64,000 bases of DNA from a bacterium (GTDB lineage Bacteria; SZUA-79; Acidulodesulfobacterales; Acidulodesulfobacteraceae). Position 1 is the stretch's first letter, and each line of letters starts with the position of its first letter. This document shows positions 1 through 64,000 of the stretch, in pieces. The position numbers and the translations under genes are program-made. Where the stretch lies: positions 1 to 64,000 of the forward strand of contig QIJE01000001.1 of the NCBI GenBank assembly GCA_003232385.1. Direction: 5' to 3'. The notes beneath the pieces were generated by a model. It was not told the DNA's origin. It did no database searches and saw only the letters and a program-made list of their open reading frames with translations.

Positions 1-115
1 TTATAAGTTCTTACGGCTGCGGGAACAGCACGGGATTCTCACCCGTTTCCCTTAAACTTTTAAGATAAAATTTAAATAAGCTATTTGCTTAGTTTTTCAA
101 GGTTACCATTAAAAA
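1..115 (-). promoter_or_regulatory. Cobalamin (B12) riboswitch, 3' part beyond window edge
   Basis: Read on the minus strand, this stretch carries the conserved core of the AdoCbl riboswitch: a GGGAA element, a GGTGAGAATCCCG element, then GCTG and CCCGCAGCCGTAAG, with a GGTAACC-like 5' element about 60 nt earlier. The B12-box half that would follow lies left of position 1, so the element is incomplete here. The gene it controls must lie to the left and be minus-strand; B12 synthesis or transport genes are the usual targets. Seen: the motif order. Known: this order is diagnostic of the family. Confidence 0.82.
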
Positions 116-185
116 TATAAAAAGTCAAACGATATTGCATTTGCCAAGTTACCCGCCCCCGTCAGATTCCGCGAGGGCTAAGTCC

Positions 186-653
186 TTAGCAATTTATAAC
201 TTTTGGAGAGGCAACGTATCTTTTTAATTTAGTCCTTGCCCACCTGATATTCGGATTATATTGTAACCCCTTCCGAAGGACGTCTATGGCTAAATGTATA
301 TCCCCGAGTTTGCATAAAATTACACCCATGCGCGCATATGCCATAGCGAAATTAGGTTTTACGACGATAGCTTTTTCGAAATGTCGAACGGCAAAATAAT
401 AATACCCGCCCTTTATTGCACCAAGGGCTTTATGATACTGAAATTCAGCGATTTTGGCATTGAGCCGAATTGACATCTTTACCATTTTTGCAGACATATT
501 CGGCATATTTTTCGCCATTTTAGCCATTTTAGCTGCCATAGTCGGTGCCTTTACCGTCTTCGCCGCCATAGAAGATTTTGGAAATACGGCTAAAGATAAC
601 ATCGCGGTTAATACCAGGACAATGAAAAATATCCCTTTTTTAAGCTTATCCAT
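186..653 (-). CDS. Secreted Met-rich TPR-repeat protein, unknown function
   Basis: A 155-residue protein. Residues 1-31 form a Sec-type signal peptide (KLKK, a long hydrophobic core, then SSMAA), so it is probably periplasmic. Residues 39-60 are unusually methionine-rich (repeated KMAKM-type units, about nine Met in 22 residues), a composition known from periplasmic copper-binding segments. From about residue 75 to 145 there are two TPR-like helix pairs (the ALGAIKGGYYYFAVRHFEKA and AYARMGVILCKLGDIHLAID repeats). The start has a GGGG ribosome-binding site and a good sigma-70-type promoter just upstream. Its neighbour is a MerT-like metal transporter, so a metal-related role is possible but not shown. 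Confidence 0.7.
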   Translation of the reverse strand: MDKLKKGIFFIVLVLTAMLSLAVFPKSSMAAKTVKAPTMAAKMAKMAKNMPNMSAKMVKMSIRLNAKIAEFQYHKALGAIKGGYYYFAVRHFEKAIVVKPNFAMAYARMGVILCKLGDIHLAIDVLRKGLQYNPNIRWARTKLKRYVASPKVINC

Positions 654-693
654 TTAATAACCCCCGTTTCAAAAATTATTAATCATGCCTCTA

Positions 694-721
694 ATTATAT
701 CTAAGCCGTTAACTTTGTCAA
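694..721 (-). promoter_or_regulatory. Sigma-70-type promoter of the TPR gene
   Basis: On the minus strand a perfect -35 TTGACA (716-721) and a perfect -10 TATAAT (694-699) are separated by 16 bp. Transcription would start near 687, leaving a leader of about 34 nt before the start codon at 653. Confidence 0.75.
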
Positions 722-791
722 CACATTTTTAGCATCAAGCAACCGGATTAACAGCTGTTCGACATGCTGTCTTAATTATAGGAAGATCGTA

Positions 792-1289
792 TTAAATCCT
801 CGGCCATGCCATAAAAACCGTACCGGTATCTATATATAAAAATATAAAGAACCCTACCGTGATCGCCACGGACAAGTAAAAAACTATTTTGCTGGCGCTA
901 AATGGGCTTGCCGTCTTGCAATCGCATGTTTCACCGCTTGCGCCTACGGATATATTAATATCTCCCTTGCCGAGAGAATAAGCGACTTTTTTTGACGATA
1001 TTTTCGGCGATATATAAAGAAAGTAAAAAGATAAAAGGACGCCGATAATATCTACGATTAGAAAATAATTTCTATAAGGCACGAAACTCTTTAAAAAAGA
1101 CATCCATGATCCGAGAAAACCCCCCGTACTTGCGGTTATCCCCAGTATGCTAAAGGTCAGAGGCCCCCAACAACAAACTCCGCCTAAAATCGAGAATACG
1201 GCTGCGGTACCGGAGGATACGTTAGAAACTGCAGCGGCAGTATTAGAGTCGACAACGTTTTTACGTTTAAAATAATTTTTTACGTTCAT
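792..1289 (-). CDS. MerT-like mercuric/heavy-metal membrane transporter
   Basis: A 165-residue inner-membrane protein with three hydrophobic segments (about 30-60, 74-93 and 134-152). The first segment has the vicinal Cys pair of MerT (C39-C40 in GGVCCWGPL), followed by the LGxxxSF...VPYRNYF stretch typical of MerT. The loop between segments 2 and 3 has a C-x-C pair (C122, C124), matching the cytoplasmic Cys pair of MerT. In that family the pairs relay Hg(II) into the cell. The ATG at 1289 is chosen because it has an AGGGGG site and lies about 45 nt downstream of the predicted transcription start. An upstream in-frame TTG (1334) would sit on the transcription start itself. No merP, merA or merR is in the window, so the metal is not certain. 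Confidence 0.72.
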   Translation of the reverse strand: MNVKNYFKRKNVVDSNTAAAVSNVSSGTAAVFSILGGVCCWGPLTFSILGITASTGGFLGSWMSFLKSFVPYRNYFLIVDIIGVLLSFYFLYISPKISSKKVAYSLGKGDINISVGASGETCDCKTASPFSASKIVFYLSVAITVGFFIFLYIDTGTVFMAWPRI

Positions 1290-1341
1290 AAAGCCCCCTG
1301 TTAATTTATTCATCATATGCATAATCTCGCTCAATTATGAT

Positions 1342-1373
1342 ATTTTACACCTTATACTTTGGTATAAGGTCAA
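1342..1373 (-). promoter_or_regulatory. MerR-family promoter/operator
   Basis: Minus strand: -35 TTGACC (1368-1373), then a perfect inverted repeat with 9-bp arms ACCTTATAC and GTATAAGGT separated by CAAA (1349-1370), then a -10 (GTAAAA or TAAAAT, 1342-1348). The spacer is 19-20 bp instead of 17, with the palindrome inside it. This is the defining architecture of MerR/CueR-type promoters, which are remodelled when metal binds the regulator. It drives the MerT-like gene; the regulator gene is not in the window. Confidence 0.85.
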
Positions 1374-1537
1374 GCTTTTTTTATGCATCGGCTGTTTAAA
1401 AGTGGAGGGGTATCATTATGAAAAAACGGAGAACTAATATTTGATTTGAGTTTTTTGTATTATCGGGGCTAAATATCTCGTTAAACGGAAACAGCGGCGG
1501 CAATTCGGACAGATATCAACCTGACTCTATTTAATCT

Positions 1538-2191
1538 TTAAATCCCGACATACTGCATCCAACCATATGCGGCCGTCAACACTAAAGAGTACAAAACCAG
1601 AACATAAAACCATTTTTCCGAAAACTTAGGCGTTTGTATCGGGGATAAATTAAGCACCGTAAACATCATTAACAGCACATAAATAATTACCGAAAAAACC
1701 GAGTGGCTGAAAAGACTTTCAAACAAAAATACAAAGGCGAGGATAATAATATTGTTATCTAATGCCAGACCCATATATGTCTTGTCGTTAATCAGACCGA
1801 AAATATTAAAATAACTCAATCGTATAACACCGGCGGCGACTATAAAAAATGCCCCCGGCAAGAACCATGGATTGAATTTGCCGTAGCTTAAGAGAAAAAT
1901 AGCGGGAAACACTCCGAAACTCACAATGTCTATTAATGAATCAAGCTGATTCCCAAAGGCTCGATGATAGTCCGTCCGCCCCTTTATTCGGCGAGCAACT
2001 ATTCCATCGACCCAATCAAATACAACTGCCCATAGAACTCCGATCATCGCAATATAGAAATAGCCTAAAATAGCGTAATAAATGCCAAGCACCGCACACA
2101 GCAGGCCTATAAGCGACAGAATGTTTGGAAAATCTCCGGCAAAAAAAAACATTGTCGGTTGTCGTGATTCCGGATATGTCGTTATTTTCAT
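1538..2191 (-). CDS. CDP-alcohol phosphatidyltransferase family protein
   Basis: An integral membrane enzyme of 217 residues. It carries the family signature D59-W-V-D62-G63-I-V-A66-R67 followed by G80-x3-D84-x3-D88, the metal-binding Asp cluster that moves a phosphoalcohol from CMP to a lipid acceptor. The spacing from AR to G is 12 residues rather than the usual 8, so it is not a standard PssA or PgsA. Six hydrophobic helices follow. It is the last of three tightly packed genes after a LicC/PntC-like cytidylyltransferase and a CobD/HisC-like PLP enzyme, which would supply its CDP-activated headgroup. The headgroup could be ethanolamine or aminopropanol; this is inferred from context. Confidence 0.75.
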   Translation of the reverse strand: MKITTYPESRQPTMFFFAGDFPNILSLIGLLCAVLGIYYAILGYFYIAMIGVLWAVVFDWVDGIVARRIKGRTDYHRAFGNQLDSLIDIVSFGVFPAIFLLSYGKFNPWFLPGAFFIVAAGVIRLSYFNIFGLINDKTYMGLALDNNIIILAFVFLFESLFSHSVFSVIIYVLLMMFTVLNLSPIQTPKFSEKWFYVLVLYSLVLTAAYGWMQYVGI

Positions 2192-2196
2192 AGCTC

Positions 2197-3303
2197 TTAA
2201 TTTTTTAAGCCGATTACGTCAATCAAAGCCGTGACCATTTTGCAATTCTCTTCTTCAGTACGGCTGGCAATCCGAATATAGCGATCGGAATCCGGTTGGG
2301 TTTTGCCCGCGCAGTCCTTTATGTACATATTATGTTTAATAAATAACTCTTTCGCAACCTCGGGAGCGCTTTGTGCATAATCAGGCAAACGACAGAAAAC
2401 AAAATTTGCATCAGGCTTAAAAACCGTCATCCCTTTTATATCACAAAGTTTTTTATAGAGACTATTTCTGTCGTATCTAACTTGTTTGCAACTTTCAAGA
2501 AATTCGTATTTATAATCGGGTAAAAGCCGTAGAAATTCTTCTGCAAATCCATTAATATTCCAAATAGGTATTCTATTCCTCACGACTTCGGCAAATTTTA
2601 AATCGGCGGTCAGCATATAGCCGATCCTAAGCCCGCCTATACCGTAAGCCTTACTCATACTTTTAAAAATCACCATATTCGGATAATTTGCAATATCCCG
2701 TTCTATGCTTATTTTGTCGGGATTTTCTGCAAAATCTAAAAATGATTCATCTATAATCAGCATGCAGCCGTGAGATTCAAGTTTTTTTGCAAGCCAAACG
2801 AGGTCGGGCTTTGGAACCAACATTGACGTCGGATTGTTAGGCGTTATTACGACGGCTATATCGGCCTTTACACGAAACGCTTCAGCGGCAAATTTTTCTA
2901 CGCACAACTGGAAAGACGGAAACTCAAGCGGAAATTCAACTACCCGACTCGAAGGAGCGGCATTGGCATATTCATTAAAAGAAGGTACCGGGATAATCAA
3001 CTTACCCGATATTTGCCCGGATACTATTTTTATTAATTCGGAAGCCCCGTTGCTCACAACGATTCTTTCAACAGGCTGATCGATTATTTTGCCGATAAGC
3101 CCGGCAAGGGCATCTTGCGCCACCGGATAATTTAAAACAATATCGCGAATTTGTTCTTTAAAACTCGTAAAAATAGCTTCCGGCGGGAAATATAGATTAT
3201 ATAGATAGGCGTGATCGATAAAATCATGCCGATAGTAGCCGCCGTGTTGAGTAGAAACAAACCTGTATTTTTCAGATTGAGTCTCGTAATTATTTTGCGG
3301 CAT
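2197..3303 (-). CDS. Fold-type I PLP enzyme, HisC/CobD-like
   Basis: A 368-residue aspartate-aminotransferase-fold enzyme. The PLP lysine is K218 in SMSKAYG, with the TPNNPTS motif near 154 and IDESFLDF near 184, and the GGLRIGY segment after the lysine. Closest recognisable families are histidinol-phosphate aminotransferase and CobD (threonine-phosphate decarboxylase). A real hisC lies in the his operon at 32-33 kb, so this copy has another job. It starts immediately after the stop of the cytidylyltransferase (TAG then ATG) and is 5 nt from the CDP-alcohol transferase. Inference: it makes a phospho-amino-alcohol (for example from O-phosphoserine or O-phosphothreonine) for cytidylyl activation. 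A plain transaminase is the alternative. Confidence 0.72.
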   Translation of the reverse strand: MPQNNYETQSEKYRFVSTQHGGYYRHDFIDHAYLYNLYFPPEAIFTSFKEQIRDIVLNYPVAQDALAGLIGKIIDQPVERIVVSNGASELIKIVSGQISGKLIIPVPSFNEYANAAPSSRVVEFPLEFPSFQLCVEKFAAEAFRVKADIAVVITPNNPTSMLVPKPDLVWLAKKLESHGCMLIIDESFLDFAENPDKISIERDIANYPNMVIFKSMSKAYGIGGLRIGYMLTADLKFAEVVRNRIPIWNINGFAEEFLRLLPDYKYEFLESCKQVRYDRNSLYKKLCDIKGMTVFKPDANFVFCRLPDYAQSAPEVAKELFIKHNMYIKDCAGKTQPDSDRYIRIASRTEEENCKMVTALIDVIGLKN

Positions 3304-4158
3304 CTATGATTCCTGTCTTTTTTCGGGAGATATCGCAACATTAATAGACGATTGCATATCAAAAATATCAAGTTGAGAAAGGGTATCATTTCCTGCAGTC
3401 TCATAATTGTTTAACGGAAACAGCTTCTCGGCCTCCGCTAAGTCTTTAATAGTGTCTATTTCATACCATGGTTTACCGTTAAAAAAAACTATTTCAAAAG
3501 AAAGATCGCCGTTAGCAATCATTTCCGCAAATACGGTTTCGTAATAGCCGTTTACCTCACCGTCTAAAATATGCTTGTCTAATTTTTTTATGATACAGCG
3601 CCATGAATCAGGTGAAATGCTGTAAATATTAACGGTTTTATATTTGACCTCGCCAAAAGAGTCTGCATTATACGCTAAAAATCTCCTAACCCGTCGAGAT
3701 TGGCTGATCGTAATACATGTCCCGTTCATCCAGGGCTGCAACTTTGCAACGGCTATCTTATCGGTATAATGCATAGCGTCTAAGAGTGATTCGTCAAAAA
3801 CGAGATCGCTTTCAAGTAATAGAAACGGCTCATTGATAACCTTGCGTGCCATCCAGAGAGAATAAATATTATTAGTAGTCTTGTATAACGGGCTAAAAAT
3901 ATATTCAATTTCTACGTTACCTATTCGATGTCCCAGAAAATCCCTGATATGCCTTTCCATATATCCCGTAACCACGACCAATCGTTTGAAGCCGTGACGG
4001 TTAAGATTGGAGATTAGTCGTTCGAGTATCGACATGCCGTTAACTATGGTTAAACATTTAGGGGCATTTTGCGTTAACGGATAAAGACGACTGCCTGTGC
4101 CTGCCGCGAGAAGTAATGCTGTAGTAACATGTTCTTCATGATGAGAATTGTGTTCCAT
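3304..4158 (-). CDS. Sugar/choline-phosphate nucleotidyltransferase family (LicC/PntC-like)
   Basis: A 284-residue NTP_transferase domain protein. The nucleotide-binding signature is at 18-30 (AAGTGSRLYPLT), with PKCL and a GY(M/L)E motif after it. The NNIYSLWMA segment near 116 is typical of LicC (phosphocholine) and PntC (2-aminoethylphosphonate) cytidylyltransferases rather than of sugar enzymes. The acidic ESDLVF near 134 is the metal site. The N-terminus is His-rich (HNSHHEEH). It is the first gene of the three-gene cassette that ends in a CDP-alcohol phosphatidyltransferase, so a CDP-headgroup product is likely. No PEP mutase is nearby, which argues against a phosphonate pathway within this locus. 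Confidence 0.74.
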   Translation of the reverse strand: MEHNSHHEEHVTTALLLAAGTGSRLYPLTQNAPKCLTIVNGMSILERLISNLNRHGFKRLVVVTGYMERHIRDFLGHRIGNVEIEYIFSPLYKTTNNIYSLWMARKVINEPFLLLESDLVFDESLLDAMHYTDKIAVAKLQPWMNGTCITISQSRRVRRFLAYNADSFGEVKYKTVNIYSISPDSWRCIIKKLDKHILDGEVNGYYETVFAEMIANGDLSFEIVFFNGKPWYEIDTIKDLAEAEKLFPLNNYETAGNDTLSQLDIFDMQSSINVAISPEKRQES

Positions 4159-4339
4159 AATTTATATCCTTTTCCTAATTGTGCAATGCCTCTTGATGAC
4201 CTATTTCAAATGTCTGTCGGCTGTACCGGCCAATAAGCAGTCTTATGACATGGCGTTATCTTGCCTACTTTATATGTCCATTAGTATGATTTAACTAATT
4301 TGTGTATTTTATCATAATATCTTTAGAAAGTATATAGGG

Positions 4340-4579
4340 TTACAGATATATTATTGCTCCTGTTCTATTTCTTTTCGTACCTCCCATATCATGGTTATTC
4401 CTACAGTTTAAAGCCTCTAAGACCGAATTTGCACCTATCTCGCCCTTTTCATCTATGGTCCCTCTTACATAAATCAAAATTCCTATTGTAAGCGGCAGGT
4501 CGAAAAGCGGACACTCTTTCCTTAAATTAGCAGGGGCAAGATCTGATGAATATATCTTGCCAAAATTATTTTTAAAATC
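4340..4579 (-). pseudogene. Decayed fragment of comM/yifB (Mg-chelatase-like AAA ATPase)
   Basis: An open stretch on the minus strand between a stop at 4580-4582 and one at 4340-4342, with no start codon at its head. Its translation contains SSDLAPANLRKECPLFDLPL followed by TIGIL, which matches the N-terminal ComM/YifB motif (NLAPADxKKEGxxFDLPIAIGIL). The rest of the roughly 500-residue protein, including Walker A, is missing on both sides. The surrounding non-coding stretch 4159-4675 holds nothing else I can recognise, so this is a relic rather than an active gene. Confidence 0.7.
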
Positions 4580-4675
4580 CTACGCGCTGATGCTGTTATT
4601 GTATAAAATTCACTGCTTCAATATTATCGAGGGGGGCCGATTGAACGGTTAAGCTTTTATTGAAATTTAATGAAG

Positions 4676-5095
4676 TCATACCTTCCAGCCCTTATCCGAT
4701 GCAAGTTTTCGCAAATCAGGCAGGATACGTGCTGTATTTTTTATATCGCTCAGTAAATACGCCGCAACGACATAATCGAAAATACCGTCGTAAAATTCTT
4801 TGAAATCGTTCATTATATCCATAACGCCTTCAAAATTAGTCCCGGGCAGAAATAAATATATAAAACCATTTTTAGCGCAGATGATATCGGAATCCCTCAA
4901 TACGCCGCCTATGGTTTTTGTAAAATCATCTGCATATTCTTTTGTATTTAAATTAATATTTAAAATTGCAAGCGATATAAAATGGACGGATTCTATCACT
5001 TCGGCAAGAGCCAGCTCTTTTTTTATCCTTTTCATATTTGAAATCGAATGCTCTACGACCGTCTCTAAATATTCTAACGGAATAATTTTAGCCAT
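4676..5095 (-). CDS. Hypothetical protein, possibly a degenerate GGDEF-like domain
   Basis: A 139-residue soluble protein starting after a run of seven G (ribosome-binding site). The part from about 60 to 120 (VLRDSDIICAKNGFIYLFLPGTNFEGV) has the pattern seen just before and after the GGDEF loop in diguanylate cyclases: an LRxxD, a glycine where R-x-GGDEF would be, then FLPxT. The catalytic GG(D/E)EF residues are absent, so any such domain would be inactive or a receptor. The resemblance is weak and the function is unknown. Confidence 0.5.
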   Translation of the reverse strand: MAKIIPLEYLETVVEHSISNMKRIKKELALAEVIESVHFISLAILNINLNTKEYADDFTKTIGGVLRDSDIICAKNGFIYLFLPGTNFEGVMDIMNDFKEFYDGIFDYVVAAYLLSDIKNTARILPDLRKLASDKGWKV

Positions 5096-5159
5096 TTTTT
5101 CGTACCCCCCCGTCTAATTCTACCTATATACACTTATTTTACAATTATACTACATTTCC

Positions 5160-5199
5160 AAAAAAGAGATGAGCAGGAAAGCTTTTTTTCGCCGTCTCT
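5160..5199 (-). terminator. Probable rho-independent terminator after the 105-residue membrane protein gene
   Basis: Directly after the stop codon at 5200, the minus strand can pair AGAGACG with CATCTCT (one mismatch) around a loop that itself contains AAAGCTTT. A run of six T follows. The stem is modest, so confidence is moderate. Confidence 0.5.
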
Positions 5200-5517
5200 C
5201 TATTTTTTATACGAGTCTTTTACCGCGGGAAGCGATGGCGCCGCCTTTGCGGCTGCGGGAATTTTAAGCGACTTTGTGCCTGAAATATTATGTTTTTTAG
5301 GGAATACGATAGGCCTAATTCCGGTTCCCTGAAGCTGTTTGTTTCGGGTTAATGTAAGCGATTCTCCAAAATAATAAAGCTTAATAGAACCGAACAAAAA
5401 TAAAATAACTAATATTAAAACAACGGCATATTTTACAAAAGAAACAATCCGATTTTTTTTAATTCTTCGCTTATTGAACGTCTTCTGATAAGATTTCCAG
5501 TTTTTTACTCTTTCCAT
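5200..5517 (-). CDS. Small bitopic membrane protein, unknown function
   Basis: A 105-residue protein with a strongly basic N-terminus (residues 1-25, KRRIKKNR), one transmembrane helix at about 27-48 (FVKYAVVLILVILFLFGSIKLYY) and a periplasmic tail rich in Ala, Lys and Pro. The topology by the positive-inside rule is N-in, C-out. It starts 12 nt after the tldD stop, so it is probably co-transcribed with tldD. I do not recognise the family. Confidence 0.6.
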   Translation of the reverse strand: MERVKNWKSYQKTFNKRRIKKNRIVSFVKYAVVLILVILFLFGSIKLYYFGESLTLTRNKQLQGTGIRPIVFPKKHNISGTKSLKIPAAAKAAPSLPAVKDSYKK

Positions 5518-5529
5518 TCTAAAATTATT

Positions 5530-6939
5530 TTAATTCTTACCGCCTACGATTATTGAAGGAATTCTTAGCGTAGGCTGGGCATCGGATACCGGGACCCCTT
5601 GACCGTCCTTACCGCATGTTCCGATACCGAATCCCAAGTCGCTGCCGACCATATCTATATTTTTTAATACCTCGGGACCGTTTCCCATAAGTGTTGCACC
5701 GCTAACGGCTTCACCTATAACACCACCTTTTATAGTATAACCCTCCATGACATCAAACACAAAATCTCCGGTAACCGTGTTTACTTGACCCCCGCCCATT
5801 TTCCTAACGAAAATGCCGTCGCTTACGCTTTTTATAATGTCTTCGGGGTTGGATTCACCTTTGGCAATCATCGTATTCGACATTCTTACTATAGGCGGAT
5901 GTTCATACGATTGCCTTCTGCCGTTACCGGTAAGCCCGTAGCCGTATTTTATAAGGGATAATCTATCGGACATATATCTTTTTAGAACTCCGTTTTCCAC
6001 AAGCACATTCCTATCCGAACATGTTCCTTCGTCGTCAAATCTGTAAAAGCCTCTTCTTCCCGCTAAAGAAGAATCGTCTATAACGGTTATCAATTTTGAC
6101 GCTATTCGTTCTCCTATTTTGTCGGAATATACGCTCAAACCGTTGCCTGCTATATCCGCTTCCAATCCGTGCCCGATCGCCTCATGTATCATCGTTCCTC
6201 CGGCCTCACTAGATAACACGACGGGCATCGTCCCCGAAGGAGCAAAGGGAGCGTTAAGCTGAGTTAATGCTCTGTCTAATGCCTTTTTTACGATATCTTC
6301 CGGAACATTTTTATCAAAAAATTCGAAACCGGTAAACCCTCCCGCCACTTCATAGCCGACCTCCGCTCTATCCCCGTCGGACACCACGACATGAGCTAAA
6401 AATACTATATTCTCCCTGGTGTCTTTTACAAAATCGCCCAATGAATTCACTATTACGACATCCTGCTTATAATCGACGTAAGTAATATTGACCTGAACGA
6501 CTCTTTTATCAAAATTCCATGAGTAATCAACAACGGGCTTTATTTTACTTAATTTTTCATCTATAGAAACGTCGGCAACGTCTCTTGCTATGCTAAAATC
6601 CGTTTTAGGCTTCTTTTCGTTAAAATTTAAGGGCTTAAAAACCGCACCGCCGTTGCCCCCTTTGCCTACATCGTTGCGCGCCGCTTCTCTCAAATCTCCT
6701 GCAATTTGTATTAATTTTTTTTCTTCTAAGTTATTGGTATAGGCATAATATGTTTTATTATTGGAAATAAGCCTTAGGCCTACCCCCTGAATTACACCGT
6801 TAATAGCCTTCTCAAGCCTCTTGCCCTCATTCGACAATAAGGTAGAAACCTTAGTTTCTATAAATATATCTACAAAATCCTCTTTATTCAAATAAGCATT
6901 TTTAAGAATCCCCTCAAAATTTAAATCGGTTATCGTCAT
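5530..6939 (-). CDS. tldD: Metalloprotease TldD
   Basis: At 469 residues it has normal TldD length. The zinc-binding H-E-x3-H (HEAIGH) lies at about 252-257 inside the conserved GGTMIHEAIGHGLEAD stretch, and the C-terminal Gly-rich GIGTCGKDGQGVPVSDAQPTLRI end is typical. TldD pairs with TldE to cleave unfolded peptides, and is known from microcin B17 maturation and CcdA turnover. No tldE is in the window. The start has an AGGGG site, and a good promoter lies about 27 nt upstream. It is divergent from alr. Confidence 0.93.
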   Translation of the reverse strand: MTITDLNFEGILKNAYLNKEDFVDIFIETKVSTLLSNEGKRLEKAINGVIQGVGLRLISNNKTYYAYTNNLEEKKLIQIAGDLREAARNDVGKGGNGGAVFKPLNFNEKKPKTDFSIARDVADVSIDEKLSKIKPVVDYSWNFDKRVVQVNITYVDYKQDVVIVNSLGDFVKDTRENIVFLAHVVVSDGDRAEVGYEVAGGFTGFEFFDKNVPEDIVKKALDRALTQLNAPFAPSGTMPVVLSSEAGGTMIHEAIGHGLEADIAGNGLSVYSDKIGERIASKLITVIDDSSLAGRRGFYRFDDEGTCSDRNVLVENGVLKRYMSDRLSLIKYGYGLTGNGRRQSYEHPPIVRMSNTMIAKGESNPEDIIKSVSDGIFVRKMGGGQVNTVTGDFVFDVMEGYTIKGGVIGEAVSGATLMGNGPEVLKNIDMVGSDLGFGIGTCGKDGQGVPVSDAQPTLRIPSIIVGGKN

Positions 6940-6965
6940 TTTTATCCCCTATCGCCCCTAAATTA

Positions 6966-6994
6966 ATTATCATAATAAAAGTACATAATATCAA
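6966..6994 (-). promoter_or_regulatory. Promoter of tldD
   Basis: Minus strand -35 TTGATA (6989-6994), 17-bp spacer, -10 GATAAT (6966-6971). Transcription would begin near 6959, about 20 nt before the tldD start codon. Confidence 0.6.
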
Positions 6995-7040
6995 AAACGC
7001 CGCTTTCAGACAAGCATAAACGCTCCCAAATATCCTAAAA

Positions 7041-7069
7041 TTGACTTTTACCGGTTTTTTCCTTAGAAT
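7041..7069 (+). promoter_or_regulatory. Promoter of alr
   Basis: Plus strand -35 TTGACT (7041-7046), 17-bp spacer, -10 TAGAAT (7064-7069). The expected transcription start is 7076-7077, the same base as the most likely alr start codon, which would make the mRNA leaderless. Confidence 0.65.
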
Positions 7070-7076
7070 GAAAGTT

Positions 7077-8201
7077 ATGCCCGATACCTCTCTATATATA
7101 AATCTAAGGGACCTTAAAGAAAACATTGATGCCGTAAAATCTCTTAAATCTGTCAAGAATAAAACCGTCATTGCCGTTATAAAATCTGACGCATACGGTC
7201 ACGGGCTGATTCCGGTTGCAAAAACACTTTCCGATAACGGAATAAATTTTTTCGGAATTATTTATATGGAAGAAGCGGAGGCCATTCTTAAAAATATTCC
7301 GAAGGCTAAGCTCCTGCTCCTCCGCGGGGTTGCCGAATCGGATATAGCCGAGGCCATAAACCTCAATTTAAGCATATCGGCGATAAGTTTGGAATACCTG
7401 CATATTCTTTTAAGCAAGGCAAAGACGCTGAAAAAATCCGTAAATATTCATATAAAATTCGATTCAGGAATGAATCGATTAGGCTTAAGCGGGGACGAAA
7501 TGAAATCCGCGATAGATATCATAAGGAAAAACAAAGATTTTATTAATACCGAGGGTTTTTTTAGCCATCTGTCCTCAGCCGGAAATGATATGGAATACAC
7601 TAATTTCCAATTGGCCAACTATAAAAAAGCCCTGTCTTTATTACACAGCGAAGGTATAAAGCCTTTATATACCCATATAAGCGCCAGTTCATCGCTACTA
7701 AACGATAAAATAGACGAAGATTATTCAAATGCGGTAAGACCAGGCATTTCTATCTACGGAATAAACCCCAATTTAAATTATACCGGGTATTCTCATGTAA
7801 ATCTTAATCCGCTTATGACTGTAGAATCTTCCGTTATGCAGATCAAAAAAGTTAAAAAGGGTGCATTTGTCTCTTATAATAACACATACAGAGCAAATAA
7901 CGATATGGTTATCGCAATTGTTCCCGCAGGCTACGACAACGGCATTCCAAGACTATTATCCAATAAAGGAAGATTTTTAATAAACGATAAATTTGCAAAA
8001 ATTATAGGCATTATAACAATGAATACGACAATGATAGACGTAACAAAAATAGAAGGAGTAAAACCGGGCGACAGAGTAATAATCGCGGGAAAAGACGCCT
8101 CAAACAAAATCGCTCCACAAGAAATAGCACAACTTGCTCAAACCATTCCTTACGAAATATGCCTTAATTTTGGAAAATCTAATAAAAAAATTTACCGTTA
8201 A
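7077..8201 (+). CDS. alr: Alanine racemase
   Basis: PLP-dependent interconversion of L- and D-alanine for peptidoglycan. The N-terminal TIM-barrel has the PLP lysine motif VIKSDAYGHG about 35-44 residues from the start, and the C-terminal beta domain carries the catalytic-Tyr region (VSYNNTYRA) and the GDRVIIAG stretch. From the ATG at 7077 the length is 374 residues, normal for the family, and SLYINLRDLKENI aligns with the usual start of Alr. An upstream in-frame ATG at 7068 overlaps the -10 element and is therefore unlikely. Its last four bases overlap the convergent nfu gene. Confidence 0.93.
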   Translation: MPDTSLYINLRDLKENIDAVKSLKSVKNKTVIAVIKSDAYGHGLIPVAKTLSDNGINFFGIIYMEEAEAILKNIPKAKLLLLRGVAESDIAEAINLNLSISAISLEYLHILLSKAKTLKKSVNIHIKFDSGMNRLGLSGDEMKSAIDIIRKNKDFINTEGFFSHLSSAGNDMEYTNFQLANYKKALSLLHSEGIKPLYTHISASSSLLNDKIDEDYSNAVRPGISIYGINPNLNYTGYSHVNLNPLMTVESSVMQIKKVKKGAFVSYNNTYRANNDMVIAIVPAGYDNGIPRLLSNKGRFLINDKFAKIIGIITMNTTMIDVTKIEGVKPGDRVIIAGKDASNKIAPQEIAQLAQTIPYEICLNFGKSNKKIYR

Positions 8202-8428
8202 ACCGCGTTTACTTCTTTAACTCCCGGCACACGTTCTTTAAGCAAGCGTTCTATCCCGCCCTTAAGGGTCATCATGGAGCCCATGCAGCCGGCGCATGCC
8301 CCTTTAAGCTTGACGTTAACCGTTCCGTCTTCAAGAATATCAATTAATTCTACGTCTCCTCCGTCAAACTGCAACGAGGGCCTAATCTCATCTATAACCT
8401 TCATCACCTGATCCCTATCTAAAGCCAT
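8198..8428 (-). CDS. NifU-like C-terminal domain Fe-S carrier protein
   Basis: A stand-alone 76-residue Nfu domain. The C-x2-C (CAGC) at about 45-48 in GACAGCMGSMMTLKGGIE binds a [4Fe-4S] cluster between two monomers, and DGGDVEL before it is conserved. It passes clusters to apo-proteins, one candidate being the radical SAM protein encoded at 12.3 kb. Its stop codon and that of alr share the four bases TTAA. Confidence 0.9.
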   Translation of the reverse strand: MALDRDQVMKVIDEIRPSLQFDGGDVELIDILEDGTVNVKLKGACAGCMGSMMTLKGGIERLLKERVPGVKEVNAV

Positions 8429-8483
8429 TATAATCTCCCTTTTTTCTTATAATATATTATGTGCGCATGCGTTTATTCTACTA

Positions 8484-8969
8484 TCAAACATATTTAATGT
8501 CAAGGATTTCAAACTCCTTAACCCCATTGGGAACTTTAATGGTTACTTCGTCCCCCGTACATTTTCCTATAAGCGCCCTGGCGATCGGAGAACTTATCGA
8601 GATTTTACCGTTTTTTATACTGGATTCCGTGTCTCCGACTATTTGATACGAGACCTCCTTGTCGCTATTTAAATCCAACAAACTTACCTTTGCGCCGAAT
8701 ACGACCTTCTCTTCGCAAATTTTAGCCACATCGATAACCTGAGCACGAGCAATTTTATCCTCCAGCTCTAAGATTTTTCCCTGTAGAAAACCCTGTTTTT
8801 CCTTTGCCGAGTGATATTCCGCATTTTCCGATAAATCTCCGTGCGCAATAGCTTCTTCTATTGCTTTAATGTTTGCCGGCCTTTCGACGGACTTTAATCT
8901 TTTCAAATCTTTAATCATATTACTATAGCCTTCTTTTGTAATATAAAAAATCTTCTCATCAAGTGCCAA
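8484..8969 (-). CDS. greA: Transcription elongation factor GreA
   Basis: At 161 residues it is the usual GreA size: an N-terminal antiparallel coiled coil with the acidic tip (HGDLSENAEYHSAKEKQ, about 43-59) that reaches into the RNA polymerase secondary channel, and a C-terminal FKBP-like domain (ISISSPIARALIGKCTGDEV). It rescues backtracked polymerase by stimulating transcript cleavage. The start is TTG with a strong GGTGAGG site. It sits 18 nt after carB at the end of the pyrimidine gene run. Confidence 0.95.
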   Translation of the reverse strand: MALDEKIFYITKEGYSNMIKDLKRLKSVERPANIKAIEEAIAHGDLSENAEYHSAKEKQGFLQGKILELEDKIARAQVIDVAKICEEKVVFGAKVSLLDLNSDKEVSYQIVGDTESSIKNGKISISSPIARALIGKCTGDEVTIKVPNGVKEFEILDIKYV

Positions 8970-8987
8970 AACCTCACCCCCCTAGCA

Positions 8988-11900
8988 TTATATGTCATTT
9001 ATACGTTTATAATAGTCCTGTAAGGCGTTTACGGATAAATTATTTTCCTTAAGCGCCTTAATTGCCATGCATGCGGCAGTTGCTCCCCTTATAGTCGTAT
9101 AATAAGGAAGTAAAAACTCTACGGCGCTTCTTCTTATTATATAAGAATCCTTAAGAGACTTCATCCCACTCGGCGTATTAAAAATCATAGAAATCTCTTT
9201 GTTCTTTAACGCATCTATTATGTGAGGCCTGCCCTCTTTAACCTTATTTATCTCTTTATTTTTAATACCATATTTATTTAAATATTCCGAGGTTCCCTTC
9301 GTAGCGAGTATATTTAAACCCATATCTATCAGGGACCCGCACAAATCGTTCAGGTATTTTTTATCCTCGTCCTTAACACTTATAAGCACGTTTCCCGACA
9401 ACGGAAGATTTTGTCCGGAGGCTATCTGTGATTTGGCATATGCCATGCCGAAATTTAAGTCTATACCCATTACCTCGCCTGTAGACCTCATTTCAGGTCC
9501 AAGCATAGGATCTACGTTCGTAAATTTGGAGAACGGGAAGACCGCTTCCTTAACGCAAAAATAGTTTATATGAAACGACCTTCCAAGCCCGAAGGTCTTG
9601 ATCTTTTCCCCTAAAAGCACCTTTGTCGCAAGTTTTGCCACGGGCACTCCGGTAGCCTTGCTTATAAAAGGGATAGTCCTTGAAGCACGAGGGTTAACCT
9701 CTATTATATATATTTCATCATTTTTTACGGCATACTGCATATTTGCAAGCCCCTTTATATGAAATTCCCTGCATAACGTTTCCGTAATATCTTTTATCTT
9801 CTCCACAGCACTCGGTTTTAAGGAAAACGCCGGCAAAGAACAGGCACTGTCCCCGGAATGAACGCCCGCCTCTTCTATATGTTCCATTATTCCGGCAATA
9901 TAGGTCGATTCACCGTCGCTTAAAACATCTACATCAACCTCTATCGCATCTTCAAGGAATTTATCGATCAGTATAGGAAAAGAGATATCTTGTTTGAATA
10001 TTTTTTTGATATAGTTCAACAAACCGGCCTCGCCGTAAATAACCTCCATTGCTCTTCCACCTAAAACATAAGAGGGACGGAGTAAAACAGGAAACCCTAT
10101 TGTGGCGGCTTTTTCATAAATTTCTTCTTCCCTAAACGCCATAGCATTTTCCGGTTGTAAAAGATTTATTTTTTCTATAACATTATTAAACTTTTCTCTG
10201 TTCTCAGCTATATCCATATACTTAAAGGGCGTCCCTAATATTTTAATACCGTCGGCATCCAATGCCTCGGCAAGCTTAAGCGGCGTTTGTCCGCCAAATT
10301 GCAATATAACCGGAGGATTACCCTCTGCATTACAAACAGCGATAGTGTCCTCAAACGTTAAGGGTTCAAAATATAGCCTTGAAGACGTATCATAGTCGGT
10401 AGAAACGGTTTCGGGATTACAATTAAGCATAATAGAGGAGTAATTACCGTCTCTTAACGCAAAGGAACAATGGACGCAACAATAATCGAACTCAATACCC
10501 TGACCTATTCTGTTAGGACCGCTTCCCAAGATTATTACTTTCTTGTCTTCCAACGGTTTAATTTCGTTAAACTTGTCGTAGGACGAGTACATATAAGGCG
10601 TAGCCGCATCAAATTCACCGGCACATGTATCTACTTTTTTATATACTCTTACTATATTATTTTTATCACACATTTCATATATAATTTTTTCCTTATTTTT
10701 AATCAAGGATAAAACATCTTTATCTTTTCTTAAGTATTCTTCGGGCGGAATATGCCTGCCATCGCTCTTTCTTGTAATCATTTTTGCAATAATTCTATTT
10801 GAAAAACCCAATTCCTTTGATTCCCTTAAAAGTTCTATATCTTTTTCCGGATTTATGCTAAAAAATAGTTTTTTCTCCTGCTCCACTATAAGTCCAATCT
10901 GATTGATGAATAGTCTGTCTATTTTAGAAAATTCATATATCTCATTGACGGTAAAACCTACCCTTAGGGCATCGGCTATTAAAAATAATCTCCTATAATC
11001 GTTATTTTCTATAAAAGATTTTATTTCCTCTTTTATTGCCGGGATATCCCGTCTAATTTCTACTTCGTCATAAGTTAAATCAAGCCCGTAAAGCGATTCT
11101 ATCCCGTAATAACCGTTTTCTAAAGACCTCGCCGCTTTTTGAATGGATTCGCAAAGTGTTCTCCCTATCGCCATTACCTCGCCAACCGATTTCATATGCA
11201 CCGTTAGAGTGCTATCCGTCTGCGGAAACTTCTCGAAGGTAAACCTCGGCATTTTCGTTACCACATAATCAATGGACGGCTCAAAGCATGCGAGGGTTTT
11301 CTTTGTTATATCGTTGGTAATTTCATCTAAGGTGTAGCCCACAGCAAGCTTAGTGGCTATTTTAGCGATTGCAAAACCCGTCGCCTTTGAAGCTAAGCTC
11401 GAACTCCTTGAAACCCTCGGATTCATCTCTATAACATAGGCATCGTCGGAATCGGGATCTAAAGCGAATTGAATGTTAGAGCCTCCGGTCTCTACGCCGA
11501 TCTCCTTCATTATCTTTATAGAATAATCGCGAAGTTTCTGCAGATCCTTGTCGTTTAAGGTCTGTACCGGAGCAACTGTAATAGAATCACCCGTATGAAT
11601 ACCCATAGGGTCGATATTTTCGATGGAACACACTATTATGGTATTTTTATTTTTATCCGTCATGACTTCAAGCTCGACTTCTTTAAACCCTATGACTGAT
11701 TTTTCTATCAATATTTCATTAATGGGGCTTGCATTTATGCCGTTTTGAGCAAATTCGGCAAACTCGTAAGTATTATATGCTATTCCGCCGCCCGTCCCTC
11801 CAAGCGTAAAAGACGGTCTTATAATTACCGGAAAACCTATTTCCTTTTGGACTCTATAAGCCTCTTCCATGTTGGTGGCAAAACCACCCTGCAAAACCGG

Positions 11901-12323
11901 AATGCCTATTTTTTCCATGCTTCTCTTGAAATATTCCCTATCCTCCGCCTTTTTAATTGCGTCTATATTTGCTCCGAGGATATTTATCCCGTATTTTTGT
12001 AAAACCCCCGCTTCGTGAAGTTCAAGCACGAGATTGAGTGCCGTCTGTCCGCCTAATACAGGCAGTATGCTATCGGGCCTCTCTTTCTCGATAATCCTAA
12101 CGATAAAATCCATCGTGAGGGGTTCTATGTAAGTTTTATAGGCATAATCCGGATCGGTCATAATAGTGGCAGGATTAGAATTGACAAGGACTACTTTATA
12201 ACCCTCTTCGACCAACGCCTTTGTACCTTGGGTTCCGGAATAATCAAATTCCGCCGCTTGTCCGATAATGATCGGGCCGGAACCTATTATTAAAATTTTC
12301 TTGATATCCGTTCTTTTAGGCAT
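8988..12323 (-). CDS. carB: Carbamoyl-phosphate synthase large subunit
   Basis: A 1111-residue CarB, slightly longer than the usual 1070-1080. It has two ATP-grasp halves, each with its own glycine-rich entrance ([18 protein letters not shown] near 12 and [16 protein letters not shown] near 600), and the ATP-grasp [10 protein letters not shown] and EVNPRASRT motifs. A C-terminal MGS-like allosteric domain follows (from about 970, [10 protein letters not shown]). With CarA it makes carbamoyl phosphate from glutamine, bicarbonate and two ATP for pyrimidines and arginine. It is separated from carA by a radical SAM gene. Confidence 0.96.
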
Positions 12324-12335
12324 AATTTTATTTTT

Positions 12336-13268
12336 TTATATATATAAATTACGATCGTTCTGAAAAAACCCCGTTAAATTGTCTTCGGCTATCTCTTTAA
12401 GAGCACATAGATATTCGCTTTCCGTTATCTTTCTGTTTATAGAAATATCATAAACCGCTTTATACGCAGGAAAATACTGACTCATAAGGCTTATCGGCAC
12501 GTTACCGCCAATCTCTTCCGCAATGAATTTAAAAGAATCCGCGTATCCGCTAATACCGTTCGGCAAAACGAGATGCCTCGCCAAAAGACCGGAAACCGCA
12601 ATGCCGCAGTCATTTACCTTAAGTTCTCCAACCTGATCATACATGATTTTTAACGCTCTCCTATTGACGATGACATAATCGGCTACGCCGGAATACTGCA
12701 ACGCATATTTATCGTCGGAATATTTTATATCCGAAAGATATATATCTATAATGCCGTCCAAAAGATACAGTAACTTTTCTTCTTCATACCCGGAACTATT
12801 ATAAACGATCGGGATTTTTAAACCTTGATTTTTAGCTAAAAAAATTGCCTCTGCTACAAAAAACATATAATGCAAGGATGTAACGAGATTAATATTGTTA
12901 GCCCCTTTCTCCTGCAATTTAAGCATACCTTCGGCAAGTCCCGAGGCATCGTAAATTTTCCCCGTGCAATATCTGCTTATAGGATAGTTTTGACAAAACT
13001 TACACTTTAAAGAACAACCGCTAAAGAATACCGTTCCCGAACCGTTTTTACCCGATATCGAAGGCTCTTCGCCAAAATGTAAATTCATACTCGCTATCTT
13101 TAATACACCGGCCGCTCCGCATAACCCCTTCTCCCCCTCAAATCGCTTTGCCCCGCATTTGCGCGGGCATAGTTCACAGCCCTCCGTTAAATCGTAAAGC
13201 CCGTCTATTTTTGAACGAAATACCGTGTTGGAAAGATTTACATATGACGGAATACGTTCTGCCTTCAT
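12336..13268 (-). CDS. Radical SAM protein of the PflX type (PflA-like)
   Basis: A 310-residue radical SAM enzyme. An N-terminal cysteine cluster (CELCPRKCGAKR... CGAAG, about 31-56) precedes the radical SAM motif C-x3-C-x2-C (CSLKCKFC, about 90-97). This arrangement is that of the uncharacterised PflX family (COG1313). No glycyl-radical enzyme is nearby, so its target is unknown. It lies between carA (1 nt away) and carB (12 nt), so it must be co-expressed with pyrimidine genes. Confidence 0.83.
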   Translation of the reverse strand: MKAERIPSYVNLSNTVFRSKIDGLYDLTEGCELCPRKCGAKRFEGEKGLCGAAGVLKIASMNLHFGEEPSISGKNGSGTVFFSGCSLKCKFCQNYPISRYCTGKIYDASGLAEGMLKLQEKGANNINLVTSLHYMFFVAEAIFLAKNQGLKIPIVYNSSGYEEEKLLYLLDGIIDIYLSDIKYSDDKYALQYSGVADYVIVNRRALKIMYDQVGELKVNDCGIAVSGLLARHLVLPNGISGYADSFKFIAEEIGGNVPISLMSQYFPAYKAVYDISINRKITESEYLCALKEIAEDNLTGFFQNDRNLYI

Positions 13269-13269
13269 T

Positions 13270-14382
13270 TTATTTTCTTAAACATAAATCTTTAAATTCC
13301 GTGAAGAGGTACCTTGAATCTCTGGTACCGGGAGAACTCTCCGGGTGATATTGCACTGAAAACGCACTGAGATTTTCGTTCTTAATACCCTCCACGGTAT
13401 TATCGTTAAGACTTATATGCGTAAGTTCGGTATTCTCAACATTTGTTGAATTACTCCCGGTCTTAAGCAAATCAACACAAAAACCGTGATTTTGCGACGT
13501 AATTTCCACCCTTTCCGTCTTTAGATTCTTAACCGGATGATTTATTCCGTGATGTCCGAATTTTAGCTTGTAAGTGCTAAAACCGAGAGAACGGGCTAGT
13601 ATCTGATGTCCCAAGCAAATCCCAAGGATAGGCTTCTCGCCTAACAGGCTTTTTAAGGTTTCTGTCTCTTCTTGCATCGTTTCGGGATCGCCGGGTCCAT
13701 TCGACAAAAGAATACCGTCCGGCTCGGTCGAAAGTATATCTCTTTTAGAGAAATTATACGGAACAACCGTAACATTGGCATTCAACTCGTTCAGACATCT
13801 TATCGTGTTATATTTTACCCCGTAATCTATGACGGTTACTTTAAATTCCGGAGAATTAACCCTGCTTTCGTAGGCATTTTCGGTAGAAACACCGGAAACA
13901 AGATTTAGTCCCTCCATTTTAGGCAATGAGTTTAACCTTCCCCTTATATAAGTAATTCCGGCTTCTTTCGGGGCGATATACGCATTTAACTGCCCTTCGT
14001 CTCTAAGCAAGATAGTCATGTATCTCGTATCTATGCCGGAAATTACTGGATATCCGAAAGAGTTGATAAACTCCGACAAGCCTCTTGAAGCACTGTGATG
14101 CGAAAAATCTCCCGTATAATTCTTAGTAACAAGGCCGGAAACCCATACCCTGTCGGATTCAGAATCAATATCGTTTATTCCGTAGTTGCCTATCATAGGA
14201 TACGTCATAACAACAATCTGGCCGCTATAAGACGGGTCGGTAATTAATTCCTGATAGCCGTTCATGGCCGTATTAAACACAGCTTCTCCACCGGATTCGA
14301 TAACATGCCCTTCATATAGCCCCTCGTAATAATTCCCGTTATCCAACATGATTATAGCTTTTTCTTTCTTGGAATCAGTCAT
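13270..14382 (-). CDS. carA: Carbamoyl-phosphate synthase small subunit
   Basis: A glutamine amidotransferase subunit of about 370 residues. The nucleophile Cys is in GICLGHQ (about residue 256) and the partner His-x-Glu in QYHPESSPG near the end. The N-terminal CarA-specific domain is also present (GEAVFNTAMNGYQE, TYPMIGNYG). It delivers ammonia to CarB. I use the ATG at 14382; an in-frame TTG three codons upstream is less likely because its spacing to the GGG site is too short. Confidence 0.95.
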   Translation of the reverse strand: MTDSKKEKAIIMLDNGNYYEGLYEGHVIESGGEAVFNTAMNGYQELITDPSYSGQIVVMTYPMIGNYGINDIDSESDRVWVSGLVTKNYTGDFSHHSASRGLSEFINSFGYPVISGIDTRYMTILLRDEGQLNAYIAPKEAGITYIRGRLNSLPKMEGLNLVSGVSTENAYESRVNSPEFKVTVIDYGVKYNTIRCLNELNANVTVVPYNFSKRDILSTEPDGILLSNGPGDPETMQEETETLKSLLGEKPILGICLGHQILARSLGFSTYKLKFGHHGINHPVKNLKTERVEITSQNHGFCVDLLKTGSNSTNVENTELTHISLNDNTVEGIKNENLSAFSVQYHPESSPGTRDSRYLFTEFKDLCLRK

Positions 14383-14426
14383 AAAAATCAAACCCGTATA
14401 CTATATAAAATTTTGCTATTATTAGA

Positions 14427-15707
14427 TTATTGATTAATAGAAATCAAATTTCCCCCGACTATTACGCCGGTTGGAATGCCCGTAAATTTCTCGCCTATAA
14501 ATGGGGAATTCTTGCTCAAGGATTTAACTTTATCCCTTGTGAATCTCCAGTTTTTTTGAATATCCACAATCGTAATATCGGCTAAAAACCCGTTCTGCAA
14601 AGAGCCCCTGTTTCCTAAATTTAAAATTTTAGCCGGATTAAGCGACATTAACGCGGCTATATCCGACAAAGAGAGCTTATTCTCGCGATAAAGCCTCAAT
14701 GTTAGCGGCAGTGACGTCTGAAGGCCTATAATTCCGAAAGGCGCGCCGTCCAGCGTGGTATTCTTCTCGCTTTCGCTATGCGGAGCATGGTCTGAGGCTA
14801 TGACGTCTATGGTCCCGTCTGCCAGCGCTTCTTTTATTGCCGCGACGTCCTCCTTTGTCCTTAACGGCGGATTCATCTTAGCATTGGTATTATACATTAA
14901 TAATGAATCTTCCGTAAGGGTAAAATAATGGGGACACGTCTCGCACGTAATTTTTATTCCGTCCTTTTTTGCCCGCCTTATTATGTCGACCGAACCCGCC
15001 GTGGAGACATGTGCTATATGAGCGTTTGCACCGTAATATCCTACAAGCATAACATCCCTTGCCGTGCCTATTTCTTCTGCAATATAAGGAATGCCCTCGA
15101 CTCCAAGCCGCTCGGATATAACACCCTCGTTCATTACTCCCTTACCGCGAAGCTTTGTATCCTCACTATGAAATATTACCGGCAAATCAAAAGTCCGGGC
15201 ATACAATAACGCCCTGCCCATAAGGGCGCTGTCTTCTACCGAATTTCCATCATCGCTTAACGCGACCGCACCGGATTCTTTGAGTTCCCCCATGTTAGAT
15301 AACGAGGTGCCGGATAGCCCCTTAGATATAGCCCCTATCGGAAACAGGTTAATTAAATTAAGGCTATCGGCCTTATTACTCAAAAATATATTTACCGATT
15401 TGGAATCATTTACCGGATTAGTATTAGACATACAGCAGATAGACGTAAAACCGCCTGCTATTGCCGCTTCCATTCCGGATTTTACGGTTTCCTTATATTC
15501 GAAACCCGGCTCACGCAAATGAACATGCATATCTATTAAACCGGGTAAAATTACCGAATTTTTTACGTCTATGACCTTAACATCTCTTGTTTTATACTCC
15601 GGAGGCGCATCTCTTATGACCCCCGCTTCGATATAAATATCCCTTTTTACCTCCGTTTTAGTAACGGGGTCGACTACTATACCGTTTTTTATAAGCAAAC
15701 TTTGCAT
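14427..15707 (-). CDS. pyrC: Dihydroorotase
   Basis: A 426-residue class I dihydroorotase. The zinc site begins with DMHVHLREPGFEYKET (about 59-74), and other ligands follow in HSED, HVSTAGS and ASDHAPHS (about 305). It cyclises N-carbamoyl-aspartate to dihydroorotate, the third step of UMP synthesis. It follows pyrB by 38 nt. Confidence 0.95.
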   Translation of the reverse strand: MQSLLIKNGIVVDPVTKTEVKRDIYIEAGVIRDAPPEYKTRDVKVIDVKNSVILPGLIDMHVHLREPGFEYKETVKSGMEAAIAGGFTSICCMSNTNPVNDSKSVNIFLSNKADSLNLINLFPIGAISKGLSGTSLSNMGELKESGAVALSDDGNSVEDSALMGRALLYARTFDLPVIFHSEDTKLRGKGVMNEGVISERLGVEGIPYIAEEIGTARDVMLVGYYGANAHIAHVSTAGSVDIIRRAKKDGIKITCETCPHYFTLTEDSLLMYNTNAKMNPPLRTKEDVAAIKEALADGTIDVIASDHAPHSESEKNTTLDGAPFGIIGLQTSLPLTLRLYRENKLSLSDIAALMSLNPAKILNLGNRGSLQNGFLADITIVDIQKNWRFTRDKVKSLSKNSPFIGEKFTGIPTGVIVGGNLISINQ

Positions 15708-15745
15708 ATCAGTGAATATAATATATTTATTCGATATATTTAAGT

Positions 15746-16675
15746 TTAATTTTTTTGACGACTAAGCAAAATATAAAGACATGCCATTCTGATTGCCACG
15801 CCGTTTTCAACCTGCTTAAAAATATGCGTTTTATTATCGTCTATTATGCTTCCCGCTATCTCCACGTCGCGGTTTACCGGCCCGGGATGTAAAATCTTAA
15901 CATCCTTTGCCGATAGAGATAAAAGCGACGGCGTTAACTGAAAAAAATTCCTATATTCTTCTATTGACGGAATAAAATGGTAGCTCGCCCTTTCTTTTTG
16001 GATTCTTAGCATTATTATGACATCGGCATATCGAAGTGCCTCCTCCATGCTCTCTGCAATTCTCACGTTTTTTAGTTCGATCAACTTCGGCAAAAGGGAA
16101 TGCGGTCCATATAGGCAAATTTCCGCTCCCAATTTAGCAAATCCGTATATATCCGACCTTGCAACCCTCGAATGGCAAATATCGCCTATAATGGACACTT
16201 TTAAGGATTTAATATCTCCCTTTTCTTCCATAACCGTCATAATATCCAAAAGACACTGAGTAGGGTGTTCGTTAGTGCCGTCACCGGCATTTATAACGGA
16301 TGCCTTTGTAACCTCGGATACAAAATATGCCGCCCCCGATTCCCCGTGCCTTACCACAAAAACATCAGGATTCATTGATTCAAGGTTAAGTATCGTATCC
16401 CTGAGGCTTTCGCCTTTAATAACGGAACTCTGAGAAACGGCAATGTTTAGTGAGTCTGCACTCAGCCTTTTCTGTGCAATCTCAAATGACAATCTCGTTC
16501 GCGTGGACGGCTCATAAAAAAGATTTATTGCGGTTTTTCCTCTCAGGGTCGGAACTTTTTTTATACCCTTTAACGATACTTTTTTAAACTCCTTGGCTAT
16601 TTCTATAAAATGATGAATATCGGATGCGGTAAGGTCGTTAATAGAAATGAAGTCTTTTTTATTAAAGCTCATCAT
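15746..16675 (-). CDS. pyrB: Aspartate carbamoyltransferase, catalytic subunit
   Basis: About 309 residues. The carbamoyl-phosphate site is EPSTRTRLSFE (near 55-65), with VVRHG and the HPTQ motif (NEHPTQCLLDI) later, and HPGPVNRD near the C-terminus. It condenses carbamoyl phosphate with aspartate. No pyrI regulatory subunit follows, as usual outside enterobacteria. The start is ambiguous: TTG 16678, ATG 16675 and ATG 16672 are consecutive, none with a clear ribosome-binding site. The first ATG is used. Confidence 0.95.
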   Translation of the reverse strand: MMSFNKKDFISINDLTASDIHHFIEIAKEFKKVSLKGIKKVPTLRGKTAINLFYEPSTRTRLSFEIAQKRLSADSLNIAVSQSSVIKGESLRDTILNLESMNPDVFVVRHGESGAAYFVSEVTKASVINAGDGTNEHPTQCLLDIMTVMEEKGDIKSLKVSIIGDICHSRVARSDIYGFAKLGAEICLYGPHSLLPKLIELKNVRIAESMEEALRYADVIIMLRIQKERASYHFIPSIEEYRNFFQLTPSLLSLSAKDVKILHPGPVNRDVEIAGSIIDDNKTHIFKQVENGVAIRMACLYILLSRQKN

Positions 16676-16687
16676 CAAAGATAAATA

Positions 16688-17212
16688 TTATTTTTCGGTA
16701 ATTTTTTCTACAAATATTTCTTTATTTAAAACATTTACATGTATCGTCTCATCTTTTCCTACCTTGATTTTTTTTCCCGTAAAATCCGGACATATCGGCA
16801 ACTCCCTGCCGCCTTTGTCTATAAAAACCGCAAGTCTGATTCTCTCCGGCCTCCCAAAATCAAAAATCTCGTCAATAGAAGCCCTGACCGTTCTACCGCT
16901 GCTTATGACATCATCTACCAATATTATCTCTTTACCATTAATATCGAATGGTAATTCCGTAGCGTCGACGGTTTTTTTAACGGTGAGCGGATCGTCCCGA
17001 TATAGCGTCATATCCACGTATCCCATATCACAGCCTATATTGAAACGCTTGAGTATAGCATCCCTAACCAAGGCAGCAAAAGGCACTCCCCCGCTCTTTA
17101 TCCCCACTATAAGGACATCGTCGAAATTAATCCGAGACTTTAAAATGCTATCTAAAAATTTATATAGAATTAAATCCGTTTCTTTTTTGTTTAATAATAT
17201 TTTCTTCTCCAA
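16688..17212 (-). CDS. pyrR: PyrR bifunctional pyr operon regulator / uracil phosphoribosyltransferase
   Basis: A 174-residue phosphoribosyltransferase-fold protein with the PRPP loop ILVDDVISSGRTVRA (about 94-108). In PyrR, UMP binding favours attachment to pyr leader RNA and attenuation. The start is a TTG with an AGGGTGA site. It lies 20 nt after lepB and 12 nt before pyrB, so no leader attenuator fits between it and its neighbours. Any target would be elsewhere or upstream of lepB. Confidence 0.92.
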   Translation of the reverse strand: MEKKILLNKKETDLILYKFLDSILKSRINFDDVLIVGIKSGGVPFAALVRDAILKRFNIGCDMGYVDMTLYRDDPLTVKKTVDATELPFDINGKEIILVDDVISSGRTVRASIDEIFDFGRPERIRLAVFIDKGGRELPICPDFTGKKIKVGKDETIHVNVLNKEIFVEKITEK

Positions 17213-17232
17213 TTCTAAAAAATCACCCTATT

Positions 17233-17874
17233 TTATTTTTTAAAACTACAATCGGGAATTATCTTTAAAAAACGCTTGTAGCGAATATCAAAATGATTTT
17301 TAGGATTCCACGAAAAATAAATCATAAACGCTTGACCAACAATATCCTTGTACGGAACAAAACCCCAGTATCTGGAGTCGAAACTATTGTCCCTGTTGTC
17401 TCCCATAACAAAAAGCTCACCCTTGGGAACTACGATCGGACCGTAGTTATCCCTCGGCGAATCATAAGAAGGGAGCATCTTTTTCGACGTCCACTCCGTA
17501 TATTTGCATTTAAAAATATGATTATTTATATAAACTCTGTTATTGATAATCCTGATTTTATCACCGGGTGTTCCAACCACCCTTTTAATAAAATCTATTC
17601 CGGGTTGCAGATTATATTTTCTTGCATAAGGATACTTAAATACTATGACTTGCCCTGTCATGGGGCGGGATACCGGAATGTCTATTTTTGCGAAAGGAAT
17701 ATGAATACCATAGGTAAATTTATTTACTAATATATGATCTCCGGGTATAAGGGTAGGCTCCATTGAACCGGAAGGTATTTTAAAAGCCTGCACTACAAAT
17801 GTCCTGAATATTAAAGCAACGATTATAGCTATCGCTATCGCTTTAAAATAATCCCACAGCGTGTGTTTGTCCAT
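17233..17874 (-). CDS. lepB: Signal peptidase I
   Basis: A 213-residue membrane-anchored serine protease with one N-terminal transmembrane helix (about 10-30). The catalytic Ser is in PSGSMEPTLIPGD (about 37) and the general-base Lys in FIKRVVGTPGD (about 98), with the box-E GDNRDNSFDSRYWG near 160. It removes signal peptides from exported proteins. It is the first gene after a promoter and leads the pyr gene run. Confidence 0.95.
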   Translation of the reverse strand: MDKHTLWDYFKAIAIAIIVALIFRTFVVQAFKIPSGSMEPTLIPGDHILVNKFTYGIHIPFAKIDIPVSRPMTGQVIVFKYPYARKYNLQPGIDFIKRVVGTPGDKIRIINNRVYINNHIFKCKYTEWTSKKMLPSYDSPRDNYGPIVVPKGELFVMGDNRDNSFDSRYWGFVPYKDIVGQAFMIYFSWNPKNHFDIRYKRFLKIIPDCSFKK

Positions 17875-17929
17875 ATTTTAACTTTTAATATTTAAGAGAA
17901 TACCTAAAGCTTCATTTACAAACTGTTAA

Positions 17930-17958
17930 ATTATACCAATTTTTTCTTTTCAAGTCTA
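17930..17958 (-). promoter_or_regulatory. Promoter of the lepB-pyr-car run
   Basis: Minus strand: TAGACT (17953-17958), 17-bp spacer, TATAAT (17930-17935) preceded by TGG, an extended -10. It sits in the only sizeable gap between lepA and lepB. Transcription would begin about 50 nt before lepB. Confidence 0.6.
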
Positions 17959-17979
17959 TAAATAAACCCTGTTATTAAA

Positions 17980-19785
17980 TTATATTTTCAATATCGAAAG
18001 GAAGGCTTCCTGCGGTATTTCGACAGACCCGATATTCTTCATCTTTTTCTTACCCTCCTTCTGTTTTTCCAAAAGCTTCCTCTTTCTCGTAATATCGCCT
18101 CCGTAACACTTGGCAAGGACGTTCTTCCTCAACGCCTTGATTTCTTCCCTTGCTATAATCTTTGACCCTATCTGCGCTTGAAGGACCACCTCGAACATTT
18201 GTCTGGGTATCAACGTTATTAACTTTTCCACGATATTTCTCCCGCGGAAATAAGCTTTGTCCTTGTGAACAATCATGGACAAAGCGTCAACAGGATCTTT
18301 ATTGACTAAAATTTCTAACTTTACCATGTCCGCCGGCCTATACCCCTTAAACTCGTAATCAAACGAAGCATAGCCCTTAGACAAAGATTTAAGCTGATCG
18401 TAAAAATTAAGAACTATTTCCGATAAAGGCAAATCGTAAACAAGCTGAACTCTGTTCTTGGTTATATATTTAAGCTCTATCTGCAGCCCCCTTTTGTCGA
18501 CGCATAAGCTTATTATTCTTCCCAAAAATTCGGAAGGAACATAAATATTCGCCCTTATGAAAGGCTCCTCTATGCGCACTACTTCCTGTGCCGGTATCTC
18601 TTTTGAAGGAGGAAATTTCATGGGGTTAAGGGTCGGCTTTACTTCGCCTTTTACGGTAATTATATTATAAAGAACGGTAGGAGACGTAGATATAAGGCTT
18701 AAACCATACTCCCTCTCCAACCTCTCGACTACTATTTCCATATGCAAAAGCCCTAAGAAACCGCACCTAAAACCAAACCCGAGGGCAAGCGAATTCTCCA
18801 ATTCGTAAGAAAATGACGGGTCGTTAAGTTTTAATTTCTCTATTGAGTCTTTAAGCTCTATATAATCCTCGGAATCTATCGGATAAATACCTGCGAATAC
18901 CATCAGATTAGGTTCTTTAAAACCGGGCAAATGTTCCTTGGCTGGGTTATTTTTTAGCGTAACGGTATCGCCTATTTTAAACCTGCAGGCATCTTTTATA
19001 TTAGCTATTACAAACCCGACTTCTCCGGCGGACAGACTATCCAACTCCTTCATATGCGGATCATAGACACCCACTTTTTGAACCTCGTAAGAAAAGCCGG
19101 AGTGCATTAAAAGTATAACATCCCCGCGAGAGACCTTGCCGTCAAATACCCTAATGAGCGCTATAATGCCCCTGTATGAATCGAACCAGGAATCGAAGAC
19201 CAAAGCCTTAAATGGGAACAGCGGATCGCCTTGCGGCGGAGGTATGATATTTATAACCGACTCTAGTATCTCTTTTATTCCTATACCCTCTTTCGCGCTT
19301 GCCAGTATAGCGTTGCCTGCTTCGATACCTACGACGTCCTCAATCTCTCTTTTGGTTTTTTCGGGATCCGCGCTGGGTAAATCTATTTTATTGATAACGG
19401 GAATAATCGCCAAATTCATATCGGAAGCCATATAAACATTGGCGAGGGTCTGAGCCTCCACGCCCTGCGTTGCATCTACGACAAGAAGCGCCCCTTCGCA
19501 CGCGGCTAAAGATTTTGATACCTCGTAAGAAAAATCAACGTGTCCCGGGGTATCAATTAAATTAAGCACATAGGATACACCGTTACAATTATAATTTAAT
19601 CTGACTGTCTGTGCCTTTATGGTAATTCCTCTTTCGCGCTCAAGATCCATGTTGTCTAAAAATTGAGACACCTTTTCTCTTGCGGTAATTGCTCCGGTAA
19701 AATCTAAAAACCTGTCTGCAAGCGTGGATTTGCCGTGATCTATATGGGCTATAATAGAAAAATTTCTAATATTTTTGATTTCCAT
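17980..19785 (-). CDS. lepA: Elongation factor 4 (LepA)
   Basis: A 601-residue translational GTPase. The G1 motif is [14 protein letters not shown] (about 13-26), G2/G3 RGITIKAQ and DTPGHVDF, and G4 NKIDLP. The C-terminal LepA-specific domain ends in the [19 protein letters not shown] region. It acts on the ribosome during translation and assembly. It precedes lepB as in many bacteria, and rnpB lies just upstream. Confidence 0.96.
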
Positions 19786-19818
19786 TGATGAGATGATTTA
19801 TATGATGGATAAGATTAT

Positions 19819-20167
19819 AGTCGTAAGCAAAATCATAAGCCGAGTTCTGTCTCAAGGTCGGTCATTTCTCTTTGCAAACAACCCGAAGGCATATGGGGCG
19901 AGCAGCCCCTACCTTCCTATTTGTTCTTGCTCCTGACGGGGCTTGCCATAGGCACTATTTACATAGCACCTAAGTGAGCTCTTACCTCACTATTTCACCC
20001 TTACCGTATATTAAACTTCAAATTCGATACGGCGGTATATTTTCTGTTGCGCTTTCCTTAAAGTTACCTTTACCGGTATAAAACGGCGTCATGCTCTGTA
20101 GAGCCCGGACTTTCCTCAAAAAACATTAATTTTTGCCTTTTGCGACCGACTGCTTTTGCCTACGACT
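19819..20167 (-). ncRNA. rnpB: RNase P RNA (bacterial type A)
   Basis: The minus strand carries the universal core: GAGGAAAGTCCGGGCTC near the 5' end (about 20100-20116), GGTAAGGGTGAAA in the middle (about 19996-20008), and ACAGAACTCGGCTTATG at the 3' end. The ends are set by the P1 helix, AGTCGTAGGCAAAA pairing with TTTTGCTTACGACT (one G-U), giving about 349 nt. It is the catalytic RNA that matures tRNA 5' ends. Confidence 0.95.
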
Positions 20168-20205
20168 AATGTTTAATTGTAGCAATTTACAACTTTTTCG
20201 TCAAT

Positions 20206-20658
20206 CTATTTGTGGGTCGCCTCATCTATCGCCAAATTAGCTAATTTATCCGCTTCCTTGTTTAATTCTCTTGGAATATGAGTAAATTTAGCCGAATCCG
20301 CCTTTATATCCTCAAGCAGTTTTTTTGATTTCTTATAGAGAGGCAATATATTTGTGCTTTTAACCGAATATGCGCCGTTCATCTGTCTTACAAGCAGCTG
20401 CGAATCCGAAAAAAAAGCTATTTCCAACGGTAACTTACCATCTGTATTTACCGCACCCTTCAAATAACGAAGCGCAATAATCAGAGCCATATATTCCGCT
20501 TCGTTATTTGTCGCAATACCCAAATATTCTCTTAAAGAAATTATGGGAACGGCAGCATTTTTACCTACGGGCGAAGATACGTTAAGGAGCACGATACCCG
20601 CACCGGATTTGCCCGGATTGCCCCTTGACGCCCCGTCGATATAAACTACCATTGCCAT
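20206..20658 (-). CDS. Ribonuclease HI family protein
   Basis: 150 residues with the four RNase H acidic positions: D in VYIDGASRGNPGKSG (about 7), E in NNEAEYMALI (about 52), D in FFSDSQLLV (about 88) and D in NKEADKLAN near the end. It would cleave RNA in RNA-DNA hybrids. The sequence is closer to the short RnhA-like family found beside Nif3 and zinc-ribbon genes than to enterobacterial RnhA. Confidence 0.9.
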   Translation of the reverse strand: MAMVVYIDGASRGNPGKSGAGIVLLNVSSPVGKNAAVPIISLREYLGIATNNEAEYMALIIALRYLKGAVNTDGKLPLEIAFFSDSQLLVRQMNGAYSVKSTNILPLYKKSKKLLEDIKADSAKFTHIPRELNKEADKLANLAIDEATHK

Positions 20659-20683
20659 ATATATATTTTCCGCCTTATTTTTT

Positions 20684-21421
20684 TTATTTTAATCCCGCCG
20701 CCTCCGCAGGCAAAGATGCTTCTATATAAAGTATCCTTGAACAAATCGGGCACTGCATAAACACGTTTCCGGATATAAGTTCGTTAAACTGCTGGGGAGG
20801 AAGCATCCTGTAACATCCGGTACATGCTCCGGATTCCATTACCGAGGCTATTGCCGGAAATCCTTTATTTTTTCTTACCGTCTCGTATATATTCAAATAA
20901 TTCTTTTTAATCTTGCTCTTTACGGATTCTCTTTTATCGACAAAGCCTTTTTTAATAGCGTAGCATTCTTCCTCTTTCCCTTTGTATTCTATGTTTTTAT
21001 CCGATAAATCATTTTCTATTTCAGCAATTTCTTTTTGCATAGCCGTTATTTTACCGACTAACGATTCTTTGTCCTCCATGCATGCGAGCGATTCATCATC
21101 TAACTGCTTTTTGAGGATTTCATTGTCTTTTATAGACTTCTGAATCGCATTATACTCTTTATTGGTTTTTATGAGCTTCTGCGTGTCTTTCATTTTAATC
21201 ATTTTGCCTTCGCATGATTTTATATCAAGTTCCGCGGCATCTGCTTTTTTACTTATCTCCATTAATTCTTCGTTAAGCTTTTCCATATCTATTCTTTTTG
21301 TGTCTAAAAGATGTTCCGCCCCCTCTATCTCCTTAAATTTTTCCTTGAGCATATCCTCTAACTTCAGTAATTCCAAATCGATATTCTGAATATCCACAAT
21401 AAAAGAAATCTGTTCGTTCAA
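20684..21421 (-). CDS. C4-type zinc-ribbon coiled-coil protein (CT398 family)
   Basis: A 245-residue protein. Residues about 8-180 are a long Lys/Glu-rich coiled coil. The C-terminal zinc ribbon has C-x2-C (CTGC, about 200) and a second C-x2-C (CPIC, about 224), matching the COG1579 family; its function is not established (nucleic-acid or flagellar roles have been suggested). The start is TTG with a strong GGGGGAG site. It lies between nif3 and rnhA, the order seen in many deltaproteobacteria-type genomes. Confidence 0.85.
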   Translation of the reverse strand: MNEQISFIVDIQNIDLELLKLEDMLKEKFKEIEGAEHLLDTKRIDMEKLNEELMEISKKADAAELDIKSCEGKMIKMKDTQKLIKTNKEYNAIQKSIKDNEILKKQLDDESLACMEDKESLVGKITAMQKEIAEIENDLSDKNIEYKGKEEECYAIKKGFVDKRESVKSKIKKNYLNIYETVRKNKGFPAIASVMESGACTGCYRMLPPQQFNELISGNVFMQCPICSRILYIEASLPAEAAGLK

Positions 21422-21436
21422 AGTTCTCCCCCTTTA

Positions 21437-22549
21437 TTATATTTTATATTTAAAAAACGGATTATTTTCATAAACATTTTCAATTACCGGTACGTCTAAC
21501 TCTTCAGATAGTATCTCTCGAACGATACCGGAAAAATACCTTTCCGTATCAAAGTGAGATAATTCTATCACACATATTCCGCTGTTGTTCGCCTTAATTG
21601 CCTTGTCGTGAGTTAATTCCGAAGATATGATAACATCACTGCCGGATTTTACGACTTCGTCAATAAATGAAAATCCGCTTCCCGAAACAACGGCGACTCT
21701 TTTTATTTTTCTATTTAGATCTCCGCAATAATTTATAAAAATCGGAGAAAATAATGTCTGTATTTTGTCCAAAAGAACGCTAAAGAACATTCCGTTTTTA
21801 AAATCTCCGACGGCACCCATGCCTTCCGAGCTACTGCCGCCAAAATCGTAAACAGGATATAAATCGTACGCCATTTCTTCATACGGATGAACTTTTTTCA
21901 TCTCGCTTACGGCCTTTTTTATAAATCTTTCGTCTATTAAAAGTTCCAATTTAGATTCATCGGCAAAAGAGGTTTTCATACAACTTCCTATAAATGGATT
22001 TGAACCGGGGAGTGGTTTAAATGAACCCTTGCCCCTTGTTTCGAAAGAGCAATTTTCATAATTTCCTATTTTTGGATTACCATATGCGAAAAGAACGTCT
22101 CTTACGGTTTTGACATAACCCTTAGGAATAAAAACCGACAACTTATAAAGTTTTCTCTTGCGGGGTATCAAAGGGGAGGGTTCTTTTATTCCAAGCTTAT
22201 TTATCATAAACCTGCTCATTGAATAGACGGATGAATCAAAATTAGTATGCATAGAATAAACGCATATATTATTTTTTATGAGAATACTTAAAATATTTCC
22301 GCTTTTTGAATCTAAATCCATTGAACGTAGCGGGTGAAAAAAAACCGGATGATGAGTTAGAATAAGATTAAAAGAACGACTTATCGCTAAATCAATACAT
22401 TTATCGGAAATGTCTAATGACGTTAGAACGCCTGAAAGGGGAGCGTCTGCCTGTTTTATTTGAAAACCCGAATTATCCCACTTCTCCTGAAGACGAAGCG
22501 GGATTAGATTCTCTAACTTACCTATTGCATCCTTTATAAATAATGGCAT
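21437..22549 (-). CDS. Nif3-like dinuclear metal centre protein
   Basis: 370 residues, the long form of the YbgI/YqfO family. N- and C-terminal Nif3 halves (THHPVFFHP and HTNFD near 65-100, SHFDTERYF near 336) form the two-metal site, and a PII-like insert (about 135-235, KLSVFIPKGYVKTVRDV) sits between them. Members assemble as hexameric toroids and may act as a GTP cyclohydrolase-type or metal-chaperone protein; the role is unsettled. The upstream tRNA gene lies only 7 nt from its start. Confidence 0.9.
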   Translation of the reverse strand: MPLFIKDAIGKLENLIPLRLQEKWDNSGFQIKQADAPLSGVLTSLDISDKCIDLAISRSFNLILTHHPVFFHPLRSMDLDSKSGNILSILIKNNICVYSMHTNFDSSVYSMSRFMINKLGIKEPSPLIPRKRKLYKLSVFIPKGYVKTVRDVLFAYGNPKIGNYENCSFETRGKGSFKPLPGSNPFIGSCMKTSFADESKLELLIDERFIKKAVSEMKKVHPYEEMAYDLYPVYDFGGSSSEGMGAVGDFKNGMFFSVLLDKIQTLFSPIFINYCGDLNRKIKRVAVVSGSGFSFIDEVVKSGSDVIISSELTHDKAIKANNSGICVIELSHFDTERYFSGIVREILSEELDVPVIENVYENNPFFKYKI

Positions 22550-22556
22550 TTTAAAA

Positions 22557-22632
22557 TGGTGGGCCCACCCGGGTTCGAACCAGGGACCAACCGGTTATGA
22601 GCCGGCCGCTCTACCAGCTGAGCTATAGGCCC
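22557..22632 (-). tRNA. tRNA with CAU anticodon, probably tRNA-Ile2 (else tRNA-Met)
   Basis: A 76-nt cloverleaf with encoded CCA. The acceptor GGGCCTA pairs with TGGGCCC, the D-arm has AGCTCAGCTGGTAGAGC, the anticodon loop is CTCATAA (CAU) and the T-arm has GGTTCGAACC. C4-G69 and C5-G68 in the acceptor are the TilS (lysidine synthetase) identity pairs, and the GGGCCT acceptor resembles tRNA-Ile. It therefore probably reads AUA after lysidine modification, but elongator Met cannot be excluded. It is wedged between rpoD (8 nt) and the Nif3 gene. Confidence 0.93.
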
Positions 22633-22640
22633 TAAATCTA

Positions 22641-24560
22641 CTACTTTGCAAATGTTTTAAGCCTCTTGGAGCGGCTCGGATGTCTGAGTTTTCTGAGAGC
22701 TTTAGCCTCTATCTGCCTAATTCTTTCTCTTGTAACCCCGAACTCCTGGCCTACTTCCTCAAGCGTATGATCAGACTTTATCCCTATACCGAATCGCATT
22801 CTCAAAACTTTTTCTTCTCTTTCCGTAAGTGTCGATAAAACTTTTCCGGTCTGATCTTCAAGATCCGCATTTATTGCGGATTCTAACGGAAGAACTGTCG
22901 TTTTATCCTCGATAAAATCTCCAAGATGCGTATCTTCTTCTTCGCCTATGGGAGTTTCCAGCGAAATAGGCTCCTTGGCTATCTTTAAAACTTTTCTTAC
23001 CTTGTCTATAGGAAGATCCATTCTCTCAGCAATTTCTTCCGGAACAGGCTCCCTTCCTATCTCCTGTACTAAAGCCCTTGATGTCCTGATTAATTTATTT
23101 ATAGTTTCTATCATATGAACCGGAATCCTTATGGTTCTTGCCTGATCGGCAATTGCCCGAGTTATTGCCTGCCTTATCCACCATGTAGCGTATGTAGAAA
23201 ATTTATAACCCCTTTTATATTGAAACTTTTCTACCGCTTTCATGAGTCCTATATTACCTTCTTGGATAAGGTCCAAAAATTGAAGACCCCTATTTGAATA
23301 TTTTTTTGCAATAGACACGACAAGCCTTAAATTGGCCTCTACAAGCTCGGTTTTTGCAACCTTCGATTTTTCTTCTCCGATTTTAATAGCTTCGACTATT
23401 GTTTTAAGTTCATCCTTGGGGACGCCCACATCTTCTTCGGACGCCACTATTTTTGACATATATTCTTTTATAAGCTTATTTATACTTTCTATTCGCTTAT
23501 GTTTCTGTGATTTCGACTGCTGACTCTTTTCGTTCTTATTACTCAAAGTCGATTCAAGTTCTCTTATATTTTCTTCATATTCTATAATTTTCAGATTTTG
23601 ATTTTTAAGCCTAACTATAACTTTATCGGTTATCTTTTTTTTAAGTCTTAACTCCTTAATATAAGCAAGTATCTTTTTTTTCGTATCTATAGACAAGTTT
23701 TTAGGGCTTATCCTCGGGATAGTCCTTGCCGTACCCTCGGAATCTGCGTCCTTGACGGAAAAATTATTCTCGTTAGAACAGTTTACCGTGTTGTCGCTTG
23801 AACCGATTTTATTGAAGGATTCCGAATATTTTTTGTCTTTTTTTAATTTTTTATTAATGCTGACTACTTTTAACTTAAAATCGGTAAAGCCTATCTCCTT
23901 CTTGATTTTTTCAATAATCGTAAGGACCCTGTCTATCGATTTCTCAATATCTTTATCGCTTGGAAAATCTACGTCGTCGAAATCTGAAATAACACCGGTA
24001 ATATTAATCTCCTGACTCTTTAATCTATCCCCTATAGATATAATCCATTTAATCAGCACATCGGAATTTAATACGGAAGAGAAAATCTCTCCTTCTCCCT
24101 CTTCAATACTCTTTGCTATTTCTATCTCTCTTTCACGGGTAAGCAAAGAAACGGAGCCCATTTCTTTTAAATACATTCTTACGGGGTCGTTTGTCTTAAG
24201 GGATAAATCTTCCGCCTCTACCACTTCCTCGCTTATTGTTTCGTCATGAATAAACTTAGAATGAGGATTTTTCCTCTTATTAAAAATGGTGGAGGAGTTC
24301 CTGTCCAACTCAATATCCTTTTCCCCAAGCATGCTTATAAGGTCGTCGATTTGATCCGGCGATATTAAATCTTGAGGTAAAATATCGTTAAAATCGTTAT
24401 AAGTCAACCTGCCGACTTGCTCTTTTGCTTTTTCGATGCTTTGTTTAATTATTTTATTCTCCAATTTTTTATCCTTTAAGATATCATAGACCGCTGCTTT
24501 GACAGACAGCCCTTCATTGTCCTTATACTCATCATTTATGTTTGCGTTTTTTTTGTTCAT
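22641..24560 (-). CDS. rpoD: RNA polymerase sigma factor RpoD (sigma-70)
   Basis: A 639-residue primary sigma factor. Region 1.1 is at the N-terminus, region 1.2 at about 130-160 ([19 protein letters not shown]), then a long Lys-rich non-conserved segment. Region 2 follows ([37 protein letters not shown]; about 420-465), then region 3 and region 4.2 HTH ([20 protein letters not shown]). It is the last gene of the rpsU-cvpA-dnaG-rpoD operon, and recognises the TTGACA/TATAAT promoters seen through this window. Confidence 0.97.
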
Positions 24561-24577
24561 GTTATAAATTTTTTCTC

Positions 24578-26455
24578 TCAGAAGCCGCAGATTTTTCTTT
24601 GAAAATCCCTTGAAATATATTTCAATCTGCTAATTTCTTTAAGCCTCGATAACCTGCCGACTTCATCCAGCGAACCGCTTTTAATTTCGCTTGAAAGACC
24701 GCCGCACGTTTTATTAATATTATCTACTTTTAATTTAATAATAAGTTTTTTAAAGTCTTCCCTTCCGTTTTTATCATCGTTTTCATCGCTTAACAATAAA
24801 CTCGAATAATATATTTTACCCCATTTCGAGCTATTTTCCATTTTAGAAACTACTTCTTCGAATTTAGTCGTTTTTTCTTTAACTATGCCGCCCGCTAACC
24901 CTTTTTTCACTTCTTTAATTATATATACGGCATCTTTATCAGAAAATTCTTTAATTATATCATCATTAATATATTCTGTCAATATGGGATCGCAAAATAT
25001 CCTCCCGATTATCAGGTCTTCTATGCTCAGCTCCTTTTTTTGAAAAGCAGTCGGGGGATTGGACGTAAAACGACTCTTCGAGTAAACGCCCGATTCGAAT
25101 GATTCTTTAGAATAAATATAATCTCTTATTGCATTCTCTTTCAACCCGAGCCTATTCGCCAGCAAATTTATATAATGAGAAAGTACAATATTATTATCTA
25201 TCTTCTTTAAAAAGGGAGCGACTTCCTTTAAGACAGATATTTTTCTTTTAAGTCTCTTTATACCGTCTTCATTAGGAATTATACCACTATTTTCAATTTT
25301 TTCCATATAATAATCCAGAACAAAATCCACGGGGGGCTTTTTATCGTTCGTTACTAATTTAATAAGACCGTCTCGTCCGTATTTTCTCACAAAACTATCG
25401 GGGTCGCTATCGTCGTTTAAGCATACGGCATATATGTTTTTGTCCGCACCGTCCATAAAATCTAAAAATAATTCCATACCCCTGTTTATAGCATTAATGC
25501 CGGCTTTATCGCCGTCATAAAGCAGAATAATTTCATCGCATAATCTTGATAGGTTCCTTATATGATTTTTGGATAGCGCAGTCCCCATTGTCGCTACTAC
25601 GTTTTTTATACCCTTGGAATAAAGCATTATCATGTCAAAGTAGCCTTCAACCACAAAAACGGCATTATCCTTTTTGATAAAAGGCATGGCTTTATCTAAA
25701 CCGTACAACGTGTTACTTTTTGCGAAAATCTTGGAATTATTGGTATTGATATATTTCGGAACATTATAGGAAGAGAGTCCCCCTGCATGCTGCGAGACTA
25801 CTCTGGCGGCAAATGCAATAGGGTCTCCGGCTCTATCCATTATGGGAATGATAAGCTTATTGACAAACCTATCGTAATATCCGGCATTCTGTCCCGATTT
25901 TTTAAATAATAACCCTATATCTGCAGCAATGCTTAAATCTGCCTTATTATTTAATAAAAGCGTTGTCAAACCGTTTTCCAACCCGGCAAACCCTAATTTA
26001 AAATCCCCTGCCGTATTTTCGTCTATGCCTCTTTCTTTGAGATATTTAATAATATGCCGGCTTCCGGAGAGATATACAAAAAGATTTTCATAGTAAAAGT
26101 TTAAAGCAAGATTAAGAATTTTTTTGATCCCGTTTTCGCTTTCTTCGTTTTTATCCGATTTATAAAATTTTGTGTTTTCTATCGGCACATTATACTTTTT
26201 TTTAAGATAATCCATCACTTCCCCAAACGATTCTCCCTTTATATCTCTTAAAAAGTTTATAACATTACCGCCTTTGCCACACCCGAAACAGTAATAAAGC
26301 CCCTTTGACTCACTAACATGAAATGAAGGCGTTTTTTCAGAGTGAAAAGGACATAACCCGGCATAACTCCTACCGGATTTTTTGAGCTTAACAAATCCGG
26401 ATATTTCATCGACTATATTTGCATAAGACAAAACGGCTTCGATATTACTATCCAT
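24578..26455 (-). CDS. dnaG: DNA primase
   Basis: 625 residues. The N-terminal zinc-binding domain is [11 protein letters not shown]...CFGCGKGG (about 36-64), the catalytic core has the TOPRIM motifs ([11 protein letters not shown] and LLYDGDKAG, about 260-315), and the C-terminal helicase-binding domain is about 480-625. It makes RNA primers for replication. It starts 2 nt after the restored cvpA stop. Confidence 0.96.
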
Positions 26456-26457
26456 AA

Positions 26458-26945
26458 TTAATAAAATTTATTGATATACGGGATTAAAATCTTTCCTGTT
26501 TTAAGCAGGTACGGAACGAGGCTGCGAGACTTATAAGCACCAAAATAGCTTTTTGCCGGAGAAAATGAAAAAATAAAATACAAGATTATACCTAAAAATA
26601 CAAACGTCTTAATCCCGGCAAAAAAAAACCTCCGATACGATTAAGCAAGCCGAGATTAATTAATTTCATAAATTTGGTTAATAATGCGGATATTACAGCA
26701 AAAAAAACCATTATTACAACAAAAAAGGCAATGAAAATAAGTATTTTAGTAATAATTTCGTTGTGAAATATTTTAATATAATCATAACCGGACGTGCCGG
26801 TTAAGATATATACGGCATAACCGGAACCGAAAAAAGCAATAAAAAGCCCGCCTAAGGATAGAGCCTCCTTTATAAGTCCTCTAAAAAACCCCCTTATCAT
26901 AACTGCGGCAAATATAATTAAAAAAAATATATCTATGTAACTCAT
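26458..26945 (-). pseudogene. cvpA: CvpA family membrane protein, frame broken at a T9 tract
   Basis: The 5' part encodes three transmembrane helices of CvpA (colicin V production family, DUF) up to NRIGGFF at about residue 107. It then hits a run of nine T (26620-26628 on the plus strand as A9) and stops early at 117 residues. With ten T the frame continues as FFAGIKTFVFLGIILYFIFS and ends at a TAA at 26458-26460, giving about 162 residues, the family norm, and abutting dnaG. So one base is missing from the homopolymer: a real mutation, slippage-dependent expression or a sequencing error. It lies in the rpsU-dnaG-rpoD operon. Confidence 0.85.
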
Positions 26946-26955
26946 AAAACCTTAA

Positions 26956-27150
26956 TTAATAATGATAATATTTCTTTTTTGAATTTCTTTTTCTTGACGC
27001 TGCGGCTTTTTTCTTTTTCTTGACGCTCGGTTTTTCGTAATGCTCTCTTTTTCTGATTTCTGAAAGAATTCCTGCTCTCTCGCAGGATTTCTTAAACCTT
27101 CTTAACGCACTTTCAAAAGACTCATTTTCCTTAATTTTAACTATAGACAA
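26956..27150 (-). CDS. rpsU: Ribosomal protein bS21
   Basis: A 64-residue basic protein matching S21 ([31 protein letters not shown], with a Lys-rich tail). It sits on the 30S platform near the anti-Shine-Dalgarno. It begins the macromolecular synthesis operon. The TTG at 27150 aligns with E. coli S21, but the strong AAGGAGG lies 13 nt upstream, too far. An in-frame ATA three codons up (27156-27154) has the ideal 7-nt spacing, so the start is unusual either way. Confidence 0.95.
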
Positions 27151-27207
27151 ACCTATTTTTTCGCCTCCTTTTGCAACTTTATGTTTACATTATGTATGCT
27201 AACTTAT

Positions 27208-27237
27208 AGTATCATATATTTCTTACTACTTTGTCAA
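27208..27237 (-). promoter_or_regulatory. Promoter of the rpsU-cvpA-dnaG-rpoD operon
   Basis: Minus strand perfect -35 TTGACA (27232-27237) and -10 GATACT (27208-27213) with an 18-bp spacer; an overlapping TATGAT at shorter spacing is an alternative. The leader before rpsU is about 50 nt. Confidence 0.65.
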
Positions 27238-27247
27238 CCGATAAATT

Positions 27248-27961
27248 TTATCTTGATTTTTTTTCGTCTAATCCGGAAATACCTTCCCGCCCTTTTAATT
27301 CGCTTATTATGGCAAAAAAATCTACTTCCGAATATACCGACATTACTATATAAAAAAATATTAAATCGGCCAATTCGTACACTATCTTATCTTTATCCCC
27401 GCTTATCACCGACAAGATCACCTCTAAGGATTCCTCTTGAAGTTTTTTCCCTATTTTTTCCGCACCGGCGTTTAAAAGCCTTGCAACGTAAGATTTATTC
27501 GGATCTGTCCCTTTTCTACTTGCGATAAGGTCATATAATAATTTAAGCGAATAAAATAATTCTTTATTGTTATTATCGATTTTCCGTTCATCTTGATTTC
27601 GGCTATTATTTTTTGCAATTAAACTATTATTTACTTTAGAATAAAAGCAGGTCCTATGACCTGTATGGCATGCAACGCCTTTTTGAACTACCTTGAGCAA
27701 AATACTATCGCCGTCGCAGTCAAAAAATATCTCCTTTATGCTCTGAATATTGCCGGAAGTTTCACCTTTTTTCCAAAGTTTATGCCTTGACCTTGAAAAA
27801 TAATGGGCTACACCGGTTTCGACGGTTTTTTTCAACGCTTCTTCGTTCATAAAGGCAAGCATCAGGACTTCTCCTGAAAAATAATCCTGCGCGACCGCAG
27901 GAATAAGACCGTCAAGCTTGGAGAAATCAATCTGTTTTAAAAATAAATCTACCCCGTTCAT
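27248..27961 (-). CDS. hisIE: Bifunctional phosphoribosyl-AMP cyclohydrolase / phosphoribosyl-ATP pyrophosphatase
   Basis: 237 residues. The N-terminal HisI half has the zinc and metal site ([28 protein letters not shown], about 80-107). The C-terminal HisE half (about 140-230) has the helical MazG-like NTP pyrophosphatase fold with [17 protein letters not shown] and the acidic DLIFF. It performs steps 2 and 3 of histidine synthesis. It is the last gene of the his run. Confidence 0.95.
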
Positions 27962-27996
27962 AATTTTCTACCGTTCCAATCTTTTATTTAGTTGTG

Positions 27997-28752
27997 CTAT
28001 AACCTTACCTGTATCCCTTTGGATTTTAAATATTTTTTTATCGGAATAATGCCTGTTTTCTTATAATGAAATATTGATGCGGCTAAAGCGGCACCTGCAC
28101 CGGCTTTTACAAAAACCTCCTCTATGTCCGCCTCATCTTCTGCCCCTCCGGAAGCTATGACCGGGATTTTAACGCTTTTAACCACTGAGGAAGTCAAATT
28201 TATTTCATAACCGCTCCCGGTTCCGTCTCTATCCATACTCGTTAAAAGTATCTCGCCTGCGCCGCGGTTATATACCTCCTTTGCCCATTCTATCGCATTA
28301 ATACCCGTATTGTTTCTTCCTCCATAAGTAAAAACAAAATATTCTTCTCCGACCTTTTTCGCATCTATCGCTATCACTATTGTAGACGATCCAAATTTTT
28401 TTGCCGCAATATCTATCAGATCCGGCTTTAAAACTGCGGCAGTGTTTATAGAAACCTTGTCGGCTCCGCTATTCAACAAATTCCTTATGTCTTCCACATC
28501 GGAAATGCCTCCGCCTACGCTAAAAGGAATAAATATATTCTTAGAAATCTCTTCGACGAGTTTAAGTATAGTCTTCCTTTTTTCGTGGGAAGCCGTAATA
28601 TCTAAAAACATGAGTTCGTCTGCAAGTTCGTCGTTATATCTCTTCGCAAGCTCTATGGGATTTCCGGCTATTCGCAGTCCTTCGAAACGGGTACCCTTAA
28701 CGACCTCGCCGTTCTTAATATCAAGACACGGTATTATTCTTTTAGCAAGCAT
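27997..28752 (-). CDS. hisF: Imidazole glycerol-phosphate synthase cyclase subunit
   Basis: A 251-residue TIM barrel starting MLAKRIIPCLDIKNGEVVKG. The catalytic Asp residues are D11 (CLDIK) and D at about 130 (AIDAKK), and the phosphate-binding loops are SVGGGI and SGGAED. With HisH it turns PRFAR plus ammonia into IGP and AICAR. It lies 5 nt after hisA. Confidence 0.96.
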   Translation of the reverse strand: MLAKRIIPCLDIKNGEVVKGTRFEGLRIAGNPIELAKRYNDELADELMFLDITASHEKRKTILKLVEEISKNIFIPFSVGGGISDVEDIRNLLNSGADKVSINTAAVLKPDLIDIAAKKFGSSTIVIAIDAKKVGEEYFVFTYGGRNNTGINAIEWAKEVYNRGAGEILLTSMDRDGTGSGYEINLTSSVVKSVKIPVIASGGAEDEADIEEVFVKAGAGAALAASIFHYKKTGIIPIKKYLKSKGIQVRL

Positions 28753-28757
28753 AAAAT

Positions 28758-29486
28758 TTAATCCTGTATTAATAAATCATTCGTTTTTCTCAAATCCAAT
28801 CTTCCGTCGTATAATGCCTTTCCTATTATGACCCCTTCAAGATTGGGAAAATTTAATTTCTTAAGTCTTACGACGTCTTCCGATGCGGAAATCCCACCGG
28901 ATGCAATAAAATTAATATCTAACTCCGATAGCTTTGATATCAAATCTAAATTTACCCCCTGAAGCATTCCGTCTTTTTTAATATCCGTAAATATAAACGA
29001 TTTTATACCGCAACTGTGTTTTAATTCGTCTACCGCATCCGTAAAACAATAAGTTATAAGCTCCTTCCATCCCGAAATCGCGATTTTTTCATTGCATAAA
29101 TCAATTCCGGCTATTATTTTGCCTTCGTACTTTAACAAGGACGGCTTTACGGATTCTATGTCCTTAAACAATATGGAGCCTAAAACTACATAAGACGCAC
29201 CCGCATTAAAATAGCCCTCTACGGTTTCATTATTCCTTATCCCGCCACCTACTTCCACCGGAATATTCACCGATTTTATAATATCTTTTATAACATCAAA
29301 ATTATCGGGGTATCCGGACTTTGCTCCGTCCAAATCGATCAAATGAAGTCTTTTAGCCCCATATTTCTGCCATTTGAGCGCAGCTTCCAGGGGAGAGATA
29401 TTATATTCCTTCTTTCGGTCGTAATCCCCCATAGTCAATCTTACGCATTTTGAACCGAGTACATCTACAGCCGGTATTATAATCAT
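28758..29486 (-). CDS. hisA: ProFAR isomerase (phosphoribosylformimino-AICAR isomerase)
   Basis: A 242-residue TIM barrel homologous to HisF, with IIPAVDVLGSKCVRL at the start (catalytic Asp about 8), VEVGGGIRN and ASGGISASED phosphate loops, and a second Asp near 130 (IAGIDLC). It catalyses the Amadori isomerisation of ProFAR in histidine synthesis. Confidence 0.95.
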   Translation of the reverse strand: MIIIPAVDVLGSKCVRLTMGDYDRKKEYNISPLEAALKWQKYGAKRLHLIDLDGAKSGYPDNFDVIKDIIKSVNIPVEVGGGIRNNETVEGYFNAGASYVVLGSILFKDIESVKPSLLKYEGKIIAGIDLCNEKIAISGWKELITYCFTDAVDELKHSCGIKSFIFTDIKKDGMLQGVNLDLISKLSELDINFIASGGISASEDVVRLKKLNFPNLEGVIIGKALYDGRLDLRKTNDLLIQD

Positions 29487-29547
29487 AGTCGTTTATTATA
29501 TTGTAATCATTTATATTTAATTTAGATACGGAGTTCCATCGTCAAAC

Positions 29548-30165
29548 TTAACCGGCGATAAAATTCCTAAGTAACGCTAAACCTGCGTTATGACTCTTCT
29601 CCGGGTGAAACTGACATGCAAAGATATTGTCTTTTTGCACGCAGGCGGCAAATTCTCCGTAATAATCGCATACCGCAACCGTAATATCTTCTTCCGGCAG
29701 GCAATAATAAGAGTGAAGGAAATAAAAGAACATATCGTCCGTGCCCGCGGTAGTCGGATATTTGTTTGTCCGCTTTAATATTTTTATATCATTCCACCCG
29801 ATATGCGGTATTAACGGGGTTTTGTCCTCATCAAACCTTACCACTTTCCCCTTTAAAATAGCTAAGCCCTCGCTACATCCGAATTCTTCGGATGTCTCAA
29901 ATAAAAGCTGCATTCCAAGACATATTCCCAAGAAATTCTTTCCGCCGTTTATGGCATCCTTAATCGGTTCGACTAAACCCTTTTGCTTTAGGGTGCGCAT
30001 GGCATCTTGAAATCCGCCTACGCCGGGTAGTATAAGGTGCGAAGCATTCTTAATATCCCTATAATTATCTGAAATATCGGCTTCATATCCCACGTAACCG
30101 ACGGCGTTCCTAACATTCTTAAGGTTGCCCATTCCATAGTCTATTATAACAATGTTTTTTTTCAT
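29548..30165 (-). CDS. hisH: Imidazole glycerol-phosphate synthase glutaminase subunit
   Basis: 205 residues, a class I amidotransferase. The nucleophile Cys is in FLGICLGMQLLFE (about 82), and the His and Glu of the triad in CQFHPEKSH (about 188-190). It feeds ammonia to HisF. Its ATG overlaps the stop of the upstream amidase gene (ATGA). Confidence 0.95.
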   Translation of the reverse strand: MKKNIVIIDYGMGNLKNVRNAVGYVGYEADISDNYRDIKNASHLILPGVGGFQDAMRTLKQKGLVEPIKDAINGGKNFLGICLGMQLLFETSEEFGCSEGLAILKGKVVRFDEDKTPLIPHIGWNDIKILKRTNKYPTTAGTDDMFFYFLHSYYCLPEEDITVAVCDYYGEFAACVQKDNIFACQFHPEKSHNAGLALLRNFIAG

Positions 30166-31199
30166 CTTTTTTTAATTATATAATATTTATAAATCGCATT
30201 TGCAATCCCGTTTGCAATCAGTTGCCTAAACGTAGAAGAGGCTAAGAGATGCTCCTCATACGGATTGGAAATATAGGCATATTCTATTATAACCGCCGGC
30301 ATTTTCGTAAATCGCAAAACATAAAGATCGTCATGCACTACTCCGTCATATTTAAGATTTAAGCCGGACGAAACATAATGTTCCAAATACTTTGCGAATT
30401 GATACGAGTTTCCGTAATGATAATAATAAGTGGTCGTTCCATACATATATGGAACCACGGCGGAATTGCTATATAACCCTATAAATAAATCTGCGCCGCT
30501 CCTATTTGCTTCTGCCGCCCTTTGCTGCAAACTTACGTTTATATTGGAGGTTCTATCTATTTCCGTTTTTATTCCCCTGGCTTTTAAAATCTTTCTTAAT
30601 TTTAACGCAATGCTCAGATTTACAAAGCTTTCCGGCAGCCCCATAGGCCCGATCCCCCCGGGGTCGCTCCCGCCATGACCGGCGTCTATAAAAACGTTAA
30701 ATCTGACTTCCTGTTTTTTCTCGGCCTTGCTTGATACCGCCCCCGCATAAATAACGACCTTATAACGGTCATTCCCGAGATTTATAGTCCTTATTCGAAG
30801 TTTTGCCAATATATTTTTTTGTCTTATAACTATATGAACGGCATACTCGGGGGCTGTACTGAACTGTGAATATGAAACCGAAAATATATTTTTGAAAGGC
30901 CTCACTATCTTTTTCTTGCGGCCGTAAAGGACGGCATGTCTGAAGACTAAGATAGAAAATCTTTTATACCCCTTTTTAAATAAATATTCCTTATAAAAAG
31001 GGCTGCCGATTGTATAGACATTAATGGTTCCGCTACTGCGGCCAAAAATAACCCTTGTAATTTTAGTTACTTTACCGCTATAGGCATAGACGGTTTTTAT
31101 ACCCCTTGAGATTACCGTTAGATTTAAAATAAATAAAAACGCCGGTAAAAAAAACAGGGCAAAAGATACTTTTCTTCTATAACTAAATGGACTTTTCAT
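30162..31199 (-). CDS. N-acetylmuramoyl-L-alanine amidase (Amidase_3), altered zinc site
   Basis: About 345 residues from the ATG at 31199, which gives a signal peptide or N-terminal anchor (KSPFSYRRKVSFALFFLPAF). The N-terminal AMIN-like beta domain is about 40-150. The Amidase_3 domain is about 165-340, with IDAGHGGSDPG (first zinc His), LPESFVNLS (zinc Glu) and the catalytic Glu in PAVIIEYAYISNP. The third zinc ligand, the His of the usual S-I-H-A-N-A, is Tyr here (LYSNSA), so activity is uncertain. It would cleave the stem peptide from peptidoglycan. It lies inside the his operon, overlapping hisH by 4 nt. Confidence 0.85.
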   Translation of the reverse strand: MKSPFSYRRKVSFALFFLPAFLFILNLTVISRGIKTVYAYSGKVTKITRVIFGRSSGTINVYTIGSPFYKEYLFKKGYKRFSILVFRHAVLYGRKKKIVRPFKNIFSVSYSQFSTAPEYAVHIVIRQKNILAKLRIRTINLGNDRYKVVIYAGAVSSKAEKKQEVRFNVFIDAGHGGSDPGGIGPMGLPESFVNLSIALKLRKILKARGIKTEIDRTSNINVSLQQRAAEANRSGADLFIGLYSNSAVVPYMYGTTTYYYHYGNSYQFAKYLEHYVSSGLNLKYDGVVHDDLYVLRFTKMPAVIIEYAYISNPYEEHLLASSTFRQLIANGIANAIYKYYIIKKR

Positions 31200-31221
31200 C
31201 GCTACATAATATATTAATAAA

Positions 31222-31947
31222 TCAAATACTGCCCTTTGTAGACGGCACCGTATTACGGTTATTCTTAACCTCAAGGGCGTTAGATACGGAAATTCCCGTT
31301 GCTTTAAACACAGCCTCGACCATATGATGGGCGTTAGAACCGTACAAGACGTTAATATGCAAATTTATAAGGGCATTTTTACACAACGCTTCGAAAAAAA
31401 TATTAGAATAGACGTAAAAAAATTTATCGACAAGAATTTCCCTTATCCCGTCTTTATCGAACTCCTTATATTTATCGGAAAGCCTTGATAATACCCTTGA
31501 ATATTCAGTCGGCTTAATCGGTTCAGTCATATCCGTGCCGTCGTATTTGTATATAAAAAATGATCTTCCGGAAAAATCGACAACAGAGTGGACCATTGAC
31601 TCGTCCATAGGCACAAAAGCACTGCCGAACCTCTGAATGCCCTTTTTATCGCCGGATAATTCCCTTAATGCACCGCCCATGACGATTCCAATATCCTCTA
31701 CGAGATGATGGAGGTCTATATCGGTGTCCCCTTTTGCCTCAAGAGTTATATCAAAACGGGAATGTTTCGAAAACTGTTCAAGCATATGATTGAAAAACGG
31801 AACGCCCGAATCAATTTTATATATGCCCTTCCCATCAAGATTTAACGAAAATTTTATATAGGTTTCAGTCGTTTTTCTTAAAAAATTACCCTTGCGGTCT
31901 CTATAGATTTTAGCATTATTTTCTGGTGTTTTTTTCATCTTTTCCAT
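31222..31947 (-). CDS. hisB: Imidazoleglycerol-phosphate dehydratase
   Basis: A monofunctional HisB. The manganese-binding repeats are visible: FFNHMLEQFSKHSRFD and DIDLHHLVEDIG in the N-terminal half, and NAHHMVEAVFKA near the end. It converts IGP to imidazole-acetol phosphate. The ATG at 31947 is used because it has a GAAAGG site and lies about 20 nt after a likely transcription start (a TATAAT at 31973-31978 on the minus strand). An upstream in-frame ATG at 31971 would precede that start. The -35 of this internal promoter is poor. Confidence 0.93.
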   Translation of the reverse strand: MEKMKKTPENNAKIYRDRKGNFLRKTTETYIKFSLNLDGKGIYKIDSGVPFFNHMLEQFSKHSRFDITLEAKGDTDIDLHHLVEDIGIVMGGALRELSGDKKGIQRFGSAFVPMDESMVHSVVDFSGRSFFIYKYDGTDMTEPIKPTEYSRVLSRLSDKYKEFDKDGIREILVDKFFYVYSNIFFEALCKNALINLHINVLYGSNAHHMVEAVFKATGISVSNALEVKNNRNTVPSTKGSI

Positions 31948-32051
31948 TGCAGACCTTTCAAATCTTTGCATTATTATATCATGTTTTTTAAAAAAACCGA
32001 CAGCCTTTTTCTGCCCTTCTCCCGCTTGTTAAAAAATAGGGTATCATATAA

Positions 32052-33149
32052 TCATTGAATGGTTTTGAAAACCCTGAAATAATCAATTAGTTTTTTATTC
32101 TCTGCAGGCGTGCCTACGGTTATTCTGTAAAACATTTTCATGCTGCCGTCAAAACTTCTTATGATTATTTTATTATCTTTAAGAAATTGTTCGAATTTTA
32201 TTTTTAATTTATTATCCTTAAGTCTTATCAGGATAAAATTGGCATCGGACGGATAAACCTCCATAAAATTAAATTTCTTTAATGCGGAATATAATTTATT
32301 TCTTTGACTAATCGTCTTTTTTATATTTTTGTCGAATTCATCAAAATTATTTAAAAAGAACTCGATGGAACTCAATGTTAAGGAATTAATATTAAAGGGT
32401 AATTTTATTTTTTTAAATTCGTTTATAAGTTTATCGCTGGAAAAAAGCATTCCAAACCTTAATCCTGCCAGCCCGATCTTGGAAAATGTCCTTAAAACGA
32501 TTAAATTATCGTATTCGGGTATGTTTTTTATAAAAGATTCTACATCGGAAAAATATATATAAGCTTCATCGACCACGACGATATTATTTTTATTTTTTAA
32601 GAGACTCTTTATGATATTCCGATCGAAATGGTTTCCAGTAGGATTGTTGGGATAACTAAAAAAGAATATATTATTAAAGTAATTTTGATTAGCATCAATA
32701 TCTTTCGGCAGGTCAAAATATTTTTCTTCAAGTTTTATACGGTTAATTTTTAAATCATTGTATCTTGCCACGATATCGTACATAGAAAAAGACGGGGTCG
32801 GAATGTTTACGACAACATCTTTTTTGAGACTAAGTAAAATAATAGAGATAAGTTCGTCCGAACCGTTACCGAAAATGAAATTTCTAACCGGTATATCGTA
32901 AAATATTTCCAGTAATTTTATAAGATCGCCGGAACTTGAATCCGGATAAAGATTTATGAGCGTATCTTTTATAAAATTTGCATAGCTTCGTTTAATTTTT
33001 TTGCTCAGCGTATAATTGGATTCATTTGCATCAAGCTTTAATATACCGCCGGCCTTGATAAAGCCCTGCCCTTGCGGTTCGCTTACCTTGTAAGCGGTAA
33101 GCCCGCGAACGCTGTCTTTAATAAAATCTTCTATTTTTAATGAAGGCAT
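32052..33149 (-). CDS. hisC: Histidinol-phosphate aminotransferase
   Basis: 365 residues, fold-type I PLP enzyme: LDANESNYTL near the start, PNNPTGN, VVDEAYIYFS and the PLP lysine in RTFSKIGLAGLRFG (about 225). Its place between hisD and hisB marks it as the true HisC, in contrast to the related enzyme at 2.2-3.3 kb. Confidence 0.95.
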   Translation of the reverse strand: MPSLKIEDFIKDSVRGLTAYKVSEPQGQGFIKAGGILKLDANESNYTLSKKIKRSYANFIKDTLINLYPDSSSGDLIKLLEIFYDIPVRNFIFGNGSDELISIILLSLKKDVVVNIPTPSFSMYDIVARYNDLKINRIKLEEKYFDLPKDIDANQNYFNNIFFFSYPNNPTGNHFDRNIIKSLLKNKNNIVVVDEAYIYFSDVESFIKNIPEYDNLIVLRTFSKIGLAGLRFGMLFSSDKLINEFKKIKLPFNINSLTLSSIEFFLNNFDEFDKNIKKTISQRNKLYSALKKFNFMEVYPSDANFILIRLKDNKLKIKFEQFLKDNKIIIRSFDGSMKMFYRITVGTPAENKKLIDYFRVFKTIQ

Positions 33150-33161
33150 ATTAACAATTTA

Positions 33162-34463
33162 TTATTTTATCTTTTTAATACGATAACTCGCAGATTCTCC
33201 GTGGGCGTTTAACCCCTCGATACTTGAGAAAAAGGCTATGTCTCCCGCTTTCTTTGTCAAAAATTCCGGGCTTGACGAAATAACACTGGTCCTTTTAAGA
33301 AAAGACAACGTATCTAACGGTGAAAAAAATCTTGCAGTTCCACCCGTGGGAAGGACATGGCTTGGACCTGCGACATAATCTCCAACCGCTTCGGGGGTAC
33401 TTCCGCCTAAAAATATCGCCCCTGAGTTTTTTATTAAAAACAGCTTTTCGAACGGATTTCTAATGCACAGTTCTAGATGTTCCGGTGCAAGCTCGTTGGC
33501 AACCTCTATAGATTCCTCTATCGAATTCGTTAAAACCGAAGAGGCATTGGAATTTATAGATTTTTCGATTATATCTCTCCTCGGTTCTCTATGCACGAGA
33601 TGTCTTAAAATATCGTCAACTCTCTCTATCATATCGGAAGAATGGGTTATAAGGGTAGAGATCGCCATTTCGTCATGCTCCGCCTGAGATATCATATCTA
33701 TTGCAACAATCTCGGGATCGGCGGATTCATCGCAAATTATTGCAATCTCACTCGGTCCTGCAATCATATCGATATCGACATCGCCGTAAACCATCTTTTT
33801 TGCCGTTGCGACATAAATATTTCCCGGGCCAACTATTTTGTCAACCCGCATTATCGTTTCGGTCCCGTATGCAAGTGCAAATATCGCTTGGGGTCCTCCT
33901 ATTTTAAATATGTTTTCTACGCCGCACAAAACTGCCGATGCTATAACGAAATTATCTAATTTATCTGACGGCGGAGTAACCATAACAACCTCTTTAACCC
34001 CCGCTGCCGACGCAGGAACCGCGTTCATTATTACAGAAGACGGATAACTCGCCTTACCGCCCGGAACGTACATTCCCACCCGCTGAATCGGAGCTATAAG
34101 CTGGCCGGTTATTAGTCCGTCGGCATTATGAGAAAGCCAGGTCTGTAACTTTTGTTTAGAATGATATTCGTAAACCCTTTCTATCGTCTCCTCTATAATT
34201 TTTCGCTCATTCTTTTTTAAGGATTTTACGGCATCCGCTTTTTCTTTTTCATCAACCAAGAAGTTCTCGGGTTTGAGTTCTATCTTGTCAAACTTTTTCG
34301 TATAAAACGATAACGCCTCGTCTCCTTTTGCGATGACGTCTGAACGGATAATTTTAAGCTCCTGCTGAATTTTATCGGAAAAATCAAGCTGTCCGAGCCT
34401 TTTTTCTTTCAAAAATTCCTTAAAATTATCTTTATTGCTAAAATTAGATATCCGTATCCGCAT
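33162..34463 (-). CDS. hisD: Histidinol dehydrogenase
   Basis: 433 residues, a zinc- and NAD-dependent enzyme for the last two steps to histidine. The signature IAGPSEIAIICDESADPEIVAIDMISQAEHDE (about 235-266) includes the zinc ligands Gln and His, and the catalytic APEHLELC lies near 325. It overlaps hisG by 20 bp. Confidence 0.96.
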   Translation of the reverse strand: MRIRISNFSNKDNFKEFLKEKRLGQLDFSDKIQQELKIIRSDVIAKGDEALSFYTKKFDKIELKPENFLVDEKEKADAVKSLKKNERKIIEETIERVYEYHSKQKLQTWLSHNADGLITGQLIAPIQRVGMYVPGGKASYPSSVIMNAVPASAAGVKEVVMVTPPSDKLDNFVIASAVLCGVENIFKIGGPQAIFALAYGTETIMRVDKIVGPGNIYVATAKKMVYGDVDIDMIAGPSEIAIICDESADPEIVAIDMISQAEHDEMAISTLITHSSDMIERVDDILRHLVHREPRRDIIEKSINSNASSVLTNSIEESIEVANELAPEHLELCIRNPFEKLFLIKNSGAIFLGGSTPEAVGDYVAGPSHVLPTGGTARFFSPLDTLSFLKRTSVISSSPEFLTKKAGDIAFFSSIEGLNAHGESASYRIKKIK

Positions 34464-35226
34464 TTTTTTCTACCTGCTCCTTTAAACTGCCTATCATGGA
34501 TGCGATATTTGTTGGATTGATTTTAAGGCTTGCCCTATTTACTATAAACCTTGATGTTACGTAAGCGATATCATCAACGGGTACTAAATTGTTTTGCCTC
34601 AGGGTTTCTCCCGTCGAAACTAGATCTACGATAAAATCGCAAAGTCCGGATATCGGGGCAAGCTCCACATTGCCGTAAAGTTTTATGATTTGAATATTGG
34701 AAACGCCCTTTTTATTAAAGAAGTCTTTCGTAATATGAACATACTTCGTTGCGACACGTATGTTGGTCTTAAAAAAATATATATTCTTCTTAATGCGGTC
34801 GGTAATCTTAATATCGGAAAATGGTTTTTCGCCTTTATGTAGGCTGATATAATCGCTGTTGCGGCTATGCAAATCTCCTTTTTCGGTTATTAAATCCCCT
34901 CTCACGGCCACAACGACCTTGCACTTGCCTATTTTTAAATCTAACGGCTCATATACATTCTTAGGTTTCTCAAGCAAAACATCTTTTCCGGCGATACCGG
35001 CGTCTGCAGCGCCGTATTCTACGAATGTAGGCACATCCCAAGGCTTCACTATAAGTAAGCCGACTTCATCGTCTTCATATTCAAACGTGAGCCTTCGGGA
35101 ATCGTAATCGCTATCCGGATGTTTAATGTATCCGGATTTCCTTAGCAACTCAAGACCGTCTTTAAGAATTCTGCCTTTAGGCACTGCTATTCTAAGCTTT
35201 TTCTTTTTATTTTGTGTAGTTTTCAT
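34444..35226 (-). CDS. hisG: ATP phosphoribosyltransferase, short-form-like with an insert
   Basis: At 260 residues it lies between the short (about 210) and long (about 290) HisG forms. The core is of the short type: AVPKGRIL at the start, GYVDAGIAGKDVL-type loop (EYGAADAGIAGKDVL), and ELAPISGLCDFIVDLVSTGETL (PRPP loop). It ends soon after SRFIVNRASLK, with no C-terminal ACT-like regulatory domain. The extra length is an insert of roughly 35-40 residues (about 112-150) between VAVRGDL and RVATKY. Short forms need HisZ, which is not in this window. First enzyme of histidine synthesis. Confidence 0.93.
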   Translation of the reverse strand: MKTTQNKKKKLRIAVPKGRILKDGLELLRKSGYIKHPDSDYDSRRLTFEYEDDEVGLLIVKPWDVPTFVEYGAADAGIAGKDVLLEKPKNVYEPLDLKIGKCKVVVAVRGDLITEKGDLHSRNSDYISLHKGEKPFSDIKITDRIKKNIYFFKTNIRVATKYVHITKDFFNKKGVSNIQIIKLYGNVELAPISGLCDFIVDLVSTGETLRQNNLVPVDDIAYVTSRFIVNRASLKINPTNIASMIGSLKEQVEKNADTDI

Positions 35227-35242
35227 TTTGTTATAACGGCTA

Positions 35243-36580
35243 TTATTCTACCTGCGCATCTCTTTCATGAATTTTATTATTAAAAATAGGTTCTACGATA
35301 GGCGCAGGCTCATCCTCCTTCACTCTGGAAACCATAGCGCCTAAACCGGCCAATTTTTTTTCCATTTTTTCATAACCCCTGTCCAAGTGATAAATCCGCG
35401 AAACGGTTGTGCAACCGTCGGAAGATGCCAAGCCGGCTAAAACGAGTGAAGCACTTGCCCTTAAATCCGTAGCCATAACCTCCGCACCTGAAAGTTTTTT
35501 TACGCCTTTTACTATAGCAAAATTATTTCTTACCTTTATATCCGCCTTAAGACGCATGAGTTCTGCAACATGCATGAATCTATTCTCAAAAACATTTTCG
35601 GCTATAACACAGAGTCCGCTTGAAAGTGTCATTAACGCCATCATCTGAGCCTGCATATCGGTGGGAAAATTCGGATAAGGAGCAGTAGAAATGTCAACAC
35701 TTTTAATGACCTTAGAGCCTTTTATCCTTAAGGAAGACGAGGAATTTATAATGATTTTGGCTCCGGCCTCGGAAAGTTTACTAATGATGGCTTTAAGATG
35801 TCTTACCTCGATATCGTTAAGAATAATATCCCCTTTCGTAATAGCGGATGCCACCATAAACGTTCCGGCCTCTATCCTGTCCGGAAGAACGCCGTGTTTT
35901 AACTTATTCAATTTCTTAACACCTTTTATAACAATTACGGCAAGCTCGGTTCTCCTTATATCTGCCCCGCCGTTGTTAAGCGCAAGAATCAAATCGTCTA
36001 TCTCCGGTTCCATCGCCGCATTTTTTATTACCGTAGTTCCTTCGGCAAGCGTTGCCGCCATAATTACGTTTTCGGTTCCGGTTACCGACGGAATAGGAAA
36101 CGTAATCATGGCACCCTTAAGTTTATCGGCACTCACCTCTACGTATCCATGGTCTACTTCTACGTCGGCACCCAAAAGCCTAAAGGCATTCAGGTGAAAA
36201 TCTATGGGCCTTGCCCCTATAGCGCAGCCACCCGGCAAAGATACCCTCGCTCTCTTATATTTAGCAAGAAGCGGGCCTAAAACTAAAATAGATGCCCTCA
36301 TGGTTTTAACAAGGTCATAAGGCGCATCGCAATTATTGATATGGGAAGTATTTATAATAACCTTATCCGCCCTATCGGACTCTTTGATCTCCGCCCCAAG
36401 GCTTATTAAAAGTTTTTTAATCGTTTTTATGTCTTCAAGGTCGGGGACATTGTCGATTTCATTATCGACGTTGTCGAACATTATTGAAGAGACTATTATC
36501 GGCAAGGACGCATTCTTAGAGCCGCTTATCGAAACCCCTCCTTTCAACGGAATGCCTCCCTCTATTACCATACTATCCAT
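35243..36580 (-). CDS. murA: UDP-N-acetylglucosamine 1-carboxyvinyltransferase
   Basis: 445 residues with the enolpyruvyl transferase double-domain fold. The SGSKNASLPI start (KN motif) is present. The fosfomycin-target Cys lies in the PGGCAIGARPID loop (about 114). The DLRASASLVLAGL motif lies near 375. It commits UDP-GlcNAc to peptidoglycan. It overlaps prmC by 8 bp and leads into hisG 17 nt later. Confidence 0.95.
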   Translation of the reverse strand: MDSMVIEGGIPLKGGVSISGSKNASLPIIVSSIMFDNVDNEIDNVPDLEDIKTIKKLLISLGAEIKESDRADKVIINTSHINNCDAPYDLVKTMRASILVLGPLLAKYKRARVSLPGGCAIGARPIDFHLNAFRLLGADVEVDHGYVEVSADKLKGAMITFPIPSVTGTENVIMAATLAEGTTVIKNAAMEPEIDDLILALNNGGADIRRTELAVIVIKGVKKLNKLKHGVLPDRIEAGTFMVASAITKGDIILNDIEVRHLKAIISKLSEAGAKIIINSSSSLRIKGSKVIKSVDISTAPYPNFPTDMQAQMMALMTLSSGLCVIAENVFENRFMHVAELMRLKADIKVRNNFAIVKGVKKLSGAEVMATDLRASASLVLAGLASSDGCTTVSRIYHLDRGYEKMEKKLAGLGAMVSRVKEDEPAPIVEPIFNNKIHERDAQVE

Positions 36581-37544
36581 ATGTTATTTTAGTTACCCTC
36601 TCCTTATTGCTTAAATCGTTAGCAAAGACTAACCGTTTAAATTTTATACCGTTATAATTAGTGAATTTTTTTTCGAATAAAGAATAAATAGCCGATTTCT
36701 TTCTATAGTCTATTTCTAAAATAATACTCTTTTTATTTCTGGAGTGGAGAACGGCGGCATCAAATATTTTTCTGTAAAATTTAAGTCCGTCCTCACCGCC
36801 GTCCAAAGCTTCAGGGGGTTCATAAAATTTAATTCCGTCGTCTAAAATTTTCAATTCGTCGGTTTCTATGTACGGAGGGTTGGAAACTATTATATCGAAA
36901 TTATCAAAATCGTATATATCAAAACCGTTCGGTTTCAAATAACAATCGAAGTCATGCAAAGACGAACGGCATAAAGACAAATCTGTTTTTTTTGATTTTA
37001 ACATGTCAAAATAAACCGGGATTACTTTCTTTTCGACTCTGTTCGCTTTAATATTTTTTTTTGCAACGTTTAAACTTTTAATACTATTATCGACAGCATA
37101 GATTATAACATTATATGAATTCTTTGCAATAGAAATCGCAACGGCTCCGGAACCGGTACCGATATCAAGAATATAAATTTTTCTTTTTAATTCATTTTGA
37201 AATTTTTCTATTTCTTTTAGCGCTTCATCTACCAAGCACTCCGTATCCGGTCTGGGTATTAAAACGGATCCGTCAACAAAAAATTCTAAAGAATAAAACT
37301 CTTTTTTATTGGCGATATACGCATACGGCTCTTTTCTACTCCTTCTTTTAATCAGTTTTTCAAATAAATCCACCTTATTCTTGTCAAGCTTATCGCCATA
37401 GGAAATAATAACTTCACCCATTGATTTTTTCAAAGCATATCTCATTAAAACAATCGACTCATCGAAAGCATTTCCGATATCGCTACGTATAAGGCGAGTC
37501 TCGCCCTCTTTAATCAATTCATAAACCGATAAATCTTCATCCAT
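36573..37544 (-). CDS. prmC: Release factor glutamine methyltransferase
   Basis: 323 residues, a class I SAM methyltransferase. The SAM loop is ILDIGTGSGAVAISIAK (about 130-146) and the glutamine-recognition motif NPPY is in IIVSNPPYIE (about 220). It is longer than the usual 280 because of an inserted stretch before NPPY. It methylates the GGQ glutamine of release factors; its substrate gene prfA is directly upstream (3 nt). Confidence 0.94.
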   Translation of the reverse strand: MDEDLSVYELIKEGETRLIRSDIGNAFDESIVLMRYALKKSMGEVIISYGDKLDKNKVDLFEKLIKRRSRKEPYAYIANKKEFYSLEFFVDGSVLIPRPDTECLVDEALKEIEKFQNELKRKIYILDIGTGSGAVAISIAKNSYNVIIYAVDNSIKSLNVAKKNIKANRVEKKVIPVYFDMLKSKKTDLSLCRSSLHDFDCYLKPNGFDIYDFDNFDIIVSNPPYIETDELKILDDGIKFYEPPEALDGGEDGLKFYRKIFDAAVLHSRNKKSIILEIDYRKKSAIYSLFEKKFTNYNGIKFKRLVFANDLSNKERVTKITYG

Positions 37545-37547
37545 GCG

Positions 37548-38624
37548 CTATAACTGTTTTTGGGATTCAAAATAATCTGCTAAAGGCACTAAGAGTTCAT
37601 CTATATTACCGTCCATAAAAGAAGCCAATTTATGTATCGTTATTCCCGCCCTATGGTCGGTAACCCTGCCCTGAGGAAAATTGTACGTCCTTATCTTTTC
37701 GCTTCTATCGCCGCTTCCTACCATACTTTTCCTGCTTTGTGCCTCTAAACTCTTTTTGTCCGCTTCTATCCTGTCTAATAACCGTGACCTTAATATTCTT
37801 AACGCCTTCGCTTTATTTTTGTGTTGCGACTTTTCATCTTGGCACGTAACCACAAGCCCTGTAGGCATATGTGTAATCCTGACTGCAGAATCGGTGGTGT
37901 TTACGCTCTGACCTCCGTGCCCCGAGGACTTGTAAACGTCTATCCTTAAATCCTCGCTATTTATTTTAAGATCGACTTCCTCCGGTTCCGGCATAACGGC
38001 AACCGTTGCCGCAGACGTATGAACCCTGCCTTGTGTTTCCGTAGCGGGGATCCTTTGTACCCTGTGAACTCCGCTTTCATTCCGTAAGAAACGGTATGCA
38101 CCCTTGCCTCTCACGGAAGCTATAACTTCTTTTAAGCCCCCCGAAGACGAAAAACTCAACGAAATAGTTTCAAAATTAAATTTTTTATTCAAAGCATATT
38201 TATTGTACATCTTGAAAAGGTCCAATGCGAAAAGAGCAGCCTCTTCGCCTCCGGTAGCCGCCCTTATTTCGAGCAAAATATCCTTATCCTGCAAATCTTC
38301 CTTGGGATAAAAAAAATCCTTTATTTCTTCGGATAATTTAGATGCTTTATTGCTTAAAGAATCTATCTCTTCCGTCTCTAAGGCTACCAATGCTTCGTCG
38401 GGTTCGTTCTTAAGCAATTTTTTGAGGTCTTTGATATCAGATTCTATTTTATTATATTCAGAAAATTGCTCCGCGGTTTTTTTAATTAAATTATATTGTT
38501 TGAAAAGCTCTTTTACTTGTTCGTTAAATCCCTTAGGGCTTTCTTCTTGTATTCTGTCGTATAACTCTTTTGATTTATCGAGTGATACTTGGGCTTTTTT
38601 TCTTAAAATATCGTCTAATATCAA
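37548..38624 (-). CDS. prfA: Peptide chain release factor 1
   Basis: 358 residues, standard RF1. The catalytic GGQ is in SSGHGGQSVNTTDSAVRITH (about 230). The codon-recognition region near 185 contains RVQRIPATETQGRVHTSA, with the PAT-type tripeptide that reads UAG and UAA. The start is TTG with an AAAGGAT site. Confidence 0.96.
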   Translation of the reverse strand: MILDDILRKKAQVSLDKSKELYDRIQEESPKGFNEQVKELFKQYNLIKKTAEQFSEYNKIESDIKDLKKLLKNEPDEALVALETEEIDSLSNKASKLSEEIKDFFYPKEDLQDKDILLEIRAATGGEEAALFALDLFKMYNKYALNKKFNFETISLSFSSSGGLKEVIASVRGKGAYRFLRNESGVHRVQRIPATETQGRVHTSAATVAVMPEPEEVDLKINSEDLRIDVYKSSGHGGQSVNTTDSAVRITHMPTGLVVTCQDEKSQHKNKAKALRILRSRLLDRIEADKKSLEAQSRKSMVGSGDRSEKIRTYNFPQGRVTDHRAGITIHKLASFMDGNIDELLVPLADYFESQKQL

Positions 38625-38701
38625 AATATATCCTTTTAATTAAACAAGTATGCGGATTTTTTACAGATTAGCTGTAGATTAAATTAATAAACAATTGACG
38701 A

Positions 38702-39406
38702 TTAATTATCGTCATGCGACCATGACGCCCTGGTTTCTGAGGGTTTTCCGCAAGAAAATTCGCCCTCCGAACAGTTTCCCGTCACGCAAGCCGGACCCGC
38801 ATCGATAAAAACCGACGGTGCAAGGGGGAAAACAAGTTTAAACATTTCCTGTGCAACGCGCCTAATTTCCCATTGTGCCCTTTCGCATCCCCTTAGCCTA
38901 AAAAAATGCAGAAGCTCTCTTGCATTCATTGTAAATATAAGCTGGGTTTCCGTCGCGTTTGGAAGTATGTATCTGGCATCTTCCGCAGGAACATTATTGT
39001 CAAGAAAATAACCGTATAAAGAGAAAATATCGCTTATTGCTTTGTTATATCTCTCCAAAAATTCGCTATTTTCGGCAATAGAATCCGGTATAACGTACTT
39101 TGGTTTTGTCTCCTTGACATACCTCTGACTTCTCTGAGAGTATGACGCCATACGATGCCTAACTAATTGATGAGAGGCGCTCCTCGAAAGATTTTCCACT
39201 CCGAAAGTAAAATTGGAATGCTCCAGCACCGATTCATGTCCCGAAGACCTTATTTTTTTGATCAATTTCCTTGCCTTTTCTAAACCTTTTTCACCTTCAT
39301 TGAAATAGCTTTCTATTTCGGCGATGCCATAAGAACTATAACAAAGCCTAGCGGCTATCGCAATAGTTACTTCCGGTTTAGAAGTGTAATTAATAAGTTT
39401 GACCAT
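38702..39406 (-). CDS. thyX: FAD-dependent thymidylate synthase
   Basis: About 234 residues. The ThyX signature R-H-R-x7-S is in QLVRHRMASYSQRSQRY (about 83-99), with NARELLHFFRLR later. It methylates dUMP using methylene-THF and NAD(P)H through FAD. The ATG at 39406 (MVKLINYTS) is preferred over an in-frame TTG at 39418. ThyX in place of ThyA is common in anaerobes. Confidence 0.94.
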   Translation of the reverse strand: MVKLINYTSKPEVTIAIAARLCYSSYGIAEIESYFNEGEKGLEKARKLIKKIRSSGHESVLEHSNFTFGVENLSRSASHQLVRHRMASYSQRSQRYVKETKPKYVIPDSIAENSEFLERYNKAISDIFSLYGYFLDNNVPAEDARYILPNATETQLIFTMNARELLHFFRLRGCERAQWEIRRVAQEMFKLVFPLAPSVFIDAGPACVTGNCSEGEFSCGKPSETRASWSHDDN

Positions 39407-39451
39407 TAAAATAATCAAGGAAAGAATATAAAAAACTTTCTTTATTTCTTC

Positions 39452-39667
39452 TTACTTTTTATTTTTGTTTAGATTTCCATATTTTTTATTAAACTTCTCA
39501 ATTCTTCCTGCGCTGTCAATGAATTTTTGCTTACCGGTATAAAAAGGATGGCATTTAGAGCATATGTCGGCATGAATTTCCTTAACCGTACTGCCCGTAA
39601 TAAATTCTTCACCGCAGGCACATTTTACCTTTGTCTGATAAATTTCAGGATGTATCCCTTCTTTCAT
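39452..39667 (-). CDS. rpmE: Ribosomal protein bL31, zinc-binding type
   Basis: 71 residues. The zinc-binding cysteines are in KCACGEEF and [14 protein letters not shown], marking the C+ form (not the zinc-free paralogue). It bridges the 50S and 30S subunits. Confidence 0.95.
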
Positions 39668-39711
39668 TTTTTATGTGCTCCTTAAAATAGATTTTTAATA
39701 TTATCTAATTC

Positions 39712-40464
39712 TTAATTGTAATATTTTAAAATAAAATTTTCAACCTTTTTTATGTCATTGGGAACATCTACAGGAATAGTAGATACTCCGACGGTTTCAA
39801 CCTTTATCCTATAACCGTTTTCTATTGCCCTAAGTTGTTCGAGCATCTCTTTCTTTTCCAAATAAGAAGCCGGCATTTTTCCGAATTCTATGAGAAAATC
39901 TCTTGTATAGCCGTAAAAGCCAAGATGTTTGTAACCGAAAACACCCTTAAAATCCTTGAGGGACAAAGCCCCCTCTCTGTCATAAGGCACCGGACTTCTT
40001 GAAAAATAAATACCGTAATCGTTTTTATCGACCACGACCTTTACGTTGTTCGGGTCAATAAATTCTTCATAAGAGTAAATCGGCGTTTTAACGCTCGTGT
40101 ATAAAACGGTATCGTCTTCCCTAAGGGGTCTTACCAGCGCTTCTACTATCTCGGCATTTACCAACGGTTCATCCCCCTGGATATTTAAAATCACGTCGGC
40201 GGAAATACCGCTTGCAACCTCTATTATTCTATCGGTGCCGGTTTGATGTGATTCTTTCGTCATCACGACGTTTGCCCCGAATCCCCTGCAGACATCGTAA
40301 ATACGCTGATCTTCCGTAGCAATTATGACATCGGATAACATCGAAGATTTCATTATGTTTTCATAAACATGTTTTATCATAGGCTTGCCCATAATCTCGG
40401 CAAGCGGCTTTCCTTCAAAGCGACTTGATTTATATCTGGCGGGTATTACCGCAACTATTTTCAT
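39712..40464 (-). CDS. kdsB: 3-deoxy-manno-octulosonate (CMP-KDO) cytidylyltransferase
   Basis: 250 residues. The nucleotide-binding start IPARYKSSRFEGKPLAEIMG, ILNIQGDEPLV (metal-binding Asp near 98) and IYFSRSPVPYDR are characteristic. It activates KDO for the lipopolysaccharide inner core, direct evidence for an outer membrane with LPS. Confidence 0.96.
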   Translation of the reverse strand: MKIVAVIPARYKSSRFEGKPLAEIMGKPMIKHVYENIMKSSMLSDVIIATEDQRIYDVCRGFGANVVMTKESHQTGTDRIIEVASGISADVILNIQGDEPLVNAEIVEALVRPLREDDTVLYTSVKTPIYSYEEFIDPNNVKVVVDKNDYGIYFSRSPVPYDREGALSLKDFKGVFGYKHLGFYGYTRDFLIEFGKMPASYLEKKEMLEQLRAIENGYRIKVETVGVSTIPVDVPNDIKKVENFILKYYN

Positions 40465-40495
40465 ATTTAATCACCGGGGGTTAATGATATATTTT

Positions 40496-41251
40496 CTATT
40501 GTACTTTGGTTATATACACGTCATATCCGTATTTCGAGATAATCTTGGCAAAACCGTAGGCGTCTTTTAGATTTTTAAAACTACCGAATATTACTTTATA
40601 ATATAAAACACCGTTTATCGTTTTTGTTACCAAATGAACCCCGGGGACAAATTTTTTTATCTTTTTGATTTCCCTAAGCGCCATAGACTTCTTCGTATAT
40701 GCGGCAAACTGCAGAGTATAGCCGAGAAAAGGCGCAATATATTTTTCATTATATCCGTTTACGTAACTTTTTGAGACGGGTTTAGATCCAAGATATTGTA
40801 TTCTGACTAATGCAGTTCCGGGGCCTATCATATCCAGCGCTCTCGCCGCCGCATAAGACAAATCCATAATTCTATCCCCGTAATACGGTCCCCTGTCGTT
40901 CACGTACACCTCAACGCTTCTATGGTTTTTCAAGTTCGTAACATAGGCATAACTATCCAACGGAAGTGTTTTTGACGCAGCCGTTAAATCATACATATTA
41001 TAAATTTGCCCGCTTGCGGTCGGTCTTCCCTGAAACCCGGGACCATACCATGAGGCTATTCCCACTTCGACATTATGCGAAATTCGTCTCGGCGGATAAT
41101 ATTTATGCGGCGGAGACGACCCGCCGGAATATTCGCCACCTATTATATACGGAACACAACCCGAAAGCCCGATTGCAAAAATAAAAAAAAACAAAAATAA
41201 TAACTCGTATATTAACTTATTGCGAAATAAATCTATCTTTACTATTTTCAT
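40496..41251 (-). CDS. rlpA: RlpA-like septal lytic transglycosylase lipoprotein with SPOR domain
   Basis: 251 residues. A lipoprotein signal ends at C32 (lipobox LSGC). The RlpA double-psi beta-barrel is about 65-150 (GIASWYGPGFQGRPTASGQIY with the catalytic Glu position replaced by Gln/Gly context, VYVNDRGPYYGDRIMDLSYAAARAL). A C-terminal SPOR-type domain at about 178-250 binds denuded glycan at the septum. In Pseudomonas RlpA cuts peptide-free glycan strands during division. Confidence 0.9.
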   Translation of the reverse strand: MKIVKIDLFRNKLIYELLFLFFFIFAIGLSGCVPYIIGGEYSGGSSPPHKYYPPRRISHNVEVGIASWYGPGFQGRPTASGQIYNMYDLTAASKTLPLDSYAYVTNLKNHRSVEVYVNDRGPYYGDRIMDLSYAAARALDMIGPGTALVRIQYLGSKPVSKSYVNGYNEKYIAPFLGYTLQFAAYTKKSMALREIKKIKKFVPGVHLVTKTINGVLYYKVIFGSFKNLKDAYGFAKIISKYGYDVYITKVQ

Positions 41252-41297
41252 TATACCGCTTATTTATCATAAGATAAATATTTTTAAATTTTAACAA

Positions 41298-41327
41298 TTG
41301 ACAATATCATAACGTATCCTATATAAT
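41298..41327 (+). promoter_or_regulatory. Promoter of the SAM-riboswitch operon
   Basis: Perfect -35 TTGACA (41298-41303) and perfect -10 TATAAT (41322-41327), 18-bp spacer. Transcription from about 41334 would read a leader of some 270 nt containing the riboswitch. Confidence 0.78.
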
Positions 41328-41405
41328 ATAACCTATACATAAAATAATTCAAACGGTTCTTTATAATTTATAGCAAATGTATTTCCACGGGTTTATTGCC
41401 CGTGA

Positions 41406-41505
41406 TTCTTATCGAGAGCGGTAGAGGGACGGGCCCGTTGAAACCGCAGCAACCAATGTTAAAATTGGTGCTAATTCCCGCAGGTTTATTCCTGGAAGAT
41501 AAGAA
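41406..41505 (+). promoter_or_regulatory. SAM-I (S-box) riboswitch aptamer
   Basis: P1 pairs TTCTTATC (41406-41413) with GATAAGAA (41498-41505). Inside are the S-box landmarks: GAGAGCGGTAGAGGGAC, GGCCCGTTGAAACCGC, AGCAACC with the pseudoknot partner, a GGTGCTAATTCC stretch, and a final stem before P1. One nucleotide upstream of P1 sits an extra hairpin, CACGGG-7 nt loop-CCCGTG (41386-41404). When SAM binds, P1 is stabilised and the downstream terminator forms. Without SAM, the 3' strand of P1 and AAGAAGAAAGG can instead pair with CCTCTTCTTC as an antiterminator. It controls the six-gene sulfur operon. Confidence 0.93.
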
Positions 41506-41517
41506 GAAAGGATTATT

Positions 41518-41560
41518 AAACCTCTTCTTCTATAATTCGTTAGGAAGAAGAGGTTTTTTT
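41518..41560 (+). terminator. Riboswitch expression-platform terminator
   Basis: A perfect stem: AAACCTCTTCTTC (41518-41530) pairs with GAAGAAGAGGTTT (41544-41556) around a 13-nt loop and runs into seven T. Its 5' arm is the same stretch that can pair with the sequence following P1, giving the mutually exclusive switch. It lies 42 nt before thrC. Confidence 0.92.
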
Positions 41561-41601
41561 ATTTATATCTATAGATAACAATATAAATATGAGGAAAAAA
41601 A

Positions 41602-42849
41602 ATGTTTGTTAAAGGTTTGAAATGCCGCGAATGCGGAAAAGAATATCCGGATAGCCCGCTTTATGTTTGCGACTATTGTTTCGGGCCGCTTGAGGTCAAT
41701 TACGATTACGATAAAATTAAAAAAGAAATAACCGTCGATAAAATCAGATCCAGAGAGCCTAATATGTGGCGCTATCGAGAACTTCTTCCTATAAAAGGGG
41801 AAATTACGATCGGCAAAGACGTCGGCTATACCCCGCTGGTAAAAGCCGATAACCTTGCAAAAGCCCTTGGGGTTAAAAAATTATATATTAAAAACGATTC
41901 CGTAAATTTTCCGACGTTATCCTTTAAAGATAGAGTGGTTTCCGTCGCGATAGCAAAGGCTAAGGAATTCGGCTTTAAAATAGTGGCGTGCGCCTCTACG
42001 GGAAATCTTGCAAATTCGGTTGCGGCGCTGACGGCTTCCGCAGGCTACGAAAGCTACGTATTTATTCCTTCAAACCTTGAAATAGGAAAGGTGTTGGGAA
42101 CCTTAATCTACGATACCAATTTAATCAAGATTAACGGAAGCTACGACAGGGTCAATAGGCTGTGCACCGAAATTGCGGGAAAACACGACTGGGCATTCGT
42201 CAACATAAACTTGAGACCTTACTATGCCGAAGGATCGAAATCTCTCACCTTTGAAATGATCGAACAGCTTGGGTTTAAAGTCCCCGATAATATAGTAGTC
42301 CCTATGGCAGGAGGTTCTTTGATTACGAAGGTAGGGAAGGCCATAGACGAATTTGAATATTGCGGCCTGTTAAAAGAAAGACCGAAGACGAAGATTTTCG
42401 GCGCACAGGCTAAGGGATGTAACCCGATAACCGCTGCCGTTAAGGAAAAAAGGGAATTCATTAAACCGGTCAGAACCCCGGATACTATTGCAAAATCCCT
42501 TGCAATAGGGAACCCTGCCGACGGATATTACGCATCCGACCTCATGAACAAAACAGGGGGATACGGTGAGGATGTAACGGACGAAGAAATAGTAGAAGGA
42601 ATGAAACTTTTAGCCGGCACGGAAGGAATATTCACGGAAACGGCAGGCGGGGTAACCGTAGCTGTGGCAAAAAAACTTATAGACAAAGGCTACATAAATA
42701 AAAGTGAGACTACCGTCCTTGCAATAACCGGAAATGGTTTGAAAACCTTGGAGGCTTTGACCGGAAAACTAAAAGAACCCGCAACGATAGAGCCAAATCT
42801 CGAAGAGTTTGAAAAAGTGTTAGCTAAAATCAGAGAAAAAAATAATTAA
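41602..42849 (+). CDS. thrC: Threonine synthase family protein (SAM-controlled)
   Basis: 415 residues, fold-type II PLP enzyme. An N-terminal zinc-ribbon-like part has C-x2-C and C-x2-C (CRECGKEYP, CDYCFG). The PLP lysine is in TLSFKDRVVSVAIAKA (about 114), and CASTGNLANSVAALTA (about 134-149) is the phosphate-binding loop. The sequence matches threonine synthase, which acts on O-phosphohomoserine. The oddity is regulation: it is the first gene behind a SAM-I riboswitch and leads a thiocarboxylate sulfur operon. It may therefore be a paralogue that puts sulfur on O-phosphohomoserine rather than water; that is inference. Confidence 0.88.
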   Translation: MFVKGLKCRECGKEYPDSPLYVCDYCFGPLEVNYDYDKIKKEITVDKIRSREPNMWRYRELLPIKGEITIGKDVGYTPLVKADNLAKALGVKKLYIKNDSVNFPTLSFKDRVVSVAIAKAKEFGFKIVACASTGNLANSVAALTASAGYESYVFIPSNLEIGKVLGTLIYDTNLIKINGSYDRVNRLCTEIAGKHDWAFVNINLRPYYAEGSKSLTFEMIEQLGFKVPDNIVVPMAGGSLITKVGKAIDEFEYCGLLKERPKTKIFGAQAKGCNPITAAVKEKREFIKPVRTPDTIAKSLAIGNPADGYYASDLMNKTGGYGEDVTDEEIVEGMKLLAGTEGIFTETAGGVTVAVAKKLIDKGYINKSETTVLAITGNGLKTLEALTGKLKEPATIEPNLEEFEKVLAKIREKNN

Positions 42850-42878
42850 TAACGAACTAACAGTAAAAGGAGGATTAA

Positions 42879-43394
42879 ATGTCGATAAAAGTCAGAATAC
42901 CCACACCGTTAAGGTCTTTAACGGACGGAAAAGCTGAGGTCGAGACCGACGGCGTTACCATCATAGAGGTAATAGACAACTTAGAAAATAATTTTCCGGG
43001 CATCAAAGAAAGGATATGCGAACAAAATAACCGGATTAGAAGATTCGTCAACGTTTATCTTAACGATGAAGACATAAGATTTATGGACAATATAAATTCT
43101 CCCGTTAAAGATGGAAACGTTATTTCTATTATTCCCGCAATTGCCGGGGGGGCAGCCGAAAGAAAAAAATTCTATCTTAACTATCCTCAGGAAGCTATCA
43201 AAGAGCCCCTGATATATCTTGTCGGCAAGAATTATAACATCATTACGAATATCAGAAGTGCGAGTATATCTAATGATATCGGCATAATTGCAATAGAATT
43301 AGAGGGCGAATCGCAGGAGATTGAAAAAGCGGTTAAATTTTTAGAATCTAAGGGGATAACGGTAGAACCGATTGTCCTTGACGTCGTGGAATAA
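42879..43394 (+). CDS. MoaD/ThiS-like sulfur carrier fused to a NIL domain
   Basis: 171 residues. Residues 1-91 are a beta-grasp ubiquitin-like carrier ending in IIPAIAGG (G90-G91), the tail that normally ends such proteins and becomes a thiocarboxylate. Here it continues with AAERKKF and a NIL domain (about 97-171), a ferredoxin-like fold associated with methionine proteins such as MetN. To act as a carrier the fusion would have to be cut after Gly-Gly, and a JAMM protease is encoded five genes on. Start has AGGAGG. An ancestor-type comparison is CysO of Mycobacterium or HcyS of Wolinella. Confidence 0.85.
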   Translation: MSIKVRIPTPLRSLTDGKAEVETDGVTIIEVIDNLENNFPGIKERICEQNNRIRRFVNVYLNDEDIRFMDNINSPVKDGNVISIIPAIAGGAAERKKFYLNYPQEAIKEPLIYLVGKNYNIITNIRSASISNDIGIIAIELEGESQEIEKAVKFLESKGITVEPIVLDVVE

Positions 43395-43438
43395 ATTACG
43401 CGGGCTTAAACCAATGTCAAATTAACGGAGATTAAATT

Positions 43439-44242
43439 TTGGAATTCACCGAAGAGCAGATTAAGAGATATGCAAGACATATAATATTGCCGGAAGTAGG
43501 CGGCAAAGGACAGGAAAGATTGTTGTCGTCTAAGGTTTTATTGATTGGAGCCGGCGGACTTGGTGCTCCCTGCGGATACTATTTGGGAGCGGCAGGAATA
43601 GGGACGCTGGGGATAGTAGACTTTGATACCGTCGATTTATCCAACCTTCAAAGGCAGATATGGCACGGAACCGCTGATGTAGGAAGGTATAAGGTGGATT
43701 CCGCAAGCGATTCTATCGCAAGAATTAACCCCGATGTCAGCGTTATTACTTATAAAGAAAAAATTGATTCTAAAAATATTAAAGATTTAATAAAGGATTA
43801 TGACGTAATAATAGATGCAACCGATAACTTCCCCACAAGATACTTAATAAATGATGCCTGTTATTTTATGAGAAAACCTCTTGTTTATGGTTCTCTATTC
43901 AGATTTGACGGACAGGCAACGGTATTTTTACCGGGAGAAGGACCTTGCTATAGATGCCTATTTCCTGCTCCTCCGCCCGTCGGTTTAGTTCCAAGTTGTC
44001 AGGAATCAGGGGTACTCGGGGTACTACCCGGAATTATAGGCGCAATTCAGGCAAACGAGGCTATAAAGATTATTCTCGGGGTCGGTAAAACGCTAAACGG
44101 AAGGCTTTTAATATATGATGCACTTGACATGAGGTTTACCGAAATGAAACTGAGAAAGGATAAAGCATGTCCGTTATGCGGCGAAAATCCAAGCGTTTTT
44201 GACTTGATAGATTACGAAAATTTTTGCGATGTTAGGAATTGA
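43439..44242 (+). CDS. MoeB/ThiF-type sulfur-carrier adenylyltransferase (E1-like)
   Basis: 267 residues. The ATP-binding loop IGAGGLGAPCGYYLGAAG (about 37-54), the Asp in VDFDTVDLSNLQRQIWH, and the R-rich arginine finger at the start (KRYARHIILPEVG) are present. Zinc cysteines are CYRC (about 178-181) and CPLC (about 243-246). The catalytic-Cys loop is VPSCQESG. There is no C-terminal rhodanese domain. It would adenylylate the C-terminal Gly of the carrier once exposed. The start is TTG with a GGAG site. Confidence 0.9.
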   Translation: MEFTEEQIKRYARHIILPEVGGKGQERLLSSKVLLIGAGGLGAPCGYYLGAAGIGTLGIVDFDTVDLSNLQRQIWHGTADVGRYKVDSASDSIARINPDVSVITYKEKIDSKNIKDLIKDYDVIIDATDNFPTRYLINDACYFMRKPLVYGSLFRFDGQATVFLPGEGPCYRCLFPAPPPVGLVPSCQESGVLGVLPGIIGAIQANEAIKIILGVGKTLNGRLLIYDALDMRFTEMKLRKDKACPLCGENPSVFDLIDYENFCDVRN

Positions 44243-44310
44243 GCAATTAAATTGCCGTTCCGGCACCGCGTAAATAATAAAAATATATTTAAAACCGGAG
44301 TATAGATTAA

Positions 44311-44559
44311 ATGTCTGACTGCATCAGCAATGCCGAATTAAACATAAAGGGTGAAATTTGCCCCTTTACGTTCGTAAAATCAAAACTTGCATTAGAAAAA
44401 ATGAAAAAAGGTGAAATTCTCAGGGTTATCGTCGATTATGAACCCGCTATTCGAAACGTTCCTCGTTCGATGGAAGAACAGGGGCACAAAGTCTTGTCTA
44501 CCGGAAAAATCAATGATACCGATTATGAAATTATCGTAGAAAAAGATGGAAAAAGATAA
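44311..44559 (+). CDS. TusA/SirA-family sulfur-transfer protein
   Basis: 82 residues. The active Cys lies in ICPFTFVKSKLALEKM (about 17-32), the CPxP-like motif of TusA with Thr for the second Pro (CPFT). The later VPRSMEEQGH is typical. It probably carries a persulfide and could hand sulfur to the adenylylated carrier. It overlaps the cysM-like gene by 14 bp. Confidence 0.87.
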   Translation: MSDCISNAELNIKGEICPFTFVKSKLALEKMKKGEILRVIVDYEPAIRNVPRSMEEQGHKVLSTGKINDTDYEIIVEKDGKR

Positions 44560-45478
44560 CAGTTATTTGCCTCGTTTATTCAGCCCGCTATCCAACATCG
44601 GCAGTACCGGCGCGGTTATGTTAAATAAAGTAATTAATCTTGACACCGGTTCAAAATTATATGCAAAATTAGAGGGACTCAACCCCGGCGGCTCGGTTAA
44701 GGATAGACCGGCATTGTATATGATAAAAAATGCCGTCGAAAAGGGCCTTTTAAAGAAAGACGGCATGACTATAATTGATTCTTCTTCCGGAAATACCGGA
44801 ATTTCATATGCCATGATAGGTGCGTTTTTGGGAATTAAGGTTAAAATTTACGCCCCCGCCAACATGAGCGAAGAAAGAAAGAAAATAATACGACTTTTCG
44901 GAACCGAATTAATTCTTACACCGGCGGAAGAAAGCCATGACGGAGCAATAAAAAGGTCGATGGAGGAATATAAAAGGGGTGGGAAGGATTTATATTACAT
45001 GCCTGACCAGTACAATAACCCTCTTAATCCGCTGGCGCATTACGAAACCACGGCGATAGAGCTTATCAATCAAACCGGCGGAAATATCGACTATTTTGTA
45101 ACCGGCATCGGCACGGGCGGAACGATACTGGGCGTAGGAAAAAGACTTAAAGAATATAACGATAAAATTAAGATTATAGCTGTTGTTCCGGACAATGCAA
45201 TGCACGGCATAGAGGGCTGGAAATATAATTACTCGTTTAACTTTGAGGGTTTTGACCATAATAAAATCATAGATGATTTTATAGAGGTAGATACTGAAGG
45301 CAGTTATTCGATGCTTAAAAGGATTATCAAAGAGGAAGGGCTTTTGTGCGGATTTTCATCGGGGGCCAACGTATACGGCATATCTATGCTTGCAAATAAA
45401 TATAGAGGAAACTACACAACGATATTACCCGACACGGGCTCAAGATATCTTTCGACGAGGGTATTTACCGAGTTATAA
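44546..45478 (+). CDS. Cysteine synthase family PLP enzyme (CysM-like)
   Basis: 310 residues, fold-type II. The PLP lysine is K52 in NPGGSVKDRPALYMI. SSGNTGISYAM (about 79-89) is the substrate loop and GTGGTILGVGKRL (about 190-202) binds the phosphate of PLP. It is closest to CysM, which in Mycobacterium accepts O-phosphoserine and a CysO thiocarboxylate. The operon places it with exactly that partner set. Product could be cysteine or homocysteine. The start codon lies inside tusA. Confidence 0.88.
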   Translation: MEKDNSYLPRLFSPLSNIGSTGAVMLNKVINLDTGSKLYAKLEGLNPGGSVKDRPALYMIKNAVEKGLLKKDGMTIIDSSSGNTGISYAMIGAFLGIKVKIYAPANMSEERKKIIRLFGTELILTPAEESHDGAIKRSMEEYKRGGKDLYYMPDQYNNPLNPLAHYETTAIELINQTGGNIDYFVTGIGTGGTILGVGKRLKEYNDKIKIIAVVPDNAMHGIEGWKYNYSFNFEGFDHNKIIDDFIEVDTEGSYSMLKRIIKEEGLLCGFSSGANVYGISMLANKYRGNYTTILPDTGSRYLSTRVFTEL

Positions 45479-45499
45479 TTAATAACATATTTCAATTTT

Positions 45500-45928
45500 A
45501 TGGCTATAATAATTCCAAAAAACGAATTTGAAATAATTAAAAAACATGCCGCCAAAATTTTTCCATATGAGGCATGCGGCGGACTTTTGGGAAAAATAGA
45601 AGGGGACGATAAAATTATCGTAAAAGCTTACCCCGCCGAAAACCGCTTCGGAAAGATAACATGGGACAGTTTTGAGATTGAACCCAAAGATATGCTTGAA
45701 ATGGACAAAATTTCCAGAAAAGAAGGCCTTGAAATTTTAGGGTTTTATCATTCTCACCCCAACCATCCGGCAATACCTTCCAATTTTGACATAAACGCCT
45801 CCTGGCCTTATTACTCTTACGTTATTCTTTCGGTTAAGGGTAATGAAGATATCACCGATATTAAAAGCTATCTGATGCCGGATAAGAATTCTACGCCGGT
45901 TGCGGAAGAAGTGACTATAATCGATTAA
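45500..45928 (+). CDS. JAMM/MPN+ metalloprotease (Mec/QbsD-like)
   Basis: 142 residues. The JAMM site is complete: Glu in FPYEACGGLLG (about 25), then H-x-H-P and Asp in YHSHPNHPAIPSNFD (about 84-98), with Ser before the Asp. In Mycobacterium Mec releases cysteine from the CysO-Cys adduct. Other members remove C-terminal residues from a carrier. Here it may do both, since the carrier is fused to a NIL domain. It overlaps the convergent gene by TTAA. Confidence 0.9.
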   Translation: MAIIIPKNEFEIIKKHAAKIFPYEACGGLLGKIEGDDKIIVKAYPAENRFGKITWDSFEIEPKDMLEMDKISRKEGLEILGFYHSHPNHPAIPSNFDINASWPYYSYVILSVKGNEDITDIKSYLMPDKNSTPVAEEVTIID

Positions 45929-46245
45929 TGTTTTGCAGCAATAATGTCGTACATTTCGTTCTTATATCTTATTTCGTGAAAACTATGCACTACGATATGA
46001 AATGCGATAAGGTAAACCGGTATGGCGGTAGCGCCGGTTAACGTTATAACTTTATTGAATTCTGTCATATCCTGCCCTTTTGCTTTAAATTCAGCTTTAA
46101 GCCCCTGCATATAATTATAGATGTTGTTTCCTATAATGTCTAAATTTTCCTGATTAACCTCAAACGATTTTCTTCCGCCAAAGTTTTCAATTTTTACCCC
46201 TCTGTATATTGCGGTATTGTTCAGAGATAAATCTATTTCAACCAT
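45925..46245 (-). CDS. Hypothetical protein
   Basis: 106 residues, no family recognised. It has a polar N-terminal half (residues 1-70) and a hydrophobic helix at about 72-88 (TGATAIPVYLIAFHIVVH), so it may be peripheral to or inserted in the membrane. It is convergent with the mec gene, sharing its TTAA stop region. It is separated from upstream coaBC by a decayed stretch. Confidence 0.45.
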   Translation of the reverse strand: MVEIDLSLNNTAIYRGVKIENFGGRKSFEVNQENLDIIGNNIYNYMQGLKAEFKAKGQDMTEFNKVITLTGATAIPVYLIAFHIVVHSFHEIRYKNEMYDIIAAKH

Positions 46246-46368
46246 AAAAATATCCTTAAAATCAATAAATTAGATAAATTATTATAACATAAATTTATAT
46301 TTCCGTTCGGCGACAATAACTATAATATCGTATTTTTTTTGAAAGATTTATAAAAAGGGAGATGAAAA

Positions 46369-46730
46369 TTAGAATTTAGTATCATCGACTCCGTTTAAAT
46401 TCCATGTGAGAGGCATTATGTTTTCTACGGCATCCTTCTCTTTATTCAATATCGACCTGCATTTTTATAAGGGTAAGTCTATCTAATTCTTTTCTCGCTT
46501 TAACATTGGAATACACGGCATAAGGATGGGACGCCCTATTTTTAAAATATTACCATTGATAGGAGTTTCAAACGTTAAAGGATAAACGCATATCGAACAA
46601 TCGTTGTTTTTAAAAACACATATTATTTTCTTAAAAGATCATGTTTAACCACAGACCGTCAGATTACTCCTTAACAATCGCGATGTCAATCAATAAAATT
46701 CTGCCGCATATCGTACCGTAATTTAAAACA
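46369..46730 (-). pseudogene. Multiply frameshifted gene remnant, unidentified
   Basis: On the minus strand three consecutive reading-frame pieces each look coding but in different frames: CSICVYPLTFETPINGNILK (around 46535-46605), HPYAVYSNVKARKELDRLTL (around 46460-46530) and KDAVENIMPLTWNLNGVDDT (around 46375-46440), ending at a TAA (46369-46371). A fourth piece (NYGTICGRILLIDIAIVKE, around 46665-46725) precedes them. Joining them would give one protein of about 120 residues. I do not recognise the family. The rest of 46246-46785 shows nothing further. Confidence 0.45.
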
Positions 46731-46785
46731 ACGTTATTTTTGCGGAATTTATTATTCAAATAGCCGATAAACTTATATGAGTTTA

Positions 46786-47964
46786 TTAATTTATTTCAGA
46801 GAGAAGTTTTTGTGCGAGAGTAGTCTTCAGCTCTCTTTCGAATCTTTTTACTTTACCGGTTTTTTCTATTAAAAAACCCTCGTTTTCATCTCCCCCTATG
46901 ATATTTTGCGATACGTCGTTTATAAAAATATAATCTAATGATTTTTCGATAAGCTTTTTTCTTCCATTGTCGATAATATCATCGGTTTCCGCGGCAAAGC
47001 CAAAAACTATCTGCTTTTTCTCTTTTATTCGGGATATCGCTTTTAATAAATCCTCGTTTTGAATAAGCTCTATATTGAGACCTTTGCCTGTTTTTTTAAT
47101 CTTGGTCGGGCTCTCTTCTTTAAAACTATAATCCGAAACGGCCGCCGCCATAAAAAGTATATCGCATTGTTTAAATTTATCCGTCAAAGTCTCTTTAAGG
47201 TCGTTAAAACCGACGCAGTCTGTAATCTTTACTTTTTTATTTATATATTTACAGGAGGTATCGATACTTAAGGCAATAAGCGACACGTCTGCGCCGAGAT
47301 TAACGGCTTCGTTTGCAAGACTTATCCCCATTTTACCGCTCGATGCGTTAGAGATAAACCTTATAGGATCAAGATATTCCCTCGTTGCGCCTGCAGTTAT
47401 CAAGACCCGCCTGTTTTTAAGCGTCTTTTCTTTAAACACCGATTCAAGTTCAAATACGATATCGTTAATATCCGGAAATTTACCTTCCCCAAAATCCCCG
47501 CATGCCGTATTTCCCGTTTCCGGCGAAACAAACCGAAAATTATGCCCTATAAGCTTGTTAATGTTGTCTTTTAATATCTTACCGGCAAACATATCGGGGT
47601 TCATTGCCGGGACCATGACCTTAGGTTTATCCAACGAAGCCGAAACGACCAAGGTTATTAGCGTATCCGCAATGCCGCAGGCAAGTTTATTTATCGTATT
47701 ATAAGTGGCGGGCGCTATCAATATTAAATCGGCATATTTAGACAAAAAAATATGCGCAAGCGGACTCTTGAAGGCATCATCGGCAAAAACATCTTCCCCG
47801 AAGGACTTAAAAATATAAGGCGAAATAAATTTAGCCGCCGAAGCACTGACTATTATCTTAACGTTAGCCCCTTCCCTTGCAAGCCTCCTATATAAATCTA
47901 TACTCTTATAACATGCAATGGAGCCGGTTACACATAAGAGAATATTTTTATCTTTTAGTACCAT
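46786..47964 (-). CDS. coaBC: Phosphopantothenoylcysteine decarboxylase / phosphopantothenate-cysteine ligase
   Basis: 392 residues. The N-terminal flavoprotein decarboxylase CoaC has GSIACYKSIDLYRRL (about 12-26), the His motif (KSPLAHIFLSKYADLILIAPATYNT) and MNPDM. The C-terminal CoaB ligase starts near 185 with RVLITAGATREYLDPIRFISNASSGKMG and has the AAAVSDY motif near 278. It makes 4'-phosphopantetheine from phosphopantothenate and cysteine, with CTP. Confidence 0.95.
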   Translation of the reverse strand: MVLKDKNILLCVTGSIACYKSIDLYRRLAREGANVKIIVSASAAKFISPYIFKSFGEDVFADDAFKSPLAHIFLSKYADLILIAPATYNTINKLACGIADTLITLVVSASLDKPKVMVPAMNPDMFAGKILKDNINKLIGHNFRFVSPETGNTACGDFGEGKFPDINDIVFELESVFKEKTLKNRRVLITAGATREYLDPIRFISNASSGKMGISLANEAVNLGADVSLIALSIDTSCKYINKKVKITDCVGFNDLKETLTDKFKQCDILFMAAAVSDYSFKEESPTKIKKTGKGLNIELIQNEDLLKAISRIKEKKQIVFGFAAETDDIIDNGRKKLIEKSLDYIFINDVSQNIIGGDENEGFLIEKTGKVKRFERELKTTLAQKLLSEIN

Positions 47965-47982
47965 ATATGCCTAATATTAAAA

Positions 47983-48612
47983 CTAAATTAAATACGCATT
48001 ATATTTTCTTTCGTTTTCTATGACGGTGGCTTCACCGTGACCCGGCAAGACCGATACATCGTCATCGAGTATCAACAGTTTGCTTTTAATGGAATTGATA
48101 ATTTTATCCGATGAGCCGCCTAAGAAATCCGTTCTTCCGATAGTATTTTTAAAAAGGGTATCCCCGCTGAAAAGATATTTTTCATCCACTAAAAAAGACA
48201 TACTCCCGGGCGAGTGTCCAGGTGTAAAAATAGGCAGTATATTAATTTCCCCCAAGCTTATACTTGTATTTTCTTTCAGATATTCGTCTATCACGACATC
48301 TCCCGTATAATCAAAACCCAAGTATTCCGCCTGTTCTTTTAAGTTTTTCAATATAGGTTCTTCTTCTTTGCTGGCGATAATCTTAATGCCGTATTTTTCC
48401 TTAAAATAATTATCCAATGCGACATGGTCTATGTGGCAGTGAGTATTCAATATAAATTTTAAATCTATATTGTCGTCTTTTATCATCTTATCTATTCTTT
48501 TTTCCTGACCCCCGGGATCTATTAAGAAACCCTCTTTGCTGTTATTCTTATCGTCAAATACAAGATACGTGTTTACTTCAAACGGCCCGGCGGTAATAGT
48601 ATAAAATTTCAT
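47983..48612 (-). CDS. Metallo-beta-lactamase fold hydrolase (glyoxalase II-like)
   Basis: 209 residues. The metal site is THCHIDH (H-x-H-x-D-H, about 57-63), with PGHSPGSM and FSGDTLFKNTIGRTD (about 147-161) and LPGHG near the end. This is the YcbL/GloB-like group, and the substrate is unknown. The next gene upstream is a phosphohexomutase, which is separated by 22 nt. Confidence 0.87.
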   Translation of the reverse strand: MKFYTITAGPFEVNTYLVFDDKNNSKEGFLIDPGGQEKRIDKMIKDDNIDLKFILNTHCHIDHVALDNYFKEKYGIKIIASKEEEPILKNLKEQAEYLGFDYTGDVVIDEYLKENTSISLGEINILPIFTPGHSPGSMSFLVDEKYLFSGDTLFKNTIGRTDFLGGSSDKIINSIKSKLLILDDDVSVLPGHGEATVIENERKYNAYLI

Positions 48613-48634
48613 GATTATTTTATTTATTTAGAAA

Positions 48635-50137
48635 TTATATTAAATATTTTCTGAATTCATTTATTAAGGCGCTTAAATTTTTCTCCGTATCGGATTCCCC
48701 GTATATCCTCATTAAATCCTCGGTACCGGAAAGCCTTGCTAAAAGCCATGAACCGTCGTCAAGGAATATCTTGTATCCGTCCGTCATATTTTTACCCGTA
48801 ATCTTTTTGCCTCCGAAAAGTTCGGGAAATTTTTCCATCTTTTCGTCTATCTCTATCTTAAACTTTTCTTTATTGACTGAAACATTTATTCTTTTAGTAT
48901 AGATCGGACCGAACTTTTCGAGAAGATTTTTAATAAGCAATTTTAGAGGTTTCTTATAATAAGATAACATTTCAAGGACTAAAAGGCACGTATAAATTCC
49001 GTCCTTATCCGGGGTATGCCCCGTTACCGTTAATCCGGAAGATTCTTCACCTGCCATTATGACCTTGTTATCCGATATAAGTTTTCCTAAATATTTAAAT
49101 CCGACGGGAGTTTCTATCGCCTTAAAACCGTAATACCGAGCAACCCTATCCACTAAAGCCGTCGTGGCTACACTCCTTGCAACATCCCCTTTTATCCCTT
49201 TACCCTCTACATAATAGTTATAAAGGAGCGGAAAAATTATATTAGGCTCCACGAATTCCCCGTCTTCATCTAATATTCCGTATCTGTCGGCATCCCCGTC
49301 CATCGCAAGACCTACCGCCAATTTTTCGGAACCGTTTCGGCTCTTATCTTTATTATAATTTTTTATTAGGCCGCCCATTATTTTTAGATTTTCGGCAGAG
49401 GGATCCGGCGCCATACCCGGCGCAAAAAAGGCATCCCTTTCTTTGTCTATCTCTTTGAATTCAAAACCAAGTTCCGATAGCAATTTCCCTATAATTTCTT
49501 TTGAAGTTCCGTGTAGAGAAGTAATAAAAGGAAATAAAATTCGGCTATTATCGGCTATAAGATTTAAATCCAACCTATTTTTTATTATGTCTGCGTAATA
49601 AATTATAAAGTCTTCTTCTTTTAACAGCCCTTTATTTTTTGCGTCTTGAAAATCGATAAATTTATATCTCGGATTTGCCAAGAGTTCGTTGGATTTTCCG
49701 GTTATAATTTCGGTATCTTCCGGAAGAGCCGGCCCTCCCCAGTCAGGAGAAAATTTTATTCCGTTATAATTATACGGATTATGGCTTGCTGTTATGTTGA
49801 TCCCCCCGAGAGCCTTTTCCTTTAATATTTTTACGGATATAACCGGAGCAGGGGTAAAACTTTTCGCAAAAAGAACGGAAAATCCGTTGGCGCAAAAAAC
49901 CCCGGCACTTTGTTTGGCAAATTCTTCCGATAAAAATCTGGTATCATAACCTACTATTATCGTTTTAGAGGGAAAAGCGCTTCCATATTTTTCTGCCAAA
50001 AAATCGCATATACCCTGAGAAACCAATCTAACCGAATTATAAGTAAAATCCTCCGCAATCCTACCTCTATAACCGGACGTGCCGAATTCTATTTCGGGGT
50101 TTCCGCAATCAGGATAAAACGCTGAAGTTTCTTTCAT
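48635..50137 (-). CDS. Phosphoglucomutase/phosphomannomutase family protein
   Basis: 500 residues with the four-domain phosphohexomutase fold. The phosphoserine loop is ITASHNPYNYNGIKF (Ser about 114). The metal loop is DGDADRYGILDE (about 268). The sugar loop is GEESSG (about 360), and the phosphate-binding end is RLSGTEDLMRIYGE. It is longer than the usual 450-460. It follows a nucleotidyltransferase fused to an inactive mutase, overlapping it by 29 bp, so the two probably act together on a sugar-1-phosphate. Confidence 0.9.
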   Translation of the reverse strand: MKETSAFYPDCGNPEIEFGTSGYRGRIAEDFTYNSVRLVSQGICDFLAEKYGSAFPSKTIIVGYDTRFLSEEFAKQSAGVFCANGFSVLFAKSFTPAPVISVKILKEKALGGINITASHNPYNYNGIKFSPDWGGPALPEDTEIITGKSNELLANPRYKFIDFQDAKNKGLLKEEDFIIYYADIIKNRLDLNLIADNSRILFPFITSLHGTSKEIIGKLLSELGFEFKEIDKERDAFFAPGMAPDPSAENLKIMGGLIKNYNKDKSRNGSEKLAVGLAMDGDADRYGILDEDGEFVEPNIIFPLLYNYYVEGKGIKGDVARSVATTALVDRVARYYGFKAIETPVGFKYLGKLISDNKVIMAGEESSGLTVTGHTPDKDGIYTCLLVLEMLSYYKKPLKLLIKNLLEKFGPIYTKRINVSVNKEKFKIEIDEKMEKFPELFGGKKITGKNMTDGYKIFLDDGSWLLARLSGTEDLMRIYGESDTEKNLSALINEFRKYLI

Positions 50138-52628
50138 TCTTCCACCTCTCTATATCGCCGATAAATTTATCCGACATTGATATTGCATCTTCTTTTTTTC
50201 TGCTTTCAGAAAATATCTCAAAATGGGCGCCTTCCGACGTAGGATATGCCAAAACCCATCCGCCGGGCGTTATAAGCTTTATCCCGTCAATCAGTAAAAC
50301 ATTATCGTCGCTGTATTTCTCTATAAATTTTCTCATTATAAATCCCTTTAATTCCGTCGGACAGGGTACTACTTTATATTCGAAATAAGTCGGTTCTATG
50401 AATCTCAATTCTGTTTTTACGGTAGTATTAAGTCTTGCAAGCATTTCAAGGAGTTTTATCGCCGAATACATTCCGTCGAATGCAGGCATAAATTTAGAGT
50501 AGATATAACCCCCTTCGTTATCTCCGGCAAAATAAACGTTAGAATCCGCGGATTTTTCCATAAGGTAGTTGGAGGAATTTTTAGCAATAACGACTTCAAA
50601 GTTATAATCGCCTGCCGTTTTAGATATGTTAAGGGAAGAATTAATGGGGACCACGATAACCTTATTCGCTTTTTCCGTCTTCATGACTAAAAGAGACATT
50701 AAGGTCAATGCCGTATTGCCGTCTATATTGTCCCCGCTCTCGTCGCAAATAAAAATCTTTTCCCCGCCGTTATCAATAAGAATACCCAAGTCTGCATTAA
50801 TAGATTTTACGATACCCGATAAATCTTTAAGCGATTTCTTAAATTCTCTTTCCGTTTTTGTAATTTTAGTCTGGTCTAAGTTAGCGTTCAAATGGACGGA
50901 ATCTATCCCAAGTTTTCCTACTATGGCAGGAAAAATTTTACTTGAACTTCCATAAGAATAGTCTATCACGATTTTGAATTTTCTTTTTATAATTTTATCA
51001 ACATCTATTGCATTTAAAAACCCGTTCATATAATATTCAGCTCCGTGTGTAGGATAAAATATTTCACCCGTATCCTCGGAACCGACCCTTAAATAATCTT
51101 CTCTGAAAAACAATCTTTCAACCTTTTGCTCTCCCAAAGAAGATAAATCCAAACCGTTAGAATCGAAAAGCTTTATATTTAATAATTTTTTATCGAATGG
51201 ATGTTTTCTCACGTGTATTCCGCCGTAACTCTTAAACTGTTTTGCCTGATATCTTACGATAGATATTGGGGTATCGCTAAAATCGTTAATATTAACCCCG
51301 ACGGAAAGGGCGCCGGACATCGTAGCCCTTGAAAACAGCCTTGATGTCTTATGGCTGTCTCTTGAAACCGAGATAGTTTTATTCTTGCCGATAGTCGCAC
51401 CGAATGCGGCGCCCAATTTAGATGCGAATTCCGGCGTTATTTCTAAATTGGCAAGACCCGTGATGCCGTATTGTCTGAATATTTTGGCGCTCCATCTATC
51501 CGACCAGATAAGACTTTCCGATAATATCGCCCCGTCTTCCACGTCTTTAAACGGCCATATTTTGACGTTGGGATTTATTATAGCGCCATTTCCGATAGTA
51601 CATACATCCGATATCACGGCACCGGAACCGACAAAAACGTTGTTTCCTATGTCTAATTTATAACCCAATATAGACTCTTGAATCTCGCAACTTGAACCTA
51701 TTTTAGAATTTTTACCCACTACGGAACCGCTTATAATAGTGCCCTCGCCGACCACGCAATTATCGCCTATAACGCAATTTTTTATTTTACAATTTCGAAG
51801 AATATGCACGTTCCTTCCAAATATAGAATTTTCGATGTCGCAGCTTATATCTATAATACCTTTTGCGCCGATTTTTATGTTTTTTCCGGTAATAACTTCT
51901 CCGTCAATATTTAAATCTATCTTTCCGGATATTATATCCAAATGGCTTTGTCTATATTCGGAGAGTGTGCCTACGTCCCTCCAATAACCCGAGGATATAT
52001 GCCCGTAAATATTATTCCTTTCTTTTAAAAGTATGGGAAAAAGATCCTTTGAAAAATCAAACTCGCTTTTTTCGGGTATTATTTTTAATACGTCTTTATT
52101 CAATAAATAAATCCCGGTATTTACGGTATCGCTAAATACTTCCGACCACGTAGGTTTTTCTAAAAATTTAGTTATTCTGCCTTCTTCGTCGGTGATTACG
52201 ATTCCGAAGGGCAACGGGTTTTCTACCCTTGTAAGAACGATCGTAACATCGCTTTTTCGGCTAATATGAAATTCTATGGATTTTTTTAGGTTTATATCCG
52301 TGATGATATCGGCACTGATTACGAGGAAATTATCGTCTTTAATAATATTTTCTACATTTTTAACCGCGCCGGCGGTTCCGTAGTCTTCTTCGGCAAGCAC
52401 GTACTCTATTTTTACCCCGAATCCGGTTCCGTCTTTGAAATAATTTTTAATGAGTTCCGGCTGTACATACAGTAAAACTATTAAATCGTATATGCCGTAC
52501 GCCTTTAATAAATTAACGACGTGTTCCATCATGGGCTTATTCGCCACGTGTATCATTGGTTTAGGAGCATTATTAGTCAGAGGTTTAAGCCTTGTCCCAA
52601 AACCGCCTGCCATTATAACCGCCTGCAT
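50109..52628 (-). CDS. Sugar-1-phosphate nucleotidyltransferase fused to a degenerate phosphohexomutase
   Basis: 839 residues. Residues 1-235 are the nucleotidyltransferase (MAGGFGTRLKPLTNNAPKPMI at 7-27, EDYGTAGAVKNV, KPTWSEVFSDTVNTG). About 250-380 is a left-handed beta-helix of hexapeptide repeats. About 390-839 is a phosphohexomutase domain. In that last part the phosphoserine loop is absent (RKHPFDKKLLN where TASHNP should be) and the DGDxDR metal loop reads IDNGGEKIFI, so it cannot be a mutase. Such fusions with dead PMM domains occur in cyanobacteria and deltaproteobacteria, usually annotated mannose-1-phosphate guanylyltransferase. Confidence 0.87.
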   Translation of the reverse strand: MQAVIMAGGFGTRLKPLTNNAPKPMIHVANKPMMEHVVNLLKAYGIYDLIVLLYVQPELIKNYFKDGTGFGVKIEYVLAEEDYGTAGAVKNVENIIKDDNFLVISADIITDINLKKSIEFHISRKSDVTIVLTRVENPLPFGIVITDEEGRITKFLEKPTWSEVFSDTVNTGIYLLNKDVLKIIPEKSEFDFSKDLFPILLKERNNIYGHISSGYWRDVGTLSEYRQSHLDIISGKIDLNIDGEVITGKNIKIGAKGIIDISCDIENSIFGRNVHILRNCKIKNCVIGDNCVVGEGTIISGSVVGKNSKIGSSCEIQESILGYKLDIGNNVFVGSGAVISDVCTIGNGAIINPNVKIWPFKDVEDGAILSESLIWSDRWSAKIFRQYGITGLANLEITPEFASKLGAAFGATIGKNKTISVSRDSHKTSRLFSRATMSGALSVGVNINDFSDTPISIVRYQAKQFKSYGGIHVRKHPFDKKLLNIKLFDSNGLDLSSLGEQKVERLFFREDYLRVGSEDTGEIFYPTHGAEYYMNGFLNAIDVDKIIKRKFKIVIDYSYGSSSKIFPAIVGKLGIDSVHLNANLDQTKITKTEREFKKSLKDLSGIVKSINADLGILIDNGGEKIFICDESGDNIDGNTALTLMSLLVMKTEKANKVIVVPINSSLNISKTAGDYNFEVVIAKNSSNYLMEKSADSNVYFAGDNEGGYIYSKFMPAFDGMYSAIKLLEMLARLNTTVKTELRFIEPTYFEYKVVPCPTELKGFIMRKFIEKYSDDNVLLIDGIKLITPGGWVLAYPTSEGAHFEIFSESRKKEDAISMSDKFIGDIERWKNERNFSVLS

Positions 52629-52671
52629 AATGTAAATACCTCGCTATAATTAATCGGCTCGCCGACTCGTG

Positions 52672-52700
52672 TTGCATTAAAATATGAATTCAGTTAAAAT
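52672..52700 (+). promoter_or_regulatory. Possible promoter of the PAP2 gene
   Basis: TTGCAT (52672-52677), 17-bp spacer, TAAAAT (52695-52700). The leader would be about 32 nt with no evident ribosome-binding site before the ATG at 52739. Confidence 0.45.
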
Positions 52701-52738
52701 TATATCCTACATACACGTTAAAATCAAAATTATTCATT

Positions 52739-53317
52739 ATGCTTTCTTACATTCTTTACTTAGATACCAAGTTTTTTTTATTGATAAACAACAATTTTCA
52801 CTTTTCTTTACTGAACGATAATATGAAAGCGGTTACTTTTTTAGGCAACGGCTGGGTTGCTTACTGGATAATTCTCGTTTTCATATATATTTACAATCGC
52901 TCAAAGTTTAAAGAATCCTTTTTTTTGCTATTTTTAACACAAATCGTACCCGGCATATTCGACATAACGATAAAAAGACTTGTTGACAGACCCAGACCTA
53001 TAGTCGCGCTGCATAGCCTCATAGAAGCCGGAACGGTTCACGTTGATTTACTCGGCAGACATCTAACGGAACATTCGTTCCCGTCCGGCCATGCCACTAC
53101 TGCTTTTTCCTTATCGGTTGCGCTTTCATATATGTTTCCGAAACACCGTAAACTATTCTACGCGCTTGCTTTCATAGTTGCATTCTCTCGCGTTTACAAT
53201 GGCGAACATTACCCGTTGGACGTCGTAGCCGGAGGAATTTTGGGTTATACGCTTGCAAAAATAACGCTCGTTCTATACAAAAGAATAAAAAAAATCAACG
53301 GCTATAACTTTGAGTAA
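52739..53317 (+). CDS. PAP2-family membrane phosphatase
   Basis: 192 residues with several transmembrane helices. The three acid-phosphatase motifs are present: KRLVDRPRP (about 79-87), PSGH in HSFPSGHATTAF (about 120), and SRVYNGEHYPLDVVAGGILG (about 152-171). Family members dephosphorylate undecaprenyl diphosphate, phosphatidylglycerol-phosphate or lipid A. It stands alone on the plus strand between two minus-strand blocks. Confidence 0.9.
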   Translation: MLSYILYLDTKFFLLINNNFHFSLLNDNMKAVTFLGNGWVAYWIILVFIYIYNRSKFKESFFLLFLTQIVPGIFDITIKRLVDRPRPIVALHSLIEAGTVHVDLLGRHLTEHSFPSGHATTAFSLSVALSYMFPKHRKLFYALAFIVAFSRVYNGEHYPLDVVAGGILGYTLAKITLVLYKRIKKINGYNFE

Positions 53318-53325
53318 TTACAAAA

Positions 53326-53883
53326 TTACTGTGATACTAACCTCTTAGATTCGATATATATCATTATTTTTCTTGCAATCCTTTTAGAAACGGTAAGGAT
53401 GGCCCTTTTTTCCTGTTCATGTGCAATAAGGGGATTGATATAATTATAATAGGTCGTACTTGAAGAAAATCGAATATCATTAAATATTATCTTCCCGTCC
53501 GTTTTGTACATACTCGCAGTTACGGTTACCGTAATCATATAATTCACCGCCGCAGCCACACCGGTATAAGATATAACGCTGTTTCGAATAGAAGTAATAT
53601 TTCCGGTCAGATAATACAAGGCATTACTCTTGTTTGCAGTAAACATAACTGTTTCGGTATTTAAAAAATAGGCGATATTATTCGAAAAATAAACCCCTAT
53701 ACCACTTTTGTATGTTAAATTCTTGAAGGGTTTTACATATATTTGAGAGATATTGTAAAACCTTCTATATTTTCCCGAAGCGACAACGGAATTTCTATTG
53801 CCGTTTAACATTCTAAAACCGCATGCCGATGTTAAACCGGAAACGGCGATAATAAAAAATACCAGCAAAAATTTATTCTTCAT
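53326..53883 (-). CDS. lptE: LPS assembly lipoprotein LptE
   Basis: 185 residues. The lipobox SAC gives a lipidated Cys at about 21, and the mature part starts CGFRMLNG, as in LptE. A YVKPFKNLT strand and the later VTVTASMYKTDGK...FSSSTTY pattern fit LptE's fold. It plugs the LptD barrel for LPS delivery. It follows leuS directly (41 nt), the same neighbour as in many proteobacteria (leuS-lptE-holA; here holA is 8 kb away). Confidence 0.85.
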   Translation of the reverse strand: MKNKFLLVFFIIAVSGLTSACGFRMLNGNRNSVVASGKYRRFYNISQIYVKPFKNLTYKSGIGVYFSNNIAYFLNTETVMFTANKSNALYYLTGNITSIRNSVISYTGVAAAVNYMITVTVTASMYKTDGKIIFNDIRFSSSTTYYNYINPLIAHEQEKRAILTVSKRIARKIMIYIESKRLVSQ

Positions 53884-53924
53884 ATTGATATATTTTTAAT
53901 ATGCGTAACTTATCGGTTATATAT

Positions 53925-56456
53925 TCATATTACTATATTAAGTAATTTATTTTTTACGTATATCGTTTTTTTAATCATGCTTTCGTCGGTAACATATTTT
54001 CTAACCTTACTGCTATTCAAGGCAATTTTAAGCAGGTCCTTATCGTCCGAATTTATACTTGAGGTTATGAGGTCTCTCATTTTTCCGTTTACCTGCACGG
54101 CAATATTGCATTCTTCCGGGCTATAACCAGTGTCTTTAACCTTCGGCCACAGGTTTTTTTCTAAGTTCATGTTTGCGCCGTTTATGATTTCAAACGCCTC
54201 GGAGCAAACATGAGGAATAAACGGATAAAGTATTAAAATAATAGAATTAACTAAATATTTTAATAAATATCTATCGGCCTTGTTTAAAACTATTTTATCT
54301 CGAATGCTCTCTGCGGTAAAATCATTGAAGTCGTTAAGCAGTTCCATTGACGAACTTATTATAGTATTAAAGTGATAACGCCCTTCCATCTCTCTTTCGG
54401 CTTTTTCTATAATCCGTCCAAGCTTGTAAACAATCTTTTTGACGTTTTGGTTTATTTCGTCTTCTGCCGTTATTTTGAAATCCTTTTCGGTATCACAAAA
54501 GTTATCCGTGCATGAGATGACGGTTCTGTAAAATTTATTAATAAATCTGTACGCCCCTTCTACCGACGAATCGTTCCACTCCAGATCCTTTTCGGGTGGA
54601 GCGGCAAAAAGAACGAATAGCCTGACCGTATCGGCTCCGAATTTCTTAATAAGCTCGTCAGGGTCGATAACGTTACCCTTGGATTTAGACATCTTAGCGC
54701 CGTTTTTTACGACCATTCCCTGCGTTAAAAGATTTTCAAACGGTTCGTTTATCTTAAAATAATTTAAATCTCTCAGCGCTTTAACAAAAAACCTTGAATA
54801 TAAAAGATGCATAACGGCATGCTCTACTCCGCCTATATATCGGTCTACCGGAAGCCATTTCTCAATATCTTCACGTTTAAACGGAACCTGCTCCGTTCTA
54901 TCCGCAAGGGTATATCTTAAAAAATACCATGAAGATTCCACGAAGGTATCCATAGTATCGGTTTCCCGTCTTGCCCGTCCACCACATTCGGGGCATTCAG
55001 CATTAATAAACGATTCCGTCTTTTCCAACAAAGAAACGCCGGCATCGGCAAAAATTACATCGCGCGGAAGGACTAACGGTAAATCGCTTTCGTTCAACGG
55101 AACCGTTCCGCACTTTTCGCAATAAACTACCGGTATAGGGCACCCCCAGTATCTCTGCCTTGACACCCCCCAATCCTTAAGCCTGTAATTAATTACTCTC
55201 TTACCTATTCCCGTGTCTTCGGCAAAAGCACAAATCTTTTCTATTGCTTCTCTCGAAGAAAGTCCGTTAAAATCTCCGGAATTAATAAGCTCGCCATATG
55301 ACGTGTAGGGAAGATCATCGCCCTGCCCTTTTTCCGGTTTAATTACCTTTATTATCTCAATATCGTATTTTTTGGCAAATTCGTAATCCCGCCCATCGTG
55401 CGCCGGAACCGACATTATTGCGCCGGTCCCATAATCCGTCAAAACAAAATTTGCCACATATACAGGAATCTTTTTTCCGGTAAACGAATTAATTACGTAA
55501 GACCCGGTAAAAAACCCTTTCTTTTCGGCTATATCTTTTGAAATTAATGAATTATGAATCATTTTTTCTAACTCTATTTGCCCTTCCGGGCTTTTAACCA
55601 ATTTTTTCGCAAGCAGATGTGACGGAGAAATTGCAATAAAGGTTGCGCCGAAAATCGTATCCGCCCTTGTCGTAAATATTTCGATTACGTTATCGTTTTG
55701 ATCGACTCCTTCTTCCGAAGAATCTTCAGCTATTCTAAAAAATACGCTTAAACCGGAACTCCTTCCTATCCAGTTTCTCTGCATAGTCTTAACTTTATCC
55801 GGCCAACCCTTCAATTCGTCTATATCTTCCAATAGTTCTTCCGCATAAGCAGTTATTTTAAAAAACCATTGTTCCATGTTCTTTATTGTTGCATCATTGC
55901 CGCATCTCCAGCATTTTCCGCCTTCAACCTGTTCATTTGCAAGGGTCGTATGGCAGGACTCGCACCAATTGACATTAGAAATTTTTTTGTAAACTAAACC
56001 CTTTTTCAACATTTGCAAAAAAAACAGCTGTTCCCATTTGTAATATGAGGAATCCGACGTTACGACCGACCTATCCCAATCGTAGGAAAAACCGAGTCTT
56101 TTTAACTGCGTTGTCATAGAATATATATTGTTCTTAGTCCATTCGGCGGGATCGGTCTTGTTTTTTATGGCGGCATTTTCGGCAGGAAGCCCGAAGCTAT
56201 CGAACCCGATAGGGTGAAGAACGGAATAGCCCTTTAATCTTTTAAAACGCGCAACCGCATCCCCTATTGCATAGTTTCTGACATGCCCCATATGTATCTT
56301 TCCGGAAGGATACGGAAACATCTCTATGCAATAAAATTTAGGCTTGTTTTTTGAAATGGCACTCCCTGCACGGAAAGTCTTATTCCTTTCCCAAAAGGCT
56401 TGCCATTTGCTCTCTATTTCATCAAAATCGTAATTTTTATCCGTTTTTACTTCCAT
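53925..56456 (-). CDS. leuS: Leucyl-tRNA synthetase
   Basis: 843 residues, class I. The HIGH motif appears as PYPSGKIHMGHVRNY (about 52-66), and KMSKS as AKMSKSKGNVIDP (about 605). The editing CP1 domain (about 230-420) has TRADTIFGATFIAISP and the GTGAIMSVPAHDGRDYEF motif, where D binds misacylated amino acids. A C-terminal anticodon-binding domain ends at 843. Confidence 0.97.
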   Translation of the reverse strand: MEVKTDKNYDFDEIESKWQAFWERNKTFRAGSAISKNKPKFYCIEMFPYPSGKIHMGHVRNYAIGDAVARFKRLKGYSVLHPIGFDSFGLPAENAAIKNKTDPAEWTKNNIYSMTTQLKRLGFSYDWDRSVVTSDSSYYKWEQLFFLQMLKKGLVYKKISNVNWCESCHTTLANEQVEGGKCWRCGNDATIKNMEQWFFKITAYAEELLEDIDELKGWPDKVKTMQRNWIGRSSGLSVFFRIAEDSSEEGVDQNDNVIEIFTTRADTIFGATFIAISPSHLLAKKLVKSPEGQIELEKMIHNSLISKDIAEKKGFFTGSYVINSFTGKKIPVYVANFVLTDYGTGAIMSVPAHDGRDYEFAKKYDIEIIKVIKPEKGQGDDLPYTSYGELINSGDFNGLSSREAIEKICAFAEDTGIGKRVINYRLKDWGVSRQRYWGCPIPVVYCEKCGTVPLNESDLPLVLPRDVIFADAGVSLLEKTESFINAECPECGGRARRETDTMDTFVESSWYFLRYTLADRTEQVPFKREDIEKWLPVDRYIGGVEHAVMHLLYSRFFVKALRDLNYFKINEPFENLLTQGMVVKNGAKMSKSKGNVIDPDELIKKFGADTVRLFVLFAAPPEKDLEWNDSSVEGAYRFINKFYRTVISCTDNFCDTEKDFKITAEDEINQNVKKIVYKLGRIIEKAEREMEGRYHFNTIISSSMELLNDFNDFTAESIRDKIVLNKADRYLLKYLVNSIILILYPFIPHVCSEAFEIINGANMNLEKNLWPKVKDTGYSPEECNIAVQVNGKMRDLITSSINSDDKDLLKIALNSSKVRKYVTDESMIKKTIYVKNKLLNIVI

Positions 56457-56474
56457 ATCGTTACATATTATATA

Positions 56475-56936
56475 TTAAATATATTTTACTATAGATATAA
56501 AAAACAGTATAGTCCCGACAACAACCGAGCTATCGGCTAAATTAAAACTAGGCCAATGGTATCCGTATATGTGAAAATCAAGAAAATCAACCACGTATCC
56601 CTGAAAAATCCTGCTTAAAAGATTAGAAAACGCCCCGGAAATTACCAGGGAAGACGAGAAGGCGAGTAAATTAGAGCTAATCTTCGTCCTAAATAAAAAA
56701 TATATCACTGCCAAAATTATTAAAGCCGTTAGTATCACTATAAGAAGCGATGAATAATTGCTCATAAATCCGAAAGCAACTCCGGTATTATCGACATGAA
56801 CTATGTTGAAATAATATTTTATTACCGTTATCTCTTGAAATAGTGATATTTGCGTATTTACAAAATATTTCAAAAGTTGGTCAAAAAACAGAACAGGGAT
56901 AAAAACAGATATCAATATTATTAATTTTTTCTTCAT
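56475..56936 (-). CDS. lspA: Lipoprotein signal peptidase (signal peptidase II)
   Basis: 153 residues with four transmembrane helices. The catalytic Asp pair is in NTGVAFGF...VVDFLDFHIYGYHWPSFNLADS (Asp about 114 and 133), the typical NxAD(S) motif. It removes the signal peptide of prolipoproteins such as LptE and RlpA encoded in this window. Confidence 0.94.
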   Translation of the reverse strand: MKKKLIILISVFIPVLFFDQLLKYFVNTQISLFQEITVIKYYFNIVHVDNTGVAFGFMSNYSSLLIVILTALIILAVIYFLFRTKISSNLLAFSSSLVISGAFSNLLSRIFQGYVVDFLDFHIYGYHWPSFNLADSSVVVGTILFFISIVKYI

Positions 56937-56973
56937 TGACGACTGAAATTAACTTGTATGGAGGGTTTTACGC

Positions 56974-58188
56974 CTATTTTTTTAAATTATTTTTCTTGGA
57001 ACAATCTACCAGTGCCTCTATGCCCGGCAGCGTCTTGCCTTCCAATAGCTCGAGAAACGCTCCTCCACCGGTAGAAACATACGACATTTTTGCGAATTCT
57101 CCCGCTCTATGTATAGCAACATCTGTATCTCCCCCACCGACAATAGTCAGCGCATATGCGTTCGCAACACTGGAAACTAATGCGGACGTCCCCCTGCTGA
57201 AAGCATCAAATTCAAAAACACCCATAGGCCCGTTCCAAACAATAGTCTTGGCATTTTGCAATGCTTCCGTAAAAAGGGTAACGGTAGCGGGGCCGATATC
57301 TAAAACCATCCATCCCTTGGGCACTTCTTGGATAGTCGTTACTTTTGTTTCCGCATCCGGAGCAAATTTATCCGCCACGACGGCATCTACCGGGAGATAA
57401 AGTTTTATTCTTTTTTCGCTTATTTTTTCAAGAGTCTTCCTTGCACACTCTATCATATCGTCTTCTACCAAAGAACTTCCGACGTCATGCCCTAATGCCT
57501 TCAGAAATGTATTCGACATTGCACCGCCTATAATCAGCTTATCTACCCTGTCGGCCAAATTCGACAATACCTCTATTTTTCCGGAGACTTTTGCGCCGCC
57601 CACTATTGCGACAAACGGCTTCATGGGGTTATCTATCGCTCTCGTAAAATAATTCAATTCTTTTCTTATGAGAAAACCGGCGGCACACGTTTTTACGAAC
57701 CTCGTAACCGCGACGTTAGAAGCATGTGACCTATGAGCCGTAGCAAATGCGTCGTTGACATAAATATCGCATAACGAGGCTAATTTTTTGCCGAATTCTT
57801 CATTATTAGTAGTTTCTTCGGGATAAAATCTTAAATTCTCTAACAGTATAATATCCCCGTAATCGGCATATTTAACAATATTTTCAGGTAATTCCCCTAC
57901 GCAATCGTTAACAAATTTTACTTCTTTATCTAAAAGCCTGCTTAATCTCTTTGCAACAACCAATAGGGAAAGCGCCGGCACCTTTTTGCCCTTCGGCCTC
58001 CCCATGTGCGACATCAATACTACCTTTGTATTTTCATCCAAACAGTAATTAATAGTAGGAAGAACCGCCCTGATTCTAGTATCATCGGTAATATTACCGT
58101 TTTGATCAAGGGGTACGTTAAAATCCGCTCTTATAAGCAGGGTTTTATCCTTTATATCTATTTCGTCTATGTAAACGATATTTTCCAT
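56974..58188 (-). CDS. pgk: Phosphoglycerate kinase
   Basis: 404 residues. The substrate-binding RADFNVPLDQNGNITDDTRI (about 20-39), the basic MSHMGRPKG, and the C-terminal nucleotide site GGGDTDVAI and STGGGAFLELLEG are all standard. It makes ATP from 1,3-bisphosphoglycerate. It lies 3 nt after gap, so the two glycolytic genes are co-transcribed. Confidence 0.96.
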   Translation of the reverse strand: MENIVYIDEIDIKDKTLLIRADFNVPLDQNGNITDDTRIRAVLPTINYCLDENTKVVLMSHMGRPKGKKVPALSLLVVAKRLSRLLDKEVKFVNDCVGELPENIVKYADYGDIILLENLRFYPEETTNNEEFGKKLASLCDIYVNDAFATAHRSHASNVAVTRFVKTCAAGFLIRKELNYFTRAIDNPMKPFVAIVGGAKVSGKIEVLSNLADRVDKLIIGGAMSNTFLKALGHDVGSSLVEDDMIECARKTLEKISEKRIKLYLPVDAVVADKFAPDAETKVTTIQEVPKGWMVLDIGPATVTLFTEALQNAKTIVWNGPMGVFEFDAFSRGTSALVSSVANAYALTIVGGGDTDVAIHRAGEFAKMSYVSTGGGAFLELLEGKTLPGIEALVDCSKKNNLKK

Positions 58189-58191
58189 TAT

Positions 58192-59205
58192 TTATCGCAT
58201 CATCTTGATGGCTAACTCGGCAAGTCTCGTCGAATATCCCCATTCATTATCGTACCATGCCAAAATTTTAATGAGGTCATCCCCTATAACCTTTGTACTT
58301 AGCGAATCTATAATGGAAGAATAGGGATCGCCGCGATAATCCATAGAGACCAAAGGTTCTTTGCTGAATCCGAGTATGCCTCTTAAATATGTTTCCGAAG
58401 CCTCTTCCAACTTTGAATTTACTTCGAGCATCGAGGTTTTCTTGGAAACTTTACAAACTAAATCATTAATAGAAACATCGGGCGTAGGTACTCTTAAGGA
58501 CATTCCGTCAAGTTTGCCCTTCAGTTCCGGTAATACGTCGCAAAGGGCTACGGCGGCACCGGTAGTAGTCGGAATAATAGATAGAGAAGCCGCCCTTGCC
58601 CTTCGTAAATCTTTATGCGGCAAATCCAATATCCTCTGATCGTTGGTATAAGAATGAACCGTCGTCATATTTCCTTTTTCTATAGTAAAGTTTTCATGGA
58701 TTACCTTTGCAACCGGCGCAAGGCAATTTGTGGTGCATGATGCCATGGAAACGATAAAATGTTTATCTTTATCGTAAATTTTATCGTTAACCCCGAGAAC
58801 AATCGTTACGTCCGGGTCATGAGCCGGAGCGGAAATCAAAACTCTTTTGGCCCCCGCCCTTATGTGTTTTCCGGCATCGTCTCTTTTCCTGAAAAGACCG
58901 GTGGATTCTATCACGATGTCTACCCCGAGGTGTTTCCATAAAAGCTCCGACGGGTCTTTTATCGCCGTAATCAATGTCTCCCTGTCGTCAGCGATTAAAT
59001 GATCAATGTCGTAACCGACGTAGAAGTCAGCCTTGCCGTGTACGGAATCGTATTTAAGCAGATGTGCAAGAACCTGAGGATTGGTAATATCGTTGACGGC
59101 AACTACTTCGATATCTCCGTCCTTCTTTATCATATCCTGAAGCACCCTAAAAACGTTTCTTCCAATTCTGCCGAATCCGTTTATTGCTATTCTTAAATTC
59201 GCCAC
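58192..59205 (-). CDS. gap: Glyceraldehyde-3-phosphate dehydrogenase
   Basis: 337 residues. The NAD-binding start is INGFGRIGRNVFRVL (about 8-22) and the catalytic Cys is in SMASCTTNCLAP (about 153). HSYT with catalytic His (about 180) and the phosphate site TTTGAA follow. The start is GTG with a strong AAGGAGG site. A good promoter lies about 80 nt upstream. Confidence 0.96.
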   Translation of the reverse strand: MANLRIAINGFGRIGRNVFRVLQDMIKKDGDIEVVAVNDITNPQVLAHLLKYDSVHGKADFYVGYDIDHLIADDRETLITAIKDPSELLWKHLGVDIVIESTGLFRKRDDAGKHIRAGAKRVLISAPAHDPDVTIVLGVNDKIYDKDKHFIVSMASCTTNCLAPVAKVIHENFTIEKGNMTTVHSYTNDQRILDLPHKDLRRARAASLSIIPTTTGAAVALCDVLPELKGKLDGMSLRVPTPDVSINDLVCKVSKKTSMLEVNSKLEEASETYLRGILGFSKEPLVSMDYRGDPYSSIIDSLSTKVIGDDLIKILAWYDNEWGYSTRLAELAIKMMR

Positions 59206-59294
59206 AATCTCCTCCTTATAATATAATATTCACCCAAATTTCTAATTTTTCGAGATTTTTAACCTCATAATCCGATATTACGGTAATGCATGTT

Positions 59295-59324
59295 ATTATA
59301 TGATATAACTATAAACAATTACAA
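59295..59324 (-). promoter_or_regulatory. Promoter of gap-pgk
   Basis: Minus strand TTGTAA (59319-59324), 18-bp spacer, TATAAT (59295-59300). It would start transcription near 59288, giving a leader of about 80 nt to the gap GTG start. Confidence 0.6.
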
Positions 59325-59418
59325 TAAATAATTTCTTTATTATCTTGTTTAATCGCAAATTTATGATAATTATGGTAAAATTAACTATAATAAGCAAATT
59401 TGTATTAAGGAGGTTCTT

Positions 59419-60084
59419 ATGTTTAATTATAGGGGGCTTGAGATAGAAAAATTCTGTCATGACAGTTTTTTAGTGAAAAACGGAGAGATTAACCTGTATT
59501 TCGACCCGTTTAAATTAAGTAAAAATATTCCCAAAGCGGATTATATTTTCATATCGCATGAACATTTCGACCACTTTTCCTTTGACGATATTCATAAGAT
59601 TATTAAAGATTCTACCGTCCTATTTATGAACAAAATGACACACAAAGAGATAGATTCGCTGCTCGACAATAAAATGATTATTATTTCTCCCGGCGATTCG
59701 ATTGACTTTAACGGCTTACACATAGAAGGCGTACCGGCTTATAACTTGAATAAATTCAAAGAGCCCGGAAAGGTTTATCACCCTAAGGAAGATAAGCAAC
59801 TCGGATTCATCATTACTTTTAATGGAGTCAAAATATATTATACCGGCGATACCGACGATATACCGGAAATGGACGGCCTGTCCTCAAAAAATATAGATTT
59901 ATTATTTATCCCTGTCAGCGGAACGTATGTTATGACTCCCGCCGAAGCGTTGAAAGCGGCAGAAAAAATTAGGGCCGATATATCTATCCCTATGCACTAC
60001 GGTACTATAGTCGGCGATAAAAAACAGGCGGAAATCTTTAAAGAAGGTTGTTTAAAAAAGGGGTTGCATTCGGAGATTATATAA
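59419..60084 (+). CDS. UPF0173-type metal-dependent hydrolase (MBL fold)
   Basis: 221 residues. The metal motif is SHEHFDHFS (about 49-57), with YTGDTDDIPEM (about 145) and PMHYG (about 191). This matches the small UPF0173 family of beta-lactamase-fold hydrolases with unknown substrates. Its start has AAGGAGG. The HD-GYP gene follows after 17 nt. Confidence 0.88.
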   Translation: MFNYRGLEIEKFCHDSFLVKNGEINLYFDPFKLSKNIPKADYIFISHEHFDHFSFDDIHKIIKDSTVLFMNKMTHKEIDSLLDNKMIIISPGDSIDFNGLHIEGVPAYNLNKFKEPGKVYHPKEDKQLGFIITFNGVKIYYTGDTDDIPEMDGLSSKNIDLLFIPVSGTYVMTPAEALKAAEKIRADISIPMHYGTIVGDKKQAEIFKEGCLKKGLHSEII

Positions 60085-60101
60085 AATTTCCGCATACGAA
60101 T

Positions 60102-61052
60102 ATGGAAAAAATAAAGTATGTACCAATAATAATGGAAAGCCTCGTCTTCGGTAAAAATTCCGCTTATCCACTTTACATGAAATCCGGAGATAATTATATT
60201 CTATATAGGTCGAAAGCCCTTATATTTTCCAAGAGCGACACATTGAGGTTGAAAAACAGCGGCATCAAATATCTTTACATTAAAGAGGAAGATAAAGACC
60301 GATACGACAGCGATATCCTCGAGCATGTTAAAACCATCATAAATTCAGAAGACTTAGATTTTGAAGAAAGAACGGTAAAAATATACACATATTCCAAGGT
60401 TTATGCGGAATACGTCATTACGACCGGAGATCTCAAGAATAATCGGGAGGGAATTAAGAAATCTATCGAAACCACAATGGAATACTTGCTAATGAGCGAA
60501 TTTGCCTTCATGAATCTTTTAAATCTTTCGGACCATGATTACAATGAAATAGGGCACGGAATAAACGTCAGCATTTATGCCATGGCTTTGGCAAATAGGC
60601 TTGGGTTTTCCAATAAAATTTCGCTTTACGAGATCGGCCTTGCGGGGCTTATCCACGATATCGGAAAATTAAAAATCTCAAAAGAACTTTTGTCAAAAAG
60701 AGACCTAATCGAAAGCGAGCTTTACGAGATTCAAAAACATCCCTTACATTCGAAAGAAATTTTAATAGAAAACAATATAGATAATAGTCGTATAATTAAT
60801 GGAGTTTTAGAGCATCATGAATCTTCCGACGGCTCAGGCTATCCCTTCGGCAAATTGGAGGAACATATTTCAACTTATGGAAAAATTTTAGAAATAGTTA
60901 ATGAATTTGATACTCTAACAAGAAACAGACCTTACAGTATTAAATTAAATACTAAAGACGCACTAATCCATATGGAGCAAAACCACGGGCTATACAATAA
61001 TGCCTTTTTGAGAGAGTTCTCCCGCCTTATGTCTAAAAATATTTTATTGTAA
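60102..61052 (+). CDS. HD-GYP domain c-di-GMP phosphodiesterase-type protein
   Basis: About 316 residues. An N-terminal accessory domain (about 1-120, resembling DUF3391) is followed by the HD-GYP domain. In it HDIGKLKI (about 180) is the HD metal site, then HHESSDGSGYP (about 239-249) matches HHExxDGxGYP. Such domains hydrolyse cyclic di-GMP. The start is set at the ATG 60102; an upstream TTG at 60048 is inside the preceding gene and gives an unlikely N-terminus. Confidence 0.9.
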   Translation: MEKIKYVPIIMESLVFGKNSAYPLYMKSGDNYILYRSKALIFSKSDTLRLKNSGIKYLYIKEEDKDRYDSDILEHVKTIINSEDLDFEERTVKIYTYSKVYAEYVITTGDLKNNREGIKKSIETTMEYLLMSEFAFMNLLNLSDHDYNEIGHGINVSIYAMALANRLGFSNKISLYEIGLAGLIHDIGKLKISKELLSKRDLIESELYEIQKHPLHSKEILIENNIDNSRIINGVLEHHESSDGSGYPFGKLEEHISTYGKILEIVNEFDTLTRNRPYSIKLNTKDALIHMEQNHGLYNNAFLREFSRLMSKNILL

Positions 61053-61077
61053 ATCGGTGCTCGCCGTTTATCTCGTG

Positions 61078-61163
61078 TGGTGCCGAAGGCCGGAATCGAA
61101 CCGGCACGGATATTATCCACCACCCCCTCAAGATGGCGTGTCTACCAATTCCACCACTTCGGC
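61078..61163 (-). tRNA. tRNA-Leu (GAG)
   Basis: An 86-nt class II tRNA with encoded CCA. The acceptor GCCGAAG pairs with CTTCGGC. The anticodon stem CCATC/GGTGG encloses TTGAGGG, giving anticodon GAG. The long variable arm (TGGATAATATCC) is characteristic of Leu, and the T-arm has GGTTCGATTCC. Confidence 0.96.
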
Positions 61164-61191
61164 ATTATATAAAATTATGCAAATCTCAACT

Positions 61192-61551
61192 CTATTTTTT
61201 GCCGACGGCTTTTTCTTGTCCACCCGGAGTTTTAGAGCTATGTTTGTAACTGCCGTGTTTAACCAAGAGGGGTGACGGCTTTACGGTTTTTTTAATATAG
61301 CTCTTAATTGCGATAGGACTTTGCTGTCTTGCGGATAAATAAGATATTAAAAATGCCGAGCCCATAAAAAATATAGCAATTATAGCTGTGGCTTTAGTCA
61401 AAAAACTACCCGCCCCGGATGCTCCGAATACCGTCTGAGAACTCCCGCCGAATACGGCGCCCATTTCCTGACCCTTACCCTGTTGCATAAGTATAACTAT
61501 AATCAGAAAAACAGCGGAAACTATTAATATAATCATTAAAAACAATATCAT
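61192..61551 (-). CDS. secG: Protein-export membrane subunit SecG
   Basis: 119 residues with two transmembrane helices (about 2-22 and 53-73) around the conserved loop MQQGKGQEMGAVFGGSSQTVFGASGAG, which is diagnostic for SecG. The basic C-terminal tail is longer than usual. It assists SecYE/SecA translocation. A tRNA-Leu gene lies immediately downstream. Confidence 0.93.
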   Translation of the reverse strand: MILFLMIILIVSAVFLIIVILMQQGKGQEMGAVFGGSSQTVFGASGAGSFLTKATAIIAIFFMGSAFLISYLSARQQSPIAIKSYIKKTVKPSPLLVKHGSYKHSSKTPGGQEKAVGKK

Positions 61552-61641
61552 AATGAGCCATATTAATAAAATATAAGCATAAAGTCAACTATTAACTTTT
61601 AAAACTTTTAAAAAACTTTTTTTTATTATAAAATTTATTAT

Positions 61642-62619
61642 ATGGAAAATAAAATTTTAATCCATTTTTTCTACGGGGAAGATACCTTTAGGATTACAAA
61701 GGAAATCGAAAAAATCAAATCCGGAATATTAAAAAAAGAAGAGACCGATTTCAATTTCGATAGGTTGATATCTCCCGTTCCGGTAGAATTTTTAAATATT
61801 GCGAGCAGCTACCCGGTATTTGCGAAAAGGAGGGTTTTACAGATAGAAGATTTTGACGAGTCGTTCCTTAACAATAAAAGCTTACAGGTTTATTGCGAAT
61901 CTCCGTCTGAAACTACGGTAGTCATATTTTATTTCAACAGTCGTAAAATTAATGAAAATTCGAAATTTTTTAAAGAGCTGAAAAATAAAAATTATTTCAA
62001 ACTCCATAAGGTCAGGTTCTTATACGATAACGAATTGCCGTCTTATATCAAAAACCTTTCTAAAGAAAAAGGCCTCAAGCTTTCAGATGAGACGATACAT
62101 TATATAACGAGGTACACGGGCAATAGCACCCTAAATATCAATTCCGAGCTTGATAAAATAACCTCCGGAGTTAATGCTTGCGGCAATAGAGCGACGGAAA
62201 TATCATTAGATGAAATAAAGCCCATAATTGCTCTTTCGAAAAGGTTTAATATATTCGACTTAATCGACAAAATATTAGACAGGAACTTAAAAACGGCATT
62301 TTCTATATTTAATATAATTTACAGTGACGGAGAAGAGCCGATAAAAATCATCTCCATGTTATATAGCGAGGTAAGAAAGCTTCACAGGGCAAAAATACAG
62401 GAACGGTCGGGCATGGATTTTGAAACCGTTTTGAACGTAAACTCAATCCGTCCTTTTTTAAAAAGAAAATTTATAAAAAACCTTTCATCCTTTTCGATTC
62501 AAGACCTCAAAAAAATTACAAAACTCTTAGAGGATGCCGATTTCAAACTTAAAACGGCATCCATACCTCAAGACCTGGTTTTTGAGGAGTTTATTTTTAA
62601 GATTAGCTGTTTTTTATAG
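61642..62619 (+). CDS. holA: DNA polymerase III subunit delta
   Basis: 325 residues matching HolA: an N-terminal FYGEDTFRITKEIEKIK start, a VVIFYFNSRKIN-type strand, and a C-terminal helical collar domain (LSKRFNIFDLIDKILDRN, IKIISMLYSEVRKL). It is the clamp-loader subunit that opens the beta clamp. Its last 17 bp overlap rpsT on the other strand. Confidence 0.9.
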   Translation: MENKILIHFFYGEDTFRITKEIEKIKSGILKKEETDFNFDRLISPVPVEFLNIASSYPVFAKRRVLQIEDFDESFLNNKSLQVYCESPSETTVVIFYFNSRKINENSKFFKELKNKNYFKLHKVRFLYDNELPSYIKNLSKEKGLKLSDETIHYITRYTGNSTLNINSELDKITSGVNACGNRATEISLDEIKPIIALSKRFNIFDLIDKILDRNLKTAFSIFNIIYSDGEEPIKIISMLYSEVRKLHRAKIQERSGMDFETVLNVNSIRPFLKRKFIKNLSSFSIQDLKKITKLLEDADFKLKTASIPQDLVFEEFIFKISCFL

Positions 62620-62872
62620 TATTGCCGAGCCTTGAAAGCGCCGAAACTTTTCTTGCGGCATTATTCCTATGAATTATTCTTTTTGCAGCCAATTGCATTA
62701 TATAAGATACGTTTAATTTAAAAAGAGCAGATGCCTTCTCCTTGTCGTTTTCGGAAACTGCCGCTTTAAACTTTTTAATATTCGTTTTCATCTTAGAAAG
62801 ACTTGTCGTGTTACGCATGGTTCTTTTTTTTGTCTGCCTTACCCTTTTTTCCGCGGATTTATGATTTGCCAT
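62603..62872 (-). CDS. rpsT: Ribosomal protein bS20
   Basis: 89 residues, basic and helical, with the S20 start MANHKSAEKRVRQTKKRTMRN and the C-terminal KRIIHRNNAARKVSALSRLG. It binds 16S rRNA at the base of the 30S subunit. Its start has an AAGGGG site. It converges with holA. Confidence 0.96.
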   Translation of the reverse strand: MANHKSAEKRVRQTKKRTMRNTTSLSKMKTNIKKFKAAVSENDKEKASALFKLNVSYIMQLAAKRIIHRNNAARKVSALSRLGNTIKNS

Positions 62873-62952
62873 GAACTTACCCCTTAAAATTTAATATTGA
62901 ATTACAAAACTTAATCTTAAACTTTGAATTTTACCAAATTTATTTAAAAAAA

Positions 62953-63513
62953 TCAAACTAAATTCGCGATAATTTGTGAAACTTCTTTTAAATCCCGAAC
63001 ATAAAAATCCGGAATTATACTCTCGTCGTGTTCGTACATAGAATTTCTTACGTAAAATGAACTTAAACCGGAATTTTTTGCAAGAATAATATCACTGTCT
63101 TTGTCGCCTACCATGAATGACTTGCCGACATCTATTCCAAATTTTCTTACCCCGTTCATTATCATTTCGGTATTCGGCTTTCTGCAGGCGCATTTAATAT
63201 TATACGGCTCTACAATTCCATTTTCATGGTGTGGGCAAAAATATAAATCATCTATGGCTATGCCGACGCTTTCGTATATTTTAAGCAACCTACCGTTAAC
63301 AGCGGCCAAATCGTCCATGTTAAAGAAACCCTTCGCTATTCCGGCTTGATTAGTAACTATTATAAGCAAGAATCCGTTAATTTTAAAATATTTCAACGCA
63401 TCTATTGTGCCCGGTAATATAAATATATCGTCGGGATTTTTTAAATAGCTCACGTCTTTTATTAAAACACCGTCCCTATCTAAAAAAACGCACTTGTTTT
63501 TTTCATTTTTCAT
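62953..63513 (-). CDS. gmhB: D-glycero-beta-D-manno-heptose-1,7-bisphosphate 7-phosphatase
   Basis: A HAD-family phosphatase of about 186 residues. The nucleophile motif is FLDRDGVL, the later VTNQAGIAKG matches motif II. The zinc-ligand Cys cluster CPHH...CACRKPNTEM (about 106-125) and the VGDKDSDIILAKNSG end are characteristic of GmhB. It makes the heptose precursor of the LPS inner core. The ATG at 63513 is used; an in-frame start further up overlaps the acyltransferase gene. Confidence 0.9.
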   Translation of the reverse strand: MKNEKNKCVFLDRDGVLIKDVSYLKNPDDIFILPGTIDALKYFKINGFLLIIVTNQAGIAKGFFNMDDLAAVNGRLLKIYESVGIAIDDLYFCPHHENGIVEPYNIKCACRKPNTEMIMNGVRKFGIDVGKSFMVGDKDSDIILAKNSGLSSFYVRNSMYEHDESIIPDFYVRDLKEVSQIIANLV

Positions 63514-63518
63514 GATAT

Positions 63519-64000
63519 TCAGTCCGCCGAATCCGGCCTGGTTTTCCACCTATTGTGTATCCAAAACCACTGTTCCGGATATTTATTTATTATCTCTTCT
63601 ATTTTTTCGTTAAACATTTTTAGTATATTAATGGTATCAGCCTTCCTATTTCCGGTATAATTTATATCAAGCGGGGGCTCTATTATTAATTTATGCTTCG
63701 TATAATTGCCGCTGCCGTCTTTAAGCCTAACCAAAAAAGCGGGGATTACCGGCACTTTCATTTTGGCGGCAATATTTGCCATACCCGGCATTGTACAGGC
63801 TTTAACTCCAAAAAAATCGACGAAAATACCTATTCGCTTAGATGCATTTTCATCCGGCAAAAATCCGACTATTTCATTATTATTCAATGCGAAAATTATA
63901 TTTCTGACCGCATTTTCTCTATTATATATAATTTTACTCCCCGCATTTCTTCTCAGTTTATACAAAATATTTTCAATATACGGGTTATCCAACGGTCTTG
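63519..64000 (-). CDS. Lipid A acyltransferase (LpxL/HtrB family), 5' part beyond window
   Basis: The visible 160 C-terminal residues match the lauroyl/Kdo2-lipid A acyltransferase family: RLDNPYIENILYKLRRNAGS, IVGFLPDENA, the conserved G in FFG, PVIPAFLVR and the final PEQWFWIHNRWKTRP. The catalytic H-x4-D/E motif must lie to the right of the window. It transfers an acyl chain to lipid A. Open reading continues to the window edge, so the gene is partial. It lies 5 nt upstream of gmhB. Confidence 0.88.
   Translation of the reverse strand, partial: RPLDNPYIENILYKLRRNAGSKIIYNRENAVRNIIFALNNNEIVGFLPDENASKRIGIFVDFFGVKACTMPGMANIAAKMKVPVIPAFLVRLKDGSGNYTKHKLIIEPPLDINYTGNRKADTINILKMFNEKIEEIINKYPEQWFWIHNRWKTRPDSAD

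Follow-up and report, generated by a model that had tools for sequence, protein, structure and literature searches.

Organization of the carrier-NIL operon

The window, by which we mean the whole stretch of 64,000 nucleotides analysed, carries an operon whose genes lie on one strand in the order thrC, carrier-NIL, E1, TusA, CysM and JAMM, with gaps of at most 68 bp and some overlap between neighbours. The carrier-NIL gene is located directly behind the thrC-like gene after a gap of 29 bp. The features of the operon and its leader are given below.

41298–41327, + strand: sigma-70-type promoter-like site, TTGACA-18-TATAAT (12/12 consensus match; pattern match only)
41406–41505, + strand: SAM-I (S box) riboswitch aptamer (Rfam RF00162, 90.9 bits, E 4.1e-21; fold z-score -4.2)
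41518–41556, + strand: terminator-like hairpin behind the aptamer, 14 pairs followed by a T run (leader fold and sequence)
41602–42849, + strand: threonine-synthase-like PLP enzyme, putative MetM-type homocysteine synthase (PALP; thrC tree clade)
42879–43394, + strand: sulfur carrier (residues 1–91) fused to a NIL domain (about residues 92–171) (ORF, Pfam, alignment and model)
43146–43151, + strand: codons of Gly90-Gly91, with JAMM cleavage predicted after Gly91 (invariance in fused proteins; low pLDDT)
43439–44242, + strand: E1-like adenylyltransferase of the MoeB/ThiF family, no rhodanese domain (Pfam ThiF, 284.6 bits)
44311–44559, + strand: TusA-family sulfurtransferase (Pfam TusA, 74.3 bits)
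44546–45478, + strand: cysteine-synthase-like PLP enzyme, CysK/CysM (PALP; cysKM model 291 bits, below cut-off)
45500–45928, + strand: JAMM/Prok-JAB metalloprotease with intact E24, H84-x-H86, S94 and D97 (Pfam Prok-JAB, 74.7 bits; alignment; model)

The carrier-NIL open reading frame starts at an ATG downstream of AGGAGG and encodes 171 amino acids. Pfam analysis of the product showed a ThiS match over residues 5–91 (52.7 bits; cut-off 22.5) that ends at Gly90-Gly91, and a NIL match over residues 100–163 (48.5 bits; cut-off 24). As 80 residues follow Gly91, the C-terminal glycine is not free in the translated protein, and the free C-terminal glycine expected of a sulfur carrier would appear solely after cleavage. 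A preceding sequence-only reading of this DNA had described the internal Gly-Gly and the NIL domain within the roughly 80 residues behind it, and was right on every point; the JAMM gene that it placed in the same operon was likewise recovered on the same strand by the Prok-JAB match.

The carrier part adopts a beta-grasp carrier fold, with a TM score of 0.94 to CysO by target length (Foldseek) and 3dwg and 4n6e as its closest folds. The AlphaFold2 model of the fused protein resolved two domains with confidence (mean pLDDT 86) and, between them, a linker of residues 88–92 that had the lowest confidence of the whole model (pLDDT <50), indicating that the Gly-Gly sits in a flexible joint. No confident contact between the carrier and NIL domains was observed in the model (pTM 0.52).

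Recurrence of the fusion and conservation of Gly-Gly

Within its GTDB family, the intact fused frame was found at another 28 loci, and it was also present in five other families (f14, f20, f29, f98 and f151; six families in total) of a survey that comprised 386 genomes, with family labels up to f252. The fused form occurs, among other named genomes, in metagenome-assembled genomes of Myxococcota (L059), Desulfuromonadales (L060) and Omnitrophota (L064). Ala-Gly-Gly was invariant in 36/36 distinct fused proteins, and the conservation of Gly-Gly across fused homologues that had earlier been put forward as a check was thus complete. The residues behind Gly-Gly were variable, the first of them usually being small (Ala in 28 proteins, Ser in 3, Thr in 3 and Val in 2). 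The loss of a stop codon through sequencing or assembly error was ruled out, as the fused frame recurs across many genomes. This recurrence within the family and in five others, together with the retention of Gly-Gly in every fused protein, demonstrated that the fusion is neither a chance event nor an assembly error.

Identity of the NIL domain and its separate counterparts

A profile built from 25 NIL sequences, both fused and separate, matched the C2 domain of MetN (E 6e-10), and Foldseek analysis of the NIL part returned the MetN structures 3tuz, 3tui and 3dhx. A nearly invariant Asn of the NIL sequences (Asn124 in the window protein) aligned with MetN Asn295, which is needed for L-Met binding; since this residue belongs to the motif that names the family, the correspondence is compatible with methionine binding but is no proof of it. 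In fold, profile match and this Asn the domain resembles the NIL/C2 domain of the methionine importer MetN (3dhx, 3tui), whereas here it is fused to a sulfur carrier or, in relatives, forms a small stand-alone protein. The MoaD-related protein of Thermus thermophilus (PDB 1v8c) has a similar layout, with 168 amino acids, a carrier domain containing an internal GGG and a C-terminal domain behind it, but its C-terminal part gave no match to the NIL segment of the profile.

A separate NIL gene of about 80–115 codons, mostly located right behind the carrier gene, was found in many phyla, including Verrucomicrobia, Nitrospirae, Zetaproteobacteria, Caldimicrobium, Omnitrophota, Poribacteria, some deltaproteobacteria and others. 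Five genomes (G431, G289, G336, G280 and G413) have carrier and NIL in the same frame, separated by just one stop codon, and at L185 the stop of the carrier gene and the start of NIL overlap. The fused NIL starts at the same point as the separate NIL proteins, and the fused or separate state switches at least eight times on the thrC tree. One apparent separate-NIL case (G018) was discarded, as its separation reflected a contig end. An internal start for the NIL part was likewise rejected, as the window has no in-frame ATG, GTG or TTG near the junction.

The separate NIL genes, the stop-split frames and the repeated changes of state indicate that NIL has a role in the pathway as an individual protein. 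The fusion, which has arisen or been lost repeatedly, is a means of co-producing carrier and NIL. This outcome weakens the sequence-only proposal that NIL is a cap holding the carrier inactive: most relatives encode NIL apart, beside a free carrier, and a separate regulator, with the fusion as a device for co-production, is the more likely interpretation. In Poribacteria (L088 and L126) separate NIL genes were observed in CysM-carrier-JAMM operons without a nearby MetM, and NIL may therefore accompany the cysteine branch too.

Probable assignment to homocysteine and methionine synthesis

Phylogenetic analysis placed the window thrC, the carrier-linked thrC genes and those of Streptomyces in one clade of 51 rows (SH-aLRT 99), which includes three Streptomyces loci and leaves the canonical ThrC paralogs outside. 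The exceptions were the thrC genes located after NIL at L070 and L072, which group with canonical ThrC. A second thrC gene directly after NIL was observed at L070, L072, L176 and L187. The source genome encodes a canonical ThrC elsewhere that is 37 percent identical to the operon thrC. Homocysteine is the product of the thrC-like MetM of Streptomyces, and the neighbouring gene metO codes for a sulfur carrier, as reported in PMC12172450 with citation of Hasebe et al. 2024. The operon described here shares with the Streptomyces MetM/MetO loci a threonine-synthase-like enzyme beside a sulfur carrier, a SAM riboswitch leader and the same thrC clade. The Streptomyces locus carriers, however, end in GGC and lack a fused NIL, while the window operon has the fused form and also encodes E1, TusA, CysM and JAMM. 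SAM-I aptamers were also located directly upstream of carrier-linked thrC operons at L059, L061, L065, L066, L067, L071, L077 and L080 as well as at L090, L107, L120, L174, L175, L177 and L185, and these cases extend to other phyla.

Homocysteine is also formed with a thiocarboxylated carrier in the HcyS/HcyD/MetY pathway, where a JAMM protein trims the carrier C-terminus, MetY uses O-acetylhomoserine and no NIL takes part. The window genome differs in that no full-length PF01053 (MetY/MetB-type) enzyme was found in it, the PF01053 matches being weak and partial (about 27 bits or less), and a MetY-type route as in Wolinella was ruled out for this genome. In the HcyBio (DUF39)/NIL-ferredoxin pathway (PMC5764234, PMC12068725) a NIL domain likewise serves homocysteine synthesis, but the protein described here has no ferredoxin part and HcyBio (PF01837) had no match in the source genome, a 95 percent complete draft, by which this route was ruled out.

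The SAM-I riboswitch, the MetM clade and the absence of HcyBio and PF01053 enzymes from the genome make homocysteine formation by MetM and the carrier the best reading of the operon, and we regard its assignment to homocysteine/methionine synthesis of the MetM/MetO kind as very likely. MetM with the carrier is probably the sole homocysteine route in the source genome at its 95 percent completeness. By analogy, the substrates of the MetM-like enzyme would be O-phosphohomoserine and the carrier thiocarboxylate. The link to methionine drawn from the sequence alone has been strengthened by the riboswitch, by the MetM-type synthase and by the NIL Asn that matches the L-Met-binding Asn of MetN.

Additionally, a MetM-clade thrC adjoins a sulfur carrier gene in Aquificaceae and on another Aquificota contig (L079, L081 and L084). 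Aquifex aeolicus has been listed among the organisms without any known homocysteine route (PMC5764234), and the Aquificota gene pair may fill this gap.

JAMM and the proposed release of the carrier

The JAMM residues E24, H84, H86, S94 and D97 were invariant in the alignment, and the model of the protein (pLDDT 92) had as its three closest folds DSY2949 (2kks) and Pyrococcus JAMM1 (PfJAMM1), alone and with SAMP2. The gene was present in 27/30 genomes of the family; those without it were G014, which also lacks the carrier, and the drafts G010 and G011. It was also present in 13/15 lineages with the fusion, none being found in L062 (a fragmentary MAG contig) and G364 (84 percent complete).

Genome-wide comparison of 68 lineages showed JAMM in 45/52 with tailed carriers versus 4/16 whose carriers stop right at Gly-Gly (Fisher 8e-6, and 1e-4 with a looser score cut), most of the latter carriers being from Verrucomicrobia and the comparison holding 3–4 independent pairs, for which a paired test was not significant. 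As the phylogenetically independent pairs are few, the association was downgraded as proof of processing. Verrucomicrobia (L063, L065, L066, L107 and others) have MetM operons with an exact Gly-Gly carrier end and a separate NIL, and no JAMM was found genome-wide in them; these operons represent a natural control for the fused state.

In a direct precedent, HvJAMM1 cuts a linear SAMP1-MoaE fusion exactly after Gly-Gly, as shown by mass spectrometry; its cleavage in vivo needs the Gly-Gly and restores molybdopterin synthase, and natural Ubl-MoaE fusions were predicted to be inactive unless cut (PMC4443979). As in SAMP1-MoaE and natural Ubl-MoaE, the window protein has a carrier with an internal Gly-Gly fused head to tail with a pathway partner, and the cut predicted for it is the same. 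It differs in that the partner is NIL and the pathway that of methionine, and in that the tested SAMP1-MoaE fusion was ectopically expressed. The suggestion that NIL is removable by a cut after Gly-Gly is favoured by the invariant Gly-Gly, the low-confidence linker, the intact operon JAMM and the HvJAMM1 precedent, and we consider it likely that the fused protein is cut after Gly91 by the operon JAMM.

The CysO/CysM/Mec+ system of Mycobacterium tuberculosis is alike in its carrier fold and in having a cysteine-synthase-like gene and a JAMM in the operon, but CysO ends in Gly-Gly and lacks NIL, and the window operon adds MetM and the SAM riboswitch. Iyer et al. 2006 (PMC1779556) described operon types that include carrier, E1, JAB and cysteine synthase. 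A search of the open literature, in which this paper was found, returned no description of a NIL fusion.

Proposed pathway and alternative explanations

Our preferred interpretation is that the fused protein is the precursor of two proteins acting in one pathway. Because activation of the carrier needs a free C-terminal glycine, we propose that the operon JAMM first cuts after Gly91; the products would be the mature carrier and a released NIL protein whose start is close to the native one. The E1-like enzyme would then adenylate the carrier C-terminus, sulfur, probably delivered via TusA, would turn it into a thiocarboxylate, and the MetM-like enzyme would use this thiocarboxylate to convert O-phosphohomoserine to homocysteine. 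The free NIL protein would most likely bind methionine, as the MetN C2 domain does, and damp the pathway at the protein level, in parallel to the damping of transcription by the SAM-I riboswitch; by this analogy, methionine feedback through NIL is somewhat favoured. The same carrier may serve the CysM-like enzyme in making cysteine, and a further role of the JAMM may be to free the amino-acid product. Taken as a whole, the combination of a polyprotein cut behind Gly91, chemistry of the MetM/MetO kind and feedback through NIL was given a probability of about 0.68; this value and the grades given to pathway, cleavage and NIL feedback are judgements rather than products of independent probabilities.

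Two alternatives retain the JAMM in other roles. The fused protein could be a zymogen whose NIL cap, while still attached, binds methionine or SAM and thereby blocks the JAMM cut, which would feed back on carrier supply, as would suit the fused architecture, the JAMM in the operon, the methionine-type NIL and the flexible junction. Most relatives with the same operon, however, have a separate NIL gene that is unable to cap the carrier, and with the model lacking confident interdomain contact we judged this explanation unlikely. Alternatively, the JAMM may act like Mec+ in freeing cysteine or homocysteine from the carrier while another protease frees the carrier itself. The CysM-like gene does adjoin the JAMM gene, and actinobacterial JAMM-carrier-CysM operons mostly have carriers already ending in Gly-Gly. 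This explanation, rated marginally lower still, is opposed by the MetM operons, where most carriers with an exact Gly-Gly end occur without JAMM genome-wide and tailed ones have it, although the former pattern comes mostly from one clade (mainly Verrucomicrobia).

Explanations that dispense with the protease were considered improbable. If the fusion were never cut, the carrier domain would now have a structural or regulatory role within the synthase and carry sulfur no longer, consistent with a C-terminal glycine that is not free as translated and with two other ThiS-family matches in the genome (G000:C1:56660-56890 and G000:C10:5032-5220, one of them inside a 227-aa frame). Yet every fused form retains the AGG end, for which no constraint would then exist, E1 and JAMM remain in the operon and neither of the other carrier-like proteins is encoded there. 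The least probable of the explanations weighed was slippage on an A-rich run behind the Gly-Gly codons, leading to an early stop, a short tail and a free carrier without a protease. Lys codons among the first 12 after Gly-Gly (43152–43187 in the window) are AAA in 36/45 cases versus 105/209 in the rest of these genes, runs of 6–11 A occur there in many fused genes, and the separate NIL genes show no such bias. Against this, L059, L181 and L182 have no A run, the run has a length of just 6–7 in the window and in several relatives, even within the family it is not always the same shifted frame that meets a stop, and the product would still require trimming.

Implications

Ubiquitin is made from fusion precursors in our own cells. 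The carrier-NIL fusion represents a bacterial, metabolic counterpart of such precursors that is natural, recurrent and accompanied by a candidate protease in its operon, and its separate-gene relatives serve as controls. The MetM/MetO route, which was described only recently, was found here across many phyla, and NIL, whether stand-alone or fused, is proposed as a protein-level feedback sensor for this route to homocysteine.
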